Assembly (NCBI RefSeq): GCF_001708405.1
Contig: NZ_CP012418.1
Location: forward strand, 1,516,501-1,580,500
DNA: 64,000 nucleotides
Direction: 5' to 3'
DNA from: Kangiella sediminilitoris
Lineage (GTDB): Bacteria; Pseudomonadota; Gammaproteobacteria; Enterobacterales; Kangiellaceae
Shown: positions 1-64,000 of the stretch, piece by piece
Layout: the number at the start of each line of letters is the position of its first letter
Numbering within the stretch: the stretch's first letter is position 1
The notes under the pieces: model-generated
The model's database searches: none
What the model was told of the DNA's origin: nothing
Seen by the model: only the letters and a program-made list of their open reading frames with translations
Program-made: the position numbers and the translations under genes

Positions 1-686
1 TTGCCGGTTGCAACAATATACTCAGCTGCAAGTAATAATTCTTCAATTGTTGCTGACAAGCCACGCTTCAGAAGAACTGGGTGTTTAGTTTCTCCCACGG
101 CTTTAAGAAGTGTGTAATTTTGCATATTTCTGGCACCGATTTGAAAAGCAGAAACATGAGTAGCGATATCATCGAGGTCATTGATATCCATTATTTCGGT
201 GATAGTATCCATACCAACTTCCTGTCCAACCTGCTGCATTATTTTGAGTCCCTCAAGCCCCAGTCCTTGAAATGAGTATGGGCTAGTTCTAGGTTTGAAC
301 GCGCCCCCTCTCAATACAGTTGCACCACTCGCCTTAACCTGCTTAGCGGTTTCTAAAAGCTGGTCGTAACTCTCAATGGCACAGGGTCCAGCCATAATAG
401 TGAAGTCATCACCACCGACAGGAGTATTACCGATAGGGATCACAGTGTCATGTGGATAGATCTCTCTACTGACTAATTTGTATTTACTTAGTACTGGCTT
501 TACATGTTCAACTTGAGGATGATTATCAAGGTGGAGGGACTGTAGAATACGCTCATCTCCAAGCGCACCAATTACTGTTCGCTCTACTCCCGGCATGTGT
601 AGTGGCTTTAAACCTGATTGCTCAATCTGGTTTAAGATTTCTCTAGCATCGGCTTCACTAGCAGTTGGTTTCAAAATTATAATCAT
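1..686 (-). CDS. 3-deoxy-7-phosphoheptulonate (DAHP) synthase, 3' end cut by window
   Basis: First enzyme of the shikimate pathway: condenses phosphoenolpyruvate with erythrose 4-phosphate. The visible 228 residues read from ATG at 686 off the left edge. They show an N-terminal ferredoxin-like segment (about residues 1-70, starting [10 protein letters not shown]), then the barrel with MAGPCAIES near residue 105 and the [16 protein letters not shown] signature. This is the Bacillus/Thermotoga-type (AroA-beta, TIGR01361-like) enzyme rather than the E. coli AroF/G/H type. In that family the N-terminal domain commonly mediates Phe/Tyr feedback (family knowledge). A Shine-Dalgarno-like AAAGGAAA precedes the ATG. 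The gene is preceded by two Trp leader/attenuator units, so expression is probably set by charged tRNA-Trp. No stop codon is visible. Confidence 0.93.
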
Positions 687-720
687 GGAAATTTCCTTTA
701 AAGTTAATTTAATCAGGCAT

Positions 721-746
721 AAAAAAAGCCCGCACAATGGCGGGCT
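721..746 (-). terminator. Attenuator terminator 1 (proximal to DAHP synthase)
   Basis: On the minus strand AGCCCGC (746-740) pairs with GCGGGCT (733-727) around a six-base loop, followed by a run of U (727-721). It lies just upstream of the DAHP synthase ATG. The competing antiterminator arm GGUGGGUU (776-769), directly after the leader peptide stop codon, can pair with AGCCCGCC (746-739) over 8 bp with two G-U pairs. Confidence 0.88.
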
Positions 747-776
747 TCTGTCATATTCAATAGACAATAACCCACC

Positions 777-833
777 CTAGTGAATCCACCACCATGTAAA
801 TTTAGCGACTGTGTTTAGGTTTGTTACTGACAT
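777..833 (-). CDS. Trp-rich leader peptide, proximal copy (18 aa)
   Basis: Short reading frame ATG (833-831) to TAG (779-777) encoding MSVTNLNTVAKFTWWWIH, with three consecutive TGG codons (residues 14-16). It is preceded by a purine-rich AAGAGAAGAGAAA sequence that can act as ribosome-binding site. It sits immediately upstream of an intrinsic terminator and the DAHP synthase gene. This is the architecture of a tryptophan attenuator: stalling at the Trp codons would free the antiterminator arm, and translation to the stop codon would cover it. It is too short for ordinary gene calling. The reading is direct; the regulation is inferred from classical trp attenuation. Confidence 0.88.
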   Translation of the reverse strand: MSVTNLNTVAKFTWWWIH

Positions 834-877
834 AATTAAGTTTCTCTTCTCTTAATGTTTACTTTTCATTCAGGCAT

Positions 878-904
878 AAAAAAAGCCCGCATAGTGCGGG
901 CTTT
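878..904 (-). terminator. Attenuator terminator 2 (distal to DAHP synthase)
   Basis: Perfect 10-bp stem on the minus strand (904-895 with 891-882, loop of three bases) followed by U residues down to 878. The arm GCGGGCU at 940-934, three bases after the stop codon of the upstream leader peptide, is identical to the 3' arm of this terminator. It can pair with AGCCCGC (902-896) to form the antiterminator instead. Confidence 0.9.
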
Positions 905-943
905 TATGAATTCATTTCGTCTATACGCAAAGGAGCCCGCCAC

Positions 944-991
944 CTAAGTAACGTGCCACCACCAAATATTTTTAACGTAAAATTTTTTCAT
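944..991 (-). CDS. Trp-rich leader peptide, distal copy (15 aa)
   Basis: Reading frame ATG (991-989) to TAG (946-944) encoding MKKFYVKNIWWWHVT, with three consecutive TGG codons (residues 10-12). No convincing Shine-Dalgarno sequence precedes it. It lies 41 bases after the stop of the parA-like gene and is followed at once by an antiterminator arm and terminator 2. The arrangement repeats that of the proximal leader: peptide with WWW near its end, stop codon, antiterminator arm, terminator. The peptides share little sequence outside WWW and a nearby His, so they have diverged or were selected independently. Confidence 0.87.
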   Translation of the reverse strand: MKKFYVKNIWWWHVT

Positions 992-998
992 AAACAGT

Positions 999-1027
999 AA
1001 ACTAGTTTAAAAATTGCTTAGGGTCAA
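999..1027 (-). promoter_or_regulatory. Candidate promoter for the DAHP synthase leader
   Basis: TTGACC (1027-1022) and TAGTTT (1004-999) are 17 bases apart on the minus strand. The -35 matches consensus at 5/6 and the -10 only weakly. A start about 7 bases after the -10 would fall next to the distal leader ATG, making a nearly leaderless message, which would fit the missing Shine-Dalgarno. A palindrome TAAACTAGTTTA overlaps the -10 and could be an operator. Transcription from further upstream is equally possible. Confidence 0.3.
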
Positions 1028-1032
1028 GAAAT

Positions 1033-1743
1033 TTATTTACCTTTAACAAATTTTTCAACCTGACTTTCAGTTTTAAGCCTCGTGTTACCCTGCTTTGCAA
1101 GAAGTCTTTCTATATTTGAAGTTAAGGCCCATATTTCCAGTTTCGCTGCCGGATCATGCCACTCTGCCACGGTCAGGCCATCAGCAAATGAATCAAGATA
1201 AGCCACACGATTACCTAATTTAGTTGAAAAATCTTCCAGTCCAAGCTCTTTTTTTGCGCTGGAAACAACATCCTCAGCAGAATTAGTACGTACACGGTAG
1301 CGATTCCAGCAGATTCTAGCCTCGAGACTGTTATTTATCTGCTTTGCTTCTTCGACGATTTCAGCCAGATGCTTTGTAGACCAAACCTCGACCTGAGAAG
1401 GAGCCATTGGTATGAGTACGGCATCCGATAATAGAATGACGGCTCGTGTCAGGTTTGTAATACGAGGGTGCCCATCAATGAGAATGTACTCATAGTCATT
1501 GATATTGTCTCGAACCAGAGATTGTAAGTGCTTAAGGTTCTTAGCGACCAAAACGTCTAGATTTTCAATGACATAACCTTCATTTCTTATGTCATACCAA
1601 GTCTTCAGGGAGCATTGAGGAACGTCTGTATCAATCATCAACACATTACCAGACTCAGATAATGTCGAGGCAATATTCGAGCAGAGGGTTGTTTTACCAG
1701 CCCCACCCTTCATTTGGACAAAACTCAATACTTTCGCACGCAC
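1033..1743 (-). CDS. Orphan ParA/MinD-type P-loop ATPase
   Basis: 236-residue member of the ParA/Soj/MinD family, which uses ATP-dependent dimerisation to position DNA or protein complexes. A deviant Walker A motif KGGAGKTT lies near residues 13-20, followed by DTDVPQ (switch I region). The usual Walker B-side motif is altered to ILIDGHP. The start is GTG at 1743 with GGGAG about eight bases upstream. No ParB or centromere-like repeat is next to it, so it is not an obvious partition cassette. It lies 88 bases after pilY1 and 41 bases before the Trp leader, on the same strand. A role in positioning the pilus machinery is possible but unsupported beyond adjacency. Confidence 0.8.
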   Translation of the reverse strand: MRAKVLSFVQMKGGAGKTTLCSNIASTLSESGNVLMIDTDVPQCSLKTWYDIRNEGYVIENLDVLVAKNLKHLQSLVRDNINDYEYILIDGHPRITNLTRAVILLSDAVLIPMAPSQVEVWSTKHLAEIVEEAKQINNSLEARICWNRYRVRTNSAEDVVSSAKKELGLEDFSTKLGNRVAYLDSFADGLTVAEWHDPAAKLEIWALTSNIERLLAKQGNTRLKTESQVEKFVKGK

Positions 1744-1802
1744 GGTGAACTCCCTATATCTTGTTTGGAAATAATTTTACATGACATAAGGTATTACGCA
1801 AG

Positions 1803-1821
1803 AGCCCCTTAAAACGGGGCT
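1803..1821 (-). terminator. Weak hairpin after pilY1
   Basis: AGCCCC/GGGGCT stem of 6 bp with a seven-base loop, between pilY1 and the parA-like gene on the minus strand. It is followed by CTTGCG rather than a U tract, so it could only be a weak or partial terminator. Confidence 0.35.
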
Positions 1822-1831
1822 GTGAGGTATA

Positions 1832-4792
1832 TTATTCGGTTCTTAACTCATCAAGCTGCTTTCCCGTCAGCTCTCGCCATTTAACCGTGGTCATCTGATC
1901 GAGAAAGTCACACTCATTGCCACCACAGATCTTTTCCAATCCAACGTAACCAGCACTTTCCGAAGCCTCCCCACTATCATTAATTGGGAAAAAGACCGAG
2001 AAAGGTGGAGCTATACCGCCTGTTACGAGCTCAATACTTCTCTCTAGCTCAATGGTTCCACCAGGCTGAGCATCCCTGAAATAAGCTGGCTTTCCATCTA
2101 GAACACTCACAGCATAAAGCTTATTCTGCCCAGTTACTGCACTACACTGTTTAACATCACCGTCATCCGATGATGGTGAATATGTAGTAAAAAATAGTCG
2201 GTAATTTATGGTGCTTGAATCTGACAGTACTTTTTCACCTGATGATAATGTTAGGTACCATCCGTTGTTTTTGGTATCGTCAGCTAAGATTTCGAAAATA
2301 CTTAAGAAACGTTGACGGGAGTCTCCCGTAACTGGATCGGTGACACTGACCTTTTCAGTAACATTATAAAGAGTCGCTTCAGTTATAACGTCATCCTCAA
2401 ACTCTCTTGTCATGACTTTCTTATCATAAAACAAATAAAATCTATCACTAATGTCTTCATTTAGAGGGTGAGCTCGATAACCTGAACCAAGAGCTACTAA
2501 ACCAATAGTTTCACCCTGAAGCTTAATAAATGAGATATCGGGTTTAGTAAAAAAGCGGCGGTTACCGTTGACACCGCTACCCTGTATATCGGCAATTTTC
2601 GCGGCTTGAATAGTGGTAGCATCTGAAGATTTTTCCTGTATTACATCAAAGCGGAATAGCTGTCCACCAACATCTGAAGCATAAAAATGTTCAATAGTAC
2701 CACTACCTCGTAAGTCACCTGCAGCAATATCAGCAGCAAAGCTGTTAGTCATAGTATCGGCAATACTTCCAGCTCTCTGATGTACCGCATCAGTTCTAGC
2801 ATTCCACAGTTGTGATCCTGTTACAGCGTCTGCGATAAAGATATTGTTACCTGTTGAATCTGGTGCTCCTGCTTCTAATTTTGCATTGTCCTGCGTTTCT
2901 GAGTCGTATCCCCCGCCAAATATCATGACAAGTCTTTTGCCACCACGCCACTTAATGTGTCCAATGAAAGGTTTAGACCATGTTTCAGCTAAACCCTCAT
3001 AGTAATGAACATTATCCCAACTTAGTCCAGCGGTGACTTCATCAGAAACTGATTTATCACCAGTAATGGTGAACATCAACTGTGGGTTATTGGGTACGGA
3101 TATATCCAGCCCGTAATAATGTTTTCCCCCACGACGCATACCAACATAAAGATAGACCTTTTCACCATTATTGACGATACCGTCTTTGTCCTTATCCTGA
3201 TGATAAATGGCTATATCCCCGTCTAGCCCATAGAGACGCTCCTCAACCGACACTAGTGGCTGGTTTTCATGCAGTGCAGATGTATTCTTTAACAATTGTC
3301 TGGGTATAAACGCCCATTCCTCTTTGCCCCTGGTATCGGAACCATTGATCGCATGAAGAAAGCCGTCGTTATCACCGACAAATAACAAACTTTTATCTTC
3401 ATACTGAACGGCAACTGGCTGGGAATGTAATAAATCACCGAAACGATTAACCTCCACCTCTTCACCATCGGAGTTCTTATAGTTGATTTTATGGTCATAG
3501 AGCCATTTTATATGACTTTTAAATTCCGCATCCGTGGCTGTAGTAGGAAGCCCTAAATGTGATCGCGTAATTTTATTATTATCAGTTTCAACTCTATTTT
3601 TTAAGGTCCACAAGTTTTTCTCTAATAGATTGGTAAAAACCTTTCGTGGCATTGTCATGTTCTGAGCTATGCCGCCAAGTGTTACATCGTTTCCATCCTG
3701 AATACTCCAGGCACTAGAGGCGCCATCAACAAACTGCTGCTTATCAGTTATTGCTGGCACATCATTTTTATCAACAATATTACCGTCTTTGAAATAGTAT
3801 TTTTTTAGATTACCTGGCCAAAACTGCGTTTTTTCAGGTTTAAATAAAGCAAGGAAAAGCTCATCTGTAGTACTTAATCGATTACTTCGACTTAAGGGTA
3901 CACTCGGAGTAACCAGCATACTTTGCTCAATATCGGACTTAATAGAATTCTTGAAGGCCTCAACTAACTTACCTCTATCATTTGCTTCGTTATAAAGCCC
4001 CTTACCATTTTGAGCGACGTTTTTTAGGAAGTCTTTAGAAGTTAAGTCGTCGGCGAATGCGATGGTGTGTGTTTTAACAATAGAATCTGATACAGAACTT
4101 ACTTGCTCGGTTTCGGACATAAAAGTTGCGAGTTTTTCAGTACAGTCTTTACCATCATCATTTGCAGCGCAACTCGTACCATTACCATCAAGCATAGAGT
4201 TAATACTTCTGTAATAACGCCAGCGTTTGGATTTTAAGCTGTTTGGTTGGCCGTCAGTTAGAAACACGATATTACTAGCACTGCCGCAATTAGAGTCCAA
4301 CTCTATGGGCGAGTCATAATTACCATACTCACCTCTAAAATATCTGGCGGCCTCATATATAGCACCCGCCGCTAAGGTTCCACCATCAGCCTCAAGACCT
4401 TTAATACTGTTTAGAAGATCAGCTTTATGGCTACCTTCATTAAGTGATTTTACCTCATGCAAAAGATCGATATTCTCAAATGATGAGTAGGTCAAAATAC
4501 CAATCTTTACATTACTTGGAAGTTCATTAATAAAGTCATTCAATGCATCCTTCATAACCTCTAAACGAGACTGCTCAGCACCCCTTGGGTAGCATCTTGT
4601 ATAGGGGTAAGAGTCGTTACACTTATCTACTGTCCAAGCCATCGAGCCAGATACATCCAGCACTAACAAAACATTAACCGGCTTTGGCTTTCCGAAATAG
4701 ATTTCTGTGTCATCTGCTTTTGACTTATAAGTAACAATTGCGATCAAGAAGACTATAAGAGCACTAAAAATTAGTTTTTTAAAAATCATCAT
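1832..4792 (-). CDS. pilY1: PilY1-type pilus tip adhesin with intact VWA MIDAS (copy A)
   Basis: 986-residue secreted protein of the PilY1/PilC family, which sits at the type IV pilus tip, promotes extension and mediates adhesion or surface sensing. It has an N-terminal signal sequence (about 1-26), then a von Willebrand A domain with an intact metal-site motif DVSGSM (D46, S48, S50) and FLTDGQPNS further on. The C-terminal half is the PilY1 beta-propeller (FVGDNDGFLHAING, YVGMRRGGKHYYGLD). An EF-hand-like loop DKDKDGIVNNGE near residue 531 resembles the family calcium site. It is the last gene of the second pilV-pilW-pilX-pilY1 set, 9 bases after pilX. Compared with copy B it keeps the complete metal-binding triad. 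Confidence 0.93.
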   Translation of the reverse strand: MMIFKKLIFSALIVFLIAIVTYKSKADDTEIYFGKPKPVNVLLVLDVSGSMAWTVDKCNDSYPYTRCYPRGAEQSRLEVMKDALNDFINELPSNVKIGILTYSSFENIDLLHEVKSLNEGSHKADLLNSIKGLEADGGTLAAGAIYEAARYFRGEYGNYDSPIELDSNCGSASNIVFLTDGQPNSLKSKRWRYYRSINSMLDGNGTSCAANDDGKDCTEKLATFMSETEQVSSVSDSIVKTHTIAFADDLTSKDFLKNVAQNGKGLYNEANDRGKLVEAFKNSIKSDIEQSMLVTPSVPLSRSNRLSTTDELFLALFKPEKTQFWPGNLKKYYFKDGNIVDKNDVPAITDKQQFVDGASSAWSIQDGNDVTLGGIAQNMTMPRKVFTNLLEKNLWTLKNRVETDNNKITRSHLGLPTTATDAEFKSHIKWLYDHKINYKNSDGEEVEVNRFGDLLHSQPVAVQYEDKSLLFVGDNDGFLHAINGSDTRGKEEWAFIPRQLLKNTSALHENQPLVSVEERLYGLDGDIAIYHQDKDKDGIVNNGEKVYLYVGMRRGGKHYYGLDISVPNNPQLMFTITGDKSVSDEVTAGLSWDNVHYYEGLAETWSKPFIGHIKWRGGKRLVMIFGGGYDSETQDNAKLEAGAPDSTGNNIFIADAVTGSQLWNARTDAVHQRAGSIADTMTNSFAADIAAGDLRGSGTIEHFYASDVGGQLFRFDVIQEKSSDATTIQAAKIADIQGSGVNGNRRFFTKPDISFIKLQGETIGLVALGSGYRAHPLNEDISDRFYLFYDKKVMTREFEDDVITEATLYNVTEKVSVTDPVTGDSRQRFLSIFEILADDTKNNGWYLTLSSGEKVLSDSSTINYRLFFTTYSPSSDDGDVKQCSAVTGQNKLYAVSVLDGKPAYFRDAQPGGTIELERSIELVTGGIAPPFSVFFPINDSGEASESAGYVGLEKICGGNECDFLDQMTTVKWRELTGKQLDELRTE

Positions 4793-4801
4793 ACCATTCC
4801 A

Positions 4802-5356
4802 TTACAGAGATTTATTACAGCTACGAACAATAGTTACCCACTCTTCAACGTGAGTGCGAGCTTCACGAGTATCTGCCACATCATCTTTACTGACATCTAA
4901 ATGCCCCTCTCCAATCATTTGGAACGAATGGCAGCCAAGACCCTGGTTATCCCAGGAATTGCCCAAGCATTTCAAAGCGGCTGTTTCACAGTTATGGTAG
5001 AAAGCTTCAACTTTTGCTTTAACCAATTGATCAGACTCTAGTCTTGGCATAGCATCACACTGAACTAACCTACCTTTATCATCGACACAGCGTGTATAGC
5101 CGAATCTAGGCGCTGATAAATCTTGCCAATAAGCATTCTCAGCAGTGTTAAACAAATGCTCAGAACCATAGTGATAACTACTTTTATAAGAGCCATTGGC
5201 TGTTTCGGCAGCATGAAATGCCACTGCATCCTGCTCTTTAACTGATGCCGTCTTTTGAGAGATAACTCCTGATGACATCAACGTGACACCGAGCATCGCC
5301 AAGATAGCGAGAAAAGCTAAAGCAATTATTAGGGTGAAACCTTGTTGATTATTCAT
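4802..5356 (-). CDS. pilX: Minor pilin PilX (copy A)
   Basis: 184-residue minor pilin. The N terminus MNNQQGFTLIIALAFLAILAMLG is a prepilin leader followed by the hydrophobic assembly helix, as in PilX_N-family proteins. Unlike typical pilins, position 5 of the mature protein is Ile rather than Glu, which is also seen in PilX/GspK-like tip subunits. Several cysteines in the C-terminal domain (for example CLGNSW, GCHSF, RSCNKSL) suggest disulfides. It is expected in the priming complex with PilV, PilW and PilY1, between its partners: 3 bases after pilW and 9 before pilY1. The family assignment is clear although the globular domain is divergent. Confidence 0.87.
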   Translation of the reverse strand: MNNQQGFTLIIALAFLAILAMLGVTLMSSGVISQKTASVKEQDAVAFHAAETANGSYKSSYHYGSEHLFNTAENAYWQDLSAPRFGYTRCVDDKGRLVQCDAMPRLESDQLVKAKVEAFYHNCETAALKCLGNSWDNQGLGCHSFQMIGEGHLDVSKDDVADTREARTHVEEWVTIVRSCNKSL

Positions 5357-5359
5357 GAC

Positions 5360-6097
5360 TTACTCCGATACCAACAATTCATCTGGCGGCAGCGAGCCGC
5401 CGTTATTAATCAATACAGTATTTGTAAAGACTTGCCTGTATCGACCATCATTAAAAGTGTATGGTCCTTCCCCTAATACATTGCCAACCGTCACTGAATT
5501 TTCAGTTGTGACATTCTTTTGTTTAGAGGCGACGATAATACCAACTTGAACAGACTTGATTATTGACTGGGGTGTTAGCATGTCTGCACTTACATACTGC
5601 AAACCATCTTGGGAAAGTACTCCATAACGTAATTGGAAGGATTCAACATTACTCAGCAATGTCACTCCATTACACTGCAATTCGGATAGTTCGTCACCAG
5701 GAACTAACTGGTAAGTGTTTTCAACAATACCATCGGCAGGAATTTCGCCTTTGCAATTCTGTTCCCCGTAATAACGAACCGTTACTGCGTCAGAACTTTT
5801 TCCACCGGCAACCGTTTGATTGTTTTTAAAATTAACTAAAGGCTTCGTTAAGCTAAAACCTTCGCTGGGAACAACATTGGACTCAACCCAGCCAGCTCGT
5901 TGTAGATCCTTAACTAAATAGTTTATGGCAAAGCGACCATTTTCATGAACGTTGACCATGTTAGAACCAAGGTTAAAAGTTTTTTTACTGGAGAGGTAGA
6001 CTACGGTAATACCGGCAAGAATGATCAAACCTATCAACATTGCTATCAACATCTCAACAAGCGTTACACCGGCATTTTTATTATAGTTCGAAGTCAT
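5360..6097 (-). CDS. pilW: Minor pilin PilW (copy A)
   Basis: Minor pilin of the type IV pilus priming complex, about 245 residues. I place the start at the ATG at 6097, which overlaps the pilV stop as ATGA, rather than at the longest frame (6157). From there the protein begins with a short leader then GVTLVEMLIAMLIGLIILAGI, a typical class III signal with Glu at +5. The body contains VNVHENGRFAINYLVKDLQRAGW, characteristic of PilW. Its role is to help nucleate pilus assembly and present PilY1. The same 4-base overlap occurs in the other pilV-pilW pair of this locus, which supports the chosen start. Confidence 0.9.
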   Translation of the reverse strand: MTSNYNKNAGVTLVEMLIAMLIGLIILAGITVVYLSSKKTFNLGSNMVNVHENGRFAINYLVKDLQRAGWVESNVVPSEGFSLTKPLVNFKNNQTVAGGKSSDAVTVRYYGEQNCKGEIPADGIVENTYQLVPGDELSELQCNGVTLLSNVESFQLRYGVLSQDGLQYVSADMLTPQSIIKSVQVGIIVASKQKNVTTENSVTVGNVLGEGPYTFNDGRYRQVFTNTVLINNGGSLPPDELLVSE

Positions 6098-6699
6098 GGC
6101 ACCAGCTCCATCTGAACACAAGCGTAATCCGAGCTTAATCCAACCTCTGTCTGGCATCTCGTGTTCTGCACATAAGAGGACTTACCGCTAACATCTTTCC
6201 TCTCTTTCCCTTTCCATGCCATATACAAGGACATTCTTGAACCATAACTACAGTTATCAGCATCTGAGTTATCGCGGTCATAACAGGCGACGCCTAACGT
6301 AGCTTCTGGTAAACGGGTTTCCATAAGAGTGGTGCAAACTTCATGAATATCCTGCTTGGCACGGTTTGCAAGGATACAGGAATTGCCCCCAGAACAAGCA
6401 GCTTCAGGAACATTGCCAGAACTATTATCACACCACTGCAAATACTGCCCAGAGGTATTGTTCCCTATATAAATATTTGGTGTATCGAGCAGAGCAATAT
6501 CTTTCTGCAGATACGCCTTGTTCCCACTAACTCTAGTTGCTACATTCTCAAGCAGAAGAGTTGCTTGAGAGCGAGAAAATGAATCAATCGAACTATTAAG
6601 GGCGCCCATCTGCAAAGCGGCATAACCCAATAGACCGACACTAATAACTACAAAAGTTATCAGTACCTCTATAAGTGAAAAACCAGAAACTCTATTCAT
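6094..6699 (-). CDS. pilV: Minor pilin PilV (copy A)
   Basis: 201-residue minor pilin with leader MNRVSG and hydrophobic segment FSLIEVLITFVVISVGLLGYAALQ, including the Glu at +5 needed for assembly. The motif LQMGALNSSIDSFSRSQATLLLENVATRV downstream is typical of PilV. The domain is cysteine-rich. It is first in the second minor-pilin set, about 165 bases downstream of a strong terminator that ends the pilE transcript. This copy of the operon therefore probably has its own promoter between 6700 and 6865. It overlaps pilW by 4 bases. Confidence 0.9.
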   Translation of the reverse strand: MNRVSGFSLIEVLITFVVISVGLLGYAALQMGALNSSIDSFSRSQATLLLENVATRVSGNKAYLQKDIALLDTPNIYIGNNTSGQYLQWCDNSSGNVPEAACSGGNSCILANRAKQDIHEVCTTLMETRLPEATLGVACYDRDNSDADNCSYGSRMSLYMAWKGKERKDVSGKSSYVQNTRCQTEVGLSSDYACVQMELVP

Positions 6700-6864
6700 C
6701 CCTAAAACTACCCCTAGTCAAGAATAAGGCACAGATTCTAACAAGATTTTTTAAAGATAATAGTGAAATTGTACGATGGAAGCATCATTGCTACACTTTA
6801 CCAACAATGCGTTACAAAGAGATACATTCAGAGATTTTTAAGATATTTATTTAGGAATAAATAT

Positions 6865-6888
6865 AAAAAAAGGGCTTGCGCCCTTTTT
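6865..6888 (-). terminator. Bidirectional terminator after pilE
   Basis: A-rich 5' side, AAAGGGC stem, short loop and GCCCTTT followed by T tract, strong in both directions. It separates the pilE-ending transcript from the second pilV-pilW-pilX-pilY1 set. Confidence 0.85.
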
Positions 6889-6907
6889 TGTAATTACTTC
6901 CAGCGGG

Positions 6908-7312
6908 TTAGTCAGGCCAACCTGCTGCACCTTTATAAGTTTTCTGACCAGCTTGATTGATAGTTAAATTCCCATCACCAGCCATTCCACCCGTAGCTGT
7001 AGCTGTAATAGTATATGTAGTCGCATCTGCATTAATACTAAGCGTGTAATATGCTGCGCCGGATCCAGCATCAACTGGAACCTGAGTAGCAAAAACACTG
7101 CCTAAATTACCATTTAGTCCTGCGTAAGAAAAGTTTGCAGCCTTATATCGCTCTGCTGCTTCAGAAGCTGCCAGTAGAGCTTGCATCGCATCATTACGCT
7201 TAGCTTTTTTGACAAAATGATTATAGCTCGGTATGGCAATCGCAGCTAAAATGGCAACCACAGCTACGACAATCATTACTTCAATTAAAGTAAATGCACT
7301 ATTTTTTTTCAT
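6908..7312 (-). CDS. pilE: PilE-like type IV pilin
   Basis: Type IV pilin-like protein of about 134 residues. The start is set at the ATG at 7312 because it gives the normal short leader MKKNSA before [24 protein letters not shown]; an AAGGG-like sequence lies upstream. The longest frame would start at 7330, overlapping the previous stop, and give an unusually long leader. The globular part ([29 protein letters not shown]) matches the PilE/ComP-like group that ends minor-pilin operons. It lacks the C-terminal disulfide cysteines of major pilins. It could serve as a minor subunit or connector. A terminator follows directly. Confidence 0.87.
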
Positions 7313-7323
7313 TGTATTGACCC

Positions 7324-7833
7324 TTAACATTCCCCAACCTTATGTTTTTCTACTGATACTACACCAGCACCTTCAACATTAACACTTCTTCCAGCACCCC
7401 TGTCATCACAGATGGTTAACGTCCCCCATCCACCTAAATCTCTCATGCTCCCTTTTGAATTAAAGATAATATTAACCGTAGGGTTACCTGCTTGCTGTGT
7501 TAACGATGACGAAAGTTTATCAACAGACTTGATTATTTCTTCATCATTATCATAACTACCATCTTTATCAGTATCTATAAAAACAACCCAACCGTTTGTC
7601 CAGTTGTCATCTTTATTTTTTGGCTCTATGACAACATTTTCCCTTGTCGAAATTGCCTCATTTCTAGCAGCAGAAACTGAACTGATAAAGTCATTAGATA
7701 AAGCAGCAAGCCGATTATTCAGTATCATATTGCGCAAGGATGGAGTTGCTATTGCAGCCATAACGGCCACAATAGCTACTGTTGTCATAAGTTCAATCAG
7801 AGTGAACGCTTTTATTTTGGTATTAGTTTTCAT
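7324..7833 (-). CDS. FimT/FimU (GspH)-type pseudopilin
   Basis: Type IV pilus pseudopilin of the GspH/FimT/FimU family, about 169 residues. The start is placed at the ATG at 7833, giving leader MKTNTKIKA and the segment [26 protein letters not shown]. The longest frame (7872) would add an unlikely hydrophobic stretch. The sequence [30 protein letters not shown] and [13 protein letters not shown] are typical GspH-family features, and two C-terminal-half cysteines (TICDD, VGEC) may form a disulfide. It overlaps the end of pilY1 copy B by 11 bases, so translation is probably coupled. Its position in the middle of the locus, rather than at the front as fimU is in Pseudomonas, is unusual. Confidence 0.85.
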
Positions 7834-10800
7834 CTGGTTTTTTCCGCCAATTAACACGTATAACCCCTTCATAACCTTTTGTTAACGCTTCAGTAAAGTC
7901 GTCAGAAATTACCTCGTTACCCACCAGACTAATGAAGCCGGCACTTCCGTCAGAGCTCGCTCCAGAAGTATATAGCAGCTGGAATAATGGTGGGATACCG
8001 TCACTGATTAACGCAATAGAACGAGCGCTATCACTAAAGAATGACGTTCCATCGACCAAGTTTACACCATAGAGCTTACCACTACCGATAACTGGTGAAC
8101 AAAGTGTTCCGCCAACGTCAAAAGTAGGTACATAAGTAGTAAAAACGATCTTACCGAAAAGAATACGAGATTCAGTAATTACTTTCTCACCATCGTAGTG
8201 GACGCCGTTGATATCAAGTCCCGGTAAATTCATATACCAACCCAGGCTGCTACCGCCTTCCTGAGCTGCCAAGATATCATTGGTCGCTCCATCTGCAAAA
8301 CTAACTGTATCAGCTTCAACTAGATCAGATGGTACAATCGGAGCGTTACCAACAGATGGGTCTGCACCTTTACCAAACGTTTTATAAAACTTGAGGATAC
8401 CGGTGTCACGAACCATATAGAAGGTGTCAGTATAACCGCTAGGTACACCTTTTGTACCAGGCACACCTAAGGGGTGAGGTCTATAGCCTGAACCCACGGC
8501 AACAGCTACAAAAGACTTTCCGGCAGGACGAGGGATAAAGGCGATAGACGGAGCATAATAGAATCGTTTTTTCGCCTTTTCATCAGTAACCTGATCGTTG
8601 GCGTCAAAGATGATACCACCATTAACCTTGAAGCCTCCGTTCGTTTCATCCGGCGTGATATCTGCCCGATATACCTTCCCATCTATAGTAGAGATATAAA
8701 GGTGGTCAACGGTACTGTCATTATCAAGTGAAACGCCCCGAACGTTAGAAGCAACGGAACTTATACTTCCTAGACCTAAATCAGAAAACTGCCATAAAAC
8801 AGCATTACTCCCACCGGGGTTGCTTAGGTCATAGATGAATACATCATCACCCTTACTAATGTCGCTTGTACCTGTGAAATAATTTCCCTGCTCATCAGGC
8901 TCGTAAACATGGTCAGCAAAATCATCGTAACCGCCACCAAAGATGATGACAGTCTTGTTAACGACCTTACCTTGATCTTGGTCATAATAGTCAATATTGG
9001 TTACTAGAGGCATTGACCAGGTATCGCCAAGATTACCGAGACCGTTGGTTGACGGGTCAAGTATAAATCTAAAATCTGGCTTAGCAGGGTTGCTGACATC
9101 AAGCACAAAATATTTGTCGCCACCACGCCTCATACCAATGAGGAGCAACGCAGTCTCATCACTATCGACTCGCAAGTTACCATTCGTATCCGCATGAGCA
9201 ATGAACATTTCACCGTCTAGGCCGTAGTTATGTTTAGTAGGATCCCCGTTAATACCCTTGTTAGCCATATACTCCTGCATCTTGCTCAGCATAGAGTTCG
9301 GAATGAAACTCCAAGCTTCTTTACCATTGGACATATCCACCGCGTGTAGATATCCAAGGTTGGTGCCAACAAAGCTTAAAGAGGTCTGAGCTTCATTATT
9401 GTACTGAAGCACTTTCGGTACATTGTGCAAAGGATCGCCCATCAGGCGAGCTGGACTTGCCACGGGTACATCAGTACCAATTTCTATTGATATTGTTCCA
9501 TCATCATTCAGAACCTCGTAGCTTACCGATGGTATAAAATCGAGGTTATATCCCCAGGTACGAGCTTTTAACTTCTGATACTCTTCATCGGTCATACCGC
9601 CTGCAGGGTCAAAATATGGCTTACCAGGGAACGACTCTGTAAAAGGAACCATATCCGAACCAACGTTTGTGTAAACGTTTCGAGAATAACTTTCGAAAAC
9701 TCTGTAGGTTGTCCCATCAAGAACATCAGTCACCGACGTAGTCTTTAAAAACTGATCAAGCTGCTCCATAGCGCCGCCGAGAGCTACCTGGTTACCATCA
9801 GGAATATTTGTAGACTGGCCATTAACGGTTTTAGGCCAAAGGCTAACGGCACCAGTAATCTCACCGTCAATATTACGTGTTTCAGCAAACAATCCAGTAT
9901 CAGGATCAACCGCTGGGTTGCCGTAAGCATCAACAATTTGACTATTTTCAATTTTGTACTTTTTCAAGTTTCCCGGCCAGCGTGCAATATTAGCCGCCTG
10001 GAACTGTGCAAAATACAAATGATTGTCATGGTTCAATCGGTTCTGTTGACTCACCGTCACGCCGGCCTGAACGAAACTACTACTTTGTGTAGACACATCT
10101 TTGATAATTGTTTTTAAAATAGAGCATAAGCTATTTGGATCGTCGCAATTACCAGAGTCGTTAAGAGGGTCATAGTCAATCGCTCTTTCAGTACCACCCG
10201 CTCGAGCCCAAGAATCCAGGTTTACAGCATTTTTACCGGTAGCTCCTGCATCAACAGCGTAAGTAGTCGTATTGTTGACTTCACGCATGTAGCGTGCCAA
10301 ATGAGTTCCGTCACACTCGTTACCGACGCAGTAGTTAGACGAAACAATATTATCCACATCTTTCCACGAGGTACTATTATCCTGACCAGTACCAATAATC
10401 ACCATGGTGTTGTCACAAGCGACGTCAGTTTTACCAACATACCGCCCATCAATCACCGCTGCGTTGTGTAAATTTGGAATACCATCACCATCAGTAGTAT
10501 TGGCATACTCTGTTGGAGTCCTGCCTATAAAGTAACGAGAAAGTTCACTCAAGCCTTGAACGGTTGGAGTATTACCCGAAATCAAATTACTTGCGTCCAG
10601 GCTTTCAACAGCTTCCATAAAGCTAGGTGACAAGTTTGCATCAGCAGGCTTTGCTGGATATACAATGGTGGCCACTGGCCCTTTACCGACGATTGCAAAG
10701 CCAAGATCTGCATCTGCCTGTATATTCGGGTCATTAGCGATAGCTGCAATAGCACTTTTGAAATTTTGAATAATCTTGCCACCATTACCTGCTGACGAAT

Positions 10801-10963
10801 AATCCACAGCAACCAAAATCTTAGGGGTGGGTCGGTTCGTTATCTGGCTATTCAAGAAGTAAACTTCTGTGTCATCAGCCGATACATTAGGCCCGAAAAG
10901 AGAAGCGGTAAGGCAAAGTCCTAACACTCCCCCTTTGATAAATGAGCTTAAAGAATATTTCAT
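7823..10963 (-). CDS. pilY1: PilY1-type pilus tip protein with degraded VWA MIDAS (copy B)
   Basis: 1046-residue paralogue of copy A. It has a signal peptide (about 1-29, ending NVSADD), an N-terminal VWA-like domain and a C-terminal PilY1 beta-propeller (FVGTNLGYLHAVDMSNG, LIGMRRGGDKYFVLD). The metal-site motif reads DYSSA (D54, S56, A58) where DxSxS is expected, so the third ligand is lost. An EF-hand-like loop DTNGNLRVDSDE lies near residue 588. Sequence similarity to copy A is clear in the propeller and low in the VWA region. It follows pilX copy B by 13 bases and overlaps the fimT-like gene. It is probably an alternative tip protein with different ligand or metal dependence. Confidence 0.92.
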   Translation of the reverse strand: MKYSLSSFIKGGVLGLCLTASLFGPNVSADDTEVYFLNSQITNRPTPKILVAVDYSSAGNGGKIIQNFKSAIAAIANDPNIQADADLGFAIVGKGPVATIVYPAKPADANLSPSFMEAVESLDASNLISGNTPTVQGLSELSRYFIGRTPTEYANTTDGDGIPNLHNAAVIDGRYVGKTDVACDNTMVIIGTGQDNSTSWKDVDNIVSSNYCVGNECDGTHLARYMREVNNTTTYAVDAGATGKNAVNLDSWARAGGTERAIDYDPLNDSGNCDDPNSLCSILKTIIKDVSTQSSSFVQAGVTVSQQNRLNHDNHLYFAQFQAANIARWPGNLKKYKIENSQIVDAYGNPAVDPDTGLFAETRNIDGEITGAVSLWPKTVNGQSTNIPDGNQVALGGAMEQLDQFLKTTSVTDVLDGTTYRVFESYSRNVYTNVGSDMVPFTESFPGKPYFDPAGGMTDEEYQKLKARTWGYNLDFIPSVSYEVLNDDGTISIEIGTDVPVASPARLMGDPLHNVPKVLQYNNEAQTSLSFVGTNLGYLHAVDMSNGKEAWSFIPNSMLSKMQEYMANKGINGDPTKHNYGLDGEMFIAHADTNGNLRVDSDETALLLIGMRRGGDKYFVLDVSNPAKPDFRFILDPSTNGLGNLGDTWSMPLVTNIDYYDQDQGKVVNKTVIIFGGGYDDFADHVYEPDEQGNYFTGTSDISKGDDVFIYDLSNPGGSNAVLWQFSDLGLGSISSVASNVRGVSLDNDSTVDHLYISTIDGKVYRADITPDETNGGFKVNGGIIFDANDQVTDEKAKKRFYYAPSIAFIPRPAGKSFVAVAVGSGYRPHPLGVPGTKGVPSGYTDTFYMVRDTGILKFYKTFGKGADPSVGNAPIVPSDLVEADTVSFADGATNDILAAQEGGSSLGWYMNLPGLDINGVHYDGEKVITESRILFGKIVFTTYVPTFDVGGTLCSPVIGSGKLYGVNLVDGTSFFSDSARSIALISDGIPPLFQLLYTSGASSDGSAGFISLVGNEVISDDFTEALTKGYEGVIRVNWRKKPDEN

Positions 10964-10976
10964 ATGAATTACCTTT

Positions 10977-11528
10977 TTATAACGTTAGTTCTGAGTTTTT
11001 ACCGCCAGAGGAGAAGCAACCGCCCACTTTTGTTACCCAGCTTTGAACAGCAACATTTGTTTTTTCAGCAACAGTACTGTCGCCAGTAATTTTCCACGCA
11101 TTGCAGCCAATACTAGGTGATACACCAAGCTCAAAGTTTGGGCACGTACCACAGCCTAAGTACTCGACTCGGGCATAGGCAACAATATTTGGATGGCCTT
11201 CAAATGCAGTCGTGCAGTTATCGCCATCACTTATTTCGGTCAATGTACCATTGTCACCAACACAGTATTCCTGGCCGATTTGCGTCTGACTGGTGTCAGT
11301 ACCGTACAATGCATTACCAGCAATCTCATCCCAGTGGATAGCAGCACTAACCGCACTCTCCGCAGTATGGAAAGCTTCATTTTCCATATAAACATTGGTC
11401 GATGATTTTTGCTGGATAATCGAATCTGACATGCTTGCAACTCCAAGGACGGTTAGTATTAGCAGGAAAACCAATACCAGCGCCAATGTTGCACCGCTAT
11501 TTTTTTGAAATGGTTTTAACATCATCAT
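10977..11528 (-). CDS. pilX: Minor pilin PilX (copy B)
   Basis: 183-residue PilX-type minor pilin. The N terminus contains a leader ending at SG and the segment ATLALVLVFLLILTVLGVASM, again with no Glu at +5. It continues QKSSTNVYMENEAFHTAESAVSAAIHW, which resembles copy A (AVAFHAAETANGSY). Cysteines are spread through the C-terminal domain. Two or three Met codons in a row at the start (11528, 11525, 11522) leave the exact initiation ambiguous by a few residues. It lies 9 bases after pilW copy B and 13 before pilY1 copy B, in the same order as the other set. Confidence 0.86.
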   Translation of the reverse strand: MMMLKPFQKNSGATLALVLVFLLILTVLGVASMSDSIIQQKSSTNVYMENEAFHTAESAVSAAIHWDEIAGNALYGTDTSQTQIGQEYCVGDNGTLTEISDGDNCTTAFEGHPNIVAYARVEYLGCGTCPNFELGVSPSIGCNAWKITGDSTVAEKTNVAVQSWVTKVGGCFSSGGKNSELTL

Positions 11529-11537
11529 ACTCCGTTC

Positions 11538-12275
11538 TTAGGTTGTAATAACAAATGCAGGTTTATTTGGAATAGTCACAGTCGTAGTAAAGATCCTACG
11601 AGCCTTCCTATCCGTTACGTTGTAGGTGCCTTCTGTGCCAATGGTATAGCTTTGTGCCGCATTGGTCTGTCTAACAGGACCATCAGAAGACAGTAAAAGA
11701 ATAATTTTTACGGCAGAAACAGACTCTCGTTCTCCGGGCGCTACCGCACTGGCGCGAACAAATTTATTCGGGGCACTGTCGCCGTCCGTATCTATGCCGT
11801 ACATAAAATGCGCTAAGTCAACGTTACTAATCAGCGGCTGAGTGCTCCCACTATTTCCTGTACATTTAAGCTGACCGTCTTGTACGAAATAGTTATTTTC
11901 AGCGATACCACCAGTGGCACCACCAACACAATCAGTATCAGCTTCGTATCTCACAGTGATAGAGTCGCTAACTTCAACAGTGCCGCCATCCGCCGTTTGA
12001 CCAGCAGCAAATAAAAAAGCAGGTGATGTATAAACACCGTATCCTTTATCTTCTACTTCTGCCCAGCCAGCATTCTGTATGTCATTGGTCAGGAAGTACA
12101 GAGCAAAACGACCACTTTCCTGCAGATTAGAAATGGCCGACTGTGTCTCTGTTGAGCGCTTCATGCCCAAAAATAAATATGTAATACCTGCTAATAAAAT
12201 TAATCCAATGGTTATAGCAACCATATATTCAATTAGAGTAAATGCTTTCTGTTTACTAATCTTAAATGTTTTCAT
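11538..12275 (-). CDS. pilW: Minor pilin PilW (copy B)
   Basis: Minor pilin of about 245 residues. The start is chosen at the ATG at 12275, which overlaps the pilV stop as ATGA and yields leader MKTFKISKQKA followed by FTLIEYMVAITIGLILLAGITYLF. The alternative start at 12332 would add 19 residues with no pilin character. The motif ISNLQESGRFALYFLTNDIQNAGWAE is the PilW signature and parallels copy A. The two PilW proteins are nearly the same length. It works with PilV, PilX and PilY1 copy B in a tip or priming complex. Confidence 0.9.
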   Translation of the reverse strand: MKTFKISKQKAFTLIEYMVAITIGLILLAGITYLFLGMKRSTETQSAISNLQESGRFALYFLTNDIQNAGWAEVEDKGYGVYTSPAFLFAAGQTADGGTVEVSDSITVRYEADTDCVGGATGGIAENNYFVQDGQLKCTGNSGSTQPLISNVDLAHFMYGIDTDGDSAPNKFVRASAVAPGERESVSAVKIILLLSSDGPVRQTNAAQSYTIGTEGTYNVTDRKARRIFTTTVTIPNKPAFVITT

Positions 12276-12865
12276 GGCATGATATCCAAAATTACACAGT
12301 CTGAAGTGGCTGTAGGCGCCAATGCGTCGCAACGTGCGTTACGGATAAAATCTGTTTGACCTGTATCTTCACGCAAGGCACTAGCTTGCCAATAGGTGAA
12401 TATACTTAAGGTAGACCCCGGAGAACAGGCATCGGCATCACCAGTATCACGATCATCACAGGTGACATGGACTTCACCGCCCACAAGTAGATCCGACTCT
12501 GCATTAACCGAATCAAAGCCCTTGAGTGATTGACACACCTGGTAAACATCATATGCGGCCTGCTGTTCTGCCGTGCAGCCCGCGCTGCAGTCAACAACAA
12601 CATCACAACTATTATAATTACCAGTGGAATAAGCATTACCTACATTATTGGCTCCATTACCCTGATTCACATAGGCTCGGTTAGAACGAATAGCCGCCGC
12701 CAAATCCTGTGCGATCAAGGTTGCCTGAGTTCTTGCCATCCCTTCTTGATTTGAGTTAATGGAGGTTAATTGCAGTGATAGATAGCCCAAAAGACCAATG
12801 CCGATTACCAACATCGCGATAAGAACTTCCATCAATGTAAAACCGGTTTGTTTAGATTTCACCAT
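12272..12865 (-). CDS. pilV: Minor pilin PilV (copy B)
   Basis: 197-residue minor pilin, first gene of the locus in transcription order. The leader MVKSKQTG is followed by FTLMEVLIAMLVIGIGLLGYLSLQ with Glu at +5. The segment NSNQEGMARTQATLIAQDLAAAIRSNRAYV matches PilV. Cysteines around CDVVVDCSAGC suggest disulfides. The promoter of the whole first pil transcript should lie in the 150 bases between this gene and ispH, beyond the ispH terminator. It overlaps pilW copy B by 4 bases. Confidence 0.9.
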   Translation of the reverse strand: MVKSKQTGFTLMEVLIAMLVIGIGLLGYLSLQLTSINSNQEGMARTQATLIAQDLAAAIRSNRAYVNQGNGANNVGNAYSTGNYNSCDVVVDCSAGCTAEQQAAYDVYQVCQSLKGFDSVNAESDLLVGGEVHVTCDDRDTGDADACSPGSTLSIFTYWQASALREDTGQTDFIRNARCDALAPTATSDCVILDIMP

Positions 12866-12946
12866 TTGATCCCAACTTCTACTTATAAGTAATACAGTTA
12901 TAAGTTTTTATTTGTCAAAGATCAGCTGGTAATAGATGAACGGTAC

Positions 12947-12975
12947 AAAAAAACCGATAAACGGTTATTTATCGG
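12947..12975 (-). terminator. ispH terminator
   Basis: Perfect CCGATAAA/TTTATCGG stem (12975-12968 with 12961-12954), loop of six, followed on the minus strand by seven U residues. It ends the ribF-ileS-lspA-fkpB-ispH run before the pil locus. Confidence 0.88.
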
Positions 12976-13016
12976 CTTTAAGTATTTATTTTTAAAAAGA
13001 ATTAGTATAAATGGAA

Positions 13017-13952
13017 TTATGAGGTTCTAAGTTCACTTGGCAGCACAAAGACAATGCTTTCTTCAACGCCTTCCGATTCATGCGCATTGGTTCCTCCCTG
13101 AGACTCAAGATAGGAAATAACATCTTTAACCAGTACTTCCGGGGCAGACGCGCCTGCCGTAACACCCACTTTTTCAACGCCCTCTAACCACTCAGAGTCA
13201 ATCTCACCTGCGTTATTAATCAAATATGAGCGCGTGCCTTTATTCTCAGCCAATTCCTGCAGGCGACTGGAGTTAGAGCTGTTCTGAGCTCCAACAACCA
13301 AAATCAAATCACATTCAGCAGCCAATTGCTTTACTGCGTCCTGTCGGTTTTGAGTTGCATAACAGATATCATCTTTCTTTGGCCCCTGAATCTCAGGAAA
13401 CTTAGCTTTCAATGCTTTGACTAGTCTCTGAGTATCGTCCACGGATAACGTAGTCTGAGTGACATAGAACAACTTTTCAGGATTATTAACTTCCAAAGCC
13501 TCTACATCAGCTTCATCTTCAACCAAGTAAATACCAGATTCCGCATTGTCATACTGCCCCATGGTGCCTTCGACCTCAGGGTGACCTTTATGACCGATTA
13601 AAATACACTCTTCACCCCGACGGCTATGCCTGGCTACTTCCATGTGCACTTTAGTAACCAGTGGACAAGTAGCATCAAAAACCTTTAAGTTTCGCTCTTC
13701 AGCATCCTTTCTCACCTGTTGCGAAACACCGTGAGCACTGAAGATCAAAGTTGAATTTATTGGCACATCATTCAGATCTTCGATAAAGATGGCGCCTTTG
13801 TCACGCAGGCCATCGACCACAAATTTGTTATGCACAACTTCATGTTTAACGTAGATAGGGGCACCAAAAAGCTCGATCGCGCGATTCACAATTTCAATCG
13901 CTCGGTCGACTCCAGCGCAGAAGCCTCTTGGGTTTGCTAGTACAATTTCCAA
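13017..13952 (-). CDS. ispH: 4-hydroxy-3-methylbut-2-enyl diphosphate reductase
   Basis: Last enzyme of the MEP isoprenoid pathway: reduces HMBPP to IPP and DMAPP using a [4Fe-4S] cluster. The protein is 311 residues, the normal length. It begins [19 protein letters not shown] with the first cluster cysteine C12; a second is in [12 protein letters not shown] and a third in [17 protein letters not shown] carries the substrate histidine and the acid motif VEGTMGQ is present. It is the last gene of the ribF-ileS-lspA-fkpB-ispH cluster, an order conserved in many gammaproteobacteria. The product feeds IspB, encoded further along in this window. Confidence 0.97.
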
Positions 13953-13988
13953 ATAATTACCTATTAAGCTTTGGCGAAAATGACAGGC

Positions 13989-14432
13989 CTATTGTCTCAC
14001 TTCGACAATTTCGATTTCAAGGATTATATCTTGATCTGCCAAAGGATGGTTGAAGTCTACTTTAACCGAATGGCCTTTAACCTCACGTATTAGACCCGGT
14101 ATCGCACCACCGGCCATATCTTCAAAGGCAATGATCGAGCCCTCTTCTAACTTCACGTCCGCAGAAAACTGGCTAATATCCATGAAGTGAATATCATCAG
14201 GATTAGCAGGGCCGAAAAACTCTGAGCCATGAATCTCTAAACGCTTGTCATCACCCGGCTTTAAGCCGATGAGTGACTGCTCGATTACGTCAGTCAAACT
14301 ACCATCGCCTAGAATAAACCACACAGGCTTGCCATTAACTCGCGTACTGTCGGCCGCAGAACCATCTTTCAGCAACACGTTAAAGTGTACCAATGCGCGT
14401 GAGTCTGCCTTTATTACATTATCTGTTGTCAT
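13989..14432 (-). CDS. fkpB: FKBP-type peptidyl-prolyl isomerase SlpA/FkpB
   Basis: 147-residue cytoplasmic FKBP-type isomerase and chaperone of the SlpA family. The FKBP half (ALVHFNVLLKDGSAADST, WFILGDGSLTDVIEQSLIGLKPGDDKRLEI) is interrupted by the IF chaperone domain (ADVKLEEGSIIAFEDMAGGAIPGLIREVKGHSVKVDFNHPLA), and the strand returns with ILEIEIVEV. Length and order match E. coli FkpB. An AGAAG sequence precedes the ATG. It lies between lspA and ispH as in most relatives. Its role next to ispH is not established. Confidence 0.93.
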   Translation of the reverse strand: MTTDNVIKADSRALVHFNVLLKDGSAADSTRVNGKPVWFILGDGSLTDVIEQSLIGLKPGDDKRLEIHGSEFFGPANPDDIHFMDISQFSADVKLEEGSIIAFEDMAGGAIPGLIREVKGHSVKVDFNHPLADQDIILEIEIVEVRQ

Positions 14433-14453
14433 AATTACTTCTACTGTAGAGAG

Positions 14454-14975
14454 CTAAGAGGGCTTTTCTTGTTTCTCAGCTTTCTCTGGATTTTTAAAAC
14501 TATCTATGATTAATAAGCCCACACCGATTAATATAACGCTATCCGCAATATTAAAGGTCGGCCAGTGATAACCGTCTTTTGAAACATACCAGTCAATAAA
14601 GTCTATAACGTAGCCATATGCAAGACGGTCGTAGAGATTACCAATCGCACCGCTTAATATTAAAGCCATGCCAATATTGGGTAATTTATGACTCTTTGGT
14701 GTTTTATACATCCAGACTAATAAGGCCACACTGATAGCAATCGCAATAAACGTAAAGAGCCACCTTTGCCAGCCACCAGCATCGCCTAGAAAGCTAAAAG
14801 CTGCGCCATAGTTATATGCAAGGTTTAAGTCAAAATGCGGCATGACCTCGATAATTCGTCCGCCATATACCGGAGCCAGGGCACTATCGGCCCATATTTT
14901 GGTGGCCTGATCAATAATCAATAAAATCGTCGTCAACCACAGCCAGACCAGTCCTGTTTGTTTTATCTTAGCCAA
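14454..14975 (-). CDS. lspA: Lipoprotein signal peptidase II
   Basis: Inner-membrane aspartyl protease that removes signal peptides from diacylglyceryl-modified prolipoproteins. I place the start at TTG 14975: an AAGGAG ribosome-binding site lies six bases before it, over the ileS stop codon. The longest frame (15014) would begin inside ileS and add 13 non-conserved residues. The resulting 173 residues contain four membrane segments and the conserved blocks NYGAAFSFL, GAIGNLYDRLAYGYVIDFIDW and FNIADSVILIG, which carry the catalytic Asp pair. Translation is probably coupled to ileS. The short charged tail KNPEKAEKQEKPS is variable in the family. Confidence 0.94.
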   Translation of the reverse strand: MAKIKQTGLVWLWLTTILLIIDQATKIWADSALAPVYGGRIIEVMPHFDLNLAYNYGAAFSFLGDAGGWQRWLFTFIAIAISVALLVWMYKTPKSHKLPNIGMALILSGAIGNLYDRLAYGYVIDFIDWYVSKDGYHWPTFNIADSVILIGVGLLIIDSFKNPEKAEKQEKPS

Positions 14976-14985
14976 AGTGTTCTCC

Positions 14986-17793
14986 TTAAGCGTAATGGCG
15001 AACTTCGCCATCACCCACTACATTCTCAACACAACGGCTACAAATAGTCGGGTGCTCTGGATTCGAGCCAACATCTTCTCGATAATGCCAGCAACGCTCA
15101 CATTTCTCTGCATCTGAAGCCTGTACAGTCAGCCTCAAGCCTTCAATTTCAGTTTCCTCGCCGTCTGTATCATTAACTAATCTAGCTTGAGATGTAATAA
15201 ATACAAAACGTAATTCATCTTCGAGTTTGCTTAAAACGCTATACAACTCATCATTAGCGTGAATGGTCACTTCAGCCTGCAATGAACCGCCTATAACACC
15301 CTCTTTTCGTTTTGCTTCTAGCGCCTTGTTAATAGCTGCCTTAACTTCAGAGATAGTGCTCCAGTCCTGTGCTGTGATAGCCGCATCTTCCATCGCAAAC
15401 AGGCCTTCATACCACTCAGAAATGAACACGTTTTTCTCACGTTCCCCTGATACAGGGCTTGGTAAAAGTGGCCAAATCTCATCAGCAGTAAAACTCAGTA
15501 TGGGCGCTATCCAGCGAACTAGAGCTTCAACAATGTGATACAAAGCAGTTTGACAGGAACGTTGCGCTTTAGATCCCTGTTTTGCCGTGTATTGACGATC
15601 CTTGATAATATCCAGATAAAAACTACCCATATCAATCGAACAGAAATGATGGATTTTCTGAGCAACAACCCAGAAGTTATAATCATCATAAGCTTCAACG
15701 ATAGCTTTCTGTGCCTGATAAGCGCAATCTACAGCCCAACGATCCAGTGGTAGTAACTCATCTTTAGCGATTAAATCAGTTTGCGGGTTAAAGCCTTCCA
15801 GGTTCGCCAATAAGAAACGCGATGTATTTCTTAGACGACGATAAGTATCACCTGTCCGCTTTAGGATTTCTTCTGACACCGCCATCTCGCCACGGTAGTC
15901 GGCAGAAGCGACCCATAGACGCAGCACATCAGCACCCAACTTGTTAATGACGTCATTCGGCGCCATGACGTTGCCCTTTGACTTAGACATTTTCTCGCCT
16001 TTGCCATCGACAACGAATCCATGGGTTAAGCAATGCTTATAGGGAGCATGGCCATGAATACCAACTGATGTCAGCAACGATGACTGGAACCAGCCACGGT
16101 GCTGATCAGACCCCTCTAAATAAAGATCCGCCGGTTGACGTAAATAGTCACGAGCCGATAGAACGCAGTAGTGAGTCACACCTGAGTCAAACCATACGTC
16201 TAACGTATCATCGATCTTTTCGTACTTATCAGTATCCACAAAATCTGCGGCTTCCAGGTCATACCATGCCTGTATACCCTTCTCTTCGATATGCTCGGCC
16301 ACTTTGATCATCAGTTCTGCAGCATCAGGGTGAGGTTGGCCATCTTTCTTATCAATAAATAAACACAGCGGAACACCCCAGCTACGTTGACGCGAGATAC
16401 ACCAGTCCGGACGGTTACCAACCATCGACTCGATTCGAGCTTCGCCCCACTCAGGCACCCACTTCACCTTTTTAATTTCTTCCATGGCTTTTGGCTGAAG
16501 GCCGTTTTGCGTCATAGAAATAAACCACTGCGGTGTAGCACGGTAAATCAGTGGTGTTTTAGTACGCCAGCAATGCGGGTAGCTATGACGAATTTTATCT
16601 TGATGTAGTAATTTTCCGGTCTCAGCCAGATGCTCAACTATAGGTTGATCCACTTTATAAACATGCTGCCCAGCAAATAGCGGCGTATCCTCAGAGAAGA
16701 CACCGTTTGCCATTACATAATTTAATAAACCAATACCGTATTTCTTTACTACCTGGAAATCATCTGGACCGTGATCCGGAGCAGTATGAACCAGGCCGGT
16801 ACCGGCATCAGTCGTTACGTGCTCACCGACAATGACCGGTAAAGCTTTATCATAAAACGGATGGTTAAGCTGCAGGTTTTCAAGCTTATCACCGGTAGTA
16901 GTAGCCATTACTTCATAGTCTTCAATTTCTGACTCTTTCATGACCTGCTGATATAAATCTTCAGCTAGCACAAATTGCTCTTCACCGTTAGCTGTTTTTG
17001 CCTTTACCAACACATAGTTAAAGTCGGCATGAACCGTTACCGCCTGACTCGAAGGGAGCGTCCAGGGTGTAGTTGTCCAGATAACCACCGAGGTATTAGC
17101 GCAAGACTGGCCATTAAAAGCTTTTTCAAAGCCCTCAACATCCGCTAAAGGATAACGCACATAAATAGAGAAAGACGTTTTATCCTGATATTCAACTTCC
17201 GCTTCAGCCAAAGACGAGCCGCCAACAACGCTCCAGTACACAGGCTTTTCACCTTTGTGCATATGACCGTTTTTAACCAGCTTTGATAAAGCTCGAACAA
17301 TATTTGCTTCAAAACTGAAGTTCATCGTTTTATAGGGGTTGTCCCACTCACCAAGCACACCAAGTCGAACAAAGTCTTTCATTTGACCTTGCACCTGCTT
17401 CTCTGCGTAGTCGCGACACTTCTGACGGAATTCTGCATGAGTCACTTTTTGCCCGGCCTTACCAACTTTCTTTTCTACCACGTTTTCAATTGGCAAACCG
17501 TGACAATCCCAGCCTGGGACATAGGGACTATCAAAGCCACTGATCGTTTTACTTTTTACGACAATATCTTTAAGAATTTTATTGACTGAGTGACCGATAT
17601 GAATATTACCGTTCGCATACGGAGGGCCATCATGCAAAATGAATTGCTCGCGACCAGCTCTGGCTTTACGAATTTCACCATACAAATCGTTTTTGTCCCA
17701 TTCAGCCAGCATCTTTGGCTCACGATTCGGCAGGTTACCGCGCATCTCAAACTTAGTCTTCGGTAAGTTTAATGTACTTTTATAGTCACTCAT
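14986..17793 (-). CDS. ileS: Isoleucyl-tRNA synthetase
   Basis: Class I aminoacyl-tRNA synthetase charging tRNA-Ile, about 935 residues. The start is set at the ATG at 17793 ([26 protein letters not shown]), which matches the family N terminus and lies 13 bases after ribF; the longer frame would overlap ribF. The HIGH motif appears as [12 protein letters not shown], the editing domain includes [11 protein letters not shown] and [16 protein letters not shown], and KMSKSKGN is the second active-site motif. The C-terminal zinc cysteines are CERCWHY and ICSRC. It is flanked by ribF and lspA, a conserved arrangement. Confidence 0.98.
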
Positions 17794-17806
17794 CGAAATG
17801 ATTACT

Positions 17807-18778
17807 CTATTTAGTTTCGTTAAAAATGATGTACGCAGCGTCAATATCTGCGTTAATTTGTGCTTTTAAAGCATCAATAGACTCAAACTTTTGTTCGCCT
17901 CGCAACTTTTCAATGGGTTCAACTATAATTCGTTGCCCATACAGGTTGTCTGAAAAGTCGAGTAAATGAACTTCTAGCCTCTCGGGGCTATGTTGTAAAG
18001 TCGGCTTATTGCCAATATTTGCAACAGCTGGCCAGCACTTAGCAGCCTTGCCCTGCAACAAACTAGCACTTATACCATACACCCAAACCGCATACACCCC
18101 CTTTAAAGGAGATTTATGACGTTTCAGTGGAATATTTGCCGTTGAAAAGCCGATTTCACGACCTTGCTTATCGCCATGAGCTACCTTTCCTTCAATCTGG
18201 TAAGGGCGTCCTAAATACCGCTCTGCCAACTCAAACTCATTTGCTGCAACTGCCTGTCGAACCAGGCTACTGCTAATACGCTGCTCTTCGCCAGAAACGT
18301 TCAGGGTCACCGAGTGATTAGCCTCCACGGTAAAAGCACCCTCACCCCGCTCTTTGAGCATATCGAAGTCACCTTTACGCTGATAACCAAATTTGAAATC
18401 GTCACCGATGAAAAGGTGTTGCACGTTGAGTCGTTCAATCAGGACCCGACGAATAAAGTCCTCAGCACTTAATTCAGCGAACTCTTTATTGAAGCGGAAA
18501 CACAGAACATAATCGACTCCCAGTCGATTCAGCGCCTGGACCTTGTCGGTGAGCTTGAATAGCCGTGCCGGAGCATCGTCTGGACGAAAATATTCTTGTG
18601 GGTGGGGCTCGAAAACCACTACAACGCTGGGTAAATTAAATTTAGCAGCTTTGTCCGTCAGGCGTTTAATTATGGCCTGATGCCCCAGGTGGACGCCATC
18701 GAAATTACCAATAGTCGCCACACATCCCTGCTCGAACAGTTCAGGTGGACAATTATATAGGCCTCTTAATAAGCGCAT
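17807..18778 (-). CDS. ribF: Bifunctional riboflavin kinase/FAD synthetase
   Basis: 323-residue enzyme that phosphorylates riboflavin to FMN and adenylates it to FAD. The N-terminal nucleotidyltransferase domain shows [20 protein letters not shown] (HxGH-type motif) and [15 protein letters not shown]. The C-terminal kinase domain shows [20 protein letters not shown] and GVYAVWV, and ANIGNKPTL is the conserved substrate loop. Start ATG at 18778 gives [12 protein letters not shown], typical for the family. It leads the ribF-ileS-lspA-fkpB-ispH run; the region upstream (18779-18971) is shared with a divergent lipoprotein gene. The FMN it makes is also the cofactor of the Rsx subunits encoded later. 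Confidence 0.97.
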
Positions 18779-18971
18779 GATCAGTCAGTAATTTTCTCTA
18801 CAGGCATCTGCCAAAGGCGGCAATTATAACGGACTATGGGCTAAGAATTAACCATAAATACCTGATTCTAGCCTTCAAAACGACTTTTTTAATAAAAATA
18901 ATAGGTTAACGTCTTGTCTCACCGCATCCGATGGGTAACTATAAAGGTAAATCTTCTTTATCTATTAGATT

Positions 18972-19559
18972 ATGAAATCGTATCTGAAATTAGGGCTTAC
19001 GTTTCTGATGTCCTTACTGGTAACTGCATGCGCCTGTAGCAGCTGCGCGCCGGCACCCAATCTGCATGAAATGATGCCAAAAGCTCAAGCTGATTTTTTT
19101 ACCCTGTTCAAAAACCTATGCGGAAAAACGTTTGTCGGCAGCACGGTTTACCCTAACGACCCAAACCATGATTTTGCCAATAAAAAACTTATAGCGACTG
19201 TCGAAGAGTGTCACAACAGAGTAATTCGTATTCCCTTCACGGTAGGTGATGACAAATCCAGAACCTGGGTTTTAATCGCGAGCTATCAGGGCCTTTTGTT
19301 TAAACATGACCATCGCCATGAAGATGGTACACCTGATCGCATTACCAACTACGGTGGCTACTCAGCTAAGTACAAAAAGGAACCCGTGACTGCAACCAAA
19401 CAGTTTTTTCATGCAGACGAATTTACTGCAAATTTGATTCCCGATGCTAAAACCAATGTCTGGATGCTGGAATATAAGCCGGAAACAAAAGAACTGGTTT
19501 ATTACTTGGAAAGACATGGCAAGCCAAGGTACAAGGCACTATTGAAACAAGTAAATTAA
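18972..19559 (+). CDS. Hypothetical cysteine-rich lipoprotein
   Basis: 195-residue predicted lipoprotein. The signal peptide MKSYLKLGLTFLMSLLVTAC ends in a lipobox-like LVTAC, followed by CSSC and AP-rich residues. The mature part has no domain I can name. It contains FKNLCGKTFVGSTVYP, IRIPFTVGDDKSRTWVLIASYQGLLFKHDHRHEDGTPDRITNYGGY and ends WMLEYKPETKELVYYLERHGKPRYKALLK, which suggests a compact beta-rich domain. The HDHRHEDG stretch could bind metal, but this is speculation. It is monocistronic between divergent ribF and convergent murJ. Similar secreted proteins of unknown function are, to my knowledge, scattered in marine gammaproteobacteria. Confidence 0.75.
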   Translation: MKSYLKLGLTFLMSLLVTACACSSCAPAPNLHEMMPKAQADFFTLFKNLCGKTFVGSTVYPNDPNHDFANKKLIATVEECHNRVIRIPFTVGDDKSRTWVLIASYQGLLFKHDHRHEDGTPDRITNYGGYSAKYKKEPVTATKQFFHADEFTANLIPDAKTNVWMLEYKPETKELVYYLERHGKPRYKALLKQVN

Positions 19560-19573
19560 TTGATGACTATTAC

Positions 19574-19603
19574 CCACCACTGAGATTTGATCGATAGTGG
19601 TGG
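19574..19603. terminator. Hairpin between lipoprotein gene and murJ
   Basis: CCACCACT/AGTGGTGG, 8-bp perfect stem with a 14-base loop, between two convergent genes. There is no U tract on either side, so it is at best a weak intrinsic terminator. Confidence 0.4.
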
Positions 19604-19621
19604 TTGGGTTGGGATAAATAC

Positions 19622-21157
19622 TCATCGCTGTATTTTAAAATCCCTCAATCTTAATCCCAAGATTATCAGCAACACGGCATAAGCAACTACGGTTGAAACA
19701 ATAGTCAGGCAAATCATACCGATTGCCTCGAATCGACTCCATGACTGCCACTGCTCGATGCTGAAGTCAGTATACCAAAGCCCAAGCAACAGTAACCCAC
19801 TGGCAATGATCAGTTTGAAAATCCACAGTTTACTTTCACGAGACAATCTTAAAAATTCAGACTTATGCAAATAACGGTATAAGAAGATGGCGTTGATAAA
19901 GGCTGAAATACTGGTAGCAACGGCCAGCCCGACATGTCCAAAAGGCTTAAATAAAGCCAGGTTCAATACAATATTACTGACCACTGAGATAACGGCAATT
20001 TTAACCGGAGTTCTTGTGTCCTGGCGTGAGTAGAAACCGGTTAAGAAAACTTTCACCATCATAAAAGCAATCAACCCAGCGGAATACGCCTGCAAACTTT
20101 GTCCTGCCTTGAAAGAGTCATGCTCGGTAAAAGCACCGTGCTGAAATACCGTGATCATAATCGGCTCCGCTAGCCAGAACAGCCCCACAGCAGCAGGAAT
20201 ACCGATCATCAGAACCATACGCAGGCCCCAATCTAATGTACCACCAAAATGGTCCATGTCTTTCTTTGAAAAGAATTTGGACAGCGTTGGCAACAGCACG
20301 GTGGCAATAGCAATCCCAAAAATACCCAAAGGAAATTCCAGCATGCGATCCGAATAATACAGCCAGGAAATACTACCCTCCTGTAATAAGGACGCAATCT
20401 GGGTATCAATCAGCAGGTTAATTTGACTAACTGAGGCGCCAAAAATAACCGGTAGCATCAGCTTAATGATGCGCTGGACCGCTGAATCTTTCCAACCCCA
20501 CTGTGGCCTGGGTAGATATCCTGCTTTCCACAAAAAAGGCAAATGCAAAAGTAGTTGCAACGCCCCTGCAATAAAAATTGCCCATGCCAGTGCAACAGTA
20601 GGCTGTTCCATGCTCGGCGCCCATATAATGGCAGCAGCAATCATGCTTAAATTCAGTAAAATCGGTGCAAAAGCCGGTATAGCAAACTTGTTCAGAGTGT
20701 TTAGTACTGAACTGTACATCGCCACCAAAGAAATAAAGAAAATATAAGGAAATGTAATTTTTAATAAATCACTTCCCAACTGGAACTTCTCCGGTTCGTC
20801 AATAAAACCAACACCGAAAATAGCGATAACGCCTTGAGAACCAAGAACGCCAATAATCGTAATAACTGCTAACACGCCCCCCAAGGTTCCTGAGACTTTG
20901 CTCAGTAGAGAAACTGTCTCTGCTTTGGTGCGATTGGAGTAGTATTCGGAAAAAACAGGCACAAAGGCCGTGGCGAAAGCACCTTCGCCAAATAAGCGGC
21001 GCAAGAAATTAGGGATTTTCTGCGCGACTAAAAACACATCGGCCTGAAAACTGGCACCCAGTAGATTAGCAAGTACAACATCACGTGCAAGCCCCAAAAA
21101 GCGGGACATCATGGTCCAAAAACTGACGATTGTACTGGAGCGTAATAGGCTAGCCAT
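19622..21157 (-). CDS. murJ: Lipid II flippase MurJ
   Basis: 511-residue polytopic membrane protein of the MVIN/MOP family that flips lipid II across the inner membrane for peptidoglycan synthesis. It begins MASLLRSSTIVSFWTMMSRFLGLARDVVLANLLGAS, the family N terminus. Characteristic pieces are NFLRRLFGEGAFATAFVPVFSEY, NLLIDTQIASLLQEGSISWLYYSDRMLEFPLGIFGIAIATVLLPTLS and FYSRQDTRTPVKIAVISV. About 13-14 membrane segments can be read. It is divergent from rpsT, which is the usual neighbour in gammaproteobacteria. Length is normal. Confidence 0.97.
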   Translation of the reverse strand: MASLLRSSTIVSFWTMMSRFLGLARDVVLANLLGASFQADVFLVAQKIPNFLRRLFGEGAFATAFVPVFSEYYSNRTKAETVSLLSKVSGTLGGVLAVITIIGVLGSQGVIAIFGVGFIDEPEKFQLGSDLLKITFPYIFFISLVAMYSSVLNTLNKFAIPAFAPILLNLSMIAAAIIWAPSMEQPTVALAWAIFIAGALQLLLHLPFLWKAGYLPRPQWGWKDSAVQRIIKLMLPVIFGASVSQINLLIDTQIASLLQEGSISWLYYSDRMLEFPLGIFGIAIATVLLPTLSKFFSKKDMDHFGGTLDWGLRMVLMIGIPAAVGLFWLAEPIMITVFQHGAFTEHDSFKAGQSLQAYSAGLIAFMMVKVFLTGFYSRQDTRTPVKIAVISVVSNIVLNLALFKPFGHVGLAVATSISAFINAIFLYRYLHKSEFLRLSRESKLWIFKLIIASGLLLLGLWYTDFSIEQWQSWSRFEAIGMICLTIVSTVVAYAVLLIILGLRLRDFKIQR

Positions 21158-21366
21158 GGTTCCTGAATGTGTTAAAATATTGTTTTATTTGAGCGCAAGT
21201 TTAAGCGATTAAGGCTGTAACAACCATAGCGAAAGCTTAAAAGCCTTAAAAATGACAGATTTATGCGGTTTTTCGCTGTTTTTACTTGATACTACAGCCC
21301 AAAAGATGTATATTTCGCGACCTTAAATTTGTGATTTACTTATTCAACAGTTGTTAGGAGTTCACC

Positions 21367-21627
21367 TTGGCTAACATTAAATCTGCCAAAAAACGTGCTC
21401 GTCAAGCTGAAGCTCGTCGCAAGCACAACGCAAGCCGCCGCTCAATGCTGCGTAGTTACATGAAAAAAGTTGTATACGCAATTGATGCCGGTAACAAGAA
21501 GGATGCAGAAGCTGCGTTCCAACGTGCCGTGTCTGTGATTGATACAGCCGTAAATAAAGGCCTTATCCACAAGAACAAAGCTGCACGTCATAAGAGCCGT
21601 TTAAGCGCTCGCATTCAAGCTCTTTAA
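21367..21627 (+). CDS. rpsT: 30S ribosomal protein S20
   Basis: 86-residue S20, binding 16S rRNA in the body of the small subunit. The sequence starts [34 protein letters not shown] and ends [19 protein letters not shown]. The start codon is TTG at 21367, preceded by TAGGAG seven bases upstream. A UUG start is also used in E. coli rpsT, where it allows translational autocontrol by S20. A strong terminator follows 25 bases after the stop. The gene is divergent from murJ. Confidence 0.98.
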
Positions 21628-21652
21628 TATTAGATAGCTTGAGAAAAGATTT

Positions 21653-21677
21653 AAAAAGCCGCTTTTAGCGGCTTTTT
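21653..21677. terminator. rpsT terminator, bidirectional
   Basis: AAAAAGCCGCT/AGCGGCTTTTT perfect 11-bp inverted repeat with a three-base loop. It lies between rpsT and the convergent marR gene and can serve both. Confidence 0.92.
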
Positions 21678-21725
21678 CTTTAGCTTTATCACCACAGAAC
21701 AGACGCAACTAATTATAACGCCCCT

Positions 21726-22169
21726 TTAACCTCTCTTAGCCTTTGATTTATTAGAGTTACTTAATAATAAGCTCACGCCATCATCCAAAAGTTTATATTC
21801 ATCTTTACTAAAGTTTTGCAGTAAGTCTCCTACCAATCTCTTCTGCTGTGTCCTTATGGCTTCTATCGTTTGTTGGCTTTTTCGCGTTGGCGCGACATAG
21901 ACAACACGTTGATCTGTTTTCGAACGCGACTTGATTGCATAACCAAGCTTTTCGAGCGCTTTAACCGTTCGTGTAATTGCTGGTGCGCTAACCTGTTCTA
22001 TTTCTGCAAGCTGGTTTATGGTTTGGGGGCCTTGATTTACTAGAACGAACAAAATTTCTAGACGTTCCTGGGTTAACTCCATCCCTTTTTCAATATCTTT
22101 TGAAGATACATGGAAACTGTTTAATAAATGAAATAACTTTTCGGCTATATCTTGTTGAAAAAAAGACAT
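21726..22169 (-). CDS. MarR-family transcriptional regulator
   Basis: 147-residue winged-helix repressor of the MarR family. Helix-turn-helix and wing are visible in TINQLAEIEQVSAPAITRTVKALEKLGYAIKSRSKTDQRVVYVAPTRKSQQ (about residues 57-108), flanked by dimerisation helices. The ligand is unknown. It is divergent from a DUF1329 gene with 198 bases between them. That interval contains a TTAAC-N4-GTTAA palindrome close to its own start that could be its operator. MarR proteins commonly repress themselves and the divergent gene, so control of the DUF1329 protein is a reasonable inference. Confidence 0.87.
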   Translation of the reverse strand: MSFFQQDIAEKLFHLLNSFHVSSKDIEKGMELTQERLEILFVLVNQGPQTINQLAEIEQVSAPAITRTVKALEKLGYAIKSRSKTDQRVVYVAPTRKSQQTIEAIRTQQKRLVGDLLQNFSKDEYKLLDDGVSLLLSNSNKSKAKRG

Positions 22170-22217
22170 TTTAATTTCCCTCTAAGAAATCGCTTAAAAC
22201 TTAACAACAGCTATAAT

Positions 22218-22231
22218 TTAACAATAGTTAA
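22218..22231. promoter_or_regulatory. Palindrome upstream of marR, candidate operator
   Basis: TTAAC-AATA-GTTAA, perfect arms, 49 bases before the marR start and 137 before the DUF1329 gene. Similar AT-rich palindromes are typical MarR targets. Assignment is by position only. Confidence 0.4.
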
Positions 22232-22367
22232 CTACTAGCTCAAGCGCTACTTCCCCATTAAGATTTTACTTTTATTTTTATAAGCCTTTGAGTGTGGTTG
22301 TACCAGTTGACATAAGTGGTCGGATGTGTAAAATTCTCGGGTTCATAAGTTCTGCAAGGTCTTTTCC

Positions 22368-23708
22368 ATGAAAAAGTTGATTTTACTATCACTCATGACT
22401 GCTTGCGTCATGACCCCGGCAGCTAACGCTAAAGTTACTCCAAATGAAGCGAAGAAGCTGCGCAACGAGCTCACACCAATGGGTGCGGAGAGAGCCGGTA
22501 ACAAAGAAGGGACTATTCCAGCATGGACAGGTGGTATAAAGAAAACTCCTAAGGATTATAAGCCAGGCGAGCATCATCGCGATCCATTCGTCTCTGATAA
22601 ACCTCTGCTAACTATTACGCAGAGCAATTATCGTGATTATGCAGATCACCTGACTGCAGGACAAATTGCTTTGATTAAGCAATATCCGGATTATAAAATA
22701 AACGTATACCCAACTCATAGAAGTGCGTCATTCCCGCAAAAAATTTATGATTTCAGTATAAAAAATGCCACAAAAGCAGAGTTAACCCAGGACGGTGCTG
22801 GTCTGAAAAATGCTTCTGTGGGAGTACCATTCCCAATCCCTCAAAATGGTTTAGAGGCTATTTGGAATCACCTGACTCGCTATCGTGGTGACTCCATTAA
22901 GAGAGAATATGTCCAAGTAACCCCTACCGAGGACGGTAACTTCAACCCTGTTAAGTTTGAGCAGGAATCACTACAGTATTATGCACAGGAACACCCTGAA
23001 CGTGATAACTTTCTATTCCTGTATAAGCAACGTATAACCTCGCCTGCAGCCCTAGCTGGGGAAGTATTACTTGTGCATGAAACTTCTAACCAGGTAGTCG
23101 ATCCACGTCGAGCGTGGCGTTATGATCCAGGTCGCCGTCGTGCATTTAGGACGCCTACTGTTGCTTATGATGCTCCAGCATTAGCGTCCGACGGTCTTGC
23201 GACAATTGATAACTTCGATATGTTCAGTGGTTCTCCCGATCGCTATAACTGGGAACTCAAGGGAAAGAAAGAAATCTTTGTTCCTTACAATGCCTATAGA
23301 CTCCATAGCGATCAGCTGGACTATGAAGATATTATTCGTCCAGGTCATATCAACCAAGACCTTACTCGATATGAACTGCACCGGGTATGGGTTGTGGAAG
23401 CGACACTTAAGGAACTGGAAGACAATATCTACAGCCGTCGTACTTTCTACCTTGATGAAGATAGCTGGCAGGCCCTCCTGGTGGATCACTATGACGAGCA
23501 AGGTCAATTATGGCGAGTAGGTGAGGCTCATGCAATAAACTACTACGAAGTACCTGTATTGTGGTCGACCTTGGATGTTCTCCACGATTTAAAAGCACAG
23601 CGATACATTGCATACGGTCTGGACAACCAGGAAGATATGTACGATTTTTCTGAAAGTATGACTTACCGACAGTTCACCTCGTCCGCTTTACGACGAGAAG
23701 GTCGATAA
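22368..23708 (+). CDS. DUF1329 family exported protein
   Basis: 446-residue secreted protein of the DUF1329 family, related to LolB/LolA-like lipid-carrying folds by published structural comparison of the family. It has a signal peptide (about 1-21, AANAKVTPNEA), then EAKKLRNELTPMGAERAGNKEGTIPAWTGGI, a hallmark start. Later motifs are VLLVHETSNQVVDPRRAWRYDPGRRRAFRTPTVAYDAP, GSPDRYNWELKGKKEIFVPYNAYRL, RYELHRVWVVEATLK and SRRTFYLDEDSWQALLVDHYD. In pseudomonads relatives sit next to RND-type transporters; here the gene stands alone with a divergent MarR regulator. Function is likely outer-membrane lipid or hydrophobe handling, unproven. A clear terminator follows. Confidence 0.9.
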   Translation: MKKLILLSLMTACVMTPAANAKVTPNEAKKLRNELTPMGAERAGNKEGTIPAWTGGIKKTPKDYKPGEHHRDPFVSDKPLLTITQSNYRDYADHLTAGQIALIKQYPDYKINVYPTHRSASFPQKIYDFSIKNATKAELTQDGAGLKNASVGVPFPIPQNGLEAIWNHLTRYRGDSIKREYVQVTPTEDGNFNPVKFEQESLQYYAQEHPERDNFLFLYKQRITSPAALAGEVLLVHETSNQVVDPRRAWRYDPGRRRAFRTPTVAYDAPALASDGLATIDNFDMFSGSPDRYNWELKGKKEIFVPYNAYRLHSDQLDYEDIIRPGHINQDLTRYELHRVWVVEATLKELEDNIYSRRTFYLDEDSWQALLVDHYDEQGQLWRVGEAHAINYYEVPVLWSTLDVLHDLKAQRYIAYGLDNQEDMYDFSESMTYRQFTSSALRREGR

Positions 23709-23735
23709 ACAACACAACTCCTCTGTGTTAGTTTG

Positions 23736-23762
23736 AGCCACTCATTGAGTGGCTTTTTTTTT
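23736..23762 (+). terminator. Terminator of the DUF1329 gene
   Basis: AGCCACTC/GAGTGGCT stem with a three-base loop and a run of eight or more T residues. Confidence 0.9.
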
Positions 23763-23809
23763 ACTCTATCTGTTAACCTAGAACAACTAATCCAATAATG
23801 GAAGATGCT

Positions 23810-24361
23810 ATGAGTAACCATCACTTATTACTAATTTTGACCGTACTGCTAACTTTTGCAGCTGGTGCCAAAGCCACTGACACTCAGAAACCTCTTTATG
23901 GTCCTGCCATCAATAACTACGGCCCTTACTTTAAAATAGAAGACAGGGACACAGCGCTACCAGAAGATTTCGTATACAAAGCCGTGTTTGATGTAACTAA
24001 AACCAGCCAGGAACCTGAGAAATTAAACCGTAACATTGAAAGCGTGGCTAGATTTATCAATATGCATGCAGCCAACGGAGTGAGTACAGAGAATATGCGC
24101 ATAGCAGTAGTACTTCACGGCGAATCCACCAAGGATAGCCTAAATAACTCGGCCTATAAACAGCGCCATGGCGTGGAAAATCCTAACCTGCCCTTAATTA
24201 AAGAGTTAAGACAACTCGGCGTAGATTTTTATTTATGTGGCCAGTCCGCCAAGTTCAGTAAGATTGAGAAGTCTGAGCTATCTGAAGATGTCGAGTTATC
24301 GCTTTCAGCCATGACCATGTTGGTAATGTTACAGGAACAAGGGTATAACCTGCTCCCTTAA
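23810..24361 (+). CDS. DsrE/DsrF-like exported protein
   Basis: Predicted periplasmic protein of about 183 residues with a DsrE-like fold. The start at 23810 is preferred over 23798 because GGAAG lies five bases upstream and the signal peptide (MSNHHLLLILTVLLTFAAGAKA) is then clean. The body shows the DsrE pattern VFDVTKTSQEPEKLNRNIESVARFINMHAANGV, IAVVLHGESTKDSLNN and LIKELRQLGVDFYLCGQSAKFSK with a single conserved cysteine, then LSAMTMLVMLQEQGYNLLP. Relatives take part in sulfur relay, but the exported ones are uncharacterised. It is a single gene with its own terminator. Confidence 0.83.
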   Translation: MSNHHLLLILTVLLTFAAGAKATDTQKPLYGPAINNYGPYFKIEDRDTALPEDFVYKAVFDVTKTSQEPEKLNRNIESVARFINMHAANGVSTENMRIAVVLHGESTKDSLNNSAYKQRHGVENPNLPLIKELRQLGVDFYLCGQSAKFSKIEKSELSEDVELSLSAMTMLVMLQEQGYNLLP

Positions 24362-24401
24362 CTCTTTTAGCCAGCTTTTTACCAAACTATCTGCTGGGCA
24401 C

Positions 24402-24432
24402 AAAAAAGCCGCTTTACAGCGGCTTTTTTTTA
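24402..24432. terminator. Bidirectional terminator between the DsrE-like gene and obgE
   Basis: AAAAAAGCCGCT/AGCGGCTTTTTT, 12-bp stem with a TTAC loop, serving two convergent genes. Confidence 0.93.
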
Positions 24433-24445
24433 AGTTTTTAATCGA

Positions 24446-25672
<1,227 letters not shown>

Positions 25673-25731
25673 CTATTGTATCGCGCTTAATAAGCCAGAA
25701 TATCAGTGCTATGAAATCCGGCTCGACATAC

Positions 25732-25767
25732 AAAAAAGCCCCAGCGATAGCTGAGGCTTTTTTTAAA
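25732..25767 (-). terminator. rplU-rpmA terminator
   Basis: AGCC-T-CAGC/GCTG-G-GGCT stem with U runs on both sides, 13 bases after the rpmA stop on the minus strand. It separates the ribosomal genes from obgE. Confidence 0.85.
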
Positions 25768-25779
25768 GCTTAAGCTTGA

Positions 25780-26034
25780 TTAAGCTTCGATAGAAACAAA
25801 CTTACGCTTGTCTTTACCTTTAGTCTCAAACTTAACTTTGCCATCAACTTTCGCAAAGATAGTGTGGTCACGACCAAGTCCAACACCATTACCAGCGTGG
25901 AACTTTGTGCCACGTTGACGAACAATAATGCTACCCGCGCTTACTTCTTCACCACCAAAGCGCTTAACACCAAGGCGTTTACTTTCGGAATCGCGGCCGT
26001 TACGAGTACTACCACCAGCTTTCTTATGAGCCAT
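25780..26034 (-). CDS. rpmA: 50S ribosomal protein L27
   Basis: 84-residue L27, located near the peptidyl-transferase centre of the large subunit. The sequence [61 protein letters not shown] is highly conserved. There is no N-terminal processing extension like that of Firmicutes L27. It is separated from rplU by only 3 bases, so the two are cotranscribed. Confidence 0.98.
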
Positions 26035-26037
26035 CGT

Positions 26038-26625
26038 TTACTCTCCTTTCATCAATTCTTTAGCTTGATCGATCCAGTTTTCACGCTCGATACGACCTTT
26101 GAAGCTAAGTTCTTCGTCTAAGCGAGCTACGTCTTCAGCAGTCCACTCAGCGATTTGCTTAAATGTTGTTACACCAGCTTCGTTCAATTTCTTAACAATA
26201 ACCGGACCAACACCTGATAATTGTGTTAAATCATCACCGTCTGTCTTCTTTGCTGCTGCTTTTTTAGGAGCTGCTTTTTTAGCTGGAGCTTTCTTAGCAG
26301 GCTTCTTTGAGCCATCAAGAGCAATACCGTTAATCTTTACTTCAGTAAACCACTGACGGTGACCTTGACGTTTCATGTGATGTTTACGACGCTTGAACTT
26401 GATGATGTTCACTTTTTTAGCGCGACCGTGGTCAACAACTTCAGCTGAAACCACAGCACCATCGACTAAAGGTGTGCCGATAGTAACGTTATCACCATCA
26501 GCTACCATTAAAACGTCTTCAAAATTGATTGTAGCACCAGTTTCTGCCTCGATCTTCTCAAGACGTACGACCTGGCCTTCTTTTACGCGGTGTTGCTTAC
26601 CACCACTTTTAATTACTGCGTACAT
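26038..26625 (-). CDS. rplU: 50S ribosomal protein L21 with C-terminal helix-hairpin-helix domain
   Basis: 195 residues, almost twice the usual length of about 103. Residues 1-103 are a normal L21 ([52 protein letters not shown]). They are followed by a Lys/Ala/Pro linker (about 105-132, [21 protein letters not shown]). The remaining 60 residues are [41 protein letters not shown]..., a helix-hairpin-helix domain of the kind that binds nucleic acid. Similar tails occur in L21 of some alphaproteobacteria (recollection). First gene of the rplU-rpmA operon. The extension is in frame and ends with a normal stop, so it is not a frameshift. Confidence 0.96.
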
Positions 26626-26969
26626 ATTTATTCTCCAGTTTAGACCCTCTCATATATCTCAACAAGAAGGTTAATATGTATTGCTCTAAGGCTTTCTTAA
26701 TTTGAGGGCGCGAATTTTAAGGCAAAACCCTGCCTAAAGCAAGGATTTATCGTGCATAAAACCTCAAAAAGCACTGTTTTTTACTAAATAGTCCTTGAAG
26801 CGGCCAAAACACTATCCAGATGTTGAATATTCACCATAAAAGCTTGACCACAAGGCCTAGCCTAACTAGGATTGCCAAGCAATTATCAAATTTAGTGTGA
26901 CTGGTGCCCATTAACTGTCTGCTTAATCAGCCTTTGGCACCAGTTTACAGAGAACTTTAAAGGTAGACA
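26626..26969. other. Intergenic region between divergent rplU and ispB
   Basis: 344 bases without a gene. It must hold both divergent promoters; I did not identify hexamers with confidence. The ispB-proximal end carries a 9-bp perfect inverted repeat listed separately. No tRNA or small reading frame is evident. Confidence 0.7.
26900..26944 (+). repeat. Inverted repeat in the ispB 5' leader
   Basis: ACTGGTGCC (26900-26908) and GGCACCAGT (26936-26944) are perfect complements, with an inner ATTAA/TTAAT pair. It lies 25 bases before the ispB ATG and has no following U tract, so it is more likely a leader hairpin or operator than a terminator. Confidence 0.5.
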
Positions 26970-27938
26970 ATGAACCTGGCAGATATTCGTGCATTGGTAG
27001 AGAGTGACTTTCAAGCAACTAATCAAATGATCCTGGATCGCCTGAAGTCTGACGTAGCTCTGGTAGATCAGGTCGGTCATTATATTGTTGCGGCGGGCGG
27101 TAAACGCCTACGCCCCATGCTGGTACTTCTAGCTGCTAAATCAATGGGTTATGAAGGAAGCGATCATGCGAAACTAGCAGCCGTCATAGAACTAATCCAC
27201 ACTTCTACCCTACTGCACGATGATGTTGTTGATGAGTCCAGTATGAGGCGCGGTCGAGAAACGGCAAATGAGCTATTTGGTAATCAAGCTTCTGTGCTGG
27301 TTGGAGACTTCCTTTACAGCCGCTCTTTCCAGATGATGGTAGAAGTCAACAATATGAAAGTACTGAACATCCTGGCTGATACGACGAATCAAGTTGCTGC
27401 TGGCGAAGTTCTGCAATTGATGAATATCCATGATCCTGAAGTATCTGAAGAAGGATATTATCAGGTCATAGAGCGCAAAACCGCCATATTATTCGCCGCA
27501 GCAACCCAGCTGGGCGCTGTATTGACTAATGCCTCCAGCCAGATTGAAAAAGGACTTAGAACATATGGCTTACAACTTGGAATCGCCTTTCAGCTGATTG
27601 ATGATGCTCTGGATTATGCTGCTGATGCTGAGGAAATGGGCAAAAACGTTGGTGATGATCTGGCGGAAGGAAAGCCAACACTGCCTTTGATATATGCACT
27701 AACGCAATCTAACTCTGACGGTCAGGCCGTAATACGGGCCGCAATTGAGCAAGGTGGTTTGGACGATTTGGATAGAATCATGTCGATTGTCAAGTCAACT
27801 AATGCTATTGAATATACTTATCAAGCAGCTGAAAAAGCAGTTAAAAAGGCTATTGATGCGCTAACACCTCTACCAGAGTCAGCATTTAAAACAGCCTTAG
27901 TTGAATTAGCCAAGCTATCTCTTAATCGTAACAATTAA
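26970..27938 (+). CDS. ispB: Octaprenyl diphosphate synthase
   Basis: 322-residue trans-prenyltransferase that makes the long polyprenyl tail for ubiquinone. The first aspartate-rich motif is in LIHTSTLLHDDVVDESSMRRGRETAN and the second in QLGIAFQLIDDALDYAADAEEMGKNVGDDLAEGKPTLPLIYAL; GGKRLRPMLVLLAA precedes them. The N terminus MNLADIRALVESDFQATNQMI matches IspB. The divergent arrangement with rplU-rpmA is conserved in gammaproteobacteria. Its product joins the ubiquinone pathway served by ubiT/ubiU/ubiV later in the window. The exact chain length cannot be read from the sequence. Confidence 0.95.
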   Translation: MNLADIRALVESDFQATNQMILDRLKSDVALVDQVGHYIVAAGGKRLRPMLVLLAAKSMGYEGSDHAKLAAVIELIHTSTLLHDDVVDESSMRRGRETANELFGNQASVLVGDFLYSRSFQMMVEVNNMKVLNILADTTNQVAAGEVLQLMNIHDPEVSEEGYYQVIERKTAILFAAATQLGAVLTNASSQIEKGLRTYGLQLGIAFQLIDDALDYAADAEEMGKNVGDDLAEGKPTLPLIYALTQSNSDGQAVIRAAIEQGGLDDLDRIMSIVKSTNAIEYTYQAAEKAVKKAIDALTPLPESAFKTALVELAKLSLNRNN

Positions 27939-28149
27939 TCGTCTTGCAAAGCTTGAAAACAATAATTCATGCTTTTGCAACCCATTTGTGGGTAGCCTTG
28001 TTTAAATTAGCAAAAATATTGCAAATAAGTTTCATTAAACCTCGCCAGCCCAAAAGTTTTTTGGCATAATTACGTGCAATTTTCAAATAGCTAAATGTTA
28101 TTAAAACAATTGCACTACAAAGCCCTGCTTTGTCCACGAGGAGAACCTA

Positions 28150-29751
28150 ATGTCCCGCGATGTAGACCTGAGCCAATATGGCATCCATTCAGTCCACGAA
28201 ATCGTTTACAACCCGTCTTACGAAACTCTATTTGAAGAAGAAACAAAAGAAGACATTACTGGCTATGAACGCGGCGTTGTCACTAAATCTGGCGCTGTAG
28301 CCGTTGATACAGGGATTTTTACTGGCCGCTCTCCAAAAGATAAATACATAGTTGAAGACGATGTTACTAGAGATACTGTCTGGTGGTCTAAAAATGGTGT
28401 TAATGATAACAAGCCCATCTCTCCGGCAGTATGGGAAGACTTAAAGTCTACAGTAACCGAACAGTTGTCAGGTAGCCGTCTGTTTGTTGTTGATACTTTT
28501 TGTGGAGCCAACGAAGATACTCGTCTAAAAGTTCGATTTATTACGCAGGTAGCCTGGCAGGCGCATTTTGTTAAAAACATGTTCATCCGCCCTACTGAGC
28601 AGGAACTGCAAGATTTCAAGCCTGACTTCGTCGTAATGAATGGCTCTAAAGCAGTCAATGATAAGTGGCAGGAGCATGGTTTAAACTCTGAAAACTTTGT
28701 TGCATTTAACCTGACTGAAAAGATTCAGCTAATCGGTGGTACCTGGTACGGCGGTGAAATGAAAAAAGGTATGTTCTCTATGATGAACTACCTTCTGCCT
28801 CTTAAAGGTATCGCATCAATGCATTGTTCCGCTAATGTTGGTGAAGAAGGTGATGTTGCCATTTTCTTCGGACTATCTGGAACTGGTAAAACAACTTTAT
28901 CAACCGATCCTAAACGTGCATTGATTGGTGATGATGAGCATGGCTGGGACGATAATGGAGTATTTAATTTCGAAGGTGGTTGTTACGCGAAAACGATCAA
29001 CCTGTCGGAAGAGAATGAACCTGACATATATCGTGCAATTCGCCGTGATGCACTACTAGAAAATGTTGTGGTTGATAAAAAAGGCAACATCGACTACGAA
29101 GATAATTCGAAAACTGAAAACACTCGTGTGTCCTATCCAATTTATCATATTGATAACATTGTTAAACCTGTATCAAAAGCAGGTCATGCAGGCAAGGTGA
29201 TTTTCCTAAGTGCAGACGCGTTTGGTGTACTCCCACCTGTTGCAAAGTTAACCCCTGAGCAAACTCAGTATTACTTCCTCTCAGGCTTCACAGCTAAGCT
29301 GGCTGGTACTGAGCGAGGTGTTACTGAACCAACACCGACCTTCTCGTCCTGTTTCGGAGAAGCATTCCTAAGCTTACACCCGACACAGTATGCGGAAGTT
29401 CTTGAAAAGCGTATTCAAGACGCTGGTGCTGAGGTTTATTTGGTTAATACTGGTTGGAACGGCTCTGGTAAACGTATTTCTATTAAAGACACCCGTGGAA
29501 TTATCGATGCCATTATGGATGGCTCAATTGATGAAGCGGACTTCCAGACCCTACCCTATTTCAACTTAGCTATTCCTACAAATTTAAAAGGTGTGGACAG
29601 CAATATTCTTGATCCGCGTGATACCTATAAGGATGCTGAAGAGTGGGAGGTTAAAGCCAAGAAGCTAGCGGGTATGTTTATTGATAACTTTAACCGCTTT
29701 GCTGATAACGATAAGGCAAGAGCTTTAATTTCAGCTGGCCCCAAAGTCTAA
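28150..29751 (+). CDS. pckA: Phosphoenolpyruvate carboxykinase (ATP)
   Basis: 533-residue gluconeogenic enzyme that converts oxaloacetate and ATP to phosphoenolpyruvate. Motifs include [17 protein letters not shown] (substrate site), [33 protein letters not shown], the kinase-1a P-loop [18 protein letters not shown], the metal site IGDDEHGWD and [13 protein letters not shown] strong GAGGAG ribosome-binding site precedes the ATG at 28150. It is monocistronic with its own terminator, as in E. coli. The 211 bases before it carry an imperfect TTGCAAAGC/GCTTTTGCAA hairpin near the ispB stop. Confidence 0.98.
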
Positions 29752-29762
29752 GTTTTAACAGT

Positions 29763-29792
29763 AAAAAAAGCCGCTTAAAAAAGCGGCTTTTT
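29763..29792. terminator. Bidirectional terminator after pckA
   Basis: AAAAAAAGCCGCTT/AAGCGGCTTTTTT stem with an AAAA loop between convergent pckA and the propeller-like gene. Confidence 0.93.
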
Positions 29793-29810
29793 TATTGATC
29801 GTGATACAAG

Positions 29811-30695
29811 CTAAGGTCGTTCGTAGACTATTGCCAGCTTTGACTTATCAGGGCTTATGGCAAGACGGGTAATACCCCGAACGTTTAATTCTTCTAAGTC
29901 AGCAATAACCGAAGCCTTATCTCGCTCAACCTTTAATAACCGTGAGTTTTCCCCTGCTAAAACGCTCACCTCATCAAGCCAGATATAATCCTGCACACCT
30001 TTTGGCAAGGTAATGCCTGTGTCTTCGATATGCCCCTTAGATGATAGAGTTTTAAGATGGTGCTGACCAGCCTCTTCAACGGTGAAACTTACTTTCCCAT
30101 GCCTTACTGTTTGCAAACAACGTCCAATATTCTCTGCCAAAATAGACGGCCTCTCACTTCCTCTAATATCTAGAATTTGTAATGTCATCACATCACCCAG
30201 AACGAATACAGCAGCCTGATTTTCATTCAGCCAGGCATGATAACCTATTGGTTCAATATCCTTGCGCCAAACTTCTTGTTCAGCATTTAAAAGATTAACC
30301 TTGCGCAGATGTTGCTGACCTTGAGGGTTAACACCGATGATTGAAACTGAGTCACTATCATATGGTGTGGCTGAGTATTCACTATGCTCATCTGTTTGTG
30401 TGATATTAATAGCCGCGTTATCTTGAAGTGAATAACGGTAAATGTCGGTTTGCTGCTGCTCTTTCCCTTCTACTCCCTGCATACGGGTAAAAAAGATTGA
30501 ATCGCTATCCAAAGTAAACTTTGGTTGGTTATCATAACCGTCACGCTGAGTAATATGAACCGGCTCCAACTCTATCTCAAAGTGCCCATCCTTCTCTGAG
30601 AGTGGCAGCAGCATAATATCCGTTCCTTCTGCGCAGACGGTGTTAGCCAAAAGGAGTGTCAGCGCCGTTGTCAGTGACTTTTGTTTCAGACCCAT
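29811..30695 (-). CDS. Exported WD40/TolB-like propeller protein, unknown function
   Basis: 294 residues with a probable signal peptide (MGLKQKSLTTALTLLLANTVCAEG). Repeating segments such as GYDNQPKFTLDSDSIFFTRMQG, TDEHSEYSATPYDSDSVSIIGVNPQGQQHLRKVNL and RGITRLAISPDKSKLAIVYERP are PD40/TolB-type beta-propeller blades. It starts one base after the stop of the cyclase gene, so the two are one operon and probably functionally linked. The predicted periplasmic location contrasts with the soluble cyclase, so direct contact is uncertain. I do not recognise a named family. Confidence 0.78.
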   Translation of the reverse strand: MGLKQKSLTTALTLLLANTVCAEGTDIMLLPLSEKDGHFEIELEPVHITQRDGYDNQPKFTLDSDSIFFTRMQGVEGKEQQQTDIYRYSLQDNAAINITQTDEHSEYSATPYDSDSVSIIGVNPQGQQHLRKVNLLNAEQEVWRKDIEPIGYHAWLNENQAAVFVLGDVMTLQILDIRGSERPSILAENIGRCLQTVRHGKVSFTVEEAGQHHLKTLSSKGHIEDTGITLPKGVQDYIWLDEVSVLAGENSRLLKVERDKASVIADLEELNVRGITRLAISPDKSKLAIVYERP

Positions 30696-30696
30696 T

Positions 30697-32424
30697 CTAA
30701 TCCTCAGCCTCTAATTTTGAACTGTAGCAAACCACGGTATCACCGGCCTGTTTATCACCGACCGCTTTTTTAAGGGCTAATCGATGCTCTTCAAATTTAA
30801 ATGGTGCATCAGTTTGAATTGCATAATGTCTTACGTTCTCTGAAACCAGAACCTGCCCTGGATCTGCCATTGACTCAAGTCGCGCTGCAAAATTAATAGC
30901 ATCACCCTCAATATCCAGTTGCTCGGTTATTTCGTTATGGGTGATTTTCACTTCACCAATATCCAAACCGATTCGAAGTGAAAAGCCAGCTCCTGCCAGA
31001 ACCCTTTGCATCATTGCAGCGCACTGTAATGAGTGTTCGACGGACTGAAAAGTTGCTCTTAAGGAATCCCCTTCCATATTAGGATAACTGGCATGCCATT
31101 TTTTAAGAACAGGTTTCAGTAGCCCTCTGAATAATGACAGCTTATCGGTACGTTCTTCTTCGTTCCAATTGGAAAAACCTTTTAAGTCAGTAAATAGAAC
31201 CGCCAAACGACGTGTTTTAGCGTCACTATCGATTTCTGATAACTCAAGAAGCTTGGGCCAGTACTTATCTTTAATTGCCTGTAGGGATTCGCGTATTTCG
31301 AATTGAAGCTTGCGCTCAGATTGAAGGCTGATCTGAATTGATTGTAATTTATCTGCTTCCTGTTGCAGACTGCTCTCTAAAACCGAAGGGTTTAAGCCGC
31401 CGGTATCCTCAACTACCAAGACTGCACGAGTATCACCTGGTTCATTGCGAATATCACGGATACGTAACTTACACCCCCAATAGCTGGCTTCTAGATGTTC
31501 AATAAAGAACGGTAAAGTTGCTAAATCCTGGTAAGATAACATCCGCTGATAGCGTAAGGTAAAAGTAACCTTGTCCGAAAATAGTTTCTCAAACTGGTGA
31601 GGAGAGTAATGGGTAAAATCACGACCTCTTTGATCCCAGCTGGCGTGTGAGCATTCAATATTACGGATTGACCAGCCTTTTGTTTGTACTTGCCACAATT
31701 TAGTAGAACTCAGTTTTGCCCCATCCAAATTTGCTTTACACAAGTTCGCACTTCTTAAATCAGCACCCTGAAGGTTTACTTTAGATAAGTTAAAGCCAGA
31801 CAAATTTTGTGAAGTCAGGTTAACGTTACTGAGATTAGCGCTCTTGAGTAAGACCCCTTCGATATTACAGTTTGATAGGTCCACATCTGACATGTTTGCA
31901 CCGGTCAGATTAGTATCTCTTAAATTCACACGCTCCATCTTTGCGCCAATTAATTGTGCTCCCTGCATATCCAGACCTTCAAGATTCTGTCCACGTAAAT
32001 CTGCACCACTGAGATTAGCTTCTCGCAGGTCTTGACCACGAAGATCATGGTCACGCAGGTCAACGTTAGATAAGTCTGTTTGATAACAGATTGCCGTTAG
32101 TAAATTGGCGTGCAGTAAGTTGGCATGACTCAAATTCGCTTTTTTCAGGTTAGCAGCAATGAGTTTCGCATTCGATAGATTACAGTAGCAAAGGTTTGCA
32201 TCAGTTAAATTGCTGGCTATAAGGACTGCATTTTTTAAGTCAGCATAAGCAATGTTTGTGCCGACAAAGCTGGCTTCAGATAAATCGCAATCGGATAAAT
32301 CCATCCCTCGTAAATCCAGGCCATCAAAAACAACCTTCTCTTTCGGGTTTTCCTTACGCCACTGATTCCAAGCGTCCGCCCCTTGCACTAATATATTATA
32401 GAGTTCATTATTCGCATCACTCAT
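30697..32424 (-). CDS. Pentapeptide-repeat protein with class III adenylate/guanylate cyclase domain
   Basis: 575-residue multidomain protein. Residues about 32-240 are pentapeptide repeats of the A(N/D)LxX type (DLRGMDLSDCDLSEASFVGTN, LREANLSGADLRGQNLEG), which fold into a right-handed beta-helix. A linker with a predicted coiled coil (about 340-395) leads to a class III cyclase domain (about 400-565). RRLAVLFTDLKGFS holds the first metal Asp, NMEGDSLRATF the second, and LDIEGDAINFAARLES the substrate Asp and the Asn/Arg pair. The lysine expected before GD is Asn. No membrane segment is seen. Upstream of the propeller protein. Cyclic nucleotide signalling is likely but the nucleotide is uncertain. 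Confidence 0.87.
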   Translation of the reverse strand: MSDANNELYNILVQGADAWNQWRKENPKEKVVFDGLDLRGMDLSDCDLSEASFVGTNIAYADLKNAVLIASNLTDANLCYCNLSNAKLIAANLKKANLSHANLLHANLLTAICYQTDLSNVDLRDHDLRGQDLREANLSGADLRGQNLEGLDMQGAQLIGAKMERVNLRDTNLTGANMSDVDLSNCNIEGVLLKSANLSNVNLTSQNLSGFNLSKVNLQGADLRSANLCKANLDGAKLSSTKLWQVQTKGWSIRNIECSHASWDQRGRDFTHYSPHQFEKLFSDKVTFTLRYQRMLSYQDLATLPFFIEHLEASYWGCKLRIRDIRNEPGDTRAVLVVEDTGGLNPSVLESSLQQEADKLQSIQISLQSERKLQFEIRESLQAIKDKYWPKLLELSEIDSDAKTRRLAVLFTDLKGFSNWNEEERTDKLSLFRGLLKPVLKKWHASYPNMEGDSLRATFQSVEHSLQCAAMMQRVLAGAGFSLRIGLDIGEVKITHNEITEQLDIEGDAINFAARLESMADPGQVLVSENVRHYAIQTDAPFKFEEHRLALKKAVGDKQAGDTVVCYSSKLEAED

Positions 32425-32564
32425 TGAGCAATATTCCTCACAGCTCCCCAGACCACTACTATTTATACCACAGATAGAACCATGAAAACAGCTTGCCTAA
32501 GCTTTTACTTGTGCTTATAAATCAAGTTTGTACAATGACTTTTTTAGACTTTGGATTAATGGTT

Positions 32565-32936
32565 ATGTCAGAGCAAATTAAGCACCCTTTTGAAGAATTC
32601 AGAGCAGAGCGTGAAGCAGGGAATGAAAAAGCGCTTGATACCGAGAGTTTATTAATTAAACGTTTCTTTGGCTTAGATAAAACAGCTTACGGCGAAGGCA
32701 AGCTTGATAGTCGTACAAAAGAACTACTGGGCCTGGTTGCCTCCATGGTTTTACGCTGTAATGACTGTATCGATTACCACCTTGAGCAATCCGTAAAACA
32801 AGGCTGGTCAAAGGAGGAACTTGATGAAGCAATGGGCGTTGCGATGCTGGTGGGGGGGTCTATTGTGATTCCACATTTACGTCATGCTAAAACAAGTCTT
32901 GAGTTTCTTTTCGAGGAAAAAGCGCAATCATCTTAA
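32565..32936 (+). CDS. AhpD-like carboxymuconolactone decarboxylase family protein
   Basis: About 123 residues. The start at 32565 (MSEQIKHPFEEFRAER) is preferred; the longest frame begins at 32493 and adds a non-family stretch. The CxxC-containing helix VLRCNDCIDYHLEQSVKQGWSKEELDEAMGVAMLVGG is the AhpD/CMD signature, with the C-x2-C-x3-H arrangement used by peroxidase partners for thiol-disulfide chemistry. Such proteins are small alpha-helical oligomers, often with peroxidase-related activity. It is a single gene between the divergent cyclase operon and the convergent hda gene. Confidence 0.86.
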   Translation: MSEQIKHPFEEFRAEREAGNEKALDTESLLIKRFFGLDKTAYGEGKLDSRTKELLGLVASMVLRCNDCIDYHLEQSVKQGWSKEELDEAMGVAMLVGGSIVIPHLRHAKTSLEFLFEEKAQSS

Positions 32937-32944
32937 GGTCTTAA

Positions 32945-33643
32945 TTACAGACCTAGAACTTGCTTAACGAATGGAATCGTTAGGCGACGTTGTGCCTGTA
33001 GTGATGCCTGATCAAGTTTCTCCAACATACCCAGAAGATACGGCAAATCTCTCTGCTGACGGGAAAATAAGTAGTTTATTACGTCTTCTGACAACTCCAA
33101 ACCTCTTTCTTCAGCTTTCTGTTGAAGTAGTAATCGTTTTGCATCATCGGGTAAAGGCTGAATGGCATGGATCAACATCGCACTCAGTCTCGATTTCAAG
33201 TCTTGCAGTACAACTTCCAGCTGCTGCGGTGCTTTATCTCCGGCAATAATTAGAATCTTATTTTGCTCTTTAAAATGATTATAAAGATTAAAAAAGGCCG
33301 TTTCCCACTCTTTATTTCCCAGACAATGCTCCAGACCATCGAGACATACTGCATCGAAGGACAAAAGACCATCTACCATTGCAGGAACAAGTTGGGGGTT
33401 ATCAAGCGGAAGATAAGCTACCAGTCGTTGTGGAAAGCATTCAGAATACTGGTGGATAAACCCCTGCAGTAAGTGCGTTCGACCGGTTCCCGCATTACCG
33501 TACAGATAGATAAATTCACTGTTTCCAGCTGCAACCGATTTGAGTAAATCAACCAGCTGACGGTTAGCTTCCTCCCCCCCAGCAATGAAGTTACTGAACG
33601 TTGCATCGGCTTTAATTTCTATGTCGAGAGGTAGTTGCTGCAT
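32945..33643 (-). CDS. hda: DnaA regulatory inactivator Hda
   Basis: 232-residue AAA+ protein homologous to the ATPase domain of DnaA. With the DNA-loaded beta clamp it triggers ATP hydrolysis by DnaA and prevents re-initiation. The N-terminal clamp-binding motif reads QQLPLDIEI, the P-loop YGNAGTGRTHLLQGF, the Walker B side VCLDGLEHCLG, and sensor 1 LIIAGDKAPQQL. Length is typical. It is downstream of the phosphatidyltransferase and DUF2066 genes, the usual gammaproteobacterial neighbourhood with purM-purN across the divergent promoter region. Confidence 0.95.
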   Translation of the reverse strand: MQQLPLDIEIKADATFSNFIAGGEEANRQLVDLLKSVAAGNSEFIYLYGNAGTGRTHLLQGFIHQYSECFPQRLVAYLPLDNPQLVPAMVDGLLSFDAVCLDGLEHCLGNKEWETAFFNLYNHFKEQNKILIIAGDKAPQQLEVVLQDLKSRLSAMLIHAIQPLPDDAKRLLLQQKAEERGLELSEDVINYLFSRQQRDLPYLLGMLEKLDQASLQAQRRLTIPFVKQVLGL

Positions 33644-33671
33644 AATACTGATGACAAAAGCTTTGATTCAA

Positions 33672-34283
33672 TTAGCCTTTCTCAGCCACTCGCTCTTTTT
33701 CTTGGCGCTCAGACTTCACATCTTCACCCTGACTGCTGGCAGCTTGCCCTCGGTAATGAGATATACCAAGCCAGATATAATGTAACCCACTGATTATGCA
33801 GGTTAAAATTACTGCAAACTCCAGTCCGTCAAGGAACATTTCTGGGAGACTGAACCAGCCTAGATGGACCAGTACCAACAGAACCAGCAGGATGAGTAAT
33901 GCTGTATTCCACTTAGAGATGAGGCTAGGTCGCATTTCATATGGGCCAACCAGATAATGGTAGCTGGTAGCTCCACCAACAATTAAAATATCTCGGCTGG
34001 TAGAAATCCAGAATAGTGTCCAGGAAATATGACCTTTCATCACTAACAACAATAAGGCGACAAATAAAAGAACTTTATCCGCCAACGGGTCAGTAATGGA
34101 GCCGAAGCGGGTTTGCCAGTTAAATCTCTTGGCAAGCAAACCATCCAAACCATCAGAAACACCCGCGATAAGAAATATTATCACTGCTGAGGTGTAGTCC
34201 TGATGCCATGTATAGTAGGCGAATGGTATAATCAGAACCACTCGCAGTAGCGTAATAATGTTTGGAAGTAAGTTTAAACCCAT
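33672..34283 (-). CDS. CDP-alcohol phosphatidyltransferase family protein
   Basis: 203-residue inner-membrane enzyme with the full CDP-alcohol motif: SDGLDGLLAKRFNWQTRFGSITDPLADK, matching D-G-x2-x-x-(A/K)-R-x8-G-x3-D-x3-D. It begins NLLPNIITLLRVVLIIPFAYY like PgsA-type phosphatidylglycerophosphate synthases, and has about five membrane segments. The exact acceptor (glycerol 3-phosphate or another alcohol) cannot be decided. The C-terminal tail is highly charged (SSQGEDVKSERQEKERVAEKG). It sits between DUF2066 and hda on the same strand and is probably cotranscribed with both. Confidence 0.88.
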   Translation of the reverse strand: MGLNLLPNIITLLRVVLIIPFAYYTWHQDYTSAVIIFLIAGVSDGLDGLLAKRFNWQTRFGSITDPLADKVLLFVALLLLVMKGHISWTLFWISTSRDILIVGGATSYHYLVGPYEMRPSLISKWNTALLILLVLLVLVHLGWFSLPEMFLDGLEFAVILTCIISGLHYIWLGISHYRGQAASSQGEDVKSERQEKERVAEKG

Positions 34284-34307
34284 GTTTTTATTTAACTTAT
34301 TTTTATA

Positions 34308-35405
34308 TTAAGGCGTTTCCCAGATAAAGTGAAAATCACCCCTTAAACTGTCAATCGGCTCGAAGCCATAATTTGACCGCTGCAGATTATTCCCTAAAGT
34401 TATTGCTTCAATCAAGTTTTGTGGAGCAGTTAGTGATTCTACTTTAAATAAGACCGTGTCACCAGCAACTTCCACTGCACTGGCCGATTTTACCATGGCC
34501 AGAGAGTTTAGATATTTCTGCAAACCTGCAAATGATTCGAAATCTCTTAGGTTTTCTACGGATATAAATATTTCCTGGGCATGTTCAGATAAAACTACCG
34601 CTAACTTAGCCGACAATGAATCTGCAACTCGATTTACGGCAGCATTAATAGCTTCGAATGAAGTTCTGCCAACGGTTGAAAAGCGCTCGCTACGCCCCTG
34701 GTAAGTAAACAGCCAGCTCCCCTGCCACTGGCTGCTATTTCTAGAGAGACTGCCAGCAACCCAGTAATCTCTTGAGTAACGTTGGCTCGCTCTTTCCAGC
34801 GGACTCTCAAAACGGCCCCATACATCAGCAACCTCTAGTGCTGACTGGTCCTCAATGTCCATTAATGGCATTGTAATTGGCAGGCCACGCTTTTCAGCTG
34901 AAATATTTAAAGCCGCATTTATGAAGGCTACTTCATCACTAGCTATTTTCCGCAAGCCACTGGTCTCATAGGCAATCCAAAAGATACCCGATGGGCGGTC
35001 TTCCCCCCAGATTGGTTTCGAAGCCTGTTTGAGCAACCTTAGAATGGATGATTTATCAAATGTGCCCTTCAATAATAAAGGTTTTTCAAAAATCATTTGT
35101 TCCGCTGCAGATAGCTTTTGGTAAGAGTAGCGTCGAAGGTACTGCTCAGCATCCTCTACAGCATCACGAACCGTCGGAGAGCGTAACACATTTCGATCAC
35201 CGCTTACGCGAATCAGAGTTTGCTCAAAGCTTTTCTTAATAGCCTGAGTTCTCAGCGCAGAAGACTGGCTGTCCACCGGCCAGGTCGCACTATATAAATC
35301 GGGCACCTGTTCCGCTTTACTGGGTTGACTGAATGCAACTGTTGCAGCAAGTACCATTAAGATCAGCTTTAAAAATTGAGCCATACCTTCAAAATCCTGA
35401 TTCAT
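34308..35405 (-). CDS. DUF2066 domain-containing exported protein
   Basis: 365 residues from ATG 35405; the second Met at 35384 gives a cleaner signal peptide (MAQFLKLILMVLAATVAFSQPSKA) and has an AGGA ribosome-binding site ten bases before it, so the true protein is probably 358 residues. The body contains the DUF2066 features ATWPVDSQSSALRTQAIKKSFEQTLIRVSGDRNVLRSPTVRDAVEDAEQYLRRYSYQ and IFWIAYETSG. The family has no known biochemical role. It is conserved next to hda and purM in gammaproteobacteria, which points to a housekeeping function in the envelope. First gene of the DUF2066-phosphatidyltransferase-hda operon. Confidence 0.87.
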   Translation of the reverse strand: MNQDFEGMAQFLKLILMVLAATVAFSQPSKAEQVPDLYSATWPVDSQSSALRTQAIKKSFEQTLIRVSGDRNVLRSPTVRDAVEDAEQYLRRYSYQKLSAAEQMIFEKPLLLKGTFDKSSILRLLKQASKPIWGEDRPSGIFWIAYETSGLRKIASDEVAFINAALNISAEKRGLPITMPLMDIEDQSALEVADVWGRFESPLERASQRYSRDYWVAGSLSRNSSQWQGSWLFTYQGRSERFSTVGRTSFEAINAAVNRVADSLSAKLAVVLSEHAQEIFISVENLRDFESFAGLQKYLNSLAMVKSASAVEVAGDTVLFKVESLTAPQNLIEAITLGNNLQRSNYGFEPIDSLRGDFHFIWETP

Positions 35406-35655
35406 ATTGTCATGAGTTTATTTTCTGCGGCGGAGAATATCGCATTTTGAGAACGAATTCTGTGCTAATTATTTGAAAAAAGTGTAAAACTCACACTGAA
35501 TAAGTGAATTGCTCGATATTTTATCGAGCTTTTCCCAATGACGCTAGACGCAAAACTAAATAATGAAATTTAATTACAGTGTGCCAGATGGCTGGTAGCC
35601 ATACATCCAGATAATTTATACTGGCCACACTCCCAAAATAGGCAAAGAAATTACC

Positions 35656-36243
35656 GTGAATCAAAAAGAACACAAGCCTGCAACGGATACTAATTACAAT
35701 ATTCTTGAAAAGTCAGAAGTATTAATCGGTGAGCACACTATCGATAATGCCATTCAAAAGATAGCTGAACAGTTAAATCAATGTTATCAGCAGAGTCAGT
35801 TCAAAGGTGAAGTCATCTCTACATTTTGCATTATGAATGGCGGACTTTACTTTTCAGGGCAGCTCCTTAGATACCTAAACTTCCCTGTAAAGTTAAGTTT
35901 CTTACATGCTAGTCGCTACGGGGATAATACCCATGGCCAAAAACTAACTTGGACAGTTAAGCCAAAGGCTTCCGATATCGAACAGCAACACATTCTATTA
36001 CTGGATGATATTTTTGATGAGGGGCTTACACTTGAGGCTATAGCAAAAGAATGTCAACAATTAGGTGCAAAATCAGTTTGCTCTACGGTTCTAGTCAATA
36101 AACAGCATGATCGCAAACCTAAAAGCGGTTTCAAACCAACATTCTCAGGGCTTGAGGTGGAAGATAGGTATATTTTTGGATGCGGAATGGACTACAAAGG
36201 CTTATGGAGAAACCTCCCTTCAATCTACGCTTTAAAAGCATAA
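35656..36243 (+). CDS. Hypoxanthine-guanine phosphoribosyltransferase
   Basis: 195-residue type I phosphoribosyltransferase that salvages purine bases with PRPP. The PRPP-binding motif is ILLLDDIFDEGLTLEAI; the base-site end is IFGCGMDYKGLWRNLPSIYAL, typical of hypoxanthine/guanine enzymes, and FCIMNGGLYFSGQLLRYL is the N-terminal loop. The start is GTG at 35656 (MNQKEHKPATDTNYN). The upstream purine-rich sequence CAAAGAAA is a weak ribosome-binding site. Its neighbours (OmpA-like lipoprotein, purM) are not obviously cotranscribed. Specificity for hypoxanthine versus guanine is not readable. Confidence 0.9.
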   Translation: MNQKEHKPATDTNYNILEKSEVLIGEHTIDNAIQKIAEQLNQCYQQSQFKGEVISTFCIMNGGLYFSGQLLRYLNFPVKLSFLHASRYGDNTHGQKLTWTVKPKASDIEQQHILLLDDIFDEGLTLEAIAKECQQLGAKSVCSTVLVNKQHDRKPKSGFKPTFSGLEVEDRYIFGCGMDYKGLWRNLPSIYALKA

Positions 36244-36315
36244 CACTTTGAAATTCTGCAAATTCATTTGAATTTTGAGGTTTCTATCACATTAAACTTG
36301 TACAATCTAAGAAAT

Positions 36316-36342
36316 CCTTAATATCACTTGGTAGTATTAAGG
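36316..36342. repeat. Perfect inverted repeat upstream of the OmpA-like lipoprotein gene
   Basis: CCTTAATA/TATTAAGG, 8-bp arms with an 11-base spacer, 72 bases before the ATG of the lipoprotein gene and 73 after the phosphoribosyltransferase stop. No U tract follows, so it may be an operator rather than a terminator. Confidence 0.4.
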
Positions 36343-36413
36343 TAATTCAGTTTTTATTCACTTAGACTGTATATACTGACATTACATTTTGGGGAAACAC
36401 GAGGACATCAATA

Positions 36414-37079
36414 ATGAAGCAGTTTACCTCTATTAAGAAAACTTTAACCGTAGCTACTCTAGCAGCATTGGTAGCATCAGGTTGTACCGTACTGGATCCA
36501 TATACTGGTGAAGAAAAAACCAGTAACGCAGTTAAATATGGTGCTGGTGCAGCTGTAGTGTGCGGTTTGATTGGCGCAACAAAAAATAGTAAATACGCAC
36601 GAAATGCAGCACTTGGCTGTGGTGCAATCGGAGCCGGTGTTGGCGCCTATATGGATCATCAGGAAGCAGAGCTACGTGAAGAGCTTGCTGGTACCGGTGT
36701 TGGCGTTAAGCGAAATGGCGATAAAATTCAGTTAATTATGCCTGGTGACATTACTTTTGAAACGGATCGTCACGACGTAAACGCAGACTTTTATCCAGTC
36801 CTAAACTCTGTTGCAAAGGTGCTATACAAGTACGTAGACACAGATCTTGAGGTGGCCGGCTTTACTGATTCGGTTGGTTCTGATGCTTACAATCAGGAGC
36901 TTTCTGAAAAGCGCGCCTCAAGCGTAGCAAGCTACCTACGTCAACGTGACATTCAGGCTGGCCGTCTACATGTGAAAGGTTTTGGTGAGCGCTATCCAAT
37001 CGCTCCTAACGAAACAGCTCAGGGCCGTGCTCAAAACCGTCGCGTTGAGTTAACCATTATTCCTCAGGAGCCAAGCTAA
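36414..37079 (+). CDS. OmpA-family lipoprotein
   Basis: 221-residue outer-membrane lipoprotein of the YiaD/OmpA type. The signal peptide ends in a lipobox (LVASGC, Cys about residue 24). A glycine-rich segment (KYGAGAAVVCGLIGATKN...LGCGAIGAGVGAYMDHQ) resembles a glycine zipper. The C-terminal OmpA domain contains ITFETDRHDVNADFYPVLNSVAKVL and the peptidoglycan-binding motif VAGFTDSVGSDAYNQELSEKRASSVASYLRQRDI, with ENPIA-like and GRAQNRRVELTI ends. It anchors the outer membrane to peptidoglycan. A GAGGACAT ribosome-binding site precedes the ATG, and a terminator with a UUCG loop follows. Confidence 0.93.
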   Translation: MKQFTSIKKTLTVATLAALVASGCTVLDPYTGEEKTSNAVKYGAGAAVVCGLIGATKNSKYARNAALGCGAIGAGVGAYMDHQEAELREELAGTGVGVKRNGDKIQLIMPGDITFETDRHDVNADFYPVLNSVAKVLYKYVDTDLEVAGFTDSVGSDAYNQELSEKRASSVASYLRQRDIQAGRLHVKGFGERYPIAPNETAQGRAQNRRVELTIIPQEPS

Positions 37080-37105
37080 ATAGGGATACTCCTAAAGATA
37101 ATGAT

Positions 37106-37129
37106 AAAAGCGGCTTCGGCCGCTTTTTT
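37106..37129 (+). terminator. Terminator with UUCG tetraloop
   Basis: AAAAGCGGC-TTCG-GCCGCTTTT stem followed by T residues, 26 bases after the lipoprotein stop. Confidence 0.93.
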
Positions 37130-37209
37130 ATTGCTTGCTGCTTTCTATCATGGCTCGCTTCTAGTAAAATTGCCCCTTTAGATTAAAGCCACTAGTTTTA
37201 GGATTTTCA

Positions 37210-38247
37210 ATGAGCGACAAAAAGTCACTAAGTTATAAAGACGCCGGGGTTGATATTGATGCGGGCAACGCATTAGTTGGCCGTATCAAAGACGTATGTA
37301 AGAAAACTCACCGCCCGGAAGTATTGGGTAACATTGGTGGTTTTGGCGCTTTGTTTGACCTTCCTCGTGGCTACGAAGAGCCTGCCCTGGTCGCTGGGAC
37401 AGATGGAGTGGGTACTAAGCTTCGTCTGGCATTGGATTTAAATAAGCACGATACCGTGGGTATCGACCTGGTAGCCATGTGTGTGAATGATCTGATAGTA
37501 CAAGGTGCCGAGCCTTTGTTCTTCCTTGATTACTACGCCACAGGAAAACTGGACGTTGATGTAGCTGCAGATGTGGTTACCGGTATAGCACATGGCTGTA
37601 CGCAATCAGGCTGCTCTTTAATCGGAGGCGAAACAGCTGAAATGCCAGGCATGTATGAAGGCGACGACTATGACCTTGCTGGTTTCTGTGTCGGTATTGT
37701 CGATAAAAAGAAAATCATCGACGGTGGCAAAGTAAAATCTGGTGATGTATTACTAGGCTTAGCTTCCAGCGGCCCTCACTCTAACGGTTATTCGCTCATT
37801 CGCAAAATCCTAGAAGTTAGTGACTCGGACATTAACGCTGAATTTGACGAAGGTAGAACCTTGGGAGAGACACTGCTTGAGCCAACAAGAATTTACGTAA
37901 AGCCTCTACTTAGGTTGTTTAAAGAAGTGGAAGTTAAAGCACTTTCACATATTACGGGTGGCGGCTTGCAAGAAAACCTTCCTCGGGTTCTTCCAAAGCA
38001 TGCAAAAGCGGTCATTAACACCAACGCCTGGAGTATGCCTAAAGTATTCCAGTGGTTACAACAGGAAGGTAACGTTGACCGTCTGGAAATGTACCGCACC
38101 TTCAACTGTGGTATTGGTATGGTATTAGTTGTCGGTAAAGATGATGCGGAACGCGCAAAAGACATGCTGGAAATGATGGGCGAAACGGTATATACCGTTG
38201 GGCATGTTGAAGCGAGAGCTGAAGACGAAGAATCTGTTGTACTGTAA
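37210..38247 (+). CDS. purM: Phosphoribosylformylglycinamidine cyclo-ligase (AIR synthetase)
   Basis: 345-residue enzyme of de novo purine synthesis that closes FGAM to aminoimidazole ribonucleotide with ATP. The N terminus has [21 protein letters not shown]; other motifs are [66 protein letters not shown] and [16 protein letters not shown]. Length matches E. coli PurM. It is 18 bases upstream of purN, forming the standard purMN pair. No PurR box was recognised. Confidence 0.98.
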
Positions 38248-38265
38248 TCACTGAAAGGCTCAGCT

Positions 38266-38907
38266 TTGGCAAATACGTCTATAGAGTCGAGTCCGGCTCG
38301 AATCGTTGCACTTATCTCAGGAAGTGGCTCCAATCTGCAAGCATTAATTGATGCTGCAGAAATGGGAGCCATTAACGGCGAAATTGTTGCTGTCATCAGT
38401 AATAATCCTGATGTCCAGGGCTTAGAAAGAGCTGACAAAGCTGGCATACCTTCTTTGGTCGTAGATCACCGTAAGTTTGATGATCGTCAGGCTTTTGAAG
38501 CAGAGCTAAGCAAATCCATCAATCACTATTCCCCTGATCTTATCGTTCTGGCTGGATTTATGAGAATTCTAAATTCAGAGTTCGTTCAGCCATACGAAGG
38601 TAAGATGCTGAATATACACCCATCCTTATTGCCAAAATATAAAGGCTTGCATACACATAGGCGAGCGTTAGAGAATGGCGACAAGGAACATGGAGTCAGC
38701 GTGCACTTTGTGACCGCCGAGCTAGACGGTGGCCCAGTGATCGCTCAACGAAAAGTTAAGGTGGAAGACAGTGATACAGAAGAATCTCTACAATCAAAAG
38801 TTCGCCAGAAAGAACACCAACTCTATCCAGAAGTTGTCGCATGGTTCTGCAGCAAACGCCTTCAATACAAAAACGGCAAAGCCCTCTTCGACGGCCAAAC
38901 GCTTTAG
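38266..38907 (+). CDS. purN: Phosphoribosylglycinamide formyltransferase
   Basis: 213-residue enzyme that formylates GAR with 10-formyltetrahydrofolate. Motifs are ARIVALISGSGSNLQALIDA, DLIVLAGFMRIL, LNIHPSLLPKYKGLHTHRRALENGDKEHGVSVHFVTAELDGGPVIAQ, with the catalytic Asn-His-Asp set in place. The start is TTG at 38266, with GAAAGG upstream; no ATG fits the conserved N terminus. It is 18 bases after purM. The 3' end overlaps the open frame of the DUF3108 gene by up to 137 bases. Confidence 0.96.
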   Translation: MANTSIESSPARIVALISGSGSNLQALIDAAEMGAINGEIVAVISNNPDVQGLERADKAGIPSLVVDHRKFDDRQAFEAELSKSINHYSPDLIVLAGFMRILNSEFVQPYEGKMLNIHPSLLPKYKGLHTHRRALENGDKEHGVSVHFVTAELDGGPVIAQRKVKVEDSDTEESLQSKVRQKEHQLYPEVVAWFCSKRLQYKNGKALFDGQTL

Positions 38908-39613
38908 TCTATTTGCCCTTATTGCAGGCATTGTAGCGACCCTGACGACAACCTCAGCAAAAGCCACTGATACAACTCTTACCGCACTAAAGCCCTACTC
39001 CATTAAATATAAAGTCGTGCACGATGGTGACGATGTTGGTACGGCTTACCGAAAATTAACTGAGTTAAGTAATGGCCAATGGCAAATCGCCATGTCATCT
39101 GACATCAGTTATTACTTCCTGTCCGATGAACGCAAAGAAACCAGTCGCTTTGAAGTAAAAGGTAATCAAGTACTCCCTCTGGTTTATCAGCGTCTGGCAG
39201 AGACTAGCCTGAGATCTGATCGAAATATCGTACAGAATTTTGACTGGGACAATATGATTGAGCAAGGCACTTATCAGGATGATAAATGGACTCAGGCACT
39301 TCAGCCCGGCTATTTAGATCAGCTGACACAAATGCTCATCATTAGAGAACACTTGCTCACGCAGAAGCCTATTCCCGCGATCGATATCAGCTATCGTGGC
39401 AGTATCCGCCACCATGAATTCAAAGTGCTGGGGCAAGAAGTAATCCAGACAGGCAAAGGCCCTGTAGAAACCGCTAAAGTTCAGCTGAACGAGTCAAAGC
39501 GTGACCGTCAGACCAACTTTTGGTTCTCTCTGGAGCATAACATGCTGCCTATGCAGGTACAGCGAATCAAAGAAGGTGAAGAGCAGGCAAAACTGATTGC
39601 TGTGGACTGGTAA
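38834..39613 (+). CDS. DUF3108 exported protein (start uncertain)
   Basis: Periplasmic DUF3108-family protein of about 240 mature residues: ALKPYSIKYKVVHDGDDVGTAYRKLTELSNGQWQIAMSSDISYYFLSDERKETSRFEVKGNQVLPLVYQ, and later VETAKVQLNESKRDRQTNFWFSLEHNMLPMQVQRIKEGEE. A signal peptide (RFSLFALIAGIVATLTTTSAKA) starts near 38900, at the very end of purN. No ATG lies shortly before it. The frame opens at GTG 38771 and has a TTG at 38834, which I give as a tentative start. Initiation therefore probably depends on translational coupling to purN. Conserved position after purN in relatives supports a real gene. Function unknown. Confidence 0.8.
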   Translation: MSHGSAANAFNTKTAKPSSTAKRFSLFALIAGIVATLTTTSAKATDTTLTALKPYSIKYKVVHDGDDVGTAYRKLTELSNGQWQIAMSSDISYYFLSDERKETSRFEVKGNQVLPLVYQRLAETSLRSDRNIVQNFDWDNMIEQGTYQDDKWTQALQPGYLDQLTQMLIIREHLLTQKPIPAIDISYRGSIRHHEFKVLGQEVIQTGKGPVETAKVQLNESKRDRQTNFWFSLEHNMLPMQVQRIKEGEEQAKLIAVDW

Positions 39614-39637
39614 TTAATTGAGCTAAAAGGAGTTTTT

Positions 39638-40045
39638 ATGAATAAAGTTGTCGTAATAGTTATCTCTATGCTTATCGCTAGTGTGGCTTATGCAGGCAAC
39701 GAGGACAGAGATGCGCTATCAGTCGATAAGGTGACGACTCAAGGAATAGACTTCCACTTTCCGAATGACGACAATATCCAGCCCGAAGAAAGTGACTTCG
39801 AAATTCTCAACTATGTCACCATGAGCAATGAATATGGGGAGCGCAAGGTCGTGGTAACTCTTGAGAACACCTCTACAGGAAATCGTATATTTTCTAACGA
39901 ACAGATAATGGCACTTTATGCAAATGGCTCACGCCGGGTTGCTCACGAAAAAAGGATTGGCTTTAAAGGAAAGGAAGTTAAAACGCTAACCTTGAGCTTT
40001 CATATCAGTAAATACCCTATACTGAAAGTGTATACACGTCATTAA
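39638..40045 (+). CDS. Small exported protein, unknown function
   Basis: 135 residues with a clear signal peptide (MNKVVVIVISMLIASVAYAG) preceded by an AAAGGAG ribosome-binding site. The mature part is a short predicted beta domain: DGIDFHFPND-type start, DFEILNYVTMSNEYGERKVVVTLENTSTGNRIFSNEQIMALYANGSRRVAHE and GKEVKTLTLSFHISKYPILKVYTRH. The pattern resembles a small immunoglobulin-like fold but I cannot assign a family. It follows the DUF3108 gene by 24 bases and is probably in the purM-purN-DUF3108 transcript. A strong hairpin follows. Confidence 0.72.
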   Translation: MNKVVVIVISMLIASVAYAGNEDRDALSVDKVTTQGIDFHFPNDDNIQPEESDFEILNYVTMSNEYGERKVVVTLENTSTGNRIFSNEQIMALYANGSRRVAHEKRIGFKGKEVKTLTLSFHISKYPILKVYTRH

Positions 40046-40076
40046 AAAGCTGGAAGCTGGTCTAATACCAGCTTCC
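40044..40076 (-). terminator. Terminator between the small exported protein gene and dcd
   Basis: GGAAGCTGGT/ACCAGCTTCC perfect 10-bp stem. On the minus strand it is followed within a few bases by five U residues, so it best fits as the dcd terminator; it may also stop the convergent transcript. Confidence 0.75.
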
Positions 40077-40087
40077 TACTTGAGGTA

Positions 40088-40654
40088 TTAAGTCTTAGGC
40101 AAAGTCACTCCGCGCTGCCCCTGGTACTTACCGCCACGGTCTTTATAAGACGTTTCGCAGATTTCATCTGACTCATAGAACAACATCTGAGCAACACCTT
40201 CGTTAGCGTAGATCTTTGCTGGAAGCGGTGTGGTGTTGGAGAACTCCAACGTTACGTGCCCTTCCCATTCTGGTTCTAACGGCGTAACGTTTACAATGAT
40301 TCCGCATCGAGCATAAGTCGATTTGCCCAAACAGACAGTCAACACACTTCGAGGGATGCGGAAATACTCAACGGTACTGGCCAAAGCGAAAGAGTTCGGA
40401 GGAATAATACAAACATCGCTCTTAACATCAACAAAGCTGTTTTCGTCGAAGTTTTTCGGATCAACGACACTCGAATGGACATTGGTGAAAATTTTGAAAT
40501 GATCCGAACAGCGTACATCATAGCCATAGCTTGAGGTACCGTAAGAAACTATCTTTTGATCATTGACATGACGAACCTGTCCCGGCTCATAAGGATCTAT
40601 CATCCCCTCATTTTCCGCCATGCGACGGATCCACTTATCTGATTTTATGCTCAT
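40088..40654 (-). CDS. dcd: dCTP deaminase
   Basis: 188-residue trimeric enzyme converting dCTP to dUTP for thymidylate synthesis. Conserved stretches are [123 protein letters not shown] with the catalytic Glu in [12 protein letters not shown]. Length close to E. coli Dcd (193). It follows apbC on the same strand after a 170-base gap with an inverted-repeat element. Confidence 0.97.
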
Positions 40655-40713
40655 AATGTAATTACTCTATTTTTAATTTTATATTCCTACAATTCATTGC
40701 ACCAAAATGTAAA

Positions 40714-40814
40714 TTTTTGCCCTAGAACACGAAAGCGACGCATGGAGAGCAGGAGTGTATATGAAATACATGACTGCTTGAGTACGGAAAGCTGACAAAG
40801 TTATAGGGCAAAAA
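40714..40814. repeat. Structured element with 11-bp terminal inverted repeats
   Basis: TTTTTGCCCTA (40714-40724) and TAGGGCAAAAA (40804-40814) are perfect complements about 79 bases apart. Inside, AGCAG-GAG-TGTAT-loop-ATACA-TGA-CTGCT forms a second nested stem. It fills the apbC-dcd gap. It has no coding frame. It could be a structured RNA leader of dcd, a read-through control element after apbC, or a small palindromic repeat. Confidence 0.5.
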
Positions 40815-40824
40815 GGCCATTTTG

Positions 40825-41913
40825 CTATGTATTCTCTATCGATATAGACGGGAAGCTCACCTTAAAATCCTTCGATTCTAACGACAGTTTGGCTGCCATG
40901 CGTTGCGCAATATCAAGATATCGTTGAGTTACTTCCGACTCAGGCTCTTTCACCACTGTTGGCTCGCCGGCATCCGTCTGTTCACGAATATTCAGCGACA
41001 GGGGTAAGCTACCTAACAGCTCGACACCAATTTCTTTAGCCAAAGCATCACCACCACCCTGGCCGAAAATATGCTCTTCGTGACCACAGTTCGAACAGGT
41101 ATGGGTTGCCATATTTTCTACCACACCCAGCACCGGAACGGAAACTTTATTGAACATGGTGACGGCTTTTCTGGCATCGGCCAGAGCAATATCCTGTGGA
41201 GTTGTTACAACTACTGAAGCTGTAACCGGAATCTTTTGTGCCATGGTCAGTTGAATATCTCCAGTACCAGGCGGCAAATCGATAATTAAATAGTCCAGAT
41301 CCTTCCACTGGGTATCGTTAATCAATTGTTGCAGCGCCCCACTCGCCATCGGACCACGCCATACCATAGCCTGCTCAGGCTTGACCAGATAGCCAATCGA
41401 CATCGACTGAAGACCAAGACTCTCAATCGGCATAATTGATTTCTTATCCAGTGTTTCCGGATTTTTACCCTGCGTTCCTAGCATGATAGGCATACTGGGG
41501 CCGTAAATATCGGCATCCAGGATGCCCACGTTCGCTCCTAAAGCACTTAAAGCCAGCGCCAGATTCACCGAAGTGGTCGACTTACCGACCCCACCCTTAC
41601 CGGAAGCTACTGCAATAATGTTCTTAACATTGGGCATCGCCTGTACTTTAGCCGGATGAACATGAGCATCTACGCGCCAGCTGATGTCCAGCTTGTACGA
41701 CAGAGAATCATCAAGCTTTGTAAGAAAATCCGTTAAATCCTGCTCAAGTTGCTGTTTGTATTGACCCAGGGGGAAACCAAGCTTTATAGAAATCCGTGCT
41801 TCACCGTCAGATAGTTCTATATTTTTCAGTGCCTTAGCTTCAACTAAGTCTTCTTTTAGCAGAGGATCGCGGTATTGAGATAGGTTTTCGCGGATTTGCT
41901 GTTCAGTTGCCAT
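40825..41913 (-). CDS. apbC: Iron-sulfur cluster carrier ApbC/Mrp
   Basis: 362-residue P-loop ATPase that binds and transfers [4Fe-4S] clusters. The N-terminal MIP18-like region (residues about 1-85) is followed by the deviant Walker A IAVASGKGGVGKSTTSVNLALAL, then LDADIYGPSMPIMLG, YLIIDLPPGTGDIQLTMAQ and the cluster-binding CSNCGHEE pair. Divergent from metG, the same arrangement as mrp-metG in E. coli. Its clients in this window could include IspH, Nth, RsxB/RsxC and UbiU/UbiV. That link is inference. Confidence 0.96.
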   Translation of the reverse strand: MATEQQIRENLSQYRDPLLKEDLVEAKALKNIELSDGEARISIKLGFPLGQYKQQLEQDLTDFLTKLDDSLSYKLDISWRVDAHVHPAKVQAMPNVKNIIAVASGKGGVGKSTTSVNLALALSALGANVGILDADIYGPSMPIMLGTQGKNPETLDKKSIMPIESLGLQSMSIGYLVKPEQAMVWRGPMASGALQQLINDTQWKDLDYLIIDLPPGTGDIQLTMAQKIPVTASVVVTTPQDIALADARKAVTMFNKVSVPVLGVVENMATHTCSNCGHEEHIFGQGGGDALAKEIGVELLGSLPLSLNIREQTDAGEPTVVKEPESEVTQRYLDIAQRMAAKLSLESKDFKVSFPSISIENT

Positions 41914-42075
41914 AAATTCCGTTAAACAATATTTTATTTAAGTGCCCAAAGTCTAAGTCTTTTACGGCATAAAACCAAGGTTTAACATGAATTAGTTAAT
42001 GAAAAATCCAGCTAAAACAAGTAAGATTCACCGCTATAACTCTGACATTAGACAAAAGCTATCGAAGAACCGTTC

Positions 42076-44133
42076 ATGACTGCAGAAAACCAAAACAAGC
42101 AACGTAAAATCTTAGTCACCAGTGCACTTCCATATGCCAATGGTGATATTCATATTGGCCACCTGCTGGAGTACGTACAAACCGACATCTGGGTACGTTT
42201 TCAGAAATCTCGTGGTCACCAATGTATTTATGTCTGCGCCGATGATACTCACGGTACGCCAGTCATGCTTCGTGCACAGAAAGAAGGTAAGACTCCTGAA
42301 GCCTTTATTCAGGAAAGTCACGCAGCACACGAAAAAGACTTTGCTGACGCTTTAATTGGTTTCGACAACTTCTACAGTACACACAGCGAAGAGTCTAAAG
42401 AGCTTACTCAAGGTATTTACCTGAAGCTTAAAGAGAATGGCCATATCAGCTCAAAAACGATTAATCAGCTGTATGATCCTGAAAAGAATATGTTCCTACC
42501 GGATCGCTTCGTTAAAGGTACCTGCCCGAAGTGTGATTCCGAGGATCAGTATGGCGATAACTGCGATAATTGTGGTGCGACTTACACACCAGCAGAATTA
42601 AAAAATCCTAAGTCGGCAGTTTCCGGTGCGACACCTGTACTAAAAGAATCAGAACACTTCTTCTTTGACCTCAAAGAATTTGAAGGCTTTCTACGCGACT
42701 GGCTAAGCACAGATAACCACGTACAGTCGGAAGTTCAGAATAAAATGAACGAATGGCTGGACGATTTACGTCAATGGGATATCTCACGTGACGCGCCTTA
42801 CTTTGGCTGGGAGATTCCTGGCGAAGAAGGTAAATACTTTTATGTCTGGCTCGACGCCCCCATTGGCTACATGGCCAGCTTCAAAAACCTATGCGATAAA
42901 CGCGATGATCTAAACTTTGATGACTTCTGGAGCAAGGATAGTGATGCCGAGGTATACCACTTTATCGGTAAAGACATTATCTATTTCCATACCCTGTTCT
43001 GGCCATCAGTTCTAAGTGGCGCAGGCTACCGTACTCCTAGTGCGGTATGGGCACACGGTTTTGTCACGGTGAATGGCAACAAAATGTCAAAATCCAAAGG
43101 GACGTTCATTAAGGCTAGAACTTACCTGGAACACTTCCGTCCTGAATTTCTGCGTTATTATTATGCAGCGAAATTATCCAGCCGTATTGATGACTTCGAT
43201 TTAAACCTGGAAGATTTTGTACAACGCGTTAACTCCGATTTAGTCGGTAAGCTGGTTAATATCGCCAGTCGCTGCTCGGGCTTTATCACTAAACAGTTCG
43301 ATGGCAAGCTGAGCGATACAGTGATAGAACCTGAATTAATGAACGAGTTCAGCAGTGCTTCTGAAGAACTCGCGCAGCATTACGAAAATCGTGAATTCGG
43401 TCGCGCCGTAAAGCAGATCATGGCACTGGCTGATAAAGCGAATGCTTACATTGCCAATGAAGAGCCATGGAAACTGGTGAAAAATGACGATACCAAAGAA
43501 CGTGCTCATCAGGTGTGCAGCCTGGGCATCAATATGTTCAAAGTATTAACAACGTATCTTGCTCCTGTATTACCACAATTGGCAGGCAAAGTTCAGGATT
43601 TCCTGAAACTGGATAACCTTGACTGGTCTGCGTCACAGGAAGTACTAACAGATTATGAAATCAATAAGTTTAAACCCATGATGCAGCGCATCGACATGAA
43701 ACAGGTCGAAGCCATGATTGAAGATTCAAAAGAAGATTTAGAGGCAGAAGTCCAGCTCGATGAAAAGAGCTTAGACGAACCACAACTTGACGATCCAATT
43801 AAAGATGAAATTCAATTCGGTGACTTCGATAAAATCGACCTTCGTATTGCGAAAATTGCCAAGGCTGAGCACGTTGAGGGTGCTGACAAACTACTGAAGC
43901 TTCAGCTGGACTTAGGTCAGGGCGTAACCAAGCAGGTATTTGCGGGCATTAAGTCTGCCTATAACCCGGAAGACCTTGAAGGCAAGCTCACCGTAATGGT
44001 GGCCAACCTGGCTCCGCGTAAAATGCGCTTTGGCCTTTCAGAGGGCATGGTATTGGCCGCTGGCCCGGGCGGTAAAGACCTATGGATTATGAATCCAGAC
44101 GAAGGTGCGCAACCAGGCATGCGTGTAAAATAA
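42076..44133 (+). CDS. metG: Methionyl-tRNA synthetase
   Basis: 685-residue class I synthetase charging initiator and elongator tRNA-Met. The HIGH-type motif is in [20 protein letters not shown], the zinc-knuckle is [17 protein letters not shown], and KMSKS appears as [14 protein letters not shown]-terminal tRNA-binding domain (about residues 585-685: [34 protein letters not shown]) follows an acidic linker, as in the E. coli dimeric form. Divergent from apbC with 162 bases between starts. Normal length. Confidence 0.98.
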
Positions 44134-44216
44134 CCGAACCACAAATATAGACAGGATATTACTTTAATACCCTGTCTCACTCACACCCTAATTTCATAAA
44201 TAAGAGCTAAATAAGC

Positions 44217-44735
44217 ATGATTAATGACTCTACAGAACCGATGAAGCTTGAGGCTGAAACTGTCATTACAACTTTTGAAAACTACGGTGAGGCATGGGGC
44301 CTATATATTGGGCTAACCCTTCTGTTGGCAGGTCTTGTCTGGTTTAGCTTCAGAAAACAGCACTTCCTATTAAAGTGGCTTTTAACTTCGATAGTACTTG
44401 CTGGAGCCTTGTGCTTTGGTCATCCTGCCGAGGATGTTGAAACTTACTCTCCCCTAATACTTAATACTATGGTTGAGTTATTCGATGGGAACAAGGAACA
44501 ATTTTTCAGCGATATTCAGTTCATCGCCATGATTTGGGGAATATTGTTTTTATTCGGTACGGCAGTATGGTTACTGATATGTTATTTGCGCAAGGGCAAT
44601 AAAGAGGGTGCGCCTGCAAAGCAAAAAGAGAACCGAAGAGTAGAGCAAAAGGAATCAACTCAAGAAGAGCCTAAGGTCTCAGAGAGGAGTTCTGAGAAGA
44701 AACCCATAGAGCCAACCATCGGTGATGATGTTTAG
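44217..44735 (+). CDS. Small membrane protein with charged C-terminal tail, unknown
   Basis: 172 residues. Three hydrophobic segments are visible: GEAWGLYIGLTLLLAGLVWFSF, FLLKWLLTSIVLAGALCFGH and FIAMIWGILFLFGTAVWLLICYL. The last 50 residues are strongly charged (KQKENRRVEQKESTQEEPKVSERSSEKKPIEP) and probably disordered in the cytoplasm. I recognise no family. It follows metG by 83 bases and ends at a terminator shared with ggt, so it may be transcribed from metG or alone. Confidence 0.68.
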   Translation: MINDSTEPMKLEAETVITTFENYGEAWGLYIGLTLLLAGLVWFSFRKQHFLLKWLLTSIVLAGALCFGHPAEDVETYSPLILNTMVELFDGNKEQFFSDIQFIAMIWGILFLFGTAVWLLICYLRKGNKEGAPAKQKENRRVEQKESTQEEPKVSERSSEKKPIEPTIGDDV

Positions 44736-44751
44736 AAAATATTAACTGAGC

Positions 44752-44783
44752 AAGGGCATAACTCTAAAAGAGCTATGCCCTTT
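44752..44783. terminator. Terminator between the small membrane protein gene and ggt
   Basis: AAGGGCATA-CTCT/AGAG-TATGCCCTT interrupted stem with one mismatch, flanked by T-rich sequence on the plus side; convergent genes share it. Confidence 0.75.
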
Positions 44784-44800
44784 ATAATAAGAAAAATTTC

Positions 44801-46528
44801 TTAATACCCCGCTGCTTTAGCATTTGGTCGTCTTGGATCCGAACTGCCATAAATATAATCTTCTATCTGGATTGACTGAGTACTGCCCATGGTCCTTGAG
44901 TCGTAAAGTTCATAGCCTCTTTGTTTAAGTAATTCGCGAGTATCCTTGTTAATCGCGGGTTCGACGAAAACTCGATCCGGTAACCACTGATGATGAAATC
45001 TTGGAGTATGTGTGGCCTCAGCTACGTTCATACCATGGTCGACAAAGTTAACAACCATTTGTAATACGGTAGTGATGATACGACTACCGCCTGGGCTGCC
45101 AGTAACCAGCTTAAGTTGACCATCTTTGAACACCATGGCTGGTGTCATCGAGCTAAGCGGACGTTTACCAGCCTCGATAGCATTAGCCTCACCACCAATC
45201 AGTCCATAAGCATTAGGCGTTCCCGGTTTTGCTGAAAAGTCATCCATTTCATTATTCAATAAAATCCCAGTGCCTTCAGCAACAATGCCAGAGCCATAGG
45301 AGAAGTTCAGTGTATAAGTATTAGAAACAGCGTTGCCCCACTGGTCTACTACCGAAAAATGAGTTGTATCAGGGCTTTCATACTTTGGTGCCGTTCCTGC
45401 ATTTATTTCAGTCGACGGAGTGATTTCTCCAATAGTTACTTTTTTAGCAATTGTTTCGGCGTATTTTTTACTCATCAACCAATCAAGCGGAACATCATAA
45501 AAGTTGGTATCGCCCAGATGCTTACTTCTATCGGCATAAGCATACTTCATAGCTTCAGACATAACGTTAATACTGTCTGCTGTGTTAACACCTAAGTCGG
45601 CTACAGGAAAATGCTCCAATACATTTAGCATTTGTATTAGATGAACTCCTCCAGAGCTTGCTGGTGGCATGGTGACAACCGTATGGTCTCGATACTGACC
45701 TGTTAATGGCTTACGAATCACAGGTTTATAATTGGCCAGGTCTTCGGTAGTGATAATGCCACCATTCTTTTTCATATCTGCAACGATAAGCTTGGCGATT
45801 TTACCCTGATAGAAAGCCTTAGCTCCTTCTTTCTGTAGAAGTTTTAACGTGGTCGCCAGGTCTTTTTGCTTCAGGAGGTCGCCCGTTTCATAGGGATCTC
45901 CTCCCTCTTTGAAGAAAACCTTAGCTGTAGCTGGAATTTTTTTCATATAGCTACTGCGGCGTTCAAGCTGGTTAGCCAGGTCCCAGTTGACCACAAAGCC
46001 TTCCTCAGCTAGCTGTATCGCTGGCTGTATAACCTCAGCCCAGTCCATAGTGCCGTACTGTTGTTGAGCTAAATATAAACCCGCTACAGTTCCCGGTACT
46101 CCAGCCGATAAACGACTAAAACGGGCTTTCTGTTTATCAACATTGCCATCACTATCCAAAAACAAGTTGCGATGAGCAGCTATAGGAGCTACTTCACGAT
46201 AATCAATGGCTATGGTCTTACCTTGTTCCTTGAGGTGAACAAGCATAAAACCGCCACCACCCAGGTTGCCAGCACGCGGAAGCACCACGGCCAGAGCTAA
46301 ACCGGTAGCCACGGCTGCATCTACGGCATTACCACCCCGCTTCAAAATATTGACGCCCACATCGCTGGCTATATGCTGCTGAGAGGCGACCATGCCGTGT
46401 TTTGCCACGACTGGATGATGAATACTTTCATAATCTATGATGGCTGGGCCTTCTTTAGCTTCCACGCTATAAATAAAAGTGCCCAAAACAAAGATAGAAC
46501 TAGCAATAATACTTGATAGTAATTTCAT
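44801..46528 (-). CDS. ggt: Gamma-glutamyltransferase
   Basis: 575-residue periplasmic Ntn-hydrolase acting on glutathione and related gamma-glutamyl compounds. A signal peptide (about 1-24) precedes the large subunit with GGNAVDAAVATGLALAVVLPRAGNLGGGGFMLVH. Autocleavage should occur before the catalytic Thr in SPDTTHFSVVDQWGNAVSNTYTLNFSYGSG. The small subunit contains LNNEMDDFSAKPGTPN, KRPLSSMTPAMVFKDG and TGSPGGSRIITTVLQMVVN. The lid-loop and substrate residues are present, and the length is as in E. coli Ggt. It is divergent from the FNR-controlled ubi operon. Confidence 0.96.
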   Translation of the reverse strand: MKLLSSIIASSIFVLGTFIYSVEAKEGPAIIDYESIHHPVVAKHGMVASQQHIASDVGVNILKRGGNAVDAAVATGLALAVVLPRAGNLGGGGFMLVHLKEQGKTIAIDYREVAPIAAHRNLFLDSDGNVDKQKARFSRLSAGVPGTVAGLYLAQQQYGTMDWAEVIQPAIQLAEEGFVVNWDLANQLERRSSYMKKIPATAKVFFKEGGDPYETGDLLKQKDLATTLKLLQKEGAKAFYQGKIAKLIVADMKKNGGIITTEDLANYKPVIRKPLTGQYRDHTVVTMPPASSGGVHLIQMLNVLEHFPVADLGVNTADSINVMSEAMKYAYADRSKHLGDTNFYDVPLDWLMSKKYAETIAKKVTIGEITPSTEINAGTAPKYESPDTTHFSVVDQWGNAVSNTYTLNFSYGSGIVAEGTGILLNNEMDDFSAKPGTPNAYGLIGGEANAIEAGKRPLSSMTPAMVFKDGQLKLVTGSPGGSRIITTVLQMVVNFVDHGMNVAEATHTPRFHHQWLPDRVFVEPAINKDTRELLKQRGYELYDSRTMGSTQSIQIEDYIYGSSDPRRPNAKAAGY

Positions 46529-46611
46529 AAATTAGTTGGTTGTTCTTAAAGTATGGAGACAGTCTACCCGTCATTAGCGTTTAGTAAAAGATGCACCTGA
46601 TGAATTTCAAA

Positions 46612-46625
46612 TTGATTCACATCAA
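46612..46625 (+). promoter_or_regulatory. Perfect FNR box upstream of the chorismate mutase-ubiU-ubiV operon
   Basis: TTGAT-TCAC-ATCAA, a 10/10 match to the FNR/ANR consensus. Its centre (46618.5) is 41.5 bases before the start expected from the TAAAAT hexamer at 46648-46653, the spacing of a class II activated promoter. No good -35 is needed or seen. This indicates anaerobic induction. Confidence 0.85.
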
Positions 46626-46647
46626 TGGTTCTTAAAGCTAGTCATCT

Positions 46648-46653
46648 TAAAAT
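46648..46653 (+). promoter_or_regulatory. -10 element of the FNR-dependent promoter
   Basis: TAAAAT (5/6 to consensus) with a start expected at about 46660, giving a 25-base leader before the chorismate mutase ATG at 46685. An overlapping TATACA at 46653-46658 is the alternative. Confidence 0.55.
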
Positions 46654-46684
46654 ATACAACTTCAAAATAAACCGAACCAAAGTC

Positions 46685-46966
46685 ATGCAAAAGCTTGAAG
46701 CTATCCGCCAACAGATTGATAAACTTGATCTTAAGCTACTGGAAATTATAGCTAAACGTTCCACTGAGATTGATAAAATAAACAAAATTAAACAAGCAGA
46801 AAGACAAGAGGCTTTTGATCCTAACCGTGAGCAGGAAATTTTGAACCGCTTACACAAACATAATAAATCCTTATACAACTCGGCTGAAATTGGTTCTATT
46901 TATAAAGCAATTTTTAAAGCGAGCATCATGCTTCAGCATCGCCTGAGAGAAAAGGTAGAAAATTAA
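46685..46966 (+). CDS. Chorismate mutase, AroQ type, stand-alone
   Basis: 93-residue helical protein converting chorismate to prephenate. The start is ATG 46685 (MQKLEAIRQQIDKLDLKLLEII); the longer frame from 46625 would overlap the FNR box. Compared with the E. coli chorismate mutase domain all eight active-site residues are present: R8, R25, K36, D45, R48, E49, S80 and Q84. It is not fused to prephenate dehydratase or dehydrogenase. It ends one base before ubiU, so it is in the ubiUV operon behind a perfect FNR box. This is an unexpected partner: chorismate is the precursor of the ubiquinone ring. Isochorismate/chorismate lyase activity of PchB type is an alternative. Confidence 0.85.
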   Translation: MQKLEAIRQQIDKLDLKLLEIIAKRSTEIDKINKIKQAERQEAFDPNREQEILNRLHKHNKSLYNSAEIGSIYKAIFKASIMLQHRLREKVEN

Positions 46967-46967
46967 T

Positions 46968-47957
46968 ATGGATCTTGTATGCCCTGCTGGTAATTTCCAG
47001 TCCCTAAAAAAAGCTGTCGATAATGGTGCTAATGCTGTTTATATCGGAATGAGAAATGAAACCAACGCCCGACATTTCGCAGGCTTAAATTTTGCTGTGA
47101 AAGATATCACTCAAGCCATTGACTATGCCCATAACAATCAATGTAAAGTTTACTGCGCCATCAATACCTACCCACGGCAAGACAAATGGAGGCTGTGGAC
47201 GCAAGCAGTTGATCAAGCAATGGATCTCGGAATCGACAGCCTGATTGTCGCTGACTGTGGGGTGATGGACTATATACGACAGAAGTCAGACACTTTCCCC
47301 ATTCACCTCTCGGTTCAGGCATCAGCTACTAACCTGGAATCTCTAAACTTTTATTATCAGAATTTTGATATACGTCGAGCAGTGCTACCTAGAGTTCTGT
47401 CGCTGGCTCAAGTCACTCAGTTAGCAAAAAAATCCCCGGTTGAGATAGAAGTATTTGGCTTTGGTAGTTTATGCATTATGGCCGAGGGTCGGTGCTACCT
47501 ATCTTCCTATATGACAGGTGAATCGCCGAACACTCAAGGTGTCTGCTCACCTTCATCCCATGTGCGCTGGGATGAAAAGGACGGTGTATTACAGTCTCGA
47601 CTTAATAATTTACTGATTGATCAATATGAGCCCCATGAAAATGCCGGTTACCCAACCTTATGCAAAGGTCGATTCGAGATTGAAGGAAACGTTGAGTATG
47701 CCTTGGAAGAACCAACAAGCCTGAATACCATGGATATCTTACCCGAACTTTCCTCAGCGGGAGTAGCGGCAATTAAAATTGAAGGTAGACAACGTAGTCC
47801 TGCCTATGTCGCCACTGTGACGGATATCTGGCGACGGGCAATTGATGCTGCAAACGGAAAAGCAGTAAACACAACAGAGGCTGATCGTAATAAACTTTCC
47901 AGCTTATCTGAAGGGAGGCAAACCACCATTGGCGCTTACGAGCGCAGCTGGCAATAA
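46968..47957 (+). CDS. ubiU: UbiU, oxygen-independent ubiquinone hydroxylation (U32 family)
   Basis: 329-residue U32-peptidase-like protein. UbiU and UbiV form a [4Fe-4S] heterodimer needed for ubiquinone ring hydroxylation without O2. The four cluster cysteines C169, C176 (LCIMAEGRC), C193 (GVCSP) and C232 (TLCKGRF) fall at the same positions as in E. coli. The N terminus MDLVCPAGNFQSLKKAVDNGANAVYIGMRNETNARHF and IKIEGRQRSPAYVATVTDIWRRAID are family features. It follows the chorismate mutase by one base and is 14 bases before ubiV. Control by FNR fits its anaerobic role. Confidence 0.96.
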   Translation: MDLVCPAGNFQSLKKAVDNGANAVYIGMRNETNARHFAGLNFAVKDITQAIDYAHNNQCKVYCAINTYPRQDKWRLWTQAVDQAMDLGIDSLIVADCGVMDYIRQKSDTFPIHLSVQASATNLESLNFYYQNFDIRRAVLPRVLSLAQVTQLAKKSPVEIEVFGFGSLCIMAEGRCYLSSYMTGESPNTQGVCSPSSHVRWDEKDGVLQSRLNNLLIDQYEPHENAGYPTLCKGRFEIEGNVEYALEEPTSLNTMDILPELSSAGVAAIKIEGRQRSPAYVATVTDIWRRAIDAANGKAVNTTEADRNKLSSLSEGRQTTIGAYERSWQ

Positions 47958-47971
47958 TAAAGGTAATAGTA

Positions 47972-48874
47972 ATGAAGACCTCTCTTGCCTCAGTTCCTTA
48001 CTACTGGAGTAAGGAAGAATATCAAAACTTTTATGCGGAAGTTGCCCAAACCGAGATTGATATCGTTTACCTTGGGGAAACCGTCTGCTCGAAACGTCGT
48101 AGCATGAAACTACAGGACTGGCTTTACGTTGCCGACAATCTTTCTAGTGCTGGCAAAGAAGTATACCTTTCTACTTTGTCACTTATGGAAGCAGAGTCAG
48201 AGTTAAGCTACCTACGCAACCTGGTCAAAAAGAGTGAACTGCCTATCGAAGCCAACGACATGTCGGCTATTCAGATTGCAAACACTTTTAAACGCTCCTT
48301 TGCCGCGGGCAATCCAATTAATATCTACAACAGCCAAACTTTAAAAAGACTCCATAGTCTGGGAATGAACCGTTGGAATATTCCTGTCGAGCTAGGACGG
48401 GAAGATATCGCTCCAGTCACACCGAAGGCAAAAGAGTTAGGCATTGAACTGGAGTATCAAGTGTTCGGAAGAATGCCGTTGGCCTATTCAGCGCGTTGCT
48501 TTACCGCGAGACATCATAACCTTCCGAAAGATAATTGCCAGTTTAAGTGCTCCGAAGATATAGAAGGCATTTTAGTCAATACTCGTGAAGGTGATAGTTT
48601 TGCTCAAATCAACGGCATACAGACCCAGTCAGCGAAAGTCAGCAACCTGCTTAATCACTGGCAAAACCTCGAGCAAAACGGTATTGATATAGCGCGAATA
48701 GTACCGGTATCTCCTCCCGATACCATTGAGGTTGTGAACTGCCTAACTCAGGCAATTAGAAATAACAATAAAAAGGCAGGGTTCGAACCTCATGATAACG
48801 AAAAAAGTAGACGAGAATACTGTAACGGCTATTGGTTCCAGTTAGCTGGTTTAGAAATGGTCGAAGCTACTTAG
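47972..48874 (+). CDS. ubiV: UbiV, oxygen-independent ubiquinone hydroxylation (U32 family)
   Basis: 300-residue partner of UbiU. The [4Fe-4S] cysteines are C39 (GETVCSKRRS), C176 (ARCFTARHHN), C189 and C193 (DNCQFKC), matching the spacing of characterised UbiV. Other conserved parts are VYLSTLSLMEAESELSYLRNL and IEANDMSAIQIANTF. It is the last gene of the operon, convergent with ubiT with 59 bases between them. The heterodimer is thought to use prephenate-derived or other non-O2 hydroxyl donors; in E. coli prephenate has been reported as donor, which matters for the adjacent chorismate mutase. Confidence 0.95.
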   Translation: MKTSLASVPYYWSKEEYQNFYAEVAQTEIDIVYLGETVCSKRRSMKLQDWLYVADNLSSAGKEVYLSTLSLMEAESELSYLRNLVKKSELPIEANDMSAIQIANTFKRSFAAGNPINIYNSQTLKRLHSLGMNRWNIPVELGREDIAPVTPKAKELGIELEYQVFGRMPLAYSARCFTARHHNLPKDNCQFKCSEDIEGILVNTREGDSFAQINGIQTQSAKVSNLLNHWQNLEQNGIDIARIVPVSPPDTIEVVNCLTQAIRNNNKKAGFEPHDNEKSRREYCNGYWFQLAGLEMVEAT

Positions 48875-48933
48875 AAATAATAAGATGACATAAAAAGTAA
48901 AAAAGCATACACCAGCTTAACCAGCTAACACCT

Positions 48934-49464
48934 TCAACTACCTTTTAAAGTCCGAGCGTAGACTGACATTATCTGACGAACAATATTTGGAATAACTTCA
49001 GACGGTAAAGTATCCAGAGTATTTTTAACATGATGTGCCAGCTCCGTATCCCCTCTTATGCTCAGCTTTCTCTGAAAAAATAAAGTATCAGGATCGACGG
49101 TCTGCTGCATTAGTTCGATAGCACAAAGTGTATCGATAGACAGTGTAGCATCATATCTGTATTCCTGATTTTTCGTGCCATTGAGGAGGTCGTAACAACA
49201 AAGGCGAGATGATGAATAGCCAATGATCACAATAAGTCTGGCATCCTTGATTTCAATAGCCAGTTGCCTGCCTTCTAAATATTTAAATTCCTGACCTGTT
49301 AACTGTGGCAGTAACCGATTATTTAATACCCATTGTATAAGCCTGACATTGACACCCTTTGGTAATGTTGTAACAAGCTGCCCAAGGTTCTTTGGCTGGA
49401 GTATCTGTTGACCAATCTCCTGTATAAAGACAGTCGGTTTATTTATTAGCTTTGCTGTGTTCAT
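48934..49464 (-). CDS. ubiT: UbiT, SCP2-domain accessory protein for anaerobic ubiquinone synthesis
   Basis: 176-residue SCP2-fold lipid-binding protein that replaces UbiJ under anoxia, carrying ubiquinone intermediates for UbiUV. The SCP2 domain is RLIQWVLNNRLLPQLTGQEFKYLEGRQLAIEIKDARLIVIIGYSSSRL..., TLSIDTLCAIELMQQTVDPDTLFFQRKLSIRGDTELAHHVKNTLDTL. It is convergent with ubiUV; its own upstream region, shared with rsxA, carries a weaker FNR-like site. Length matches E. coli YhbT. Confidence 0.92.
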   Translation of the reverse strand: MNTAKLINKPTVFIQEIGQQILQPKNLGQLVTTLPKGVNVRLIQWVLNNRLLPQLTGQEFKYLEGRQLAIEIKDARLIVIIGYSSSRLCCYDLLNGTKNQEYRYDATLSIDTLCAIELMQQTVDPDTLFFQRKLSIRGDTELAHHVKNTLDTLPSEVIPNIVRQIMSVYARTLKGS

Positions 49465-49532
49465 GGGAATTCATTTATGAAATAAAATGAATGCTAGCAA
49501 ATCAGGTGACGCATAGCGCATGACTTGGATCA

Positions 49533-49546
49533 TTGATAATGAATAA
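49533..49546 (-). promoter_or_regulatory. Possible weak FNR site between ubiT and rsxA
   Basis: TTGAT-AATG-AATAA (8/10 to the FNR consensus) about 70 bases before the ubiT start and 126 before rsxA. The match is in both-strand sense, so either gene could be the target. Much weaker than the box at 46612. Confidence 0.3.
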
Positions 49547-49671
49547 AGCAAGCTACGGTTTATATGAGGTTGTTTCAACCCCAGCTATCTAGCATAATAT
49601 AGGGACTGAAGAGACCTATTTAGATTTTACAAAAGTCTAACGAAAACAAACCGTTAAGGCACACACTATTC

Positions 49672-50253
49672 ATGGGCGATTATTTACTGCTCTTTGTTGG
49701 AACTGTTTTAGTTAATAACTTTGTGTTGGTAAAGTTTTTAGGCTTATGTCCGTTCATGGGCGTATCCGGAAAACTTGAGACAGCCATTGGTATGTCTGTG
49801 GCAACAACTTTTGTATTAACGTTAGCCTCAGCATTGAGTTATATCGTAAATACCTACATATTAGCGCCCATGGGAATGGAGTATTTACAAACTCTATCAT
49901 TTATTCTTGTTATTGCCGTTATGGTGCAATTAACAGAAATGATCATTCATAAAACCAGTCCAATTTTATATCGTTTGCTTGGTATTTTCTTGCCACTAAT
50001 TACAACCAATTGTGCAGTTCTAGGTGTCGCTCTTCTAAACGTAAATGAGCAACATAACTTTATTGAGTCGGTTATTTATGGCTTTGGCGCAGCTGTTGGC
50101 TTTTCATTGGTACTGATACTATTCGCTGCCATGAGAGAGAGGCTGGCTGCAGCTGATGTTCCGGTTCCTTTTAAAGGCGCATCAATCGCCATGATAACCG
50201 CTGGCTTGATGTCGCTGGCCTTCATGGGCTTTTCCGGACTGGTTAAACTGTAG
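49672..50253 (+). CDS. rsxA: Electron transport complex subunit RsxA/RnfA
   Basis: 193-residue integral membrane subunit with about six hydrophobic segments ([42 protein letters not shown]). The Rsx/Rnf complex couples electron flow between NADH and ferredoxin to ion movement, or keeps SoxR reduced. [11 protein letters not shown] and [20 protein letters not shown] are conserved, including the cysteines proposed to bind a buried iron centre with RsxE. First gene of rsxABCDGE. Confidence 0.97.
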
Positions 50254-50260
50254 GCTTATT

Positions 50261-50827
50261 ATGGACTTAATAACCGCAGTCATTATTCTTGCAATTTTAG
50301 GCTTAGTTTTTGGAGCAGTTCTCGGCTTTGCTTCAATCAAGTTTAAAGTTGAAGGCGATCCTATCGTCGAACAGATTGACGATATTTTGCCACAAACCCA
50401 GTGTGGTCAATGCGGTTATCCTGGCTGTAAACCCTATGCTGAAGCAATTGCCCAAGGCGACGAAATCAACAAGTGCCCACCCGGCGGTGAAGCTGGTGTT
50501 AAAGCTTTAGCAGAATTATTAGGCAGAGAGGTCATTCCGCTGGACGAAGAGCGCGGTGAAGAAAAGCCTCCTAGTGTGGCCTACATTCGTGAAGATGAGT
50601 GCATCGGCTGCACAAAGTGTATTCAGGCATGTCCTGTAGATGCGATACTTGGTGCTCCAAAACTCATGCATACCGTCATCATTGATGAGTGCACCGGGTG
50701 TGATCTCTGTGTCGAGCCTTGCCCCGTCGACTGTATTGATATGGTTGAGTTACCACAGACCATTGCCAACTGGAAATGGAAGCAACCAGAGCAAATGATA
50801 CCGGTCAAACAGTTGGAGGCTCATTGA
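50261..50827 (+). CDS. rsxB: Electron transport complex ferredoxin subunit RsxB/RnfB
   Basis: 188-residue membrane-anchored iron-sulfur protein. An N-terminal membrane anchor is followed by the four-cysteine cluster site [25 protein letters not shown]...CPPGG and two [4Fe-4S] ferredoxin motifs, [16 protein letters not shown] and [16 protein letters not shown]. Together these pass electrons within the complex. The stop overlaps the rsxC start by one base (TGATG). It is 7 bases after rsxA. Confidence 0.97.
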
Positions 50828-52416
50828 TGGAACGCTCAAACTTTGCCTCAGAAATACCGATCTTTGAAATACCGGGGGGAGTTCACCCTGAAGAACATAA
50901 AACCCGCTCTAACCAAGCAGATATTAGAACATTATCGCTACCTGATGAGCTCATAATTAATATCAAAGGACAGGCTGGCAACCGCTCAATACCTGTAGTC
51001 GAGGTTGGGGACACAGTGCTTAAAGGTCAAATGATTGCTGAGTGTGATGGTATTTTCAGTAGTTACCAGCATGCACCAACATCAGGAACTATCGTAGCAA
51101 TAGAAGACCGCACCATTGCTCATCCCTCTGGCCTGAGTGATCAATGCATCATCATTCAGCCAGACGGTAAAGATAAATGGTGTCAGCTAACTCCGGTTAG
51201 AGACTTTGACCAGTTGAGCCGGGAAGAAATGTTAGCAACTATTTTTGAAAGTGGCATTGTCGGACTAGGTGGAGCCTCATTCCCTGCTCACATTAAGCTA
51301 AAGCGTGAGTCAGGTATACATACTCTGATCATTAACGCAGCGGAATGCGAACCCTATATTACGTGTGATGACAGACTTTTGCGGGAACACTCAAGAGAAG
51401 TTCTGAAAGGCGCAGAAGTTATTAGCAAGCTATACTCTGATATCGATATTGTTGTCGGTATTGAAGACAATAAGCCCTCGGCAATTGATGCGTTGGTATC
51501 GGCTCGAAAAGAGCTCGGCTTTTCAAATATAAAGATTGCTGTAGTCCCTACAAAGTATCCTAGTGGGGGCGAAAAGCAACTCATTCAAATTATCACTGGC
51601 AAGGAAGTCCCTCATGGAAAGCTTCCCGCAGATCTTGGCCTGGTGATGCATAACGTAGGTACCTGTTTCGCAATCTATGAGACCTTTTATTTGGGCAAGC
51701 CTTTAATTCAAAGGTTAGTCACGTTAACAGGGGATGCTTGTAAAGAGCCAGGAAATTACTGGGTGCCTTTTGGTACACCGGTATCACATATCATCAATCA
51801 GACCCATGCTGAATCACCCAAACGAATAATTATGGGTGGTCCTATGATGGGTTATGAATTACCCAGCACTGAGGTTGGCATTGTTAAAGCAACTAACTGT
51901 ATTATCATGTCGGCGGAGGGCGAGCTAGGCTTCGATAACCCCACCCTGCCCTGCATCCGATGTGGAGCCTGTATGGATGCCTGTCCTGCATCTCTATTAC
52001 CTCAGCAGCTATATTGGCACGCGCAAGCTGATGAGTTTGATAAAGCGGAAGAGTACGATCTATTTGACTGTATTGAGTGCGGAGCTTGCGCCTATGTTTG
52101 TCCAAGTCATATTCCCCTTGTTCAATACTACCGCTACGCAAAATCAAGTATAAAAAATAACCGAATCGAAAAAACTAAGGCTGAAAAAGCTCGCCAGCGA
52201 CATGAAGCGCGTCAGGAGCGACTGGAGCGTGTAAAACGCGAGAAAGCGGAGCGACACCGTAAAGCGGCAGAAGCTCGCAAAAAAGCAGCCCAAAAAGCAG
52301 GCAAAAAAGATGAAAAAAAAGCGGCGGTTCAAGCCGCTTTAGAGCGAGTCAAGGCAAAGAAAAAAGCTCAGGAAAATAAAGACGATAACAAACCAGCCAC
52401 AGGGGAAGAAAAATGA
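50827..52416 (+). CDS. rsxC: Electron transport complex subunit RsxC/RnfC
   Basis: About 529-residue NADH-side subunit. The start is ATG 50827, giving [25 protein letters not shown]; the longer frame from 50776 lies inside rsxB. The SLBB/Complex-I-51K-like part contains GLGGASFPAHIKL and GGEKQLIQIITGKEVPHGKLPADLG. The ferredoxin motifs are CIRCGACMDACPASLLP and CIECGACAYVCPSHIPLVQYYR. A C-terminal Lys/Ala/Glu-rich tail (about 100 residues, AEKARQRHEARQERLERVKREKAE) is probably coiled coil, a common variable feature. Overlaps rsxD by 4 bases. Confidence 0.97.
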   Translation: MERSNFASEIPIFEIPGGVHPEEHKTRSNQADIRTLSLPDELIINIKGQAGNRSIPVVEVGDTVLKGQMIAECDGIFSSYQHAPTSGTIVAIEDRTIAHPSGLSDQCIIIQPDGKDKWCQLTPVRDFDQLSREEMLATIFESGIVGLGGASFPAHIKLKRESGIHTLIINAAECEPYITCDDRLLREHSREVLKGAEVISKLYSDIDIVVGIEDNKPSAIDALVSARKELGFSNIKIAVVPTKYPSGGEKQLIQIITGKEVPHGKLPADLGLVMHNVGTCFAIYETFYLGKPLIQRLVTLTGDACKEPGNYWVPFGTPVSHIINQTHAESPKRIIMGGPMMGYELPSTEVGIVKATNCIIMSAEGELGFDNPTLPCIRCGACMDACPASLLPQQLYWHAQADEFDKAEEYDLFDCIECGACAYVCPSHIPLVQYYRYAKSSIKNNRIEKTKAEKARQRHEARQERLERVKREKAERHRKAAEARKKAAQKAGKKDEKKAAVQAALERVKAKKKAQENKDDNKPATGEEK

Positions 52417-53477
52417 GCGTACTATCATCACCCTTTGCCAAGAAACCAAATACAGTAACCCAGCTTATGCTGTGGGTTGTGCTAGCAACGCTACCGGGAG
52501 TTTTCGCTCTTGTATTTTTCTTTGGTGTCGGCGTTATTGTGAACCTTTTTATTGCATGCAGCACAGCTTTAATTACAGAGAGTATTATTTTAAAACTTCG
52601 TCAACGCCCAGTCGCACCGATACTATGGGACGGAAGCGCATTCGTAACTGCATGGCTTCTGGCGTTAGCCCTACCTCCTCTGCTGCCGTGGTGGATGACT
52701 GTGCTGGGAACCTCTTTTGCCATCGTCTTTGCCAAGCATGTTTATGGTGGACTGGGAAATAATATCTTTAATCCAGCAATGGTTGGGTATGTTCTGCTAC
52801 TTATTTCATTCCCCCTGGAGATGACCACATGGCTACCACCTCAGGAATTAGCAGCTCACCCGGTTGGGGTCGTTGAAACCGTAGGTATTATATTCTCTGG
52901 ACAAGGCTCTAATACAGCAACCATCGATATGCTTAAACAGGGTGTCGATGGATATACCATGGCAACACCGCTGGATCATATAAAGACGCAACTGGCACAA
53001 GGCTACCGCCTACCGGAAGCCGAAACGGCACCCATTATTAAAGGGTTATCAGGAGTGGGATGGCAATGGGTAAATCTTGGTTTTTTAGTCGGTGGTTTGG
53101 TATTAATGTTTAAAAAAGTCATCGGTTGGCAAATACCCATTGGAGTTTTGCTGGGAATGGGCCTCATCTCCCTACCTCTATTTTTCGCTAATAGTGACGA
53201 ATATCTATTCCCGATGTTTCATGGCTTTGCTGGAGCCACTATGCTGGGAGCATTTTTTATCGCCACCGATCCTGTGACCGCTTCCACCACCCCCAAAGGC
53301 AGATGGATTTTTGGTTTAGGGATTGGCGCCATTACAGTTTTAATTAGAACCTTTGGTGGATACCCTGACGCCATTGCTTTCGCCGTTCTACTAATGAATA
53401 TGGCAGTACCAATGATCGATTACTACACCAAACCAAGAACCTATGGCCATGCAAGAAATGCTAAGGAGTCCAGCTGA
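52413..53477 (+). CDS. rsxD: Electron transport complex flavoprotein subunit RsxD/RnfD
   Basis: 354-residue membrane subunit with about nine hydrophobic segments. It carries covalently bound FMN on the Thr of DGYTMATPLDHIK. NIFNPAMVGYVLLLISFP, FHGFAGATMLGAFFIATDPVTASTTPKGRWIFGLGIG and IRTFGGYPDAIAFAVLLMNMAVPMID are conserved. It overlaps rsxC (ATGA) and shares one base with rsxG, so the operon is translationally coupled. FMN attachment would need an ApbE-type enzyme, not seen in this window. Confidence 0.97.
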   Translation: MSVLSSPFAKKPNTVTQLMLWVVLATLPGVFALVFFFGVGVIVNLFIACSTALITESIILKLRQRPVAPILWDGSAFVTAWLLALALPPLLPWWMTVLGTSFAIVFAKHVYGGLGNNIFNPAMVGYVLLLISFPLEMTTWLPPQELAAHPVGVVETVGIIFSGQGSNTATIDMLKQGVDGYTMATPLDHIKTQLAQGYRLPEAETAPIIKGLSGVGWQWVNLGFLVGGLVLMFKKVIGWQIPIGVLLGMGLISLPLFFANSDEYLFPMFHGFAGATMLGAFFIATDPVTASTTPKGRWIFGLGIGAITVLIRTFGGYPDAIAFAVLLMNMAVPMIDYYTKPRTYGHARNAKESS

Positions 53478-54142
53478 TGATAACCAAAGTCATTAGCAAG
53501 AATGGACTAATACTTGCCGCATTTGCAGGGGTATGTGTTGGTCTAATCGCAGTAACCTACTTTATTACCCGCGATACTATCAATAATGAAATGAGGGCTG
53601 CGCTGGCAAGAACCCTAGACCAGCTGGTTCCGGCTTCGGCTTATGACAATGATGTGCATCACGACTGTACACTTATTCCTGTTGGTTCAAGCCTTGGTAA
53701 CAGCTCTCCACTGGAAGTATACCGAATGAGGAAGGAACAAAGCCCTGTGGCATTGGTGATGGAGACTATTGCCCCCAATGGCTACAGCGGTAAAATAAGC
53801 CTGGTTGTGGGAATTTACAACGATGGAACTCTAGCTGGTGTCCGAGCAACCGATCACAAAGAAACACCGGGACTCGGTGACAAAATTGACGTAAAGAAAA
53901 GCGATTGGATATTAGGATTTGAAGGTCTTTCGCTGAATAACCCTCCCCTGGAACAATGGAAGGTCAAGAAAGATGGTGGCGTATTCGATGCCTTTACGGG
54001 AGCGACTATTACACCAAGAGCAGTCATAGAACAGGTCAGCCAAACCCTTCTCTATTTTGAAGAGCACCGAGAGGAGCTATTTCAATCTCCAACTAACTGT
54101 GGTGAAGGCGACGTAGCAGAAAACGCTGGAGCCAAATCATGA
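53477..54142 (+). CDS. rsxG: Electron transport complex flavoprotein subunit RsxG/RnfG
   Basis: 221-residue periplasm-facing subunit with one N-terminal membrane anchor. FMN is bound on the Thr of [14 protein letters not shown]. Other conserved pieces are [38 protein letters not shown] and W-containing segment [10 protein letters not shown]. Overlaps rsxD by one base and rsxE by four. Confidence 0.96.
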
Positions 54143-54840
54143 GTGATATAGAAAGTAAAACCATCATTAAAAATGGCTTATGGGACAATAACCCAGCTCT
54201 GGTTCAGTTGCTCGGCCTCTGTCCACTACTGGCTGTCAGCAATACCTTTATTAACGGCCTTGGACTGGGTCTTGCCACGCTTCTTGTATTGGCAGGCTCA
54301 AATGCTTCTGTCTCACTAGTAAGAAACTACATCCCAAAGGATATTCGTATTCCTATTTTTGTGATGATGATCGCCAGTTTTGTGACCAATATTGGTCTTC
54401 TAATGCATGCATTTACCTACGACCTCTACCTCAGTCTGGGGATCTTTATACCGCTAATTGTCACAAACTGCGCCATTATTGGTCGCGCAGAGGCTTTTGC
54501 TTCTAAAAATACATTCTTCCCTTCTTTACTTGACGGCATCATGCAAGGTTTAGGTTTTACAGCCGTACTATGTACCCTTGGGGCTTTACGCGAAATGATC
54601 GGTCAGGGAACCTTATTCTCTGGTGCTGAGCAGCTTCTTGGGGGGTGGGCAACTTCACTGGAGATATCTTTTTACCTGACGGATGCGAAATTCTTATTCG
54701 CTATTTTACCTCCAGGTGCTTTTGTTGCTCTTGGTATCTTGATTGCGCTGAAAAACATTATAGACTCCAGAGCAGCTGAAAAAGTGAAACATAGAACGAA
54801 TAACCAGAATATCAGTGGAGAAGTTGTTACCAATGAATAA
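54139..54840 (+). CDS. rsxE: Electron transport complex subunit RsxE/RnfE
   Basis: 233-residue integral membrane subunit paralogous to RsxA, with about six segments: [68 protein letters not shown]. The conserved cysteines ([15 protein letters not shown]) match those of RsxA. It overlaps rsxG by 4 bases and nth by 8. The operon order ABCDGE is complete. Confidence 0.97.
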
Positions 54841-55468
54841 AGCTAAGCGACAGGAAATTTTTGAAAGACTACGAGAGCATAACCCAAACCCTGAAACTGA
54901 ACTTGAGTACAACTCAACATTTGAGTTACTGATAGCGGTTATTTTGTCTGCACAGGCTACAGATGTTGGAGTTAATAAGGCAACAAGAAAACTTTTTCCC
55001 GTTGCTAACACTCCTGAAAAGATTTATGCCTTAGGTGAAGACGGGCTTAAAGAGTATATAAAAACTATTGGCCTTTTTAACAGCAAAGCCAAAAATGTCA
55101 TTTCCTGCTGTAAAGATCTCATCGAAAAGCACAACTCTGTTGTTCCTGATACTCGAAAAGAACTAGAGGCTCTGGCTGGCGTTGGCCGAAAAACAGCAAA
55201 CGTTGTCCTCAATACCGCATTCAGATTACCTGCTATGGCTGTTGATACTCACATTTTTAGAGTCTCAAACCGTACTAAAATTGCTCCTGGCAAAACGGTC
55301 CGCAAGGTCGAAGAAGCACTCTTAAAATTTGTACCCAAGGAGTTCCTCCTTGACGCCCATCATTGGCTTATCCTTCATGGACGTTATACCTGCACTGCCC
55401 GAAAACCACGCTGTGGTTCATGTATTATTGAAGATTTATGCGAATATAAAGATAAAACCAGTGAATAG
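54833..55468 (+). CDS. nth: Endonuclease III
   Basis: 211-residue DNA glycosylase/AP lyase that removes oxidised pyrimidines. The start is ATG 54833 ([24 protein letters not shown]), preferred over the upstream GTG at 54815. The helix-hairpin-helix with catalytic Lys is [17 protein letters not shown], the catalytic Asp is in [12 protein letters not shown], and the [4Fe-4S] site is [17 protein letters not shown] (C-x6-C-x2-C-x5-C). It overlaps rsxE, an arrangement conserved in gammaproteobacteria. Confidence 0.98.
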
Positions 55469-55551
55469 CTTTTGGTTATAAAGCTCCTCTTATCAGCTGA
55501 CCAAATTTTGACCAAAAAGTGATATTTCCCCCAGTTTTGTTATACTCTAGC

Positions 55552-55625
55552 GCGGTATAATCAGGTTAACTATGAATTTAATACGCACTTAATTCATCCT
55601 GCGTCACTTAAGTTAGTCATACCGC
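55552..55625 (+). repeat. Nested inverted repeats in the metalloprotease 5' leader
   Basis: GCGGTAT (55552-55558) and ATACCGC (55619-55625) enclose ATGAATTTAA (55572-55581)/TTAATTCAT (55589-55597). The outer left arm overlaps a perfect TATAAT at 55556-55561. The promoter and the first 65 bases of the leader can therefore fold into a structure, which suggests regulation at the promoter or message level. Confidence 0.45.
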
Positions 55626-55676
55626 AGTAACCGGAATATAGTTCTATTTTATAAAAATTAGGAACAGGAAATCACA

Positions 55677-57557
55677 ATGATGAGAAAAATGCTATTGGGG
55701 GTAGGCTTCTTGATATGGACTCAAGTAGCAATAGCAAGCAGACCCTATGTCGAATATGAGTATCAATATACTCAGCCTAATGGTGATGTTGTGACTATCA
55801 TCGCAAATGGTGATGACTATTTTGCAGAGCAACATGCCGTAACTGGTGAACTGGTCATTTACGATGAAACCGTTGGAGGCATGGTCTACGCAACGGTTAA
55901 TGAAGAACGCACTCAACTTATATCGACTGGTGAACTAGTTCAGCCTGCCGACTTTGAAACTTTAGGCAATCGGTATATCCGACGTCGAGGACTTTCGACA
56001 GATACTAAAGAGGAAGAGTCAACTGAAAGTCAGGAGCAGAAGCTGGGATCAGAAACTGAGCAGCAAAGCGTCAGTTTACTGACACCAATGCAGCAAGCTA
56101 AACAAAGGGCTTCGCTTGCTTCGGGCAACGTAAGAGGCTTAACCATTATCATCCAATTCCCAGATGAGCCTGCCACGCTCTCTCGTTCGCAGGTGGATAA
56201 CTACTTGAATGATCTGAACTACAATGAGTTTGGTAATGACACTTCCATTCGCGGATACTTCCAGTCGGTATCAGGCGGACAGTTAGATTATACCAATACC
56301 GTTACCCGTTATTACACAGCAGAACATAAGAAGTCGTATTACACAGACGACGACTATCAGTCACATATAAAGTCTCGTGAGTTGATTACAGAAGCGTTAA
56401 GTTGGCTTGAAAATACAGAAGGATTCGACTTTTCCACACTAACAACGGACGCAAACGGATACATCATGGGCTTAAACATTCTATACTCTGGTGCCACAGA
56501 CAGTGCATGGTCCAGAGGTCTTTGGCCACATATGGGTCGACTACAACCAACCTTCTGCGCGGATAATGTCTGTACTGACCGCTACCAGATTTCAAATATG
56601 GGAAATGAGCTTAAAATTGGAGTTTTTGCTCATGAAACAGGTCATTTACTGGCACGCTGGCCAGATTTATATGATTACGATGGCTCATCTTTTGGTTCAG
56701 CAGGCGCTTTTGACTTAATGGGATTAGGCTCTGTCGGCACGGACACTATTAAAAATCCTGTACCTCCAAACGGCTTTTTCCGTTACCTGGCAGGTTGGGA
56801 TACTGTTATTGAACTTAATCCAGAACTTAACGCCGACGCCCCACAAGGAGAGTTAAGCCATACCTCTGAAAGCCACTCACTATATCGCTGGACTAACCCA
56901 GCTCGTCAGGAAGAAGCTTTTTATATTGAAAATATCCACCAAAGTGGGCAAAACGAGCTACAGCCTGACTCTGGCCTGGCTATCTGGCATATAGATCCGG
57001 ATGGTGATAATAACAACGAATGGCTTCCTTACGTTCAGCTTGAGCATGCGGATGGTAGTCGAGACCCTGAAAACAAGGTCAACTCAGGTGATGCTACAGA
57101 CTTATTCGACACAGGCTCTTTCGAGCTGACTGTCCCTAACAGTGAAGAAATCGGTGGGACTAACTCGACCTGGTCCACTGGAGCAGACTCTGGTTTAGCT
57201 ATCAAAGACATAAATGCTCTAGGTGTGACCGCGTATTTTAATGTTGGAGAAGAAGACCCGAGGACGGAAAGTTTCCACTATGGATACCTATACCACCGCG
57301 AAATACAAATTCAGCCAAACGGAAGCTGGTTTTATTATGAAGGCGGCACCATTGATCTTGAACTGTTGGGCCCTGGTTACTCTGACTTTGATATGAGGTT
57401 GGAGCGTTGGAATGGCTATGGATGGGAACTCGTAGGGATATCTCAGTCCTACAGTTCAGAAGAATCTATAAGTTACGAAGCCAGTGCCGGGTACTACAGG
57501 GTTAGAGTCTACTCTTACTATGGATCAGGTTATTATCAACTTAAGATAACTAAATAA
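55677..57557 (+). CDS. Secreted M6-type (immune inhibitor A-like) metalloprotease
   Basis: 626-residue exported zinc protease. A signal peptide (about 1-21, MMRKMLLGVGFLIWTQVAIA) and an acidic propeptide precede GNVRGLTIIIQFPDEPATLSRSQVDNYLNDLNYNEFGNDTSIRGYFQSVSGGQLDYTNTV, the M6 start. The zinc motif is FAHETGHLLARWPDLYDYD with the Met-turn-like GAFDLMGLG. The C-terminal end is a pre-peptidase-like beta domain (SYEASAGYYRVRVYSYYGSGYYQLKIT). It is probably secreted for nutrient acquisition from proteins. The zinc motif departs from the usual HExxHxxGxxD: it has Ala for Gly and one extra residue before the Asp. Confidence 0.9.
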   Translation: MMRKMLLGVGFLIWTQVAIASRPYVEYEYQYTQPNGDVVTIIANGDDYFAEQHAVTGELVIYDETVGGMVYATVNEERTQLISTGELVQPADFETLGNRYIRRRGLSTDTKEEESTESQEQKLGSETEQQSVSLLTPMQQAKQRASLASGNVRGLTIIIQFPDEPATLSRSQVDNYLNDLNYNEFGNDTSIRGYFQSVSGGQLDYTNTVTRYYTAEHKKSYYTDDDYQSHIKSRELITEALSWLENTEGFDFSTLTTDANGYIMGLNILYSGATDSAWSRGLWPHMGRLQPTFCADNVCTDRYQISNMGNELKIGVFAHETGHLLARWPDLYDYDGSSFGSAGAFDLMGLGSVGTDTIKNPVPPNGFFRYLAGWDTVIELNPELNADAPQGELSHTSESHSLYRWTNPARQEEAFYIENIHQSGQNELQPDSGLAIWHIDPDGDNNNEWLPYVQLEHADGSRDPENKVNSGDATDLFDTGSFELTVPNSEEIGGTNSTWSTGADSGLAIKDINALGVTAYFNVGEEDPRTESFHYGYLYHREIQIQPNGSWFYYEGGTIDLELLGPGYSDFDMRLERWNGYGWELVGISQSYSSEESISYEASAGYYRVRVYSYYGSGYYQLKITK

Positions 57558-57573
57558 TCTGTATCACATAAAT

Positions 57574-57598
57574 AAAAGCCCGCTCAGTACGGGCTTTT
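57574..57598 (+). terminator. Metalloprotease terminator
   Basis: AAAAGCCCG/CGGGCTTTT 9-bp stem with a seven-base loop, 17 bases after the stop. Confidence 0.9.
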
Positions 57599-57628
57599 AC
57601 TTAACTCAGAAATATACAGGCTCAAGAA

Positions 57629-57670
57629 ACAAAAAATGCCGCTAAAAGCGGCACTTTTTAAATCTGGTAG
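57629..57670 (-). repeat. Duplicate of the tRNA-Val terminator plus tRNA 3' end
   Basis: Near copy of 57849-57890: on the minus strand it reads a tRNA 3' terminus (ACTACCAGATT) followed by a GCCGC/GCGGC hairpin and U run. The body of a tRNA is missing upstream of it. It looks like the remnant of a second tRNA gene or an att-like partial duplication. Confidence 0.6.
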
Positions 57671-57731
57671 TAGGCAAGCTAGGCAACTAATATTCCCTCT
57701 CTTCTTGCGCAACAAAACTCTATAGTGGTTG

Positions 57732-57829
57732 CGAGTGGATTACTCGGGCTATCCTGCCCTCGCCCTTCGGAACAGCTTCGCTGTTAAAAATCGTTCCCGA
57801 CGATTTTTTCGGAACCACCTCGGTGGTTC
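57732..57829. repeat. Run of short perfect hairpins
   Basis: Successive perfect inverted repeats: CGAGT/ACTCG (57732-57746), GGGC/GCCC (57746-57759), AACAGC/GCTGTT (57771-57785), AAAAATCGT/ACGATTTTT (57786-57808) and GAACCACC/GGTGGTTC (57812-57829). They occupy almost all of the space between the two terminator copies and have no credible reading frame. Confidence 0.65.
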
Positions 57830-57848
57830 GAGCCATAACCTTGAGACA

Positions 57849-57884
57849 CAAAAAATGCCGCATAAAGCGGCATTCTTTTGAATC
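57849..57884 (-). terminator. tRNA-Val terminator
   Basis: On the minus strand GAATGCCGC/GCGGCATT stem followed by six U residues, directly after the CCA end of the tRNA. Confidence 0.88.
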
Positions 57885-57961
57885 TGGTAGTCGCGAGTGG
57901 ATTCGAACCACCGACCCCCACCATGTCAAGGTGGTGCTCTAACCAACTGAGCTACGCGACT
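57885..57961 (-). tRNA. tRNA-Val (anticodon GAC)
   Basis: 77-base cloverleaf on the minus strand with encoded CCA. Acceptor AGTCGCG pairs with CGCGACT. The D arm is CTCAGTTGGTTAGAG. The anticodon stem CCACC/GGTGG encloses loop TTGACAT (anticodon GAC, reading GUC/GUU). The T arm is GGTGG-TTCGAAT-CCACT. It closely resembles E. coli tRNA-Val(GAC) in the anticodon arm and D arm. Confidence 0.95.
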
Positions 57962-58191
57962 ATTTTGAGTGCGGGAATTCTACCACAACCTTTACGTCTT
58001 GCAAGCAAAAATTATTTAGTTATCGAACTATAAAAACCTATATCGCAAAGCTATTGTCCTACCTGATAATAAAGTAAATTAGCATTATTAATTGCCGACT
58101 TTAAAGGGTTATCATTTCATGTTTATTTTATGAAATCTGGCAATTCATAAGAAATATATAGTTTAGAACTTTAACACATTGACGATGGAGA

Positions 58192-60147
58192 CTAAGTATC
58201 TCTGCGTTTTGTCATACTTATAACATTCTCATTTGAACGAGGGGCTGCCTCACAAAGCAGGTCAGAGAACTCCTCTGAAGGACTGAAGTCCGTCGGTAAA
58301 GTTCTCAGTACTTCACGGATTACTGAATAATCCTTATGCAGGTAGGCTTCTTTAAGTTTACTTAAATAATTCTCAAGCTCCTTCCAGGGTAAATAACGCT
58401 CTGTGGCTGTCATAATTCGAGGGTGAACCGTACCTTCCACATTTGATCCAACCAGAAGCTCCTCAAAGAGTTTCTCACCTGGTCTTAAGCCAGTATACTT
58501 TATACTGATTTCGCCATCGGGATTCTCTTTATTTTTTAATTCAAGCCCCATCAGCAATATAAGCTTCTCAGCAAGCTCAACAATTTTCACGGGCTCTCCC
58601 ATATCCAGGACAAACACATCCCCTCCTTTAGCCATTGCTCCCGCCTGAATAACAAGCTGAGCAGCTTCGGGTATAGTCATAAAATAACGAGTTATATCGG
58701 GATGAGTAACAGTCAGAGGACCACCATTCCTAATTTGCTTTTTAAATAAAGGAACTACTGAGCCTGATGATCCGAGGACATTTCCAAACCGTACAATAGA
58801 AAAGCGAATATTTGATTCCGTCGAACCTAATCCTTGAAGCACTAATTCAGCCACCCTCTTGGTCGCACCCATAACGTTTGTTGGACGTACAGCTTTGTCT
58901 GTCGATATCAGTACAAAACTTTTTACTCCAGCATCAACTGCTGCCATTGCTGCATTTAAAGTTCCAAAAATATTATTGTTGATACCTTCGAGAACATTAA
59001 GCTCGACCATAGGGACATGTTTGTATGCAGCAGCGTGATATATTGTATCAACTTCGAAATGGTTCATTACCGACTGAAGTCGAAACCTGTCACAAACGGA
59101 ACCTAGAACTGGCTTTACCTTACTATCGAGAGAGTTACTATCACAGATTATTCGAAGTTCTTGCTCAACTGCATAAAGATTATATTCTGATATCTCATAT
59201 AAAACTAAGACCGAAGGCTTTAGGTTTACTATCTGACGGCATAACTCTGCTCCAATAGATCCTCCCGCACCTGTTACCATGACAACGTTATTTCGTATGT
59301 CTTTTTCAAGTAACTCCTGAACTGGAGGAACAGGATCCCTTCCTAATAAGTCTTCAATATCAACATTCTGGAATTCATCAATCTTCATTTTCCCAGAAAC
59401 AATATCAGTCATTCCCGGAATGGTCTGAACTGCAACTCCGGCTTTTTCAACTTTATTGATTATACTTTTCCTCTCGGCCCTAGAAATACTTGGGACAGCC
59501 AGTAATACCCTGTCTATACTCTTCTCTGAAACCAGCTCTTTTAGTTTTGAAGAATTATAGATCTTAATACCTTGTATTGAGGCACCCTCCAAGCTTTTAT
59601 CATCATCGATGAAGGCCATGGGGAAATACTCCCCACCACTCATTAAGGATGTTGCCAGTTGTCGACCTGCAGAGCCCGCACCATAAATAAGAACATGCTT
59701 TTTATTTGTATTAAGTCGACTACTGAAATAAGAGGTAATTATCAGCCTGAGTCCACCCAAGGTAGTACATAGCAAGAGAGAAAAAATGATTGATGTTGCC
59801 AAGCCGGCATAGGCGGTGGATAAGACTAAGCCGCTGACAAAACATAGAATACCTGCCAGCAGAGAGCTTGTTGCCGTAGTTACTAAGACATTCAGACTAA
59901 CGAAACGCGTCACTTCCCGGTATAAGTTAAAAATATATAACAAGATGATCGAACCGGACAGTACGATGGCATAGTGTGAAATATCTAAAATACCAACATT
60001 AAATATAATGTTATTTCTTGATAAGCCAACAGAGAGGTAGTATGAAATAGATATCAAAAGAACATCTAGAAAAAAAAGGATAGATTTTTTGGTTGAGCGT
60101 TCTAAAGTAAAGGCCTTGTCAAATATTAACTCTATAAAATTTCTCAT
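58192..60147 (-). CDS. Nucleoside-diphosphate sugar epimerase/dehydratase, CapD/WbpM-like
   Basis: 651-residue membrane-anchored polysaccharide biosynthesis protein. About four N-terminal membrane segments are followed by a first Rossmann region (VLIYGAGSAGRQLATSL) and the catalytic short-chain dehydrogenase domain (NVVMVTGAGGSIGAELCRQIVNL, DTIYHAAAYKHVPMVELN, LISTDKAVRPTNVMGATKRVAE). These enzymes dehydrate or epimerise UDP-HexNAc to give bacterial 4-keto or N-acetyl-fucosamine/quinovosamine sugars. The canonical catalytic Tyr of the YxxxK motif is replaced here by Met (MGATK), as in WbpM/CapD-type dehydratases. First enzyme of the surface glycan cluster. Confidence 0.92.
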   Translation of the reverse strand: MRNFIELIFDKAFTLERSTKKSILFFLDVLLISISYYLSVGLSRNNIIFNVGILDISHYAIVLSGSIILLYIFNLYREVTRFVSLNVLVTTATSSLLAGILCFVSGLVLSTAYAGLATSIIFSLLLCTTLGGLRLIITSYFSSRLNTNKKHVLIYGAGSAGRQLATSLMSGGEYFPMAFIDDDKSLEGASIQGIKIYNSSKLKELVSEKSIDRVLLAVPSISRAERKSIINKVEKAGVAVQTIPGMTDIVSGKMKIDEFQNVDIEDLLGRDPVPPVQELLEKDIRNNVVMVTGAGGSIGAELCRQIVNLKPSVLVLYEISEYNLYAVEQELRIICDSNSLDSKVKPVLGSVCDRFRLQSVMNHFEVDTIYHAAAYKHVPMVELNVLEGINNNIFGTLNAAMAAVDAGVKSFVLISTDKAVRPTNVMGATKRVAELVLQGLGSTESNIRFSIVRFGNVLGSSGSVVPLFKKQIRNGGPLTVTHPDITRYFMTIPEAAQLVIQAGAMAKGGDVFVLDMGEPVKIVELAEKLILLMGLELKNKENPDGEISIKYTGLRPGEKLFEELLVGSNVEGTVHPRIMTATERYLPWKELENYLSKLKEAYLHKDYSVIREVLRTLPTDFSPSEEFSDLLCEAAPRSNENVISMTKRRDT

Positions 60148-60198
60148 ACAATCTCGCCTTTATATATTGGAAAAGCCAATACTTTTACGCTAATTGAT

Positions 60199-60774
60199 TC
60201 AGTCACTTATTACCCTATCACCCTGCCCCTTACCTAGGAGCGTAAATGTTATATATTTAAAGTAAGTCCTAACATTTAAACTTGAAAGCATTCTAGCATC
60301 AATTTCCGCAAGCTTTTTAGGCGTAGACATATCTACTCCTTTAATTTGTCCTAAACCTGTAATACCCGGGCGATAATCAAACACAGCAAGCTGGTCGCGC
60401 TCACTAATTAGCTCCTCTTGATTAAACAGACAAGGGCGTGGTCCAACAATGCTCATATTACCTTGCAGAACGTTAATAAGCTGAGGAACCTCATCCAGCT
60501 TAGTTTTACGCAAAAAGGCACCGAAAGGCGTTATTAAGCTAGATTGAACCAGGTGGCTTGCTACAGATGGAGCTTCTACACTCATTGTTCTAAACTTCAA
60601 CAGAGTAAACTTTTTTTTATGCCTGCCAACTCTGGTTTGTTTGAAAATTGGTGACCCAGTATCAAAAAAACCAATAATTACAATAACTAATAATAGTGGG
60701 CTCAAAATTAGAAGTCCTACTACCGATAGGATGATATCAATTATGCGAATCACAAACGTAGGCCCCTTAGTCAT
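60199..60774 (-). CDS. Undecaprenyl-phosphate sugar-1-phosphate transferase
   Basis: 191-residue bacterial sugar transferase (WecA-unrelated PglC/WbpL-side type) that starts a repeat unit on undecaprenyl phosphate. The start is the ATG at 60774 (MTKGPTFVIRIIDIILSVV); the longer frame begins with TTG at 60795. One N-terminal membrane helix is followed by the family core: FKQTRVGRHKKKFTLLKFRTMS, FLRKTKLDEVPQLINVLQGNMSIVGPRPCLF and the YRPGITGLGQIKG motif. It is short, like PglC, without the N-terminal multipass domain. The sugar is not readable, but a product of the neighbouring dehydratase is likely. Confidence 0.92.
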   Translation of the reverse strand: MTKGPTFVIRIIDIILSVVGLLILSPLLLVIVIIGFFDTGSPIFKQTRVGRHKKKFTLLKFRTMSVEAPSVASHLVQSSLITPFGAFLRKTKLDEVPQLINVLQGNMSIVGPRPCLFNQEELISERDQLAVFDYRPGITGLGQIKGVDMSTPKKLAEIDARMLSSLNVRTYFKYITFTLLGKGQGDRVISD

Positions 60775-60804
60775 TATTAAGCTTAAAAATACCAATATTC
60801 ATCA

Positions 60805-61746
60805 CTAACATTGAAAGAAATCTGACGGTTTTTCAAGCGGTTCCCACAGGAGGTCATCCTTTATCTTTTTATTGCTGATATTGATTGGGCAGAAAACCTG
60901 ACTATATAGCATCCGTTTTCCAACCAGTGCCAATAGAAGTTTCATAAAGGGCTTGGGGATAGGAATGAGGAAGCACCCGTTGCCCGAACCTCTCCTGTAA
61001 TAATTACATAACTCTCTTGCAGACACTCCGCTATCATCTGCGACATTATAAATTTTATTTTTGGCGGCAGAATGGTAGGAGCATTTTAGAATAGCAGAAA
61101 CCAAATTATTAACACTAACCATTGTTCTCTTTTCATTCGCTAAACCTAAAGGAAGCGGTAATCTTTTCCTACATATATTTTGTAACCTCTGCAAGTTACC
61201 CGGAGCACCTTCGCCATATACCAGTGACGGTCTAAGAATAACAAACTCCATATTGTTATCTAAGCAAAGTTGTTTAATTAACTCTTCACCTTCCAGCTTG
61301 GTTTTAGCATAGTCTACAACCGGGTTTAGATCATGCCCCTCTGAGATAACTTCTGGTGAACCATACACACCATACACGCCAATTGTGCTGATATAAATAA
61401 AACGGGATACCTTGGCCTGTAAAGCCTTGTCGAACATCTCTTTAGTATAAGCAACATTTGCTTCATAGAATTGAGCGTAGCTTGACTGGCTGTTTGCGCT
61501 TTGATTATGAGCCATCCCAGCTAAGTGGATCATACAGTCAAAATGCTCATTGTTGATGGTATCGCTTCGAATCATAGGCGCACTGTTTTTGTCGGAGGAA
61601 TTATTATGGGCTATGCATTTGTAGTTAATCCCAAGATCATCCAATGCTTTCACGAGGTGATTTCCTACAAACCCGCGAGAGCCGGTGATAAGAGCTGTTT
61701 TTGTTTTTAACAATTGAACTTCAGATTTTGGTATATTCAAATACAC
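60805..61746 (-). CDS. NAD-dependent epimerase/reductase family protein
   Basis: 313-residue extended short-chain dehydrogenase. The NAD-binding start is ALITGSRGFVGNHLVKALDDLG; the active-site region is IYISTIGVYG and YAKTKLEGEELI (YxxxK intact), then RPSLVYGEGAPGNL. It resembles WbpV-type 4-keto reductases or UDP-glucose 4-epimerase, and would finish a nucleotide sugar started by the CapD-like enzyme. The frame opens with GTG 61746, touching the glycosyltransferase stop; a TTG at 61713 is an alternative start giving a more typical N terminus. Confidence 0.88.
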   Translation of the reverse strand: MYLNIPKSEVQLLKTKTALITGSRGFVGNHLVKALDDLGINYKCIAHNNSSDKNSAPMIRSDTINNEHFDCMIHLAGMAHNQSANSQSSYAQFYEANVAYTKEMFDKALQAKVSRFIYISTIGVYGVYGSPEVISEGHDLNPVVDYAKTKLEGEELIKQLCLDNNMEFVILRPSLVYGEGAPGNLQRLQNICRKRLPLPLGLANEKRTMVSVNNLVSAILKCSYHSAAKNKIYNVADDSGVSARELCNYYRRGSGNGCFLIPIPKPFMKLLLALVGKRMLYSQVFCPINISNKKIKDDLLWEPLEKPSDFFQC

Positions 61747-62901
61747 TCAGTTTACCTCTGGCTCACGACGACCACTTACAGCCACTTTCTGCAGAAAGCT
61801 TTCTACATTATCTTCTCTTATAAAGCACTTTTTGATGATAGCTTTATTTTTGCCAGAGAGGGAGTTATTCAAACTATTACGGGTAATAATATTAATGGCA
61901 TTAACTATTTCATTAGCATTGTTAGGCTCAATAACAGTGTTATTTTCAAATTTGGCTAAAACTTCTTTCGCCTCACCATGGCCGCCATACAATACATACT
62001 TACCTGTCGATAGATATTCGTATAGCTTAGAAGGCATAGCTCCAGAAAATTTCTCATCCAGCTGTGCAAATAATATATCCGTTTCGCCATAATAAGCTAT
62101 GGTCTTATCCCAGGTTACCCTACCGGTAAAAGTAACATTACTGATCCCCTTACTCTTACAATATGATTCAACTCTTCCCCTATCATTACCATCGCCCACT
62201 ATCATAAAGCTAACGTTAGGCAACATTTCTGCGGCATCGATAAGTACTGTAAGATTTTGTGCGATACCGATATTACCAATATATGAAACTACAATATTAT
62301 TATTCTCAGCAATCTTAACTTCTTTTAACAGGGTAAACTGTTTCCTGCTGACACCATTAGGAACGACTGATATTTTACTTTTATCAACTTTAAGAATGTT
62401 TCTAACATACTGATATTCAGTATTATTTGTGACTGCAACACCCTCAACCATTCTAATCTTTGTTTTTGCGATACAGCGTGCCAAAAATTTAAAAAGCCTT
62501 TGTGTAAGAGCGGTATTACTTAAATAATCCCAAGTTAGATCTCTAATATCTAGATAAACGGTATTTTCCTTAACAATACCCAGCCGAAACAGTAGGAACA
62601 TAGATGGAATAGTAACGACACAAGTCTTGATTTTTGACTGCTTAAATGTATTTAGTAAGCGACCAGCATCTACAAACTCTTGGTACGCTCTTTTTATAAA
62701 TCCCCTGCTTTTTCTATTCCCAACAACTGGTGTGTGTTTTACATCAATCTCTTGAGATAAATCGTACGAGTCCGATGAGAACAGGGACACCTCGAAATTA
62801 TGAGAGTTCATATACCCAATATATGGTGATAACCTATTTTTAATTACAGGCTCGGACTTAAGTGGATAACTTGTAATAAAAGCAATTTTTCTCTTATTCA
62901 T
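61747..62901 (-). CDS. Glycosyltransferase family 4 protein
   Basis: About 384 residues. The start at 62901 (MNKRKIAFITSYPLKSEPVIKNRLSPYIGYMNSHNFEVSLF) is preferred, though ATGs six and three codons upstream are possible. A GT-B fold retaining glycosyltransferase: KISVVPNGVSRKQF, VVSYIGNIGIAQNLTVLIDAAEMLPNVSFMIVGDGNDRGRVESYC, ITFTGRV-like NVTFTGRVTWDKTIAYYGETDILFAQLDEKFSGAMPSKLYEYLSTGKYVLYGGHGEA with the E-x7-E nucleotide site. It transfers a sugar during assembly of the surface polysaccharide. Overlaps the preceding gene by 8 bases. Confidence 0.9.
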   Translation of the reverse strand: MNKRKIAFITSYPLKSEPVIKNRLSPYIGYMNSHNFEVSLFSSDSYDLSQEIDVKHTPVVGNRKSRGFIKRAYQEFVDAGRLLNTFKQSKIKTCVVTIPSMFLLFRLGIVKENTVYLDIRDLTWDYLSNTALTQRLFKFLARCIAKTKIRMVEGVAVTNNTEYQYVRNILKVDKSKISVVPNGVSRKQFTLLKEVKIAENNNIVVSYIGNIGIAQNLTVLIDAAEMLPNVSFMIVGDGNDRGRVESYCKSKGISNVTFTGRVTWDKTIAYYGETDILFAQLDEKFSGAMPSKLYEYLSTGKYVLYGGHGEAKEVLAKFENNTVIEPNNANEIVNAINIITRNSLNNSLSGKNKAIIKKCFIREDNVESFLQKVAVSGRREPEVN

Positions 62902-64000
62902 TTCTATCATTATCAACACTTATTTCAGTCACCAGGGTATTACCTAAAACGTTAATCAATACTGTCTTCGTTGGCACCTCTTTACCAAAGGCTGGATACC
63001 AGGCTGAATTCTCTATAGTAACTTCTCCCCCATCAATACTCATTTCAACTTTCGTACTTTCGTCAACTGATAACGATACTGAATTGTTAGTAGCCGTTAA
63101 GACTTCAATATCTGGATGAAGTTTAAATATAACAACACTTTCCAAACCACTTTCTGAGATCTTGTCGTTAATTGATACTCCATTGTCATTAACAGTGAAA
63201 AGCCTGCTGTGGGTTATGCCGTTTTTTTTCAAATTCCAGAAGCCACGGATAGCACAGTCAATAATGCTATCATTATTCTTAAGGGTCAGGTGCTCTAGAT
63301 GGGAGGCTTTAGCAAGCCGGAAGCCACCCCATACCTGTGATGAATTACAGTATTCGGGCACAAGAGTATTATGACTTATAGTAGCTCTTTGAAGCTGCCG
63401 TATGGAATCATTTCCATATTGCGAGATACCACTATTAACAAAGACCCTTTGGTCATTTACCGAAAGCTCAAAAGACAGAGACTCTGCGTGGGAGTGTCCC
63501 GGCTGATACCTTGGAGAAGCATCGCCAACATCAGCGATCAGCTTAAAGCTTGGTTTAACAACGGAAATAAAACCTGAGTTATTTAAATAGTATAAACCGC
63601 CAGGCTTATTATTTTTAAAGCTCGTTTCTAAGCCTAATAGCTTTGCATAATTCTTAATGTCTTCACTTTTAGGAGCCACGCCCAGTGTTGAATCATTAAA
63701 AAAAGCGATGTCACCGTCCGGATGTTGCATTGCATCCATCCAACTCAGTGCTTTAACTAATGTATCTTTCCATAAGTTTACATATGGATCTGGTATGATT
63801 CCCTGCGTTTTTTTTGCTAAAAAAACTAAGTCTAATAAGTCCCATAACAGGATGTTATGGTACATTGGTGAGCGCTCAAAATGGCCGCCATCGGGTAAAA
63901 ACTGCTCTGCTACCTGTTGTTCTATTATATTAAGTCCTAATTGCAGAAATTTTTCGCCAAACTTTTCACCAAAGAATATACCCACAAAAATTAATGCCTT
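62894..64000 (-). CDS. Heparinase II/III-like protein, 5' end cut by window
   Basis: At least 368 residues; the frame stays open to the window end (KALIFVGIFFGEKF), so the N terminus lies outside. The part seen is the C-terminal half of the heparinase II/III (alginate-lyase-like) family: QFLPDGGHFERSPMYHNILLWDLLDLVFLAKKTQ, MQHPDGDIAFFNDS, DVGDASPRYQPGHSHAESLSFELSVNDQRVFVNSGISQYG, ATISHNTLVPEYCNSSQVWGGFRLAKA. Such genes occur in O-antigen and exopolysaccharide clusters, where they may act as polysaccharide lyases or modifiers. Last visible gene of the cluster, upstream of the glycosyltransferase. Confidence 0.87.
   Translation of the reverse strand, partial: KALIFVGIFFGEKFGEKFLQLGLNIIEQQVAEQFLPDGGHFERSPMYHNILLWDLLDLVFLAKKTQGIIPDPYVNLWKDTLVKALSWMDAMQHPDGDIAFFNDSTLGVAPKSEDIKNYAKLLGLETSFKNNKPGGLYYLNNSGFISVVKPSFKLIADVGDASPRYQPGHSHAESLSFELSVNDQRVFVNSGISQYGNDSIRQLQRATISHNTLVPEYCNSSQVWGGFRLAKASHLEHLTLKNNDSIIDCAIRGFWNLKKNGITHSRLFTVNDNGVSINDKISESGLESVVIFKLHPDIEVLTATNNSVSLSVDESTKVEMSIDGGEVTIENSAWYPAFGKEVPTKTVLINVLGNTLVTEISVDNDRNE

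Follow-up and report, generated by a model that had tools for sequence, protein, structure and literature searches.

A chorismate mutase gene opens a predicted FNR-controlled ubiU–ubiV operon in Kangiella: a candidate source of prephenate for O2-independent ubiquinone synthesis

Why should a chorismate mutase gene stand at the head of an operon for ubiquinone hydroxylation? The question is raised by a stretch of 64,000 nucleotides of the Kangiella sediminilitoris genome (hereafter the window), in which the gene for a small mutase ends 1 base before ubiU, which in turn ends 14 bases before ubiV (Table 1). UbiU and UbiV contribute to the O2-independent hydroxylation of ubiquinone precursors, as shown for the Escherichia coli proteins (PMC10470549). 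The first-pass annotation of this DNA had stated that prephenate is a reported hydroxyl donor in the E. coli pathway, and a review citing Ferizhendi et al. (2024, PNAS) bears this out: according to it, the hydroxyl groups of anaerobically made ubiquinone are reported to come from prephenate. Our comparative sequence analysis argues that the mutase, which would be switched on by FNR along with ubiU and ubiV, probably supplies prephenate as the hydroxyl donor for O2-independent ubiquinone synthesis. A full-text literature search returned no paper that combines UbiU, UbiV and chorismate mutase, and the words 'fusion' and 'prephenate' are absent from the main text of a survey that compared the ubiTUV architecture of 1562 genomes (PMC11707229). 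The enzymes are known, as is the hydroxylase system that they belong to; what is new is the recurrent operon that joins them and, in other lineages, their natural fusions.

Table 1. Coordinates of the features discussed. Positions without a locus prefix are those of the window.
Feature	Coordinates	Strand	Evidence or remark
FNR box TTGATTCACATCAA	46612..46625	+	10/10; centre at -41.5 from predicted start
-10 element TAAAAT	46648..46653	+	22 nt past FNR box; predicted start ~46660
Monofunctional AroQ chorismate mutase, 93 aa	46685..46966	+	Pfam CM_2, 7.4e-17, 61.8 bits, cut-off 27
ubiU	46968..47957	+	NF047963, 532.5 bits, cut-off 440
ubiV	47972..48874	+	NF047965, 356.6 bits, cut-off 275
ubiT (SCP2 accessory factor)	48934..49464	-	NF047962, 93.6 bits, cut-off 46.9; convergent with ubiV
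Second stand-alone chorismate mutase	L033:7158-7439 (genome 1350157-1350438)	-	only other CM_2 gene of the window genome
cmoA	L033:7507-8235		adjoins second mutase, divergent
cmoB	L033:8249-9244		follows cmoA
Stand-alone mutase, orthologous, G002	L046:4955-5206		away from ubi and cmo genes
Stand-alone mutase, orthologous, G006	L048:494-835		unlinked from ubiU, away from cmo genes
CM_2-UbiT open frame, G848	L305:1339-2325		CM_2 then UbiT domain
CM_2-UbiT open frame, G852	L306:871-1755		CM_2 then UbiT domain

The sequence TTGATTCACATCAA upstream of the mutase is the sole 10/10 FNR box of the window, where shuffled sequences lead one to expect 0.11; FNR-like matches with up to two mismatches occur at background frequency (56 observed against 51). 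The spacing between this box and the -10 element follows the pattern of a class II FNR-activated promoter, with a start site predicted from sequence only. We rejected a longer mutase reading frame that begins at the ATG at 46625, which lies inside the FNR box and ahead of the predicted start; the mutase is best read from the ATG given in Table 1. The box, the -10 element, the mutase gene, ubiU and ubiV are predicted to form one transcript. The layout described in the first-pass annotation, with an exact FNR box centred 41.5 bases before the predicted start and gaps of 1 and 14 bases between the genes, agrees with these coordinates.

The two genes downstream of the mutase had been named ubiU and ubiV, and both products pass the curated models of those families. 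UbiU has its Fe-S cysteines (169, 176, 193 and 232) intact, as does UbiV the motif CXnCX12CX3C (cysteines 39, 176, 189 and 193), so that family models and cysteines together place the proteins in the UbiU–UbiV group, with a predicted hydroxylase function. Convergent with ubiV is ubiT, previously unlisted, which is placed likewise in most of the loci that join a chorismate mutase (CM) gene to ubiU. We found no convincing FNR box before ubiT, two-mismatch matches being at background in the window. The locus thus resembles the ubiUV operon and ubiT of E. coli and other Pseudomonadota in its families, its Fe-S cysteines and its FNR control, which has been reported for 87% of 1566 ubiTUV triplets (PMC11707229). 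It differs from the E. coli ubiUV operon in that a chorismate mutase gene comes first.

The product of this first gene retains all eight active-site residues of E. coli PheA (R11, R28, K39, D48, R51, E52, S84 and Q88; reference sequence verified against 1ECM), and its earlier description as a complete AroQ chorismate mutase is upheld by this and by its CM_2 score. Its relatives in the PDB are 5gmu, 3nvt and 1ecm, of which 5gmu and 3nvt match best. Length, fold family and the eight residues are like those of monofunctional AroQ mutases and of the CM domain of AroA(G) (5gmu and 3nvt), but the protein is not fused to a DAHP synthase, dehydratase or dehydrogenase. A PheA P-protein was rejected on account of the short length and of a genome without PF00800, and a PheA remnant was considered and rejected too. 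These features suggest that the protein makes prephenate from chorismate. Lyases also exist among AroQ proteins, and Gln88 and Asp48 are mostly lost in the UbiT-linked members described below; both facts would suit some other reaction of chorismate in the service of ubiquinone, such as a pyruvate-releasing lysis to 4-hydroxybenzoate by analogy with the isochorismate lyase PchB. We consider this quite unlikely, because the window protein keeps the full set of mutase residues and scores 70 bits with mutase models against 23.5 bits for PchB, which also led us to reject a PchB-like lyase as its identity.

The genomic setting raises a further question, that of what the prephenate would be for. Prephenate dehydratase (PF00800) and prephenate dehydrogenase (PF02153) are absent from the window genome, a single contig of 2,496,140 bases, and from that of K. 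profundi; the same searches were positive for both families in 14 of 14 control genomes. The phenylalanine auxotrophy of K. profundi has been growth-tested, and loss of the dehydratase cluster is reported for K. profundi and K. sediminilitoris (PMC6000758). The window genome encodes chorismate synthase, and each of the two strains has two mutases despite lacking both downstream enzymes; in K. profundi both mutases are under purifying selection. Apparently, then, prephenate is not needed for amino acids in either. Across the genus, prephenate dehydrogenase is absent from 19 of 20 genomes.

A reduced genome that has lost its dehydratase might simply carry a leftover of the phenylalanine pathway that came to lie upstream of ubiU. 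We think a relic or chance neighbour very improbable. As judged from dN/dS, the ubiU-linked mutase is under strong purifying constraint despite the loss of the dehydratase in K. profundi and the window genome: the ratio is 0.033 when K. profundi is compared with G016, in which the dehydratase is present, 0.18 between the window genome and its orthologue in G021, and 0.03–0.23 over the scorable Kangiella pairs. Also against it are the short gaps (1–8 bases) and promoter conserved in 13 loci, the same gene order where PheA persists, and the recurrence in other lineages, and on these grounds chance adjacency was set aside.

FNR control of an enzyme at the chorismate branch point would also permit the mutase to drain chorismate in anoxia and so limit its other users, with no donation of hydroxyl. 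Some steering of chorismate in anoxia, which the first-pass annotation had offered beside direct supply, is possible; flux control in place of donation is scarcely credible to us. Draining would take chorismate away from 4-hydroxybenzoate, which is made under the same condition as the precursor of ubiquinone, and genomes without dehydratase and dehydrogenase have no known prephenate sink beyond the U32 enzymes and CmoA.

Of 40 Kangiellaceae genomes searched, 15 have a UbiU over the cut-off, and in 12 of these the mutase gene immediately precedes ubiU on the same strand, with gaps of 1–8 bases. The link also recurs in other lineages, so that the adjacency is not peculiar to this genome, a restriction that the first-pass annotation would have counted against its proposal. 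Within Kangiella, UbiU occurs in 8 of 20 genomes; all eight have the mutase directly upstream, and none of the 12 without UbiU has a mutase of the ubiU-linked kind (Fisher test, 8e-6, with kinship not accounted for). Every one of the 13 CM-ubiU loci, which include one metagenome-assembled genome (MAG) labelled Aeromonadales, carries an FNR box (0–2 mismatches) upstream of the mutase and a hexamer, TAxAAT or TATAAT, at 21–22 nt from it, and the promoter is therefore conserved together with the operon. Operon and FNR promoter are kept across Kangiella and Aliikangiella. The 80 named loci nearest to the window UbiU added K. shandongensis and Aliikangiella coralliicola, with arrangements that had all been seen already. 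Exceptions to the linkage are G004 and G037, in which ubiUV is present and the mutase absent, and G006, whose orthologous stand-alone mutase is unlinked.

One further CM_2 gene in the window genome, short and stand-alone and the last of its kind there, offers a parallel. It adjoins cmoA-cmoB, and a mutase is divergent from these genes in 14 Kangiella genomes. CmoA and the RNA U32 hydroxylase TrhP, both confirmed here by family model, are prephenate-dependent, and CmoA forms its product from prephenate. Each stand-alone Kangiella mutase found adjoins either ubiU or the cmoA-cmoB set, both of which are prephenate-using. The two mutases of the window genome are 29% identical and fall in the same clade, separate from PheA, and therefore look like products of an old duplication; the tree is built on few alignment columns and leaves many forks open, and all that we take from it is that the Kangiellaceae clade stands apart from the rest.

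The presence of these other prephenate-dependent enzymes bears on a broader reading, in which the mutase supplies prephenate at low oxygen to all its users in the cell, among them TrhP and CmoA, and lies ahead of ubiU merely to come under FNR control, with no special tie to UbiUV. G002, which keeps an orthologue but lacks UbiU, speaks for this reading and suggests that the ancestral role of the mutase may have been broader than UbiUV. We nevertheless hold general supply to be improbable, if the least so of the readings weighed thus far against supply to UbiUV: a second mutase already stands at cmoA-cmoB, the ubiU-linked copy occurs in all 8 Kangiella genomes with UbiU and in none of the 12 without, and CM_2-UbiT fusions exist.

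Under the preferred reading, supply of the hydroxyl donor to UbiUV, depletion of oxygen would lead FNR to induce the stand-alone mutase with UbiU and UbiV, and the mutase would convert chorismate to the prephenate used in O2-independent ring hydroxylations. Each ubiquinone would call for one chorismate to form 4-hydroxybenzoate and, given three hydroxylations, for up to three prephenates. Free of the regulatory dehydratase part of PheA, the mutase might remain active when amino acids are plentiful or PheA has been lost. Even in peptide-eating Kangiella that have PheA, a free mutase could be useful, as PheA would probably be held back by phenylalanine taken up from outside. The cmoA-cmoB paralogue may perform the same service for tRNA modification by CmoA and possibly TrhP. 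The U32 hydroxylases TrhP and RlhA require prephenate and share with UbiU–UbiV both enzyme family and this metabolite need; in E. coli their prephenate comes from PheA and TyrA with no dedicated mutase gene described, whereas the Kangiella operon has one. Direct passage of prephenate to UbiUV by channelling is possible.

Few studies so far support prephenate as the organic oxygen donor in O2-independent hydroxylation by U32 enzymes. In the Kangiella locus, evolution couples prephenate production to its presumed consumer in cultured strains without the usual prephenate consumers, and K. profundi and K. sediminilitoris offer a clean genetic system for the donor hypothesis.

How far does the association extend beyond Kangiellaceae? 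Of 369 genomes drawn evenly from the class, 92 have UbiU, and besides the window genome five genomes from five families had a CM_2 gene next to ubiT or near ubiUV, against a rough chance expectation of 0.27 (assuming two CM_2 genes, about four neighbour places and 2700 genes per genome). The weakest of the five (G076) has a CM_2 frame near ubiUV that lacks R11 and counts as a possible case only. The linkage is kept in all genomes with CM_2 of family f43 (7/7) and of family f121 (6/6), G847 has the order ubiT, CM_2, ubiV on a single strand, and in one alphaproteobacterial genus CM_2 directly follows ubiV in three genomes. Several of the clusters outside Kangiellaceae carry FNR boxes with 0–1 mismatch. 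No dehydratase scored over the cut-off in the sampled genomes of families f40, f43, f121, f150 and f167, many of which are draft or incomplete; the three alphaproteobacteria have one. A CM gene directly upstream of ubiU was not found outside Kangiellaceae in the class and phylum draws, and the named collection gave one further case, the 'Aeromonadales' MAG. In most of the UbiU-bearing genomes sampled beyond Kangiellaceae no CM_2 gene lies close by, so the UbiUV pathway does not require the mutase, nor is the mutase universal in it; where the link is absent, PheA or TyrA presumably supplies prephenate. On balance, family-wide conservation, recurrence, fusions and persistence without the phenylalanine and tyrosine branches amount to strong comparative evidence for the functional link between mutase and UbiUV proposed in the first-pass annotation, and its alternative of steering chorismate explains less.

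In two genomes of family f121 (G848 and G852), CM_2 and UbiT domains share one open frame, in which the SCP2 and CM_2 domains pass their Pfam cut-offs and the UbiT model its own. Such natural fusions open the donor hypothesis and possible channelling to testing. In other families, the CM_2 proteins linked to UbiT keep R11, R28, K39, R51 and E52, but D48 is replaced in most, and Gln88, which the E. coli enzyme needs for efficient catalysis, is retained by the G848 fusion alone and elsewhere gives way to G, T, M, A, D or V. The Kangiellaceae ubiU-linked mutases keep both K39 and Q88. On sequence we file the UbiT-linked proteins without Gln88 as AroQ-fold relatives and not as mutases; weak mutase activity, a role in binding and a different reaction are all conceivable for them. 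The recurrence may therefore not in every case mean prephenate supply. In family f121, where the UbiT-linked gene is the only CM_2 gene found, either this protein still makes prephenate, or another type of mutase does, or another donor is used. Fusion to UbiT in two genomes and frequent loss of Gln88 with the substrate-binding arginines and lysine kept, in lineages without a dehydratase, lead us to float, tentatively and as a minority view, that an AroQ-fold module belongs, again and again, to the functioning UbiTUV apparatus. In those lineages it might hold prephenate or a related donor and pass it on, or carry out a new reaction, instead of serving as an ordinary mutase. Among the UbiT-linked proteins that share the loss of Gln88 (loci L066, L113, L132, L133, L292 and L295–L303), many have a motif like LLRQ[FY]xxPG in its place, which suggests a distinct subfamily.
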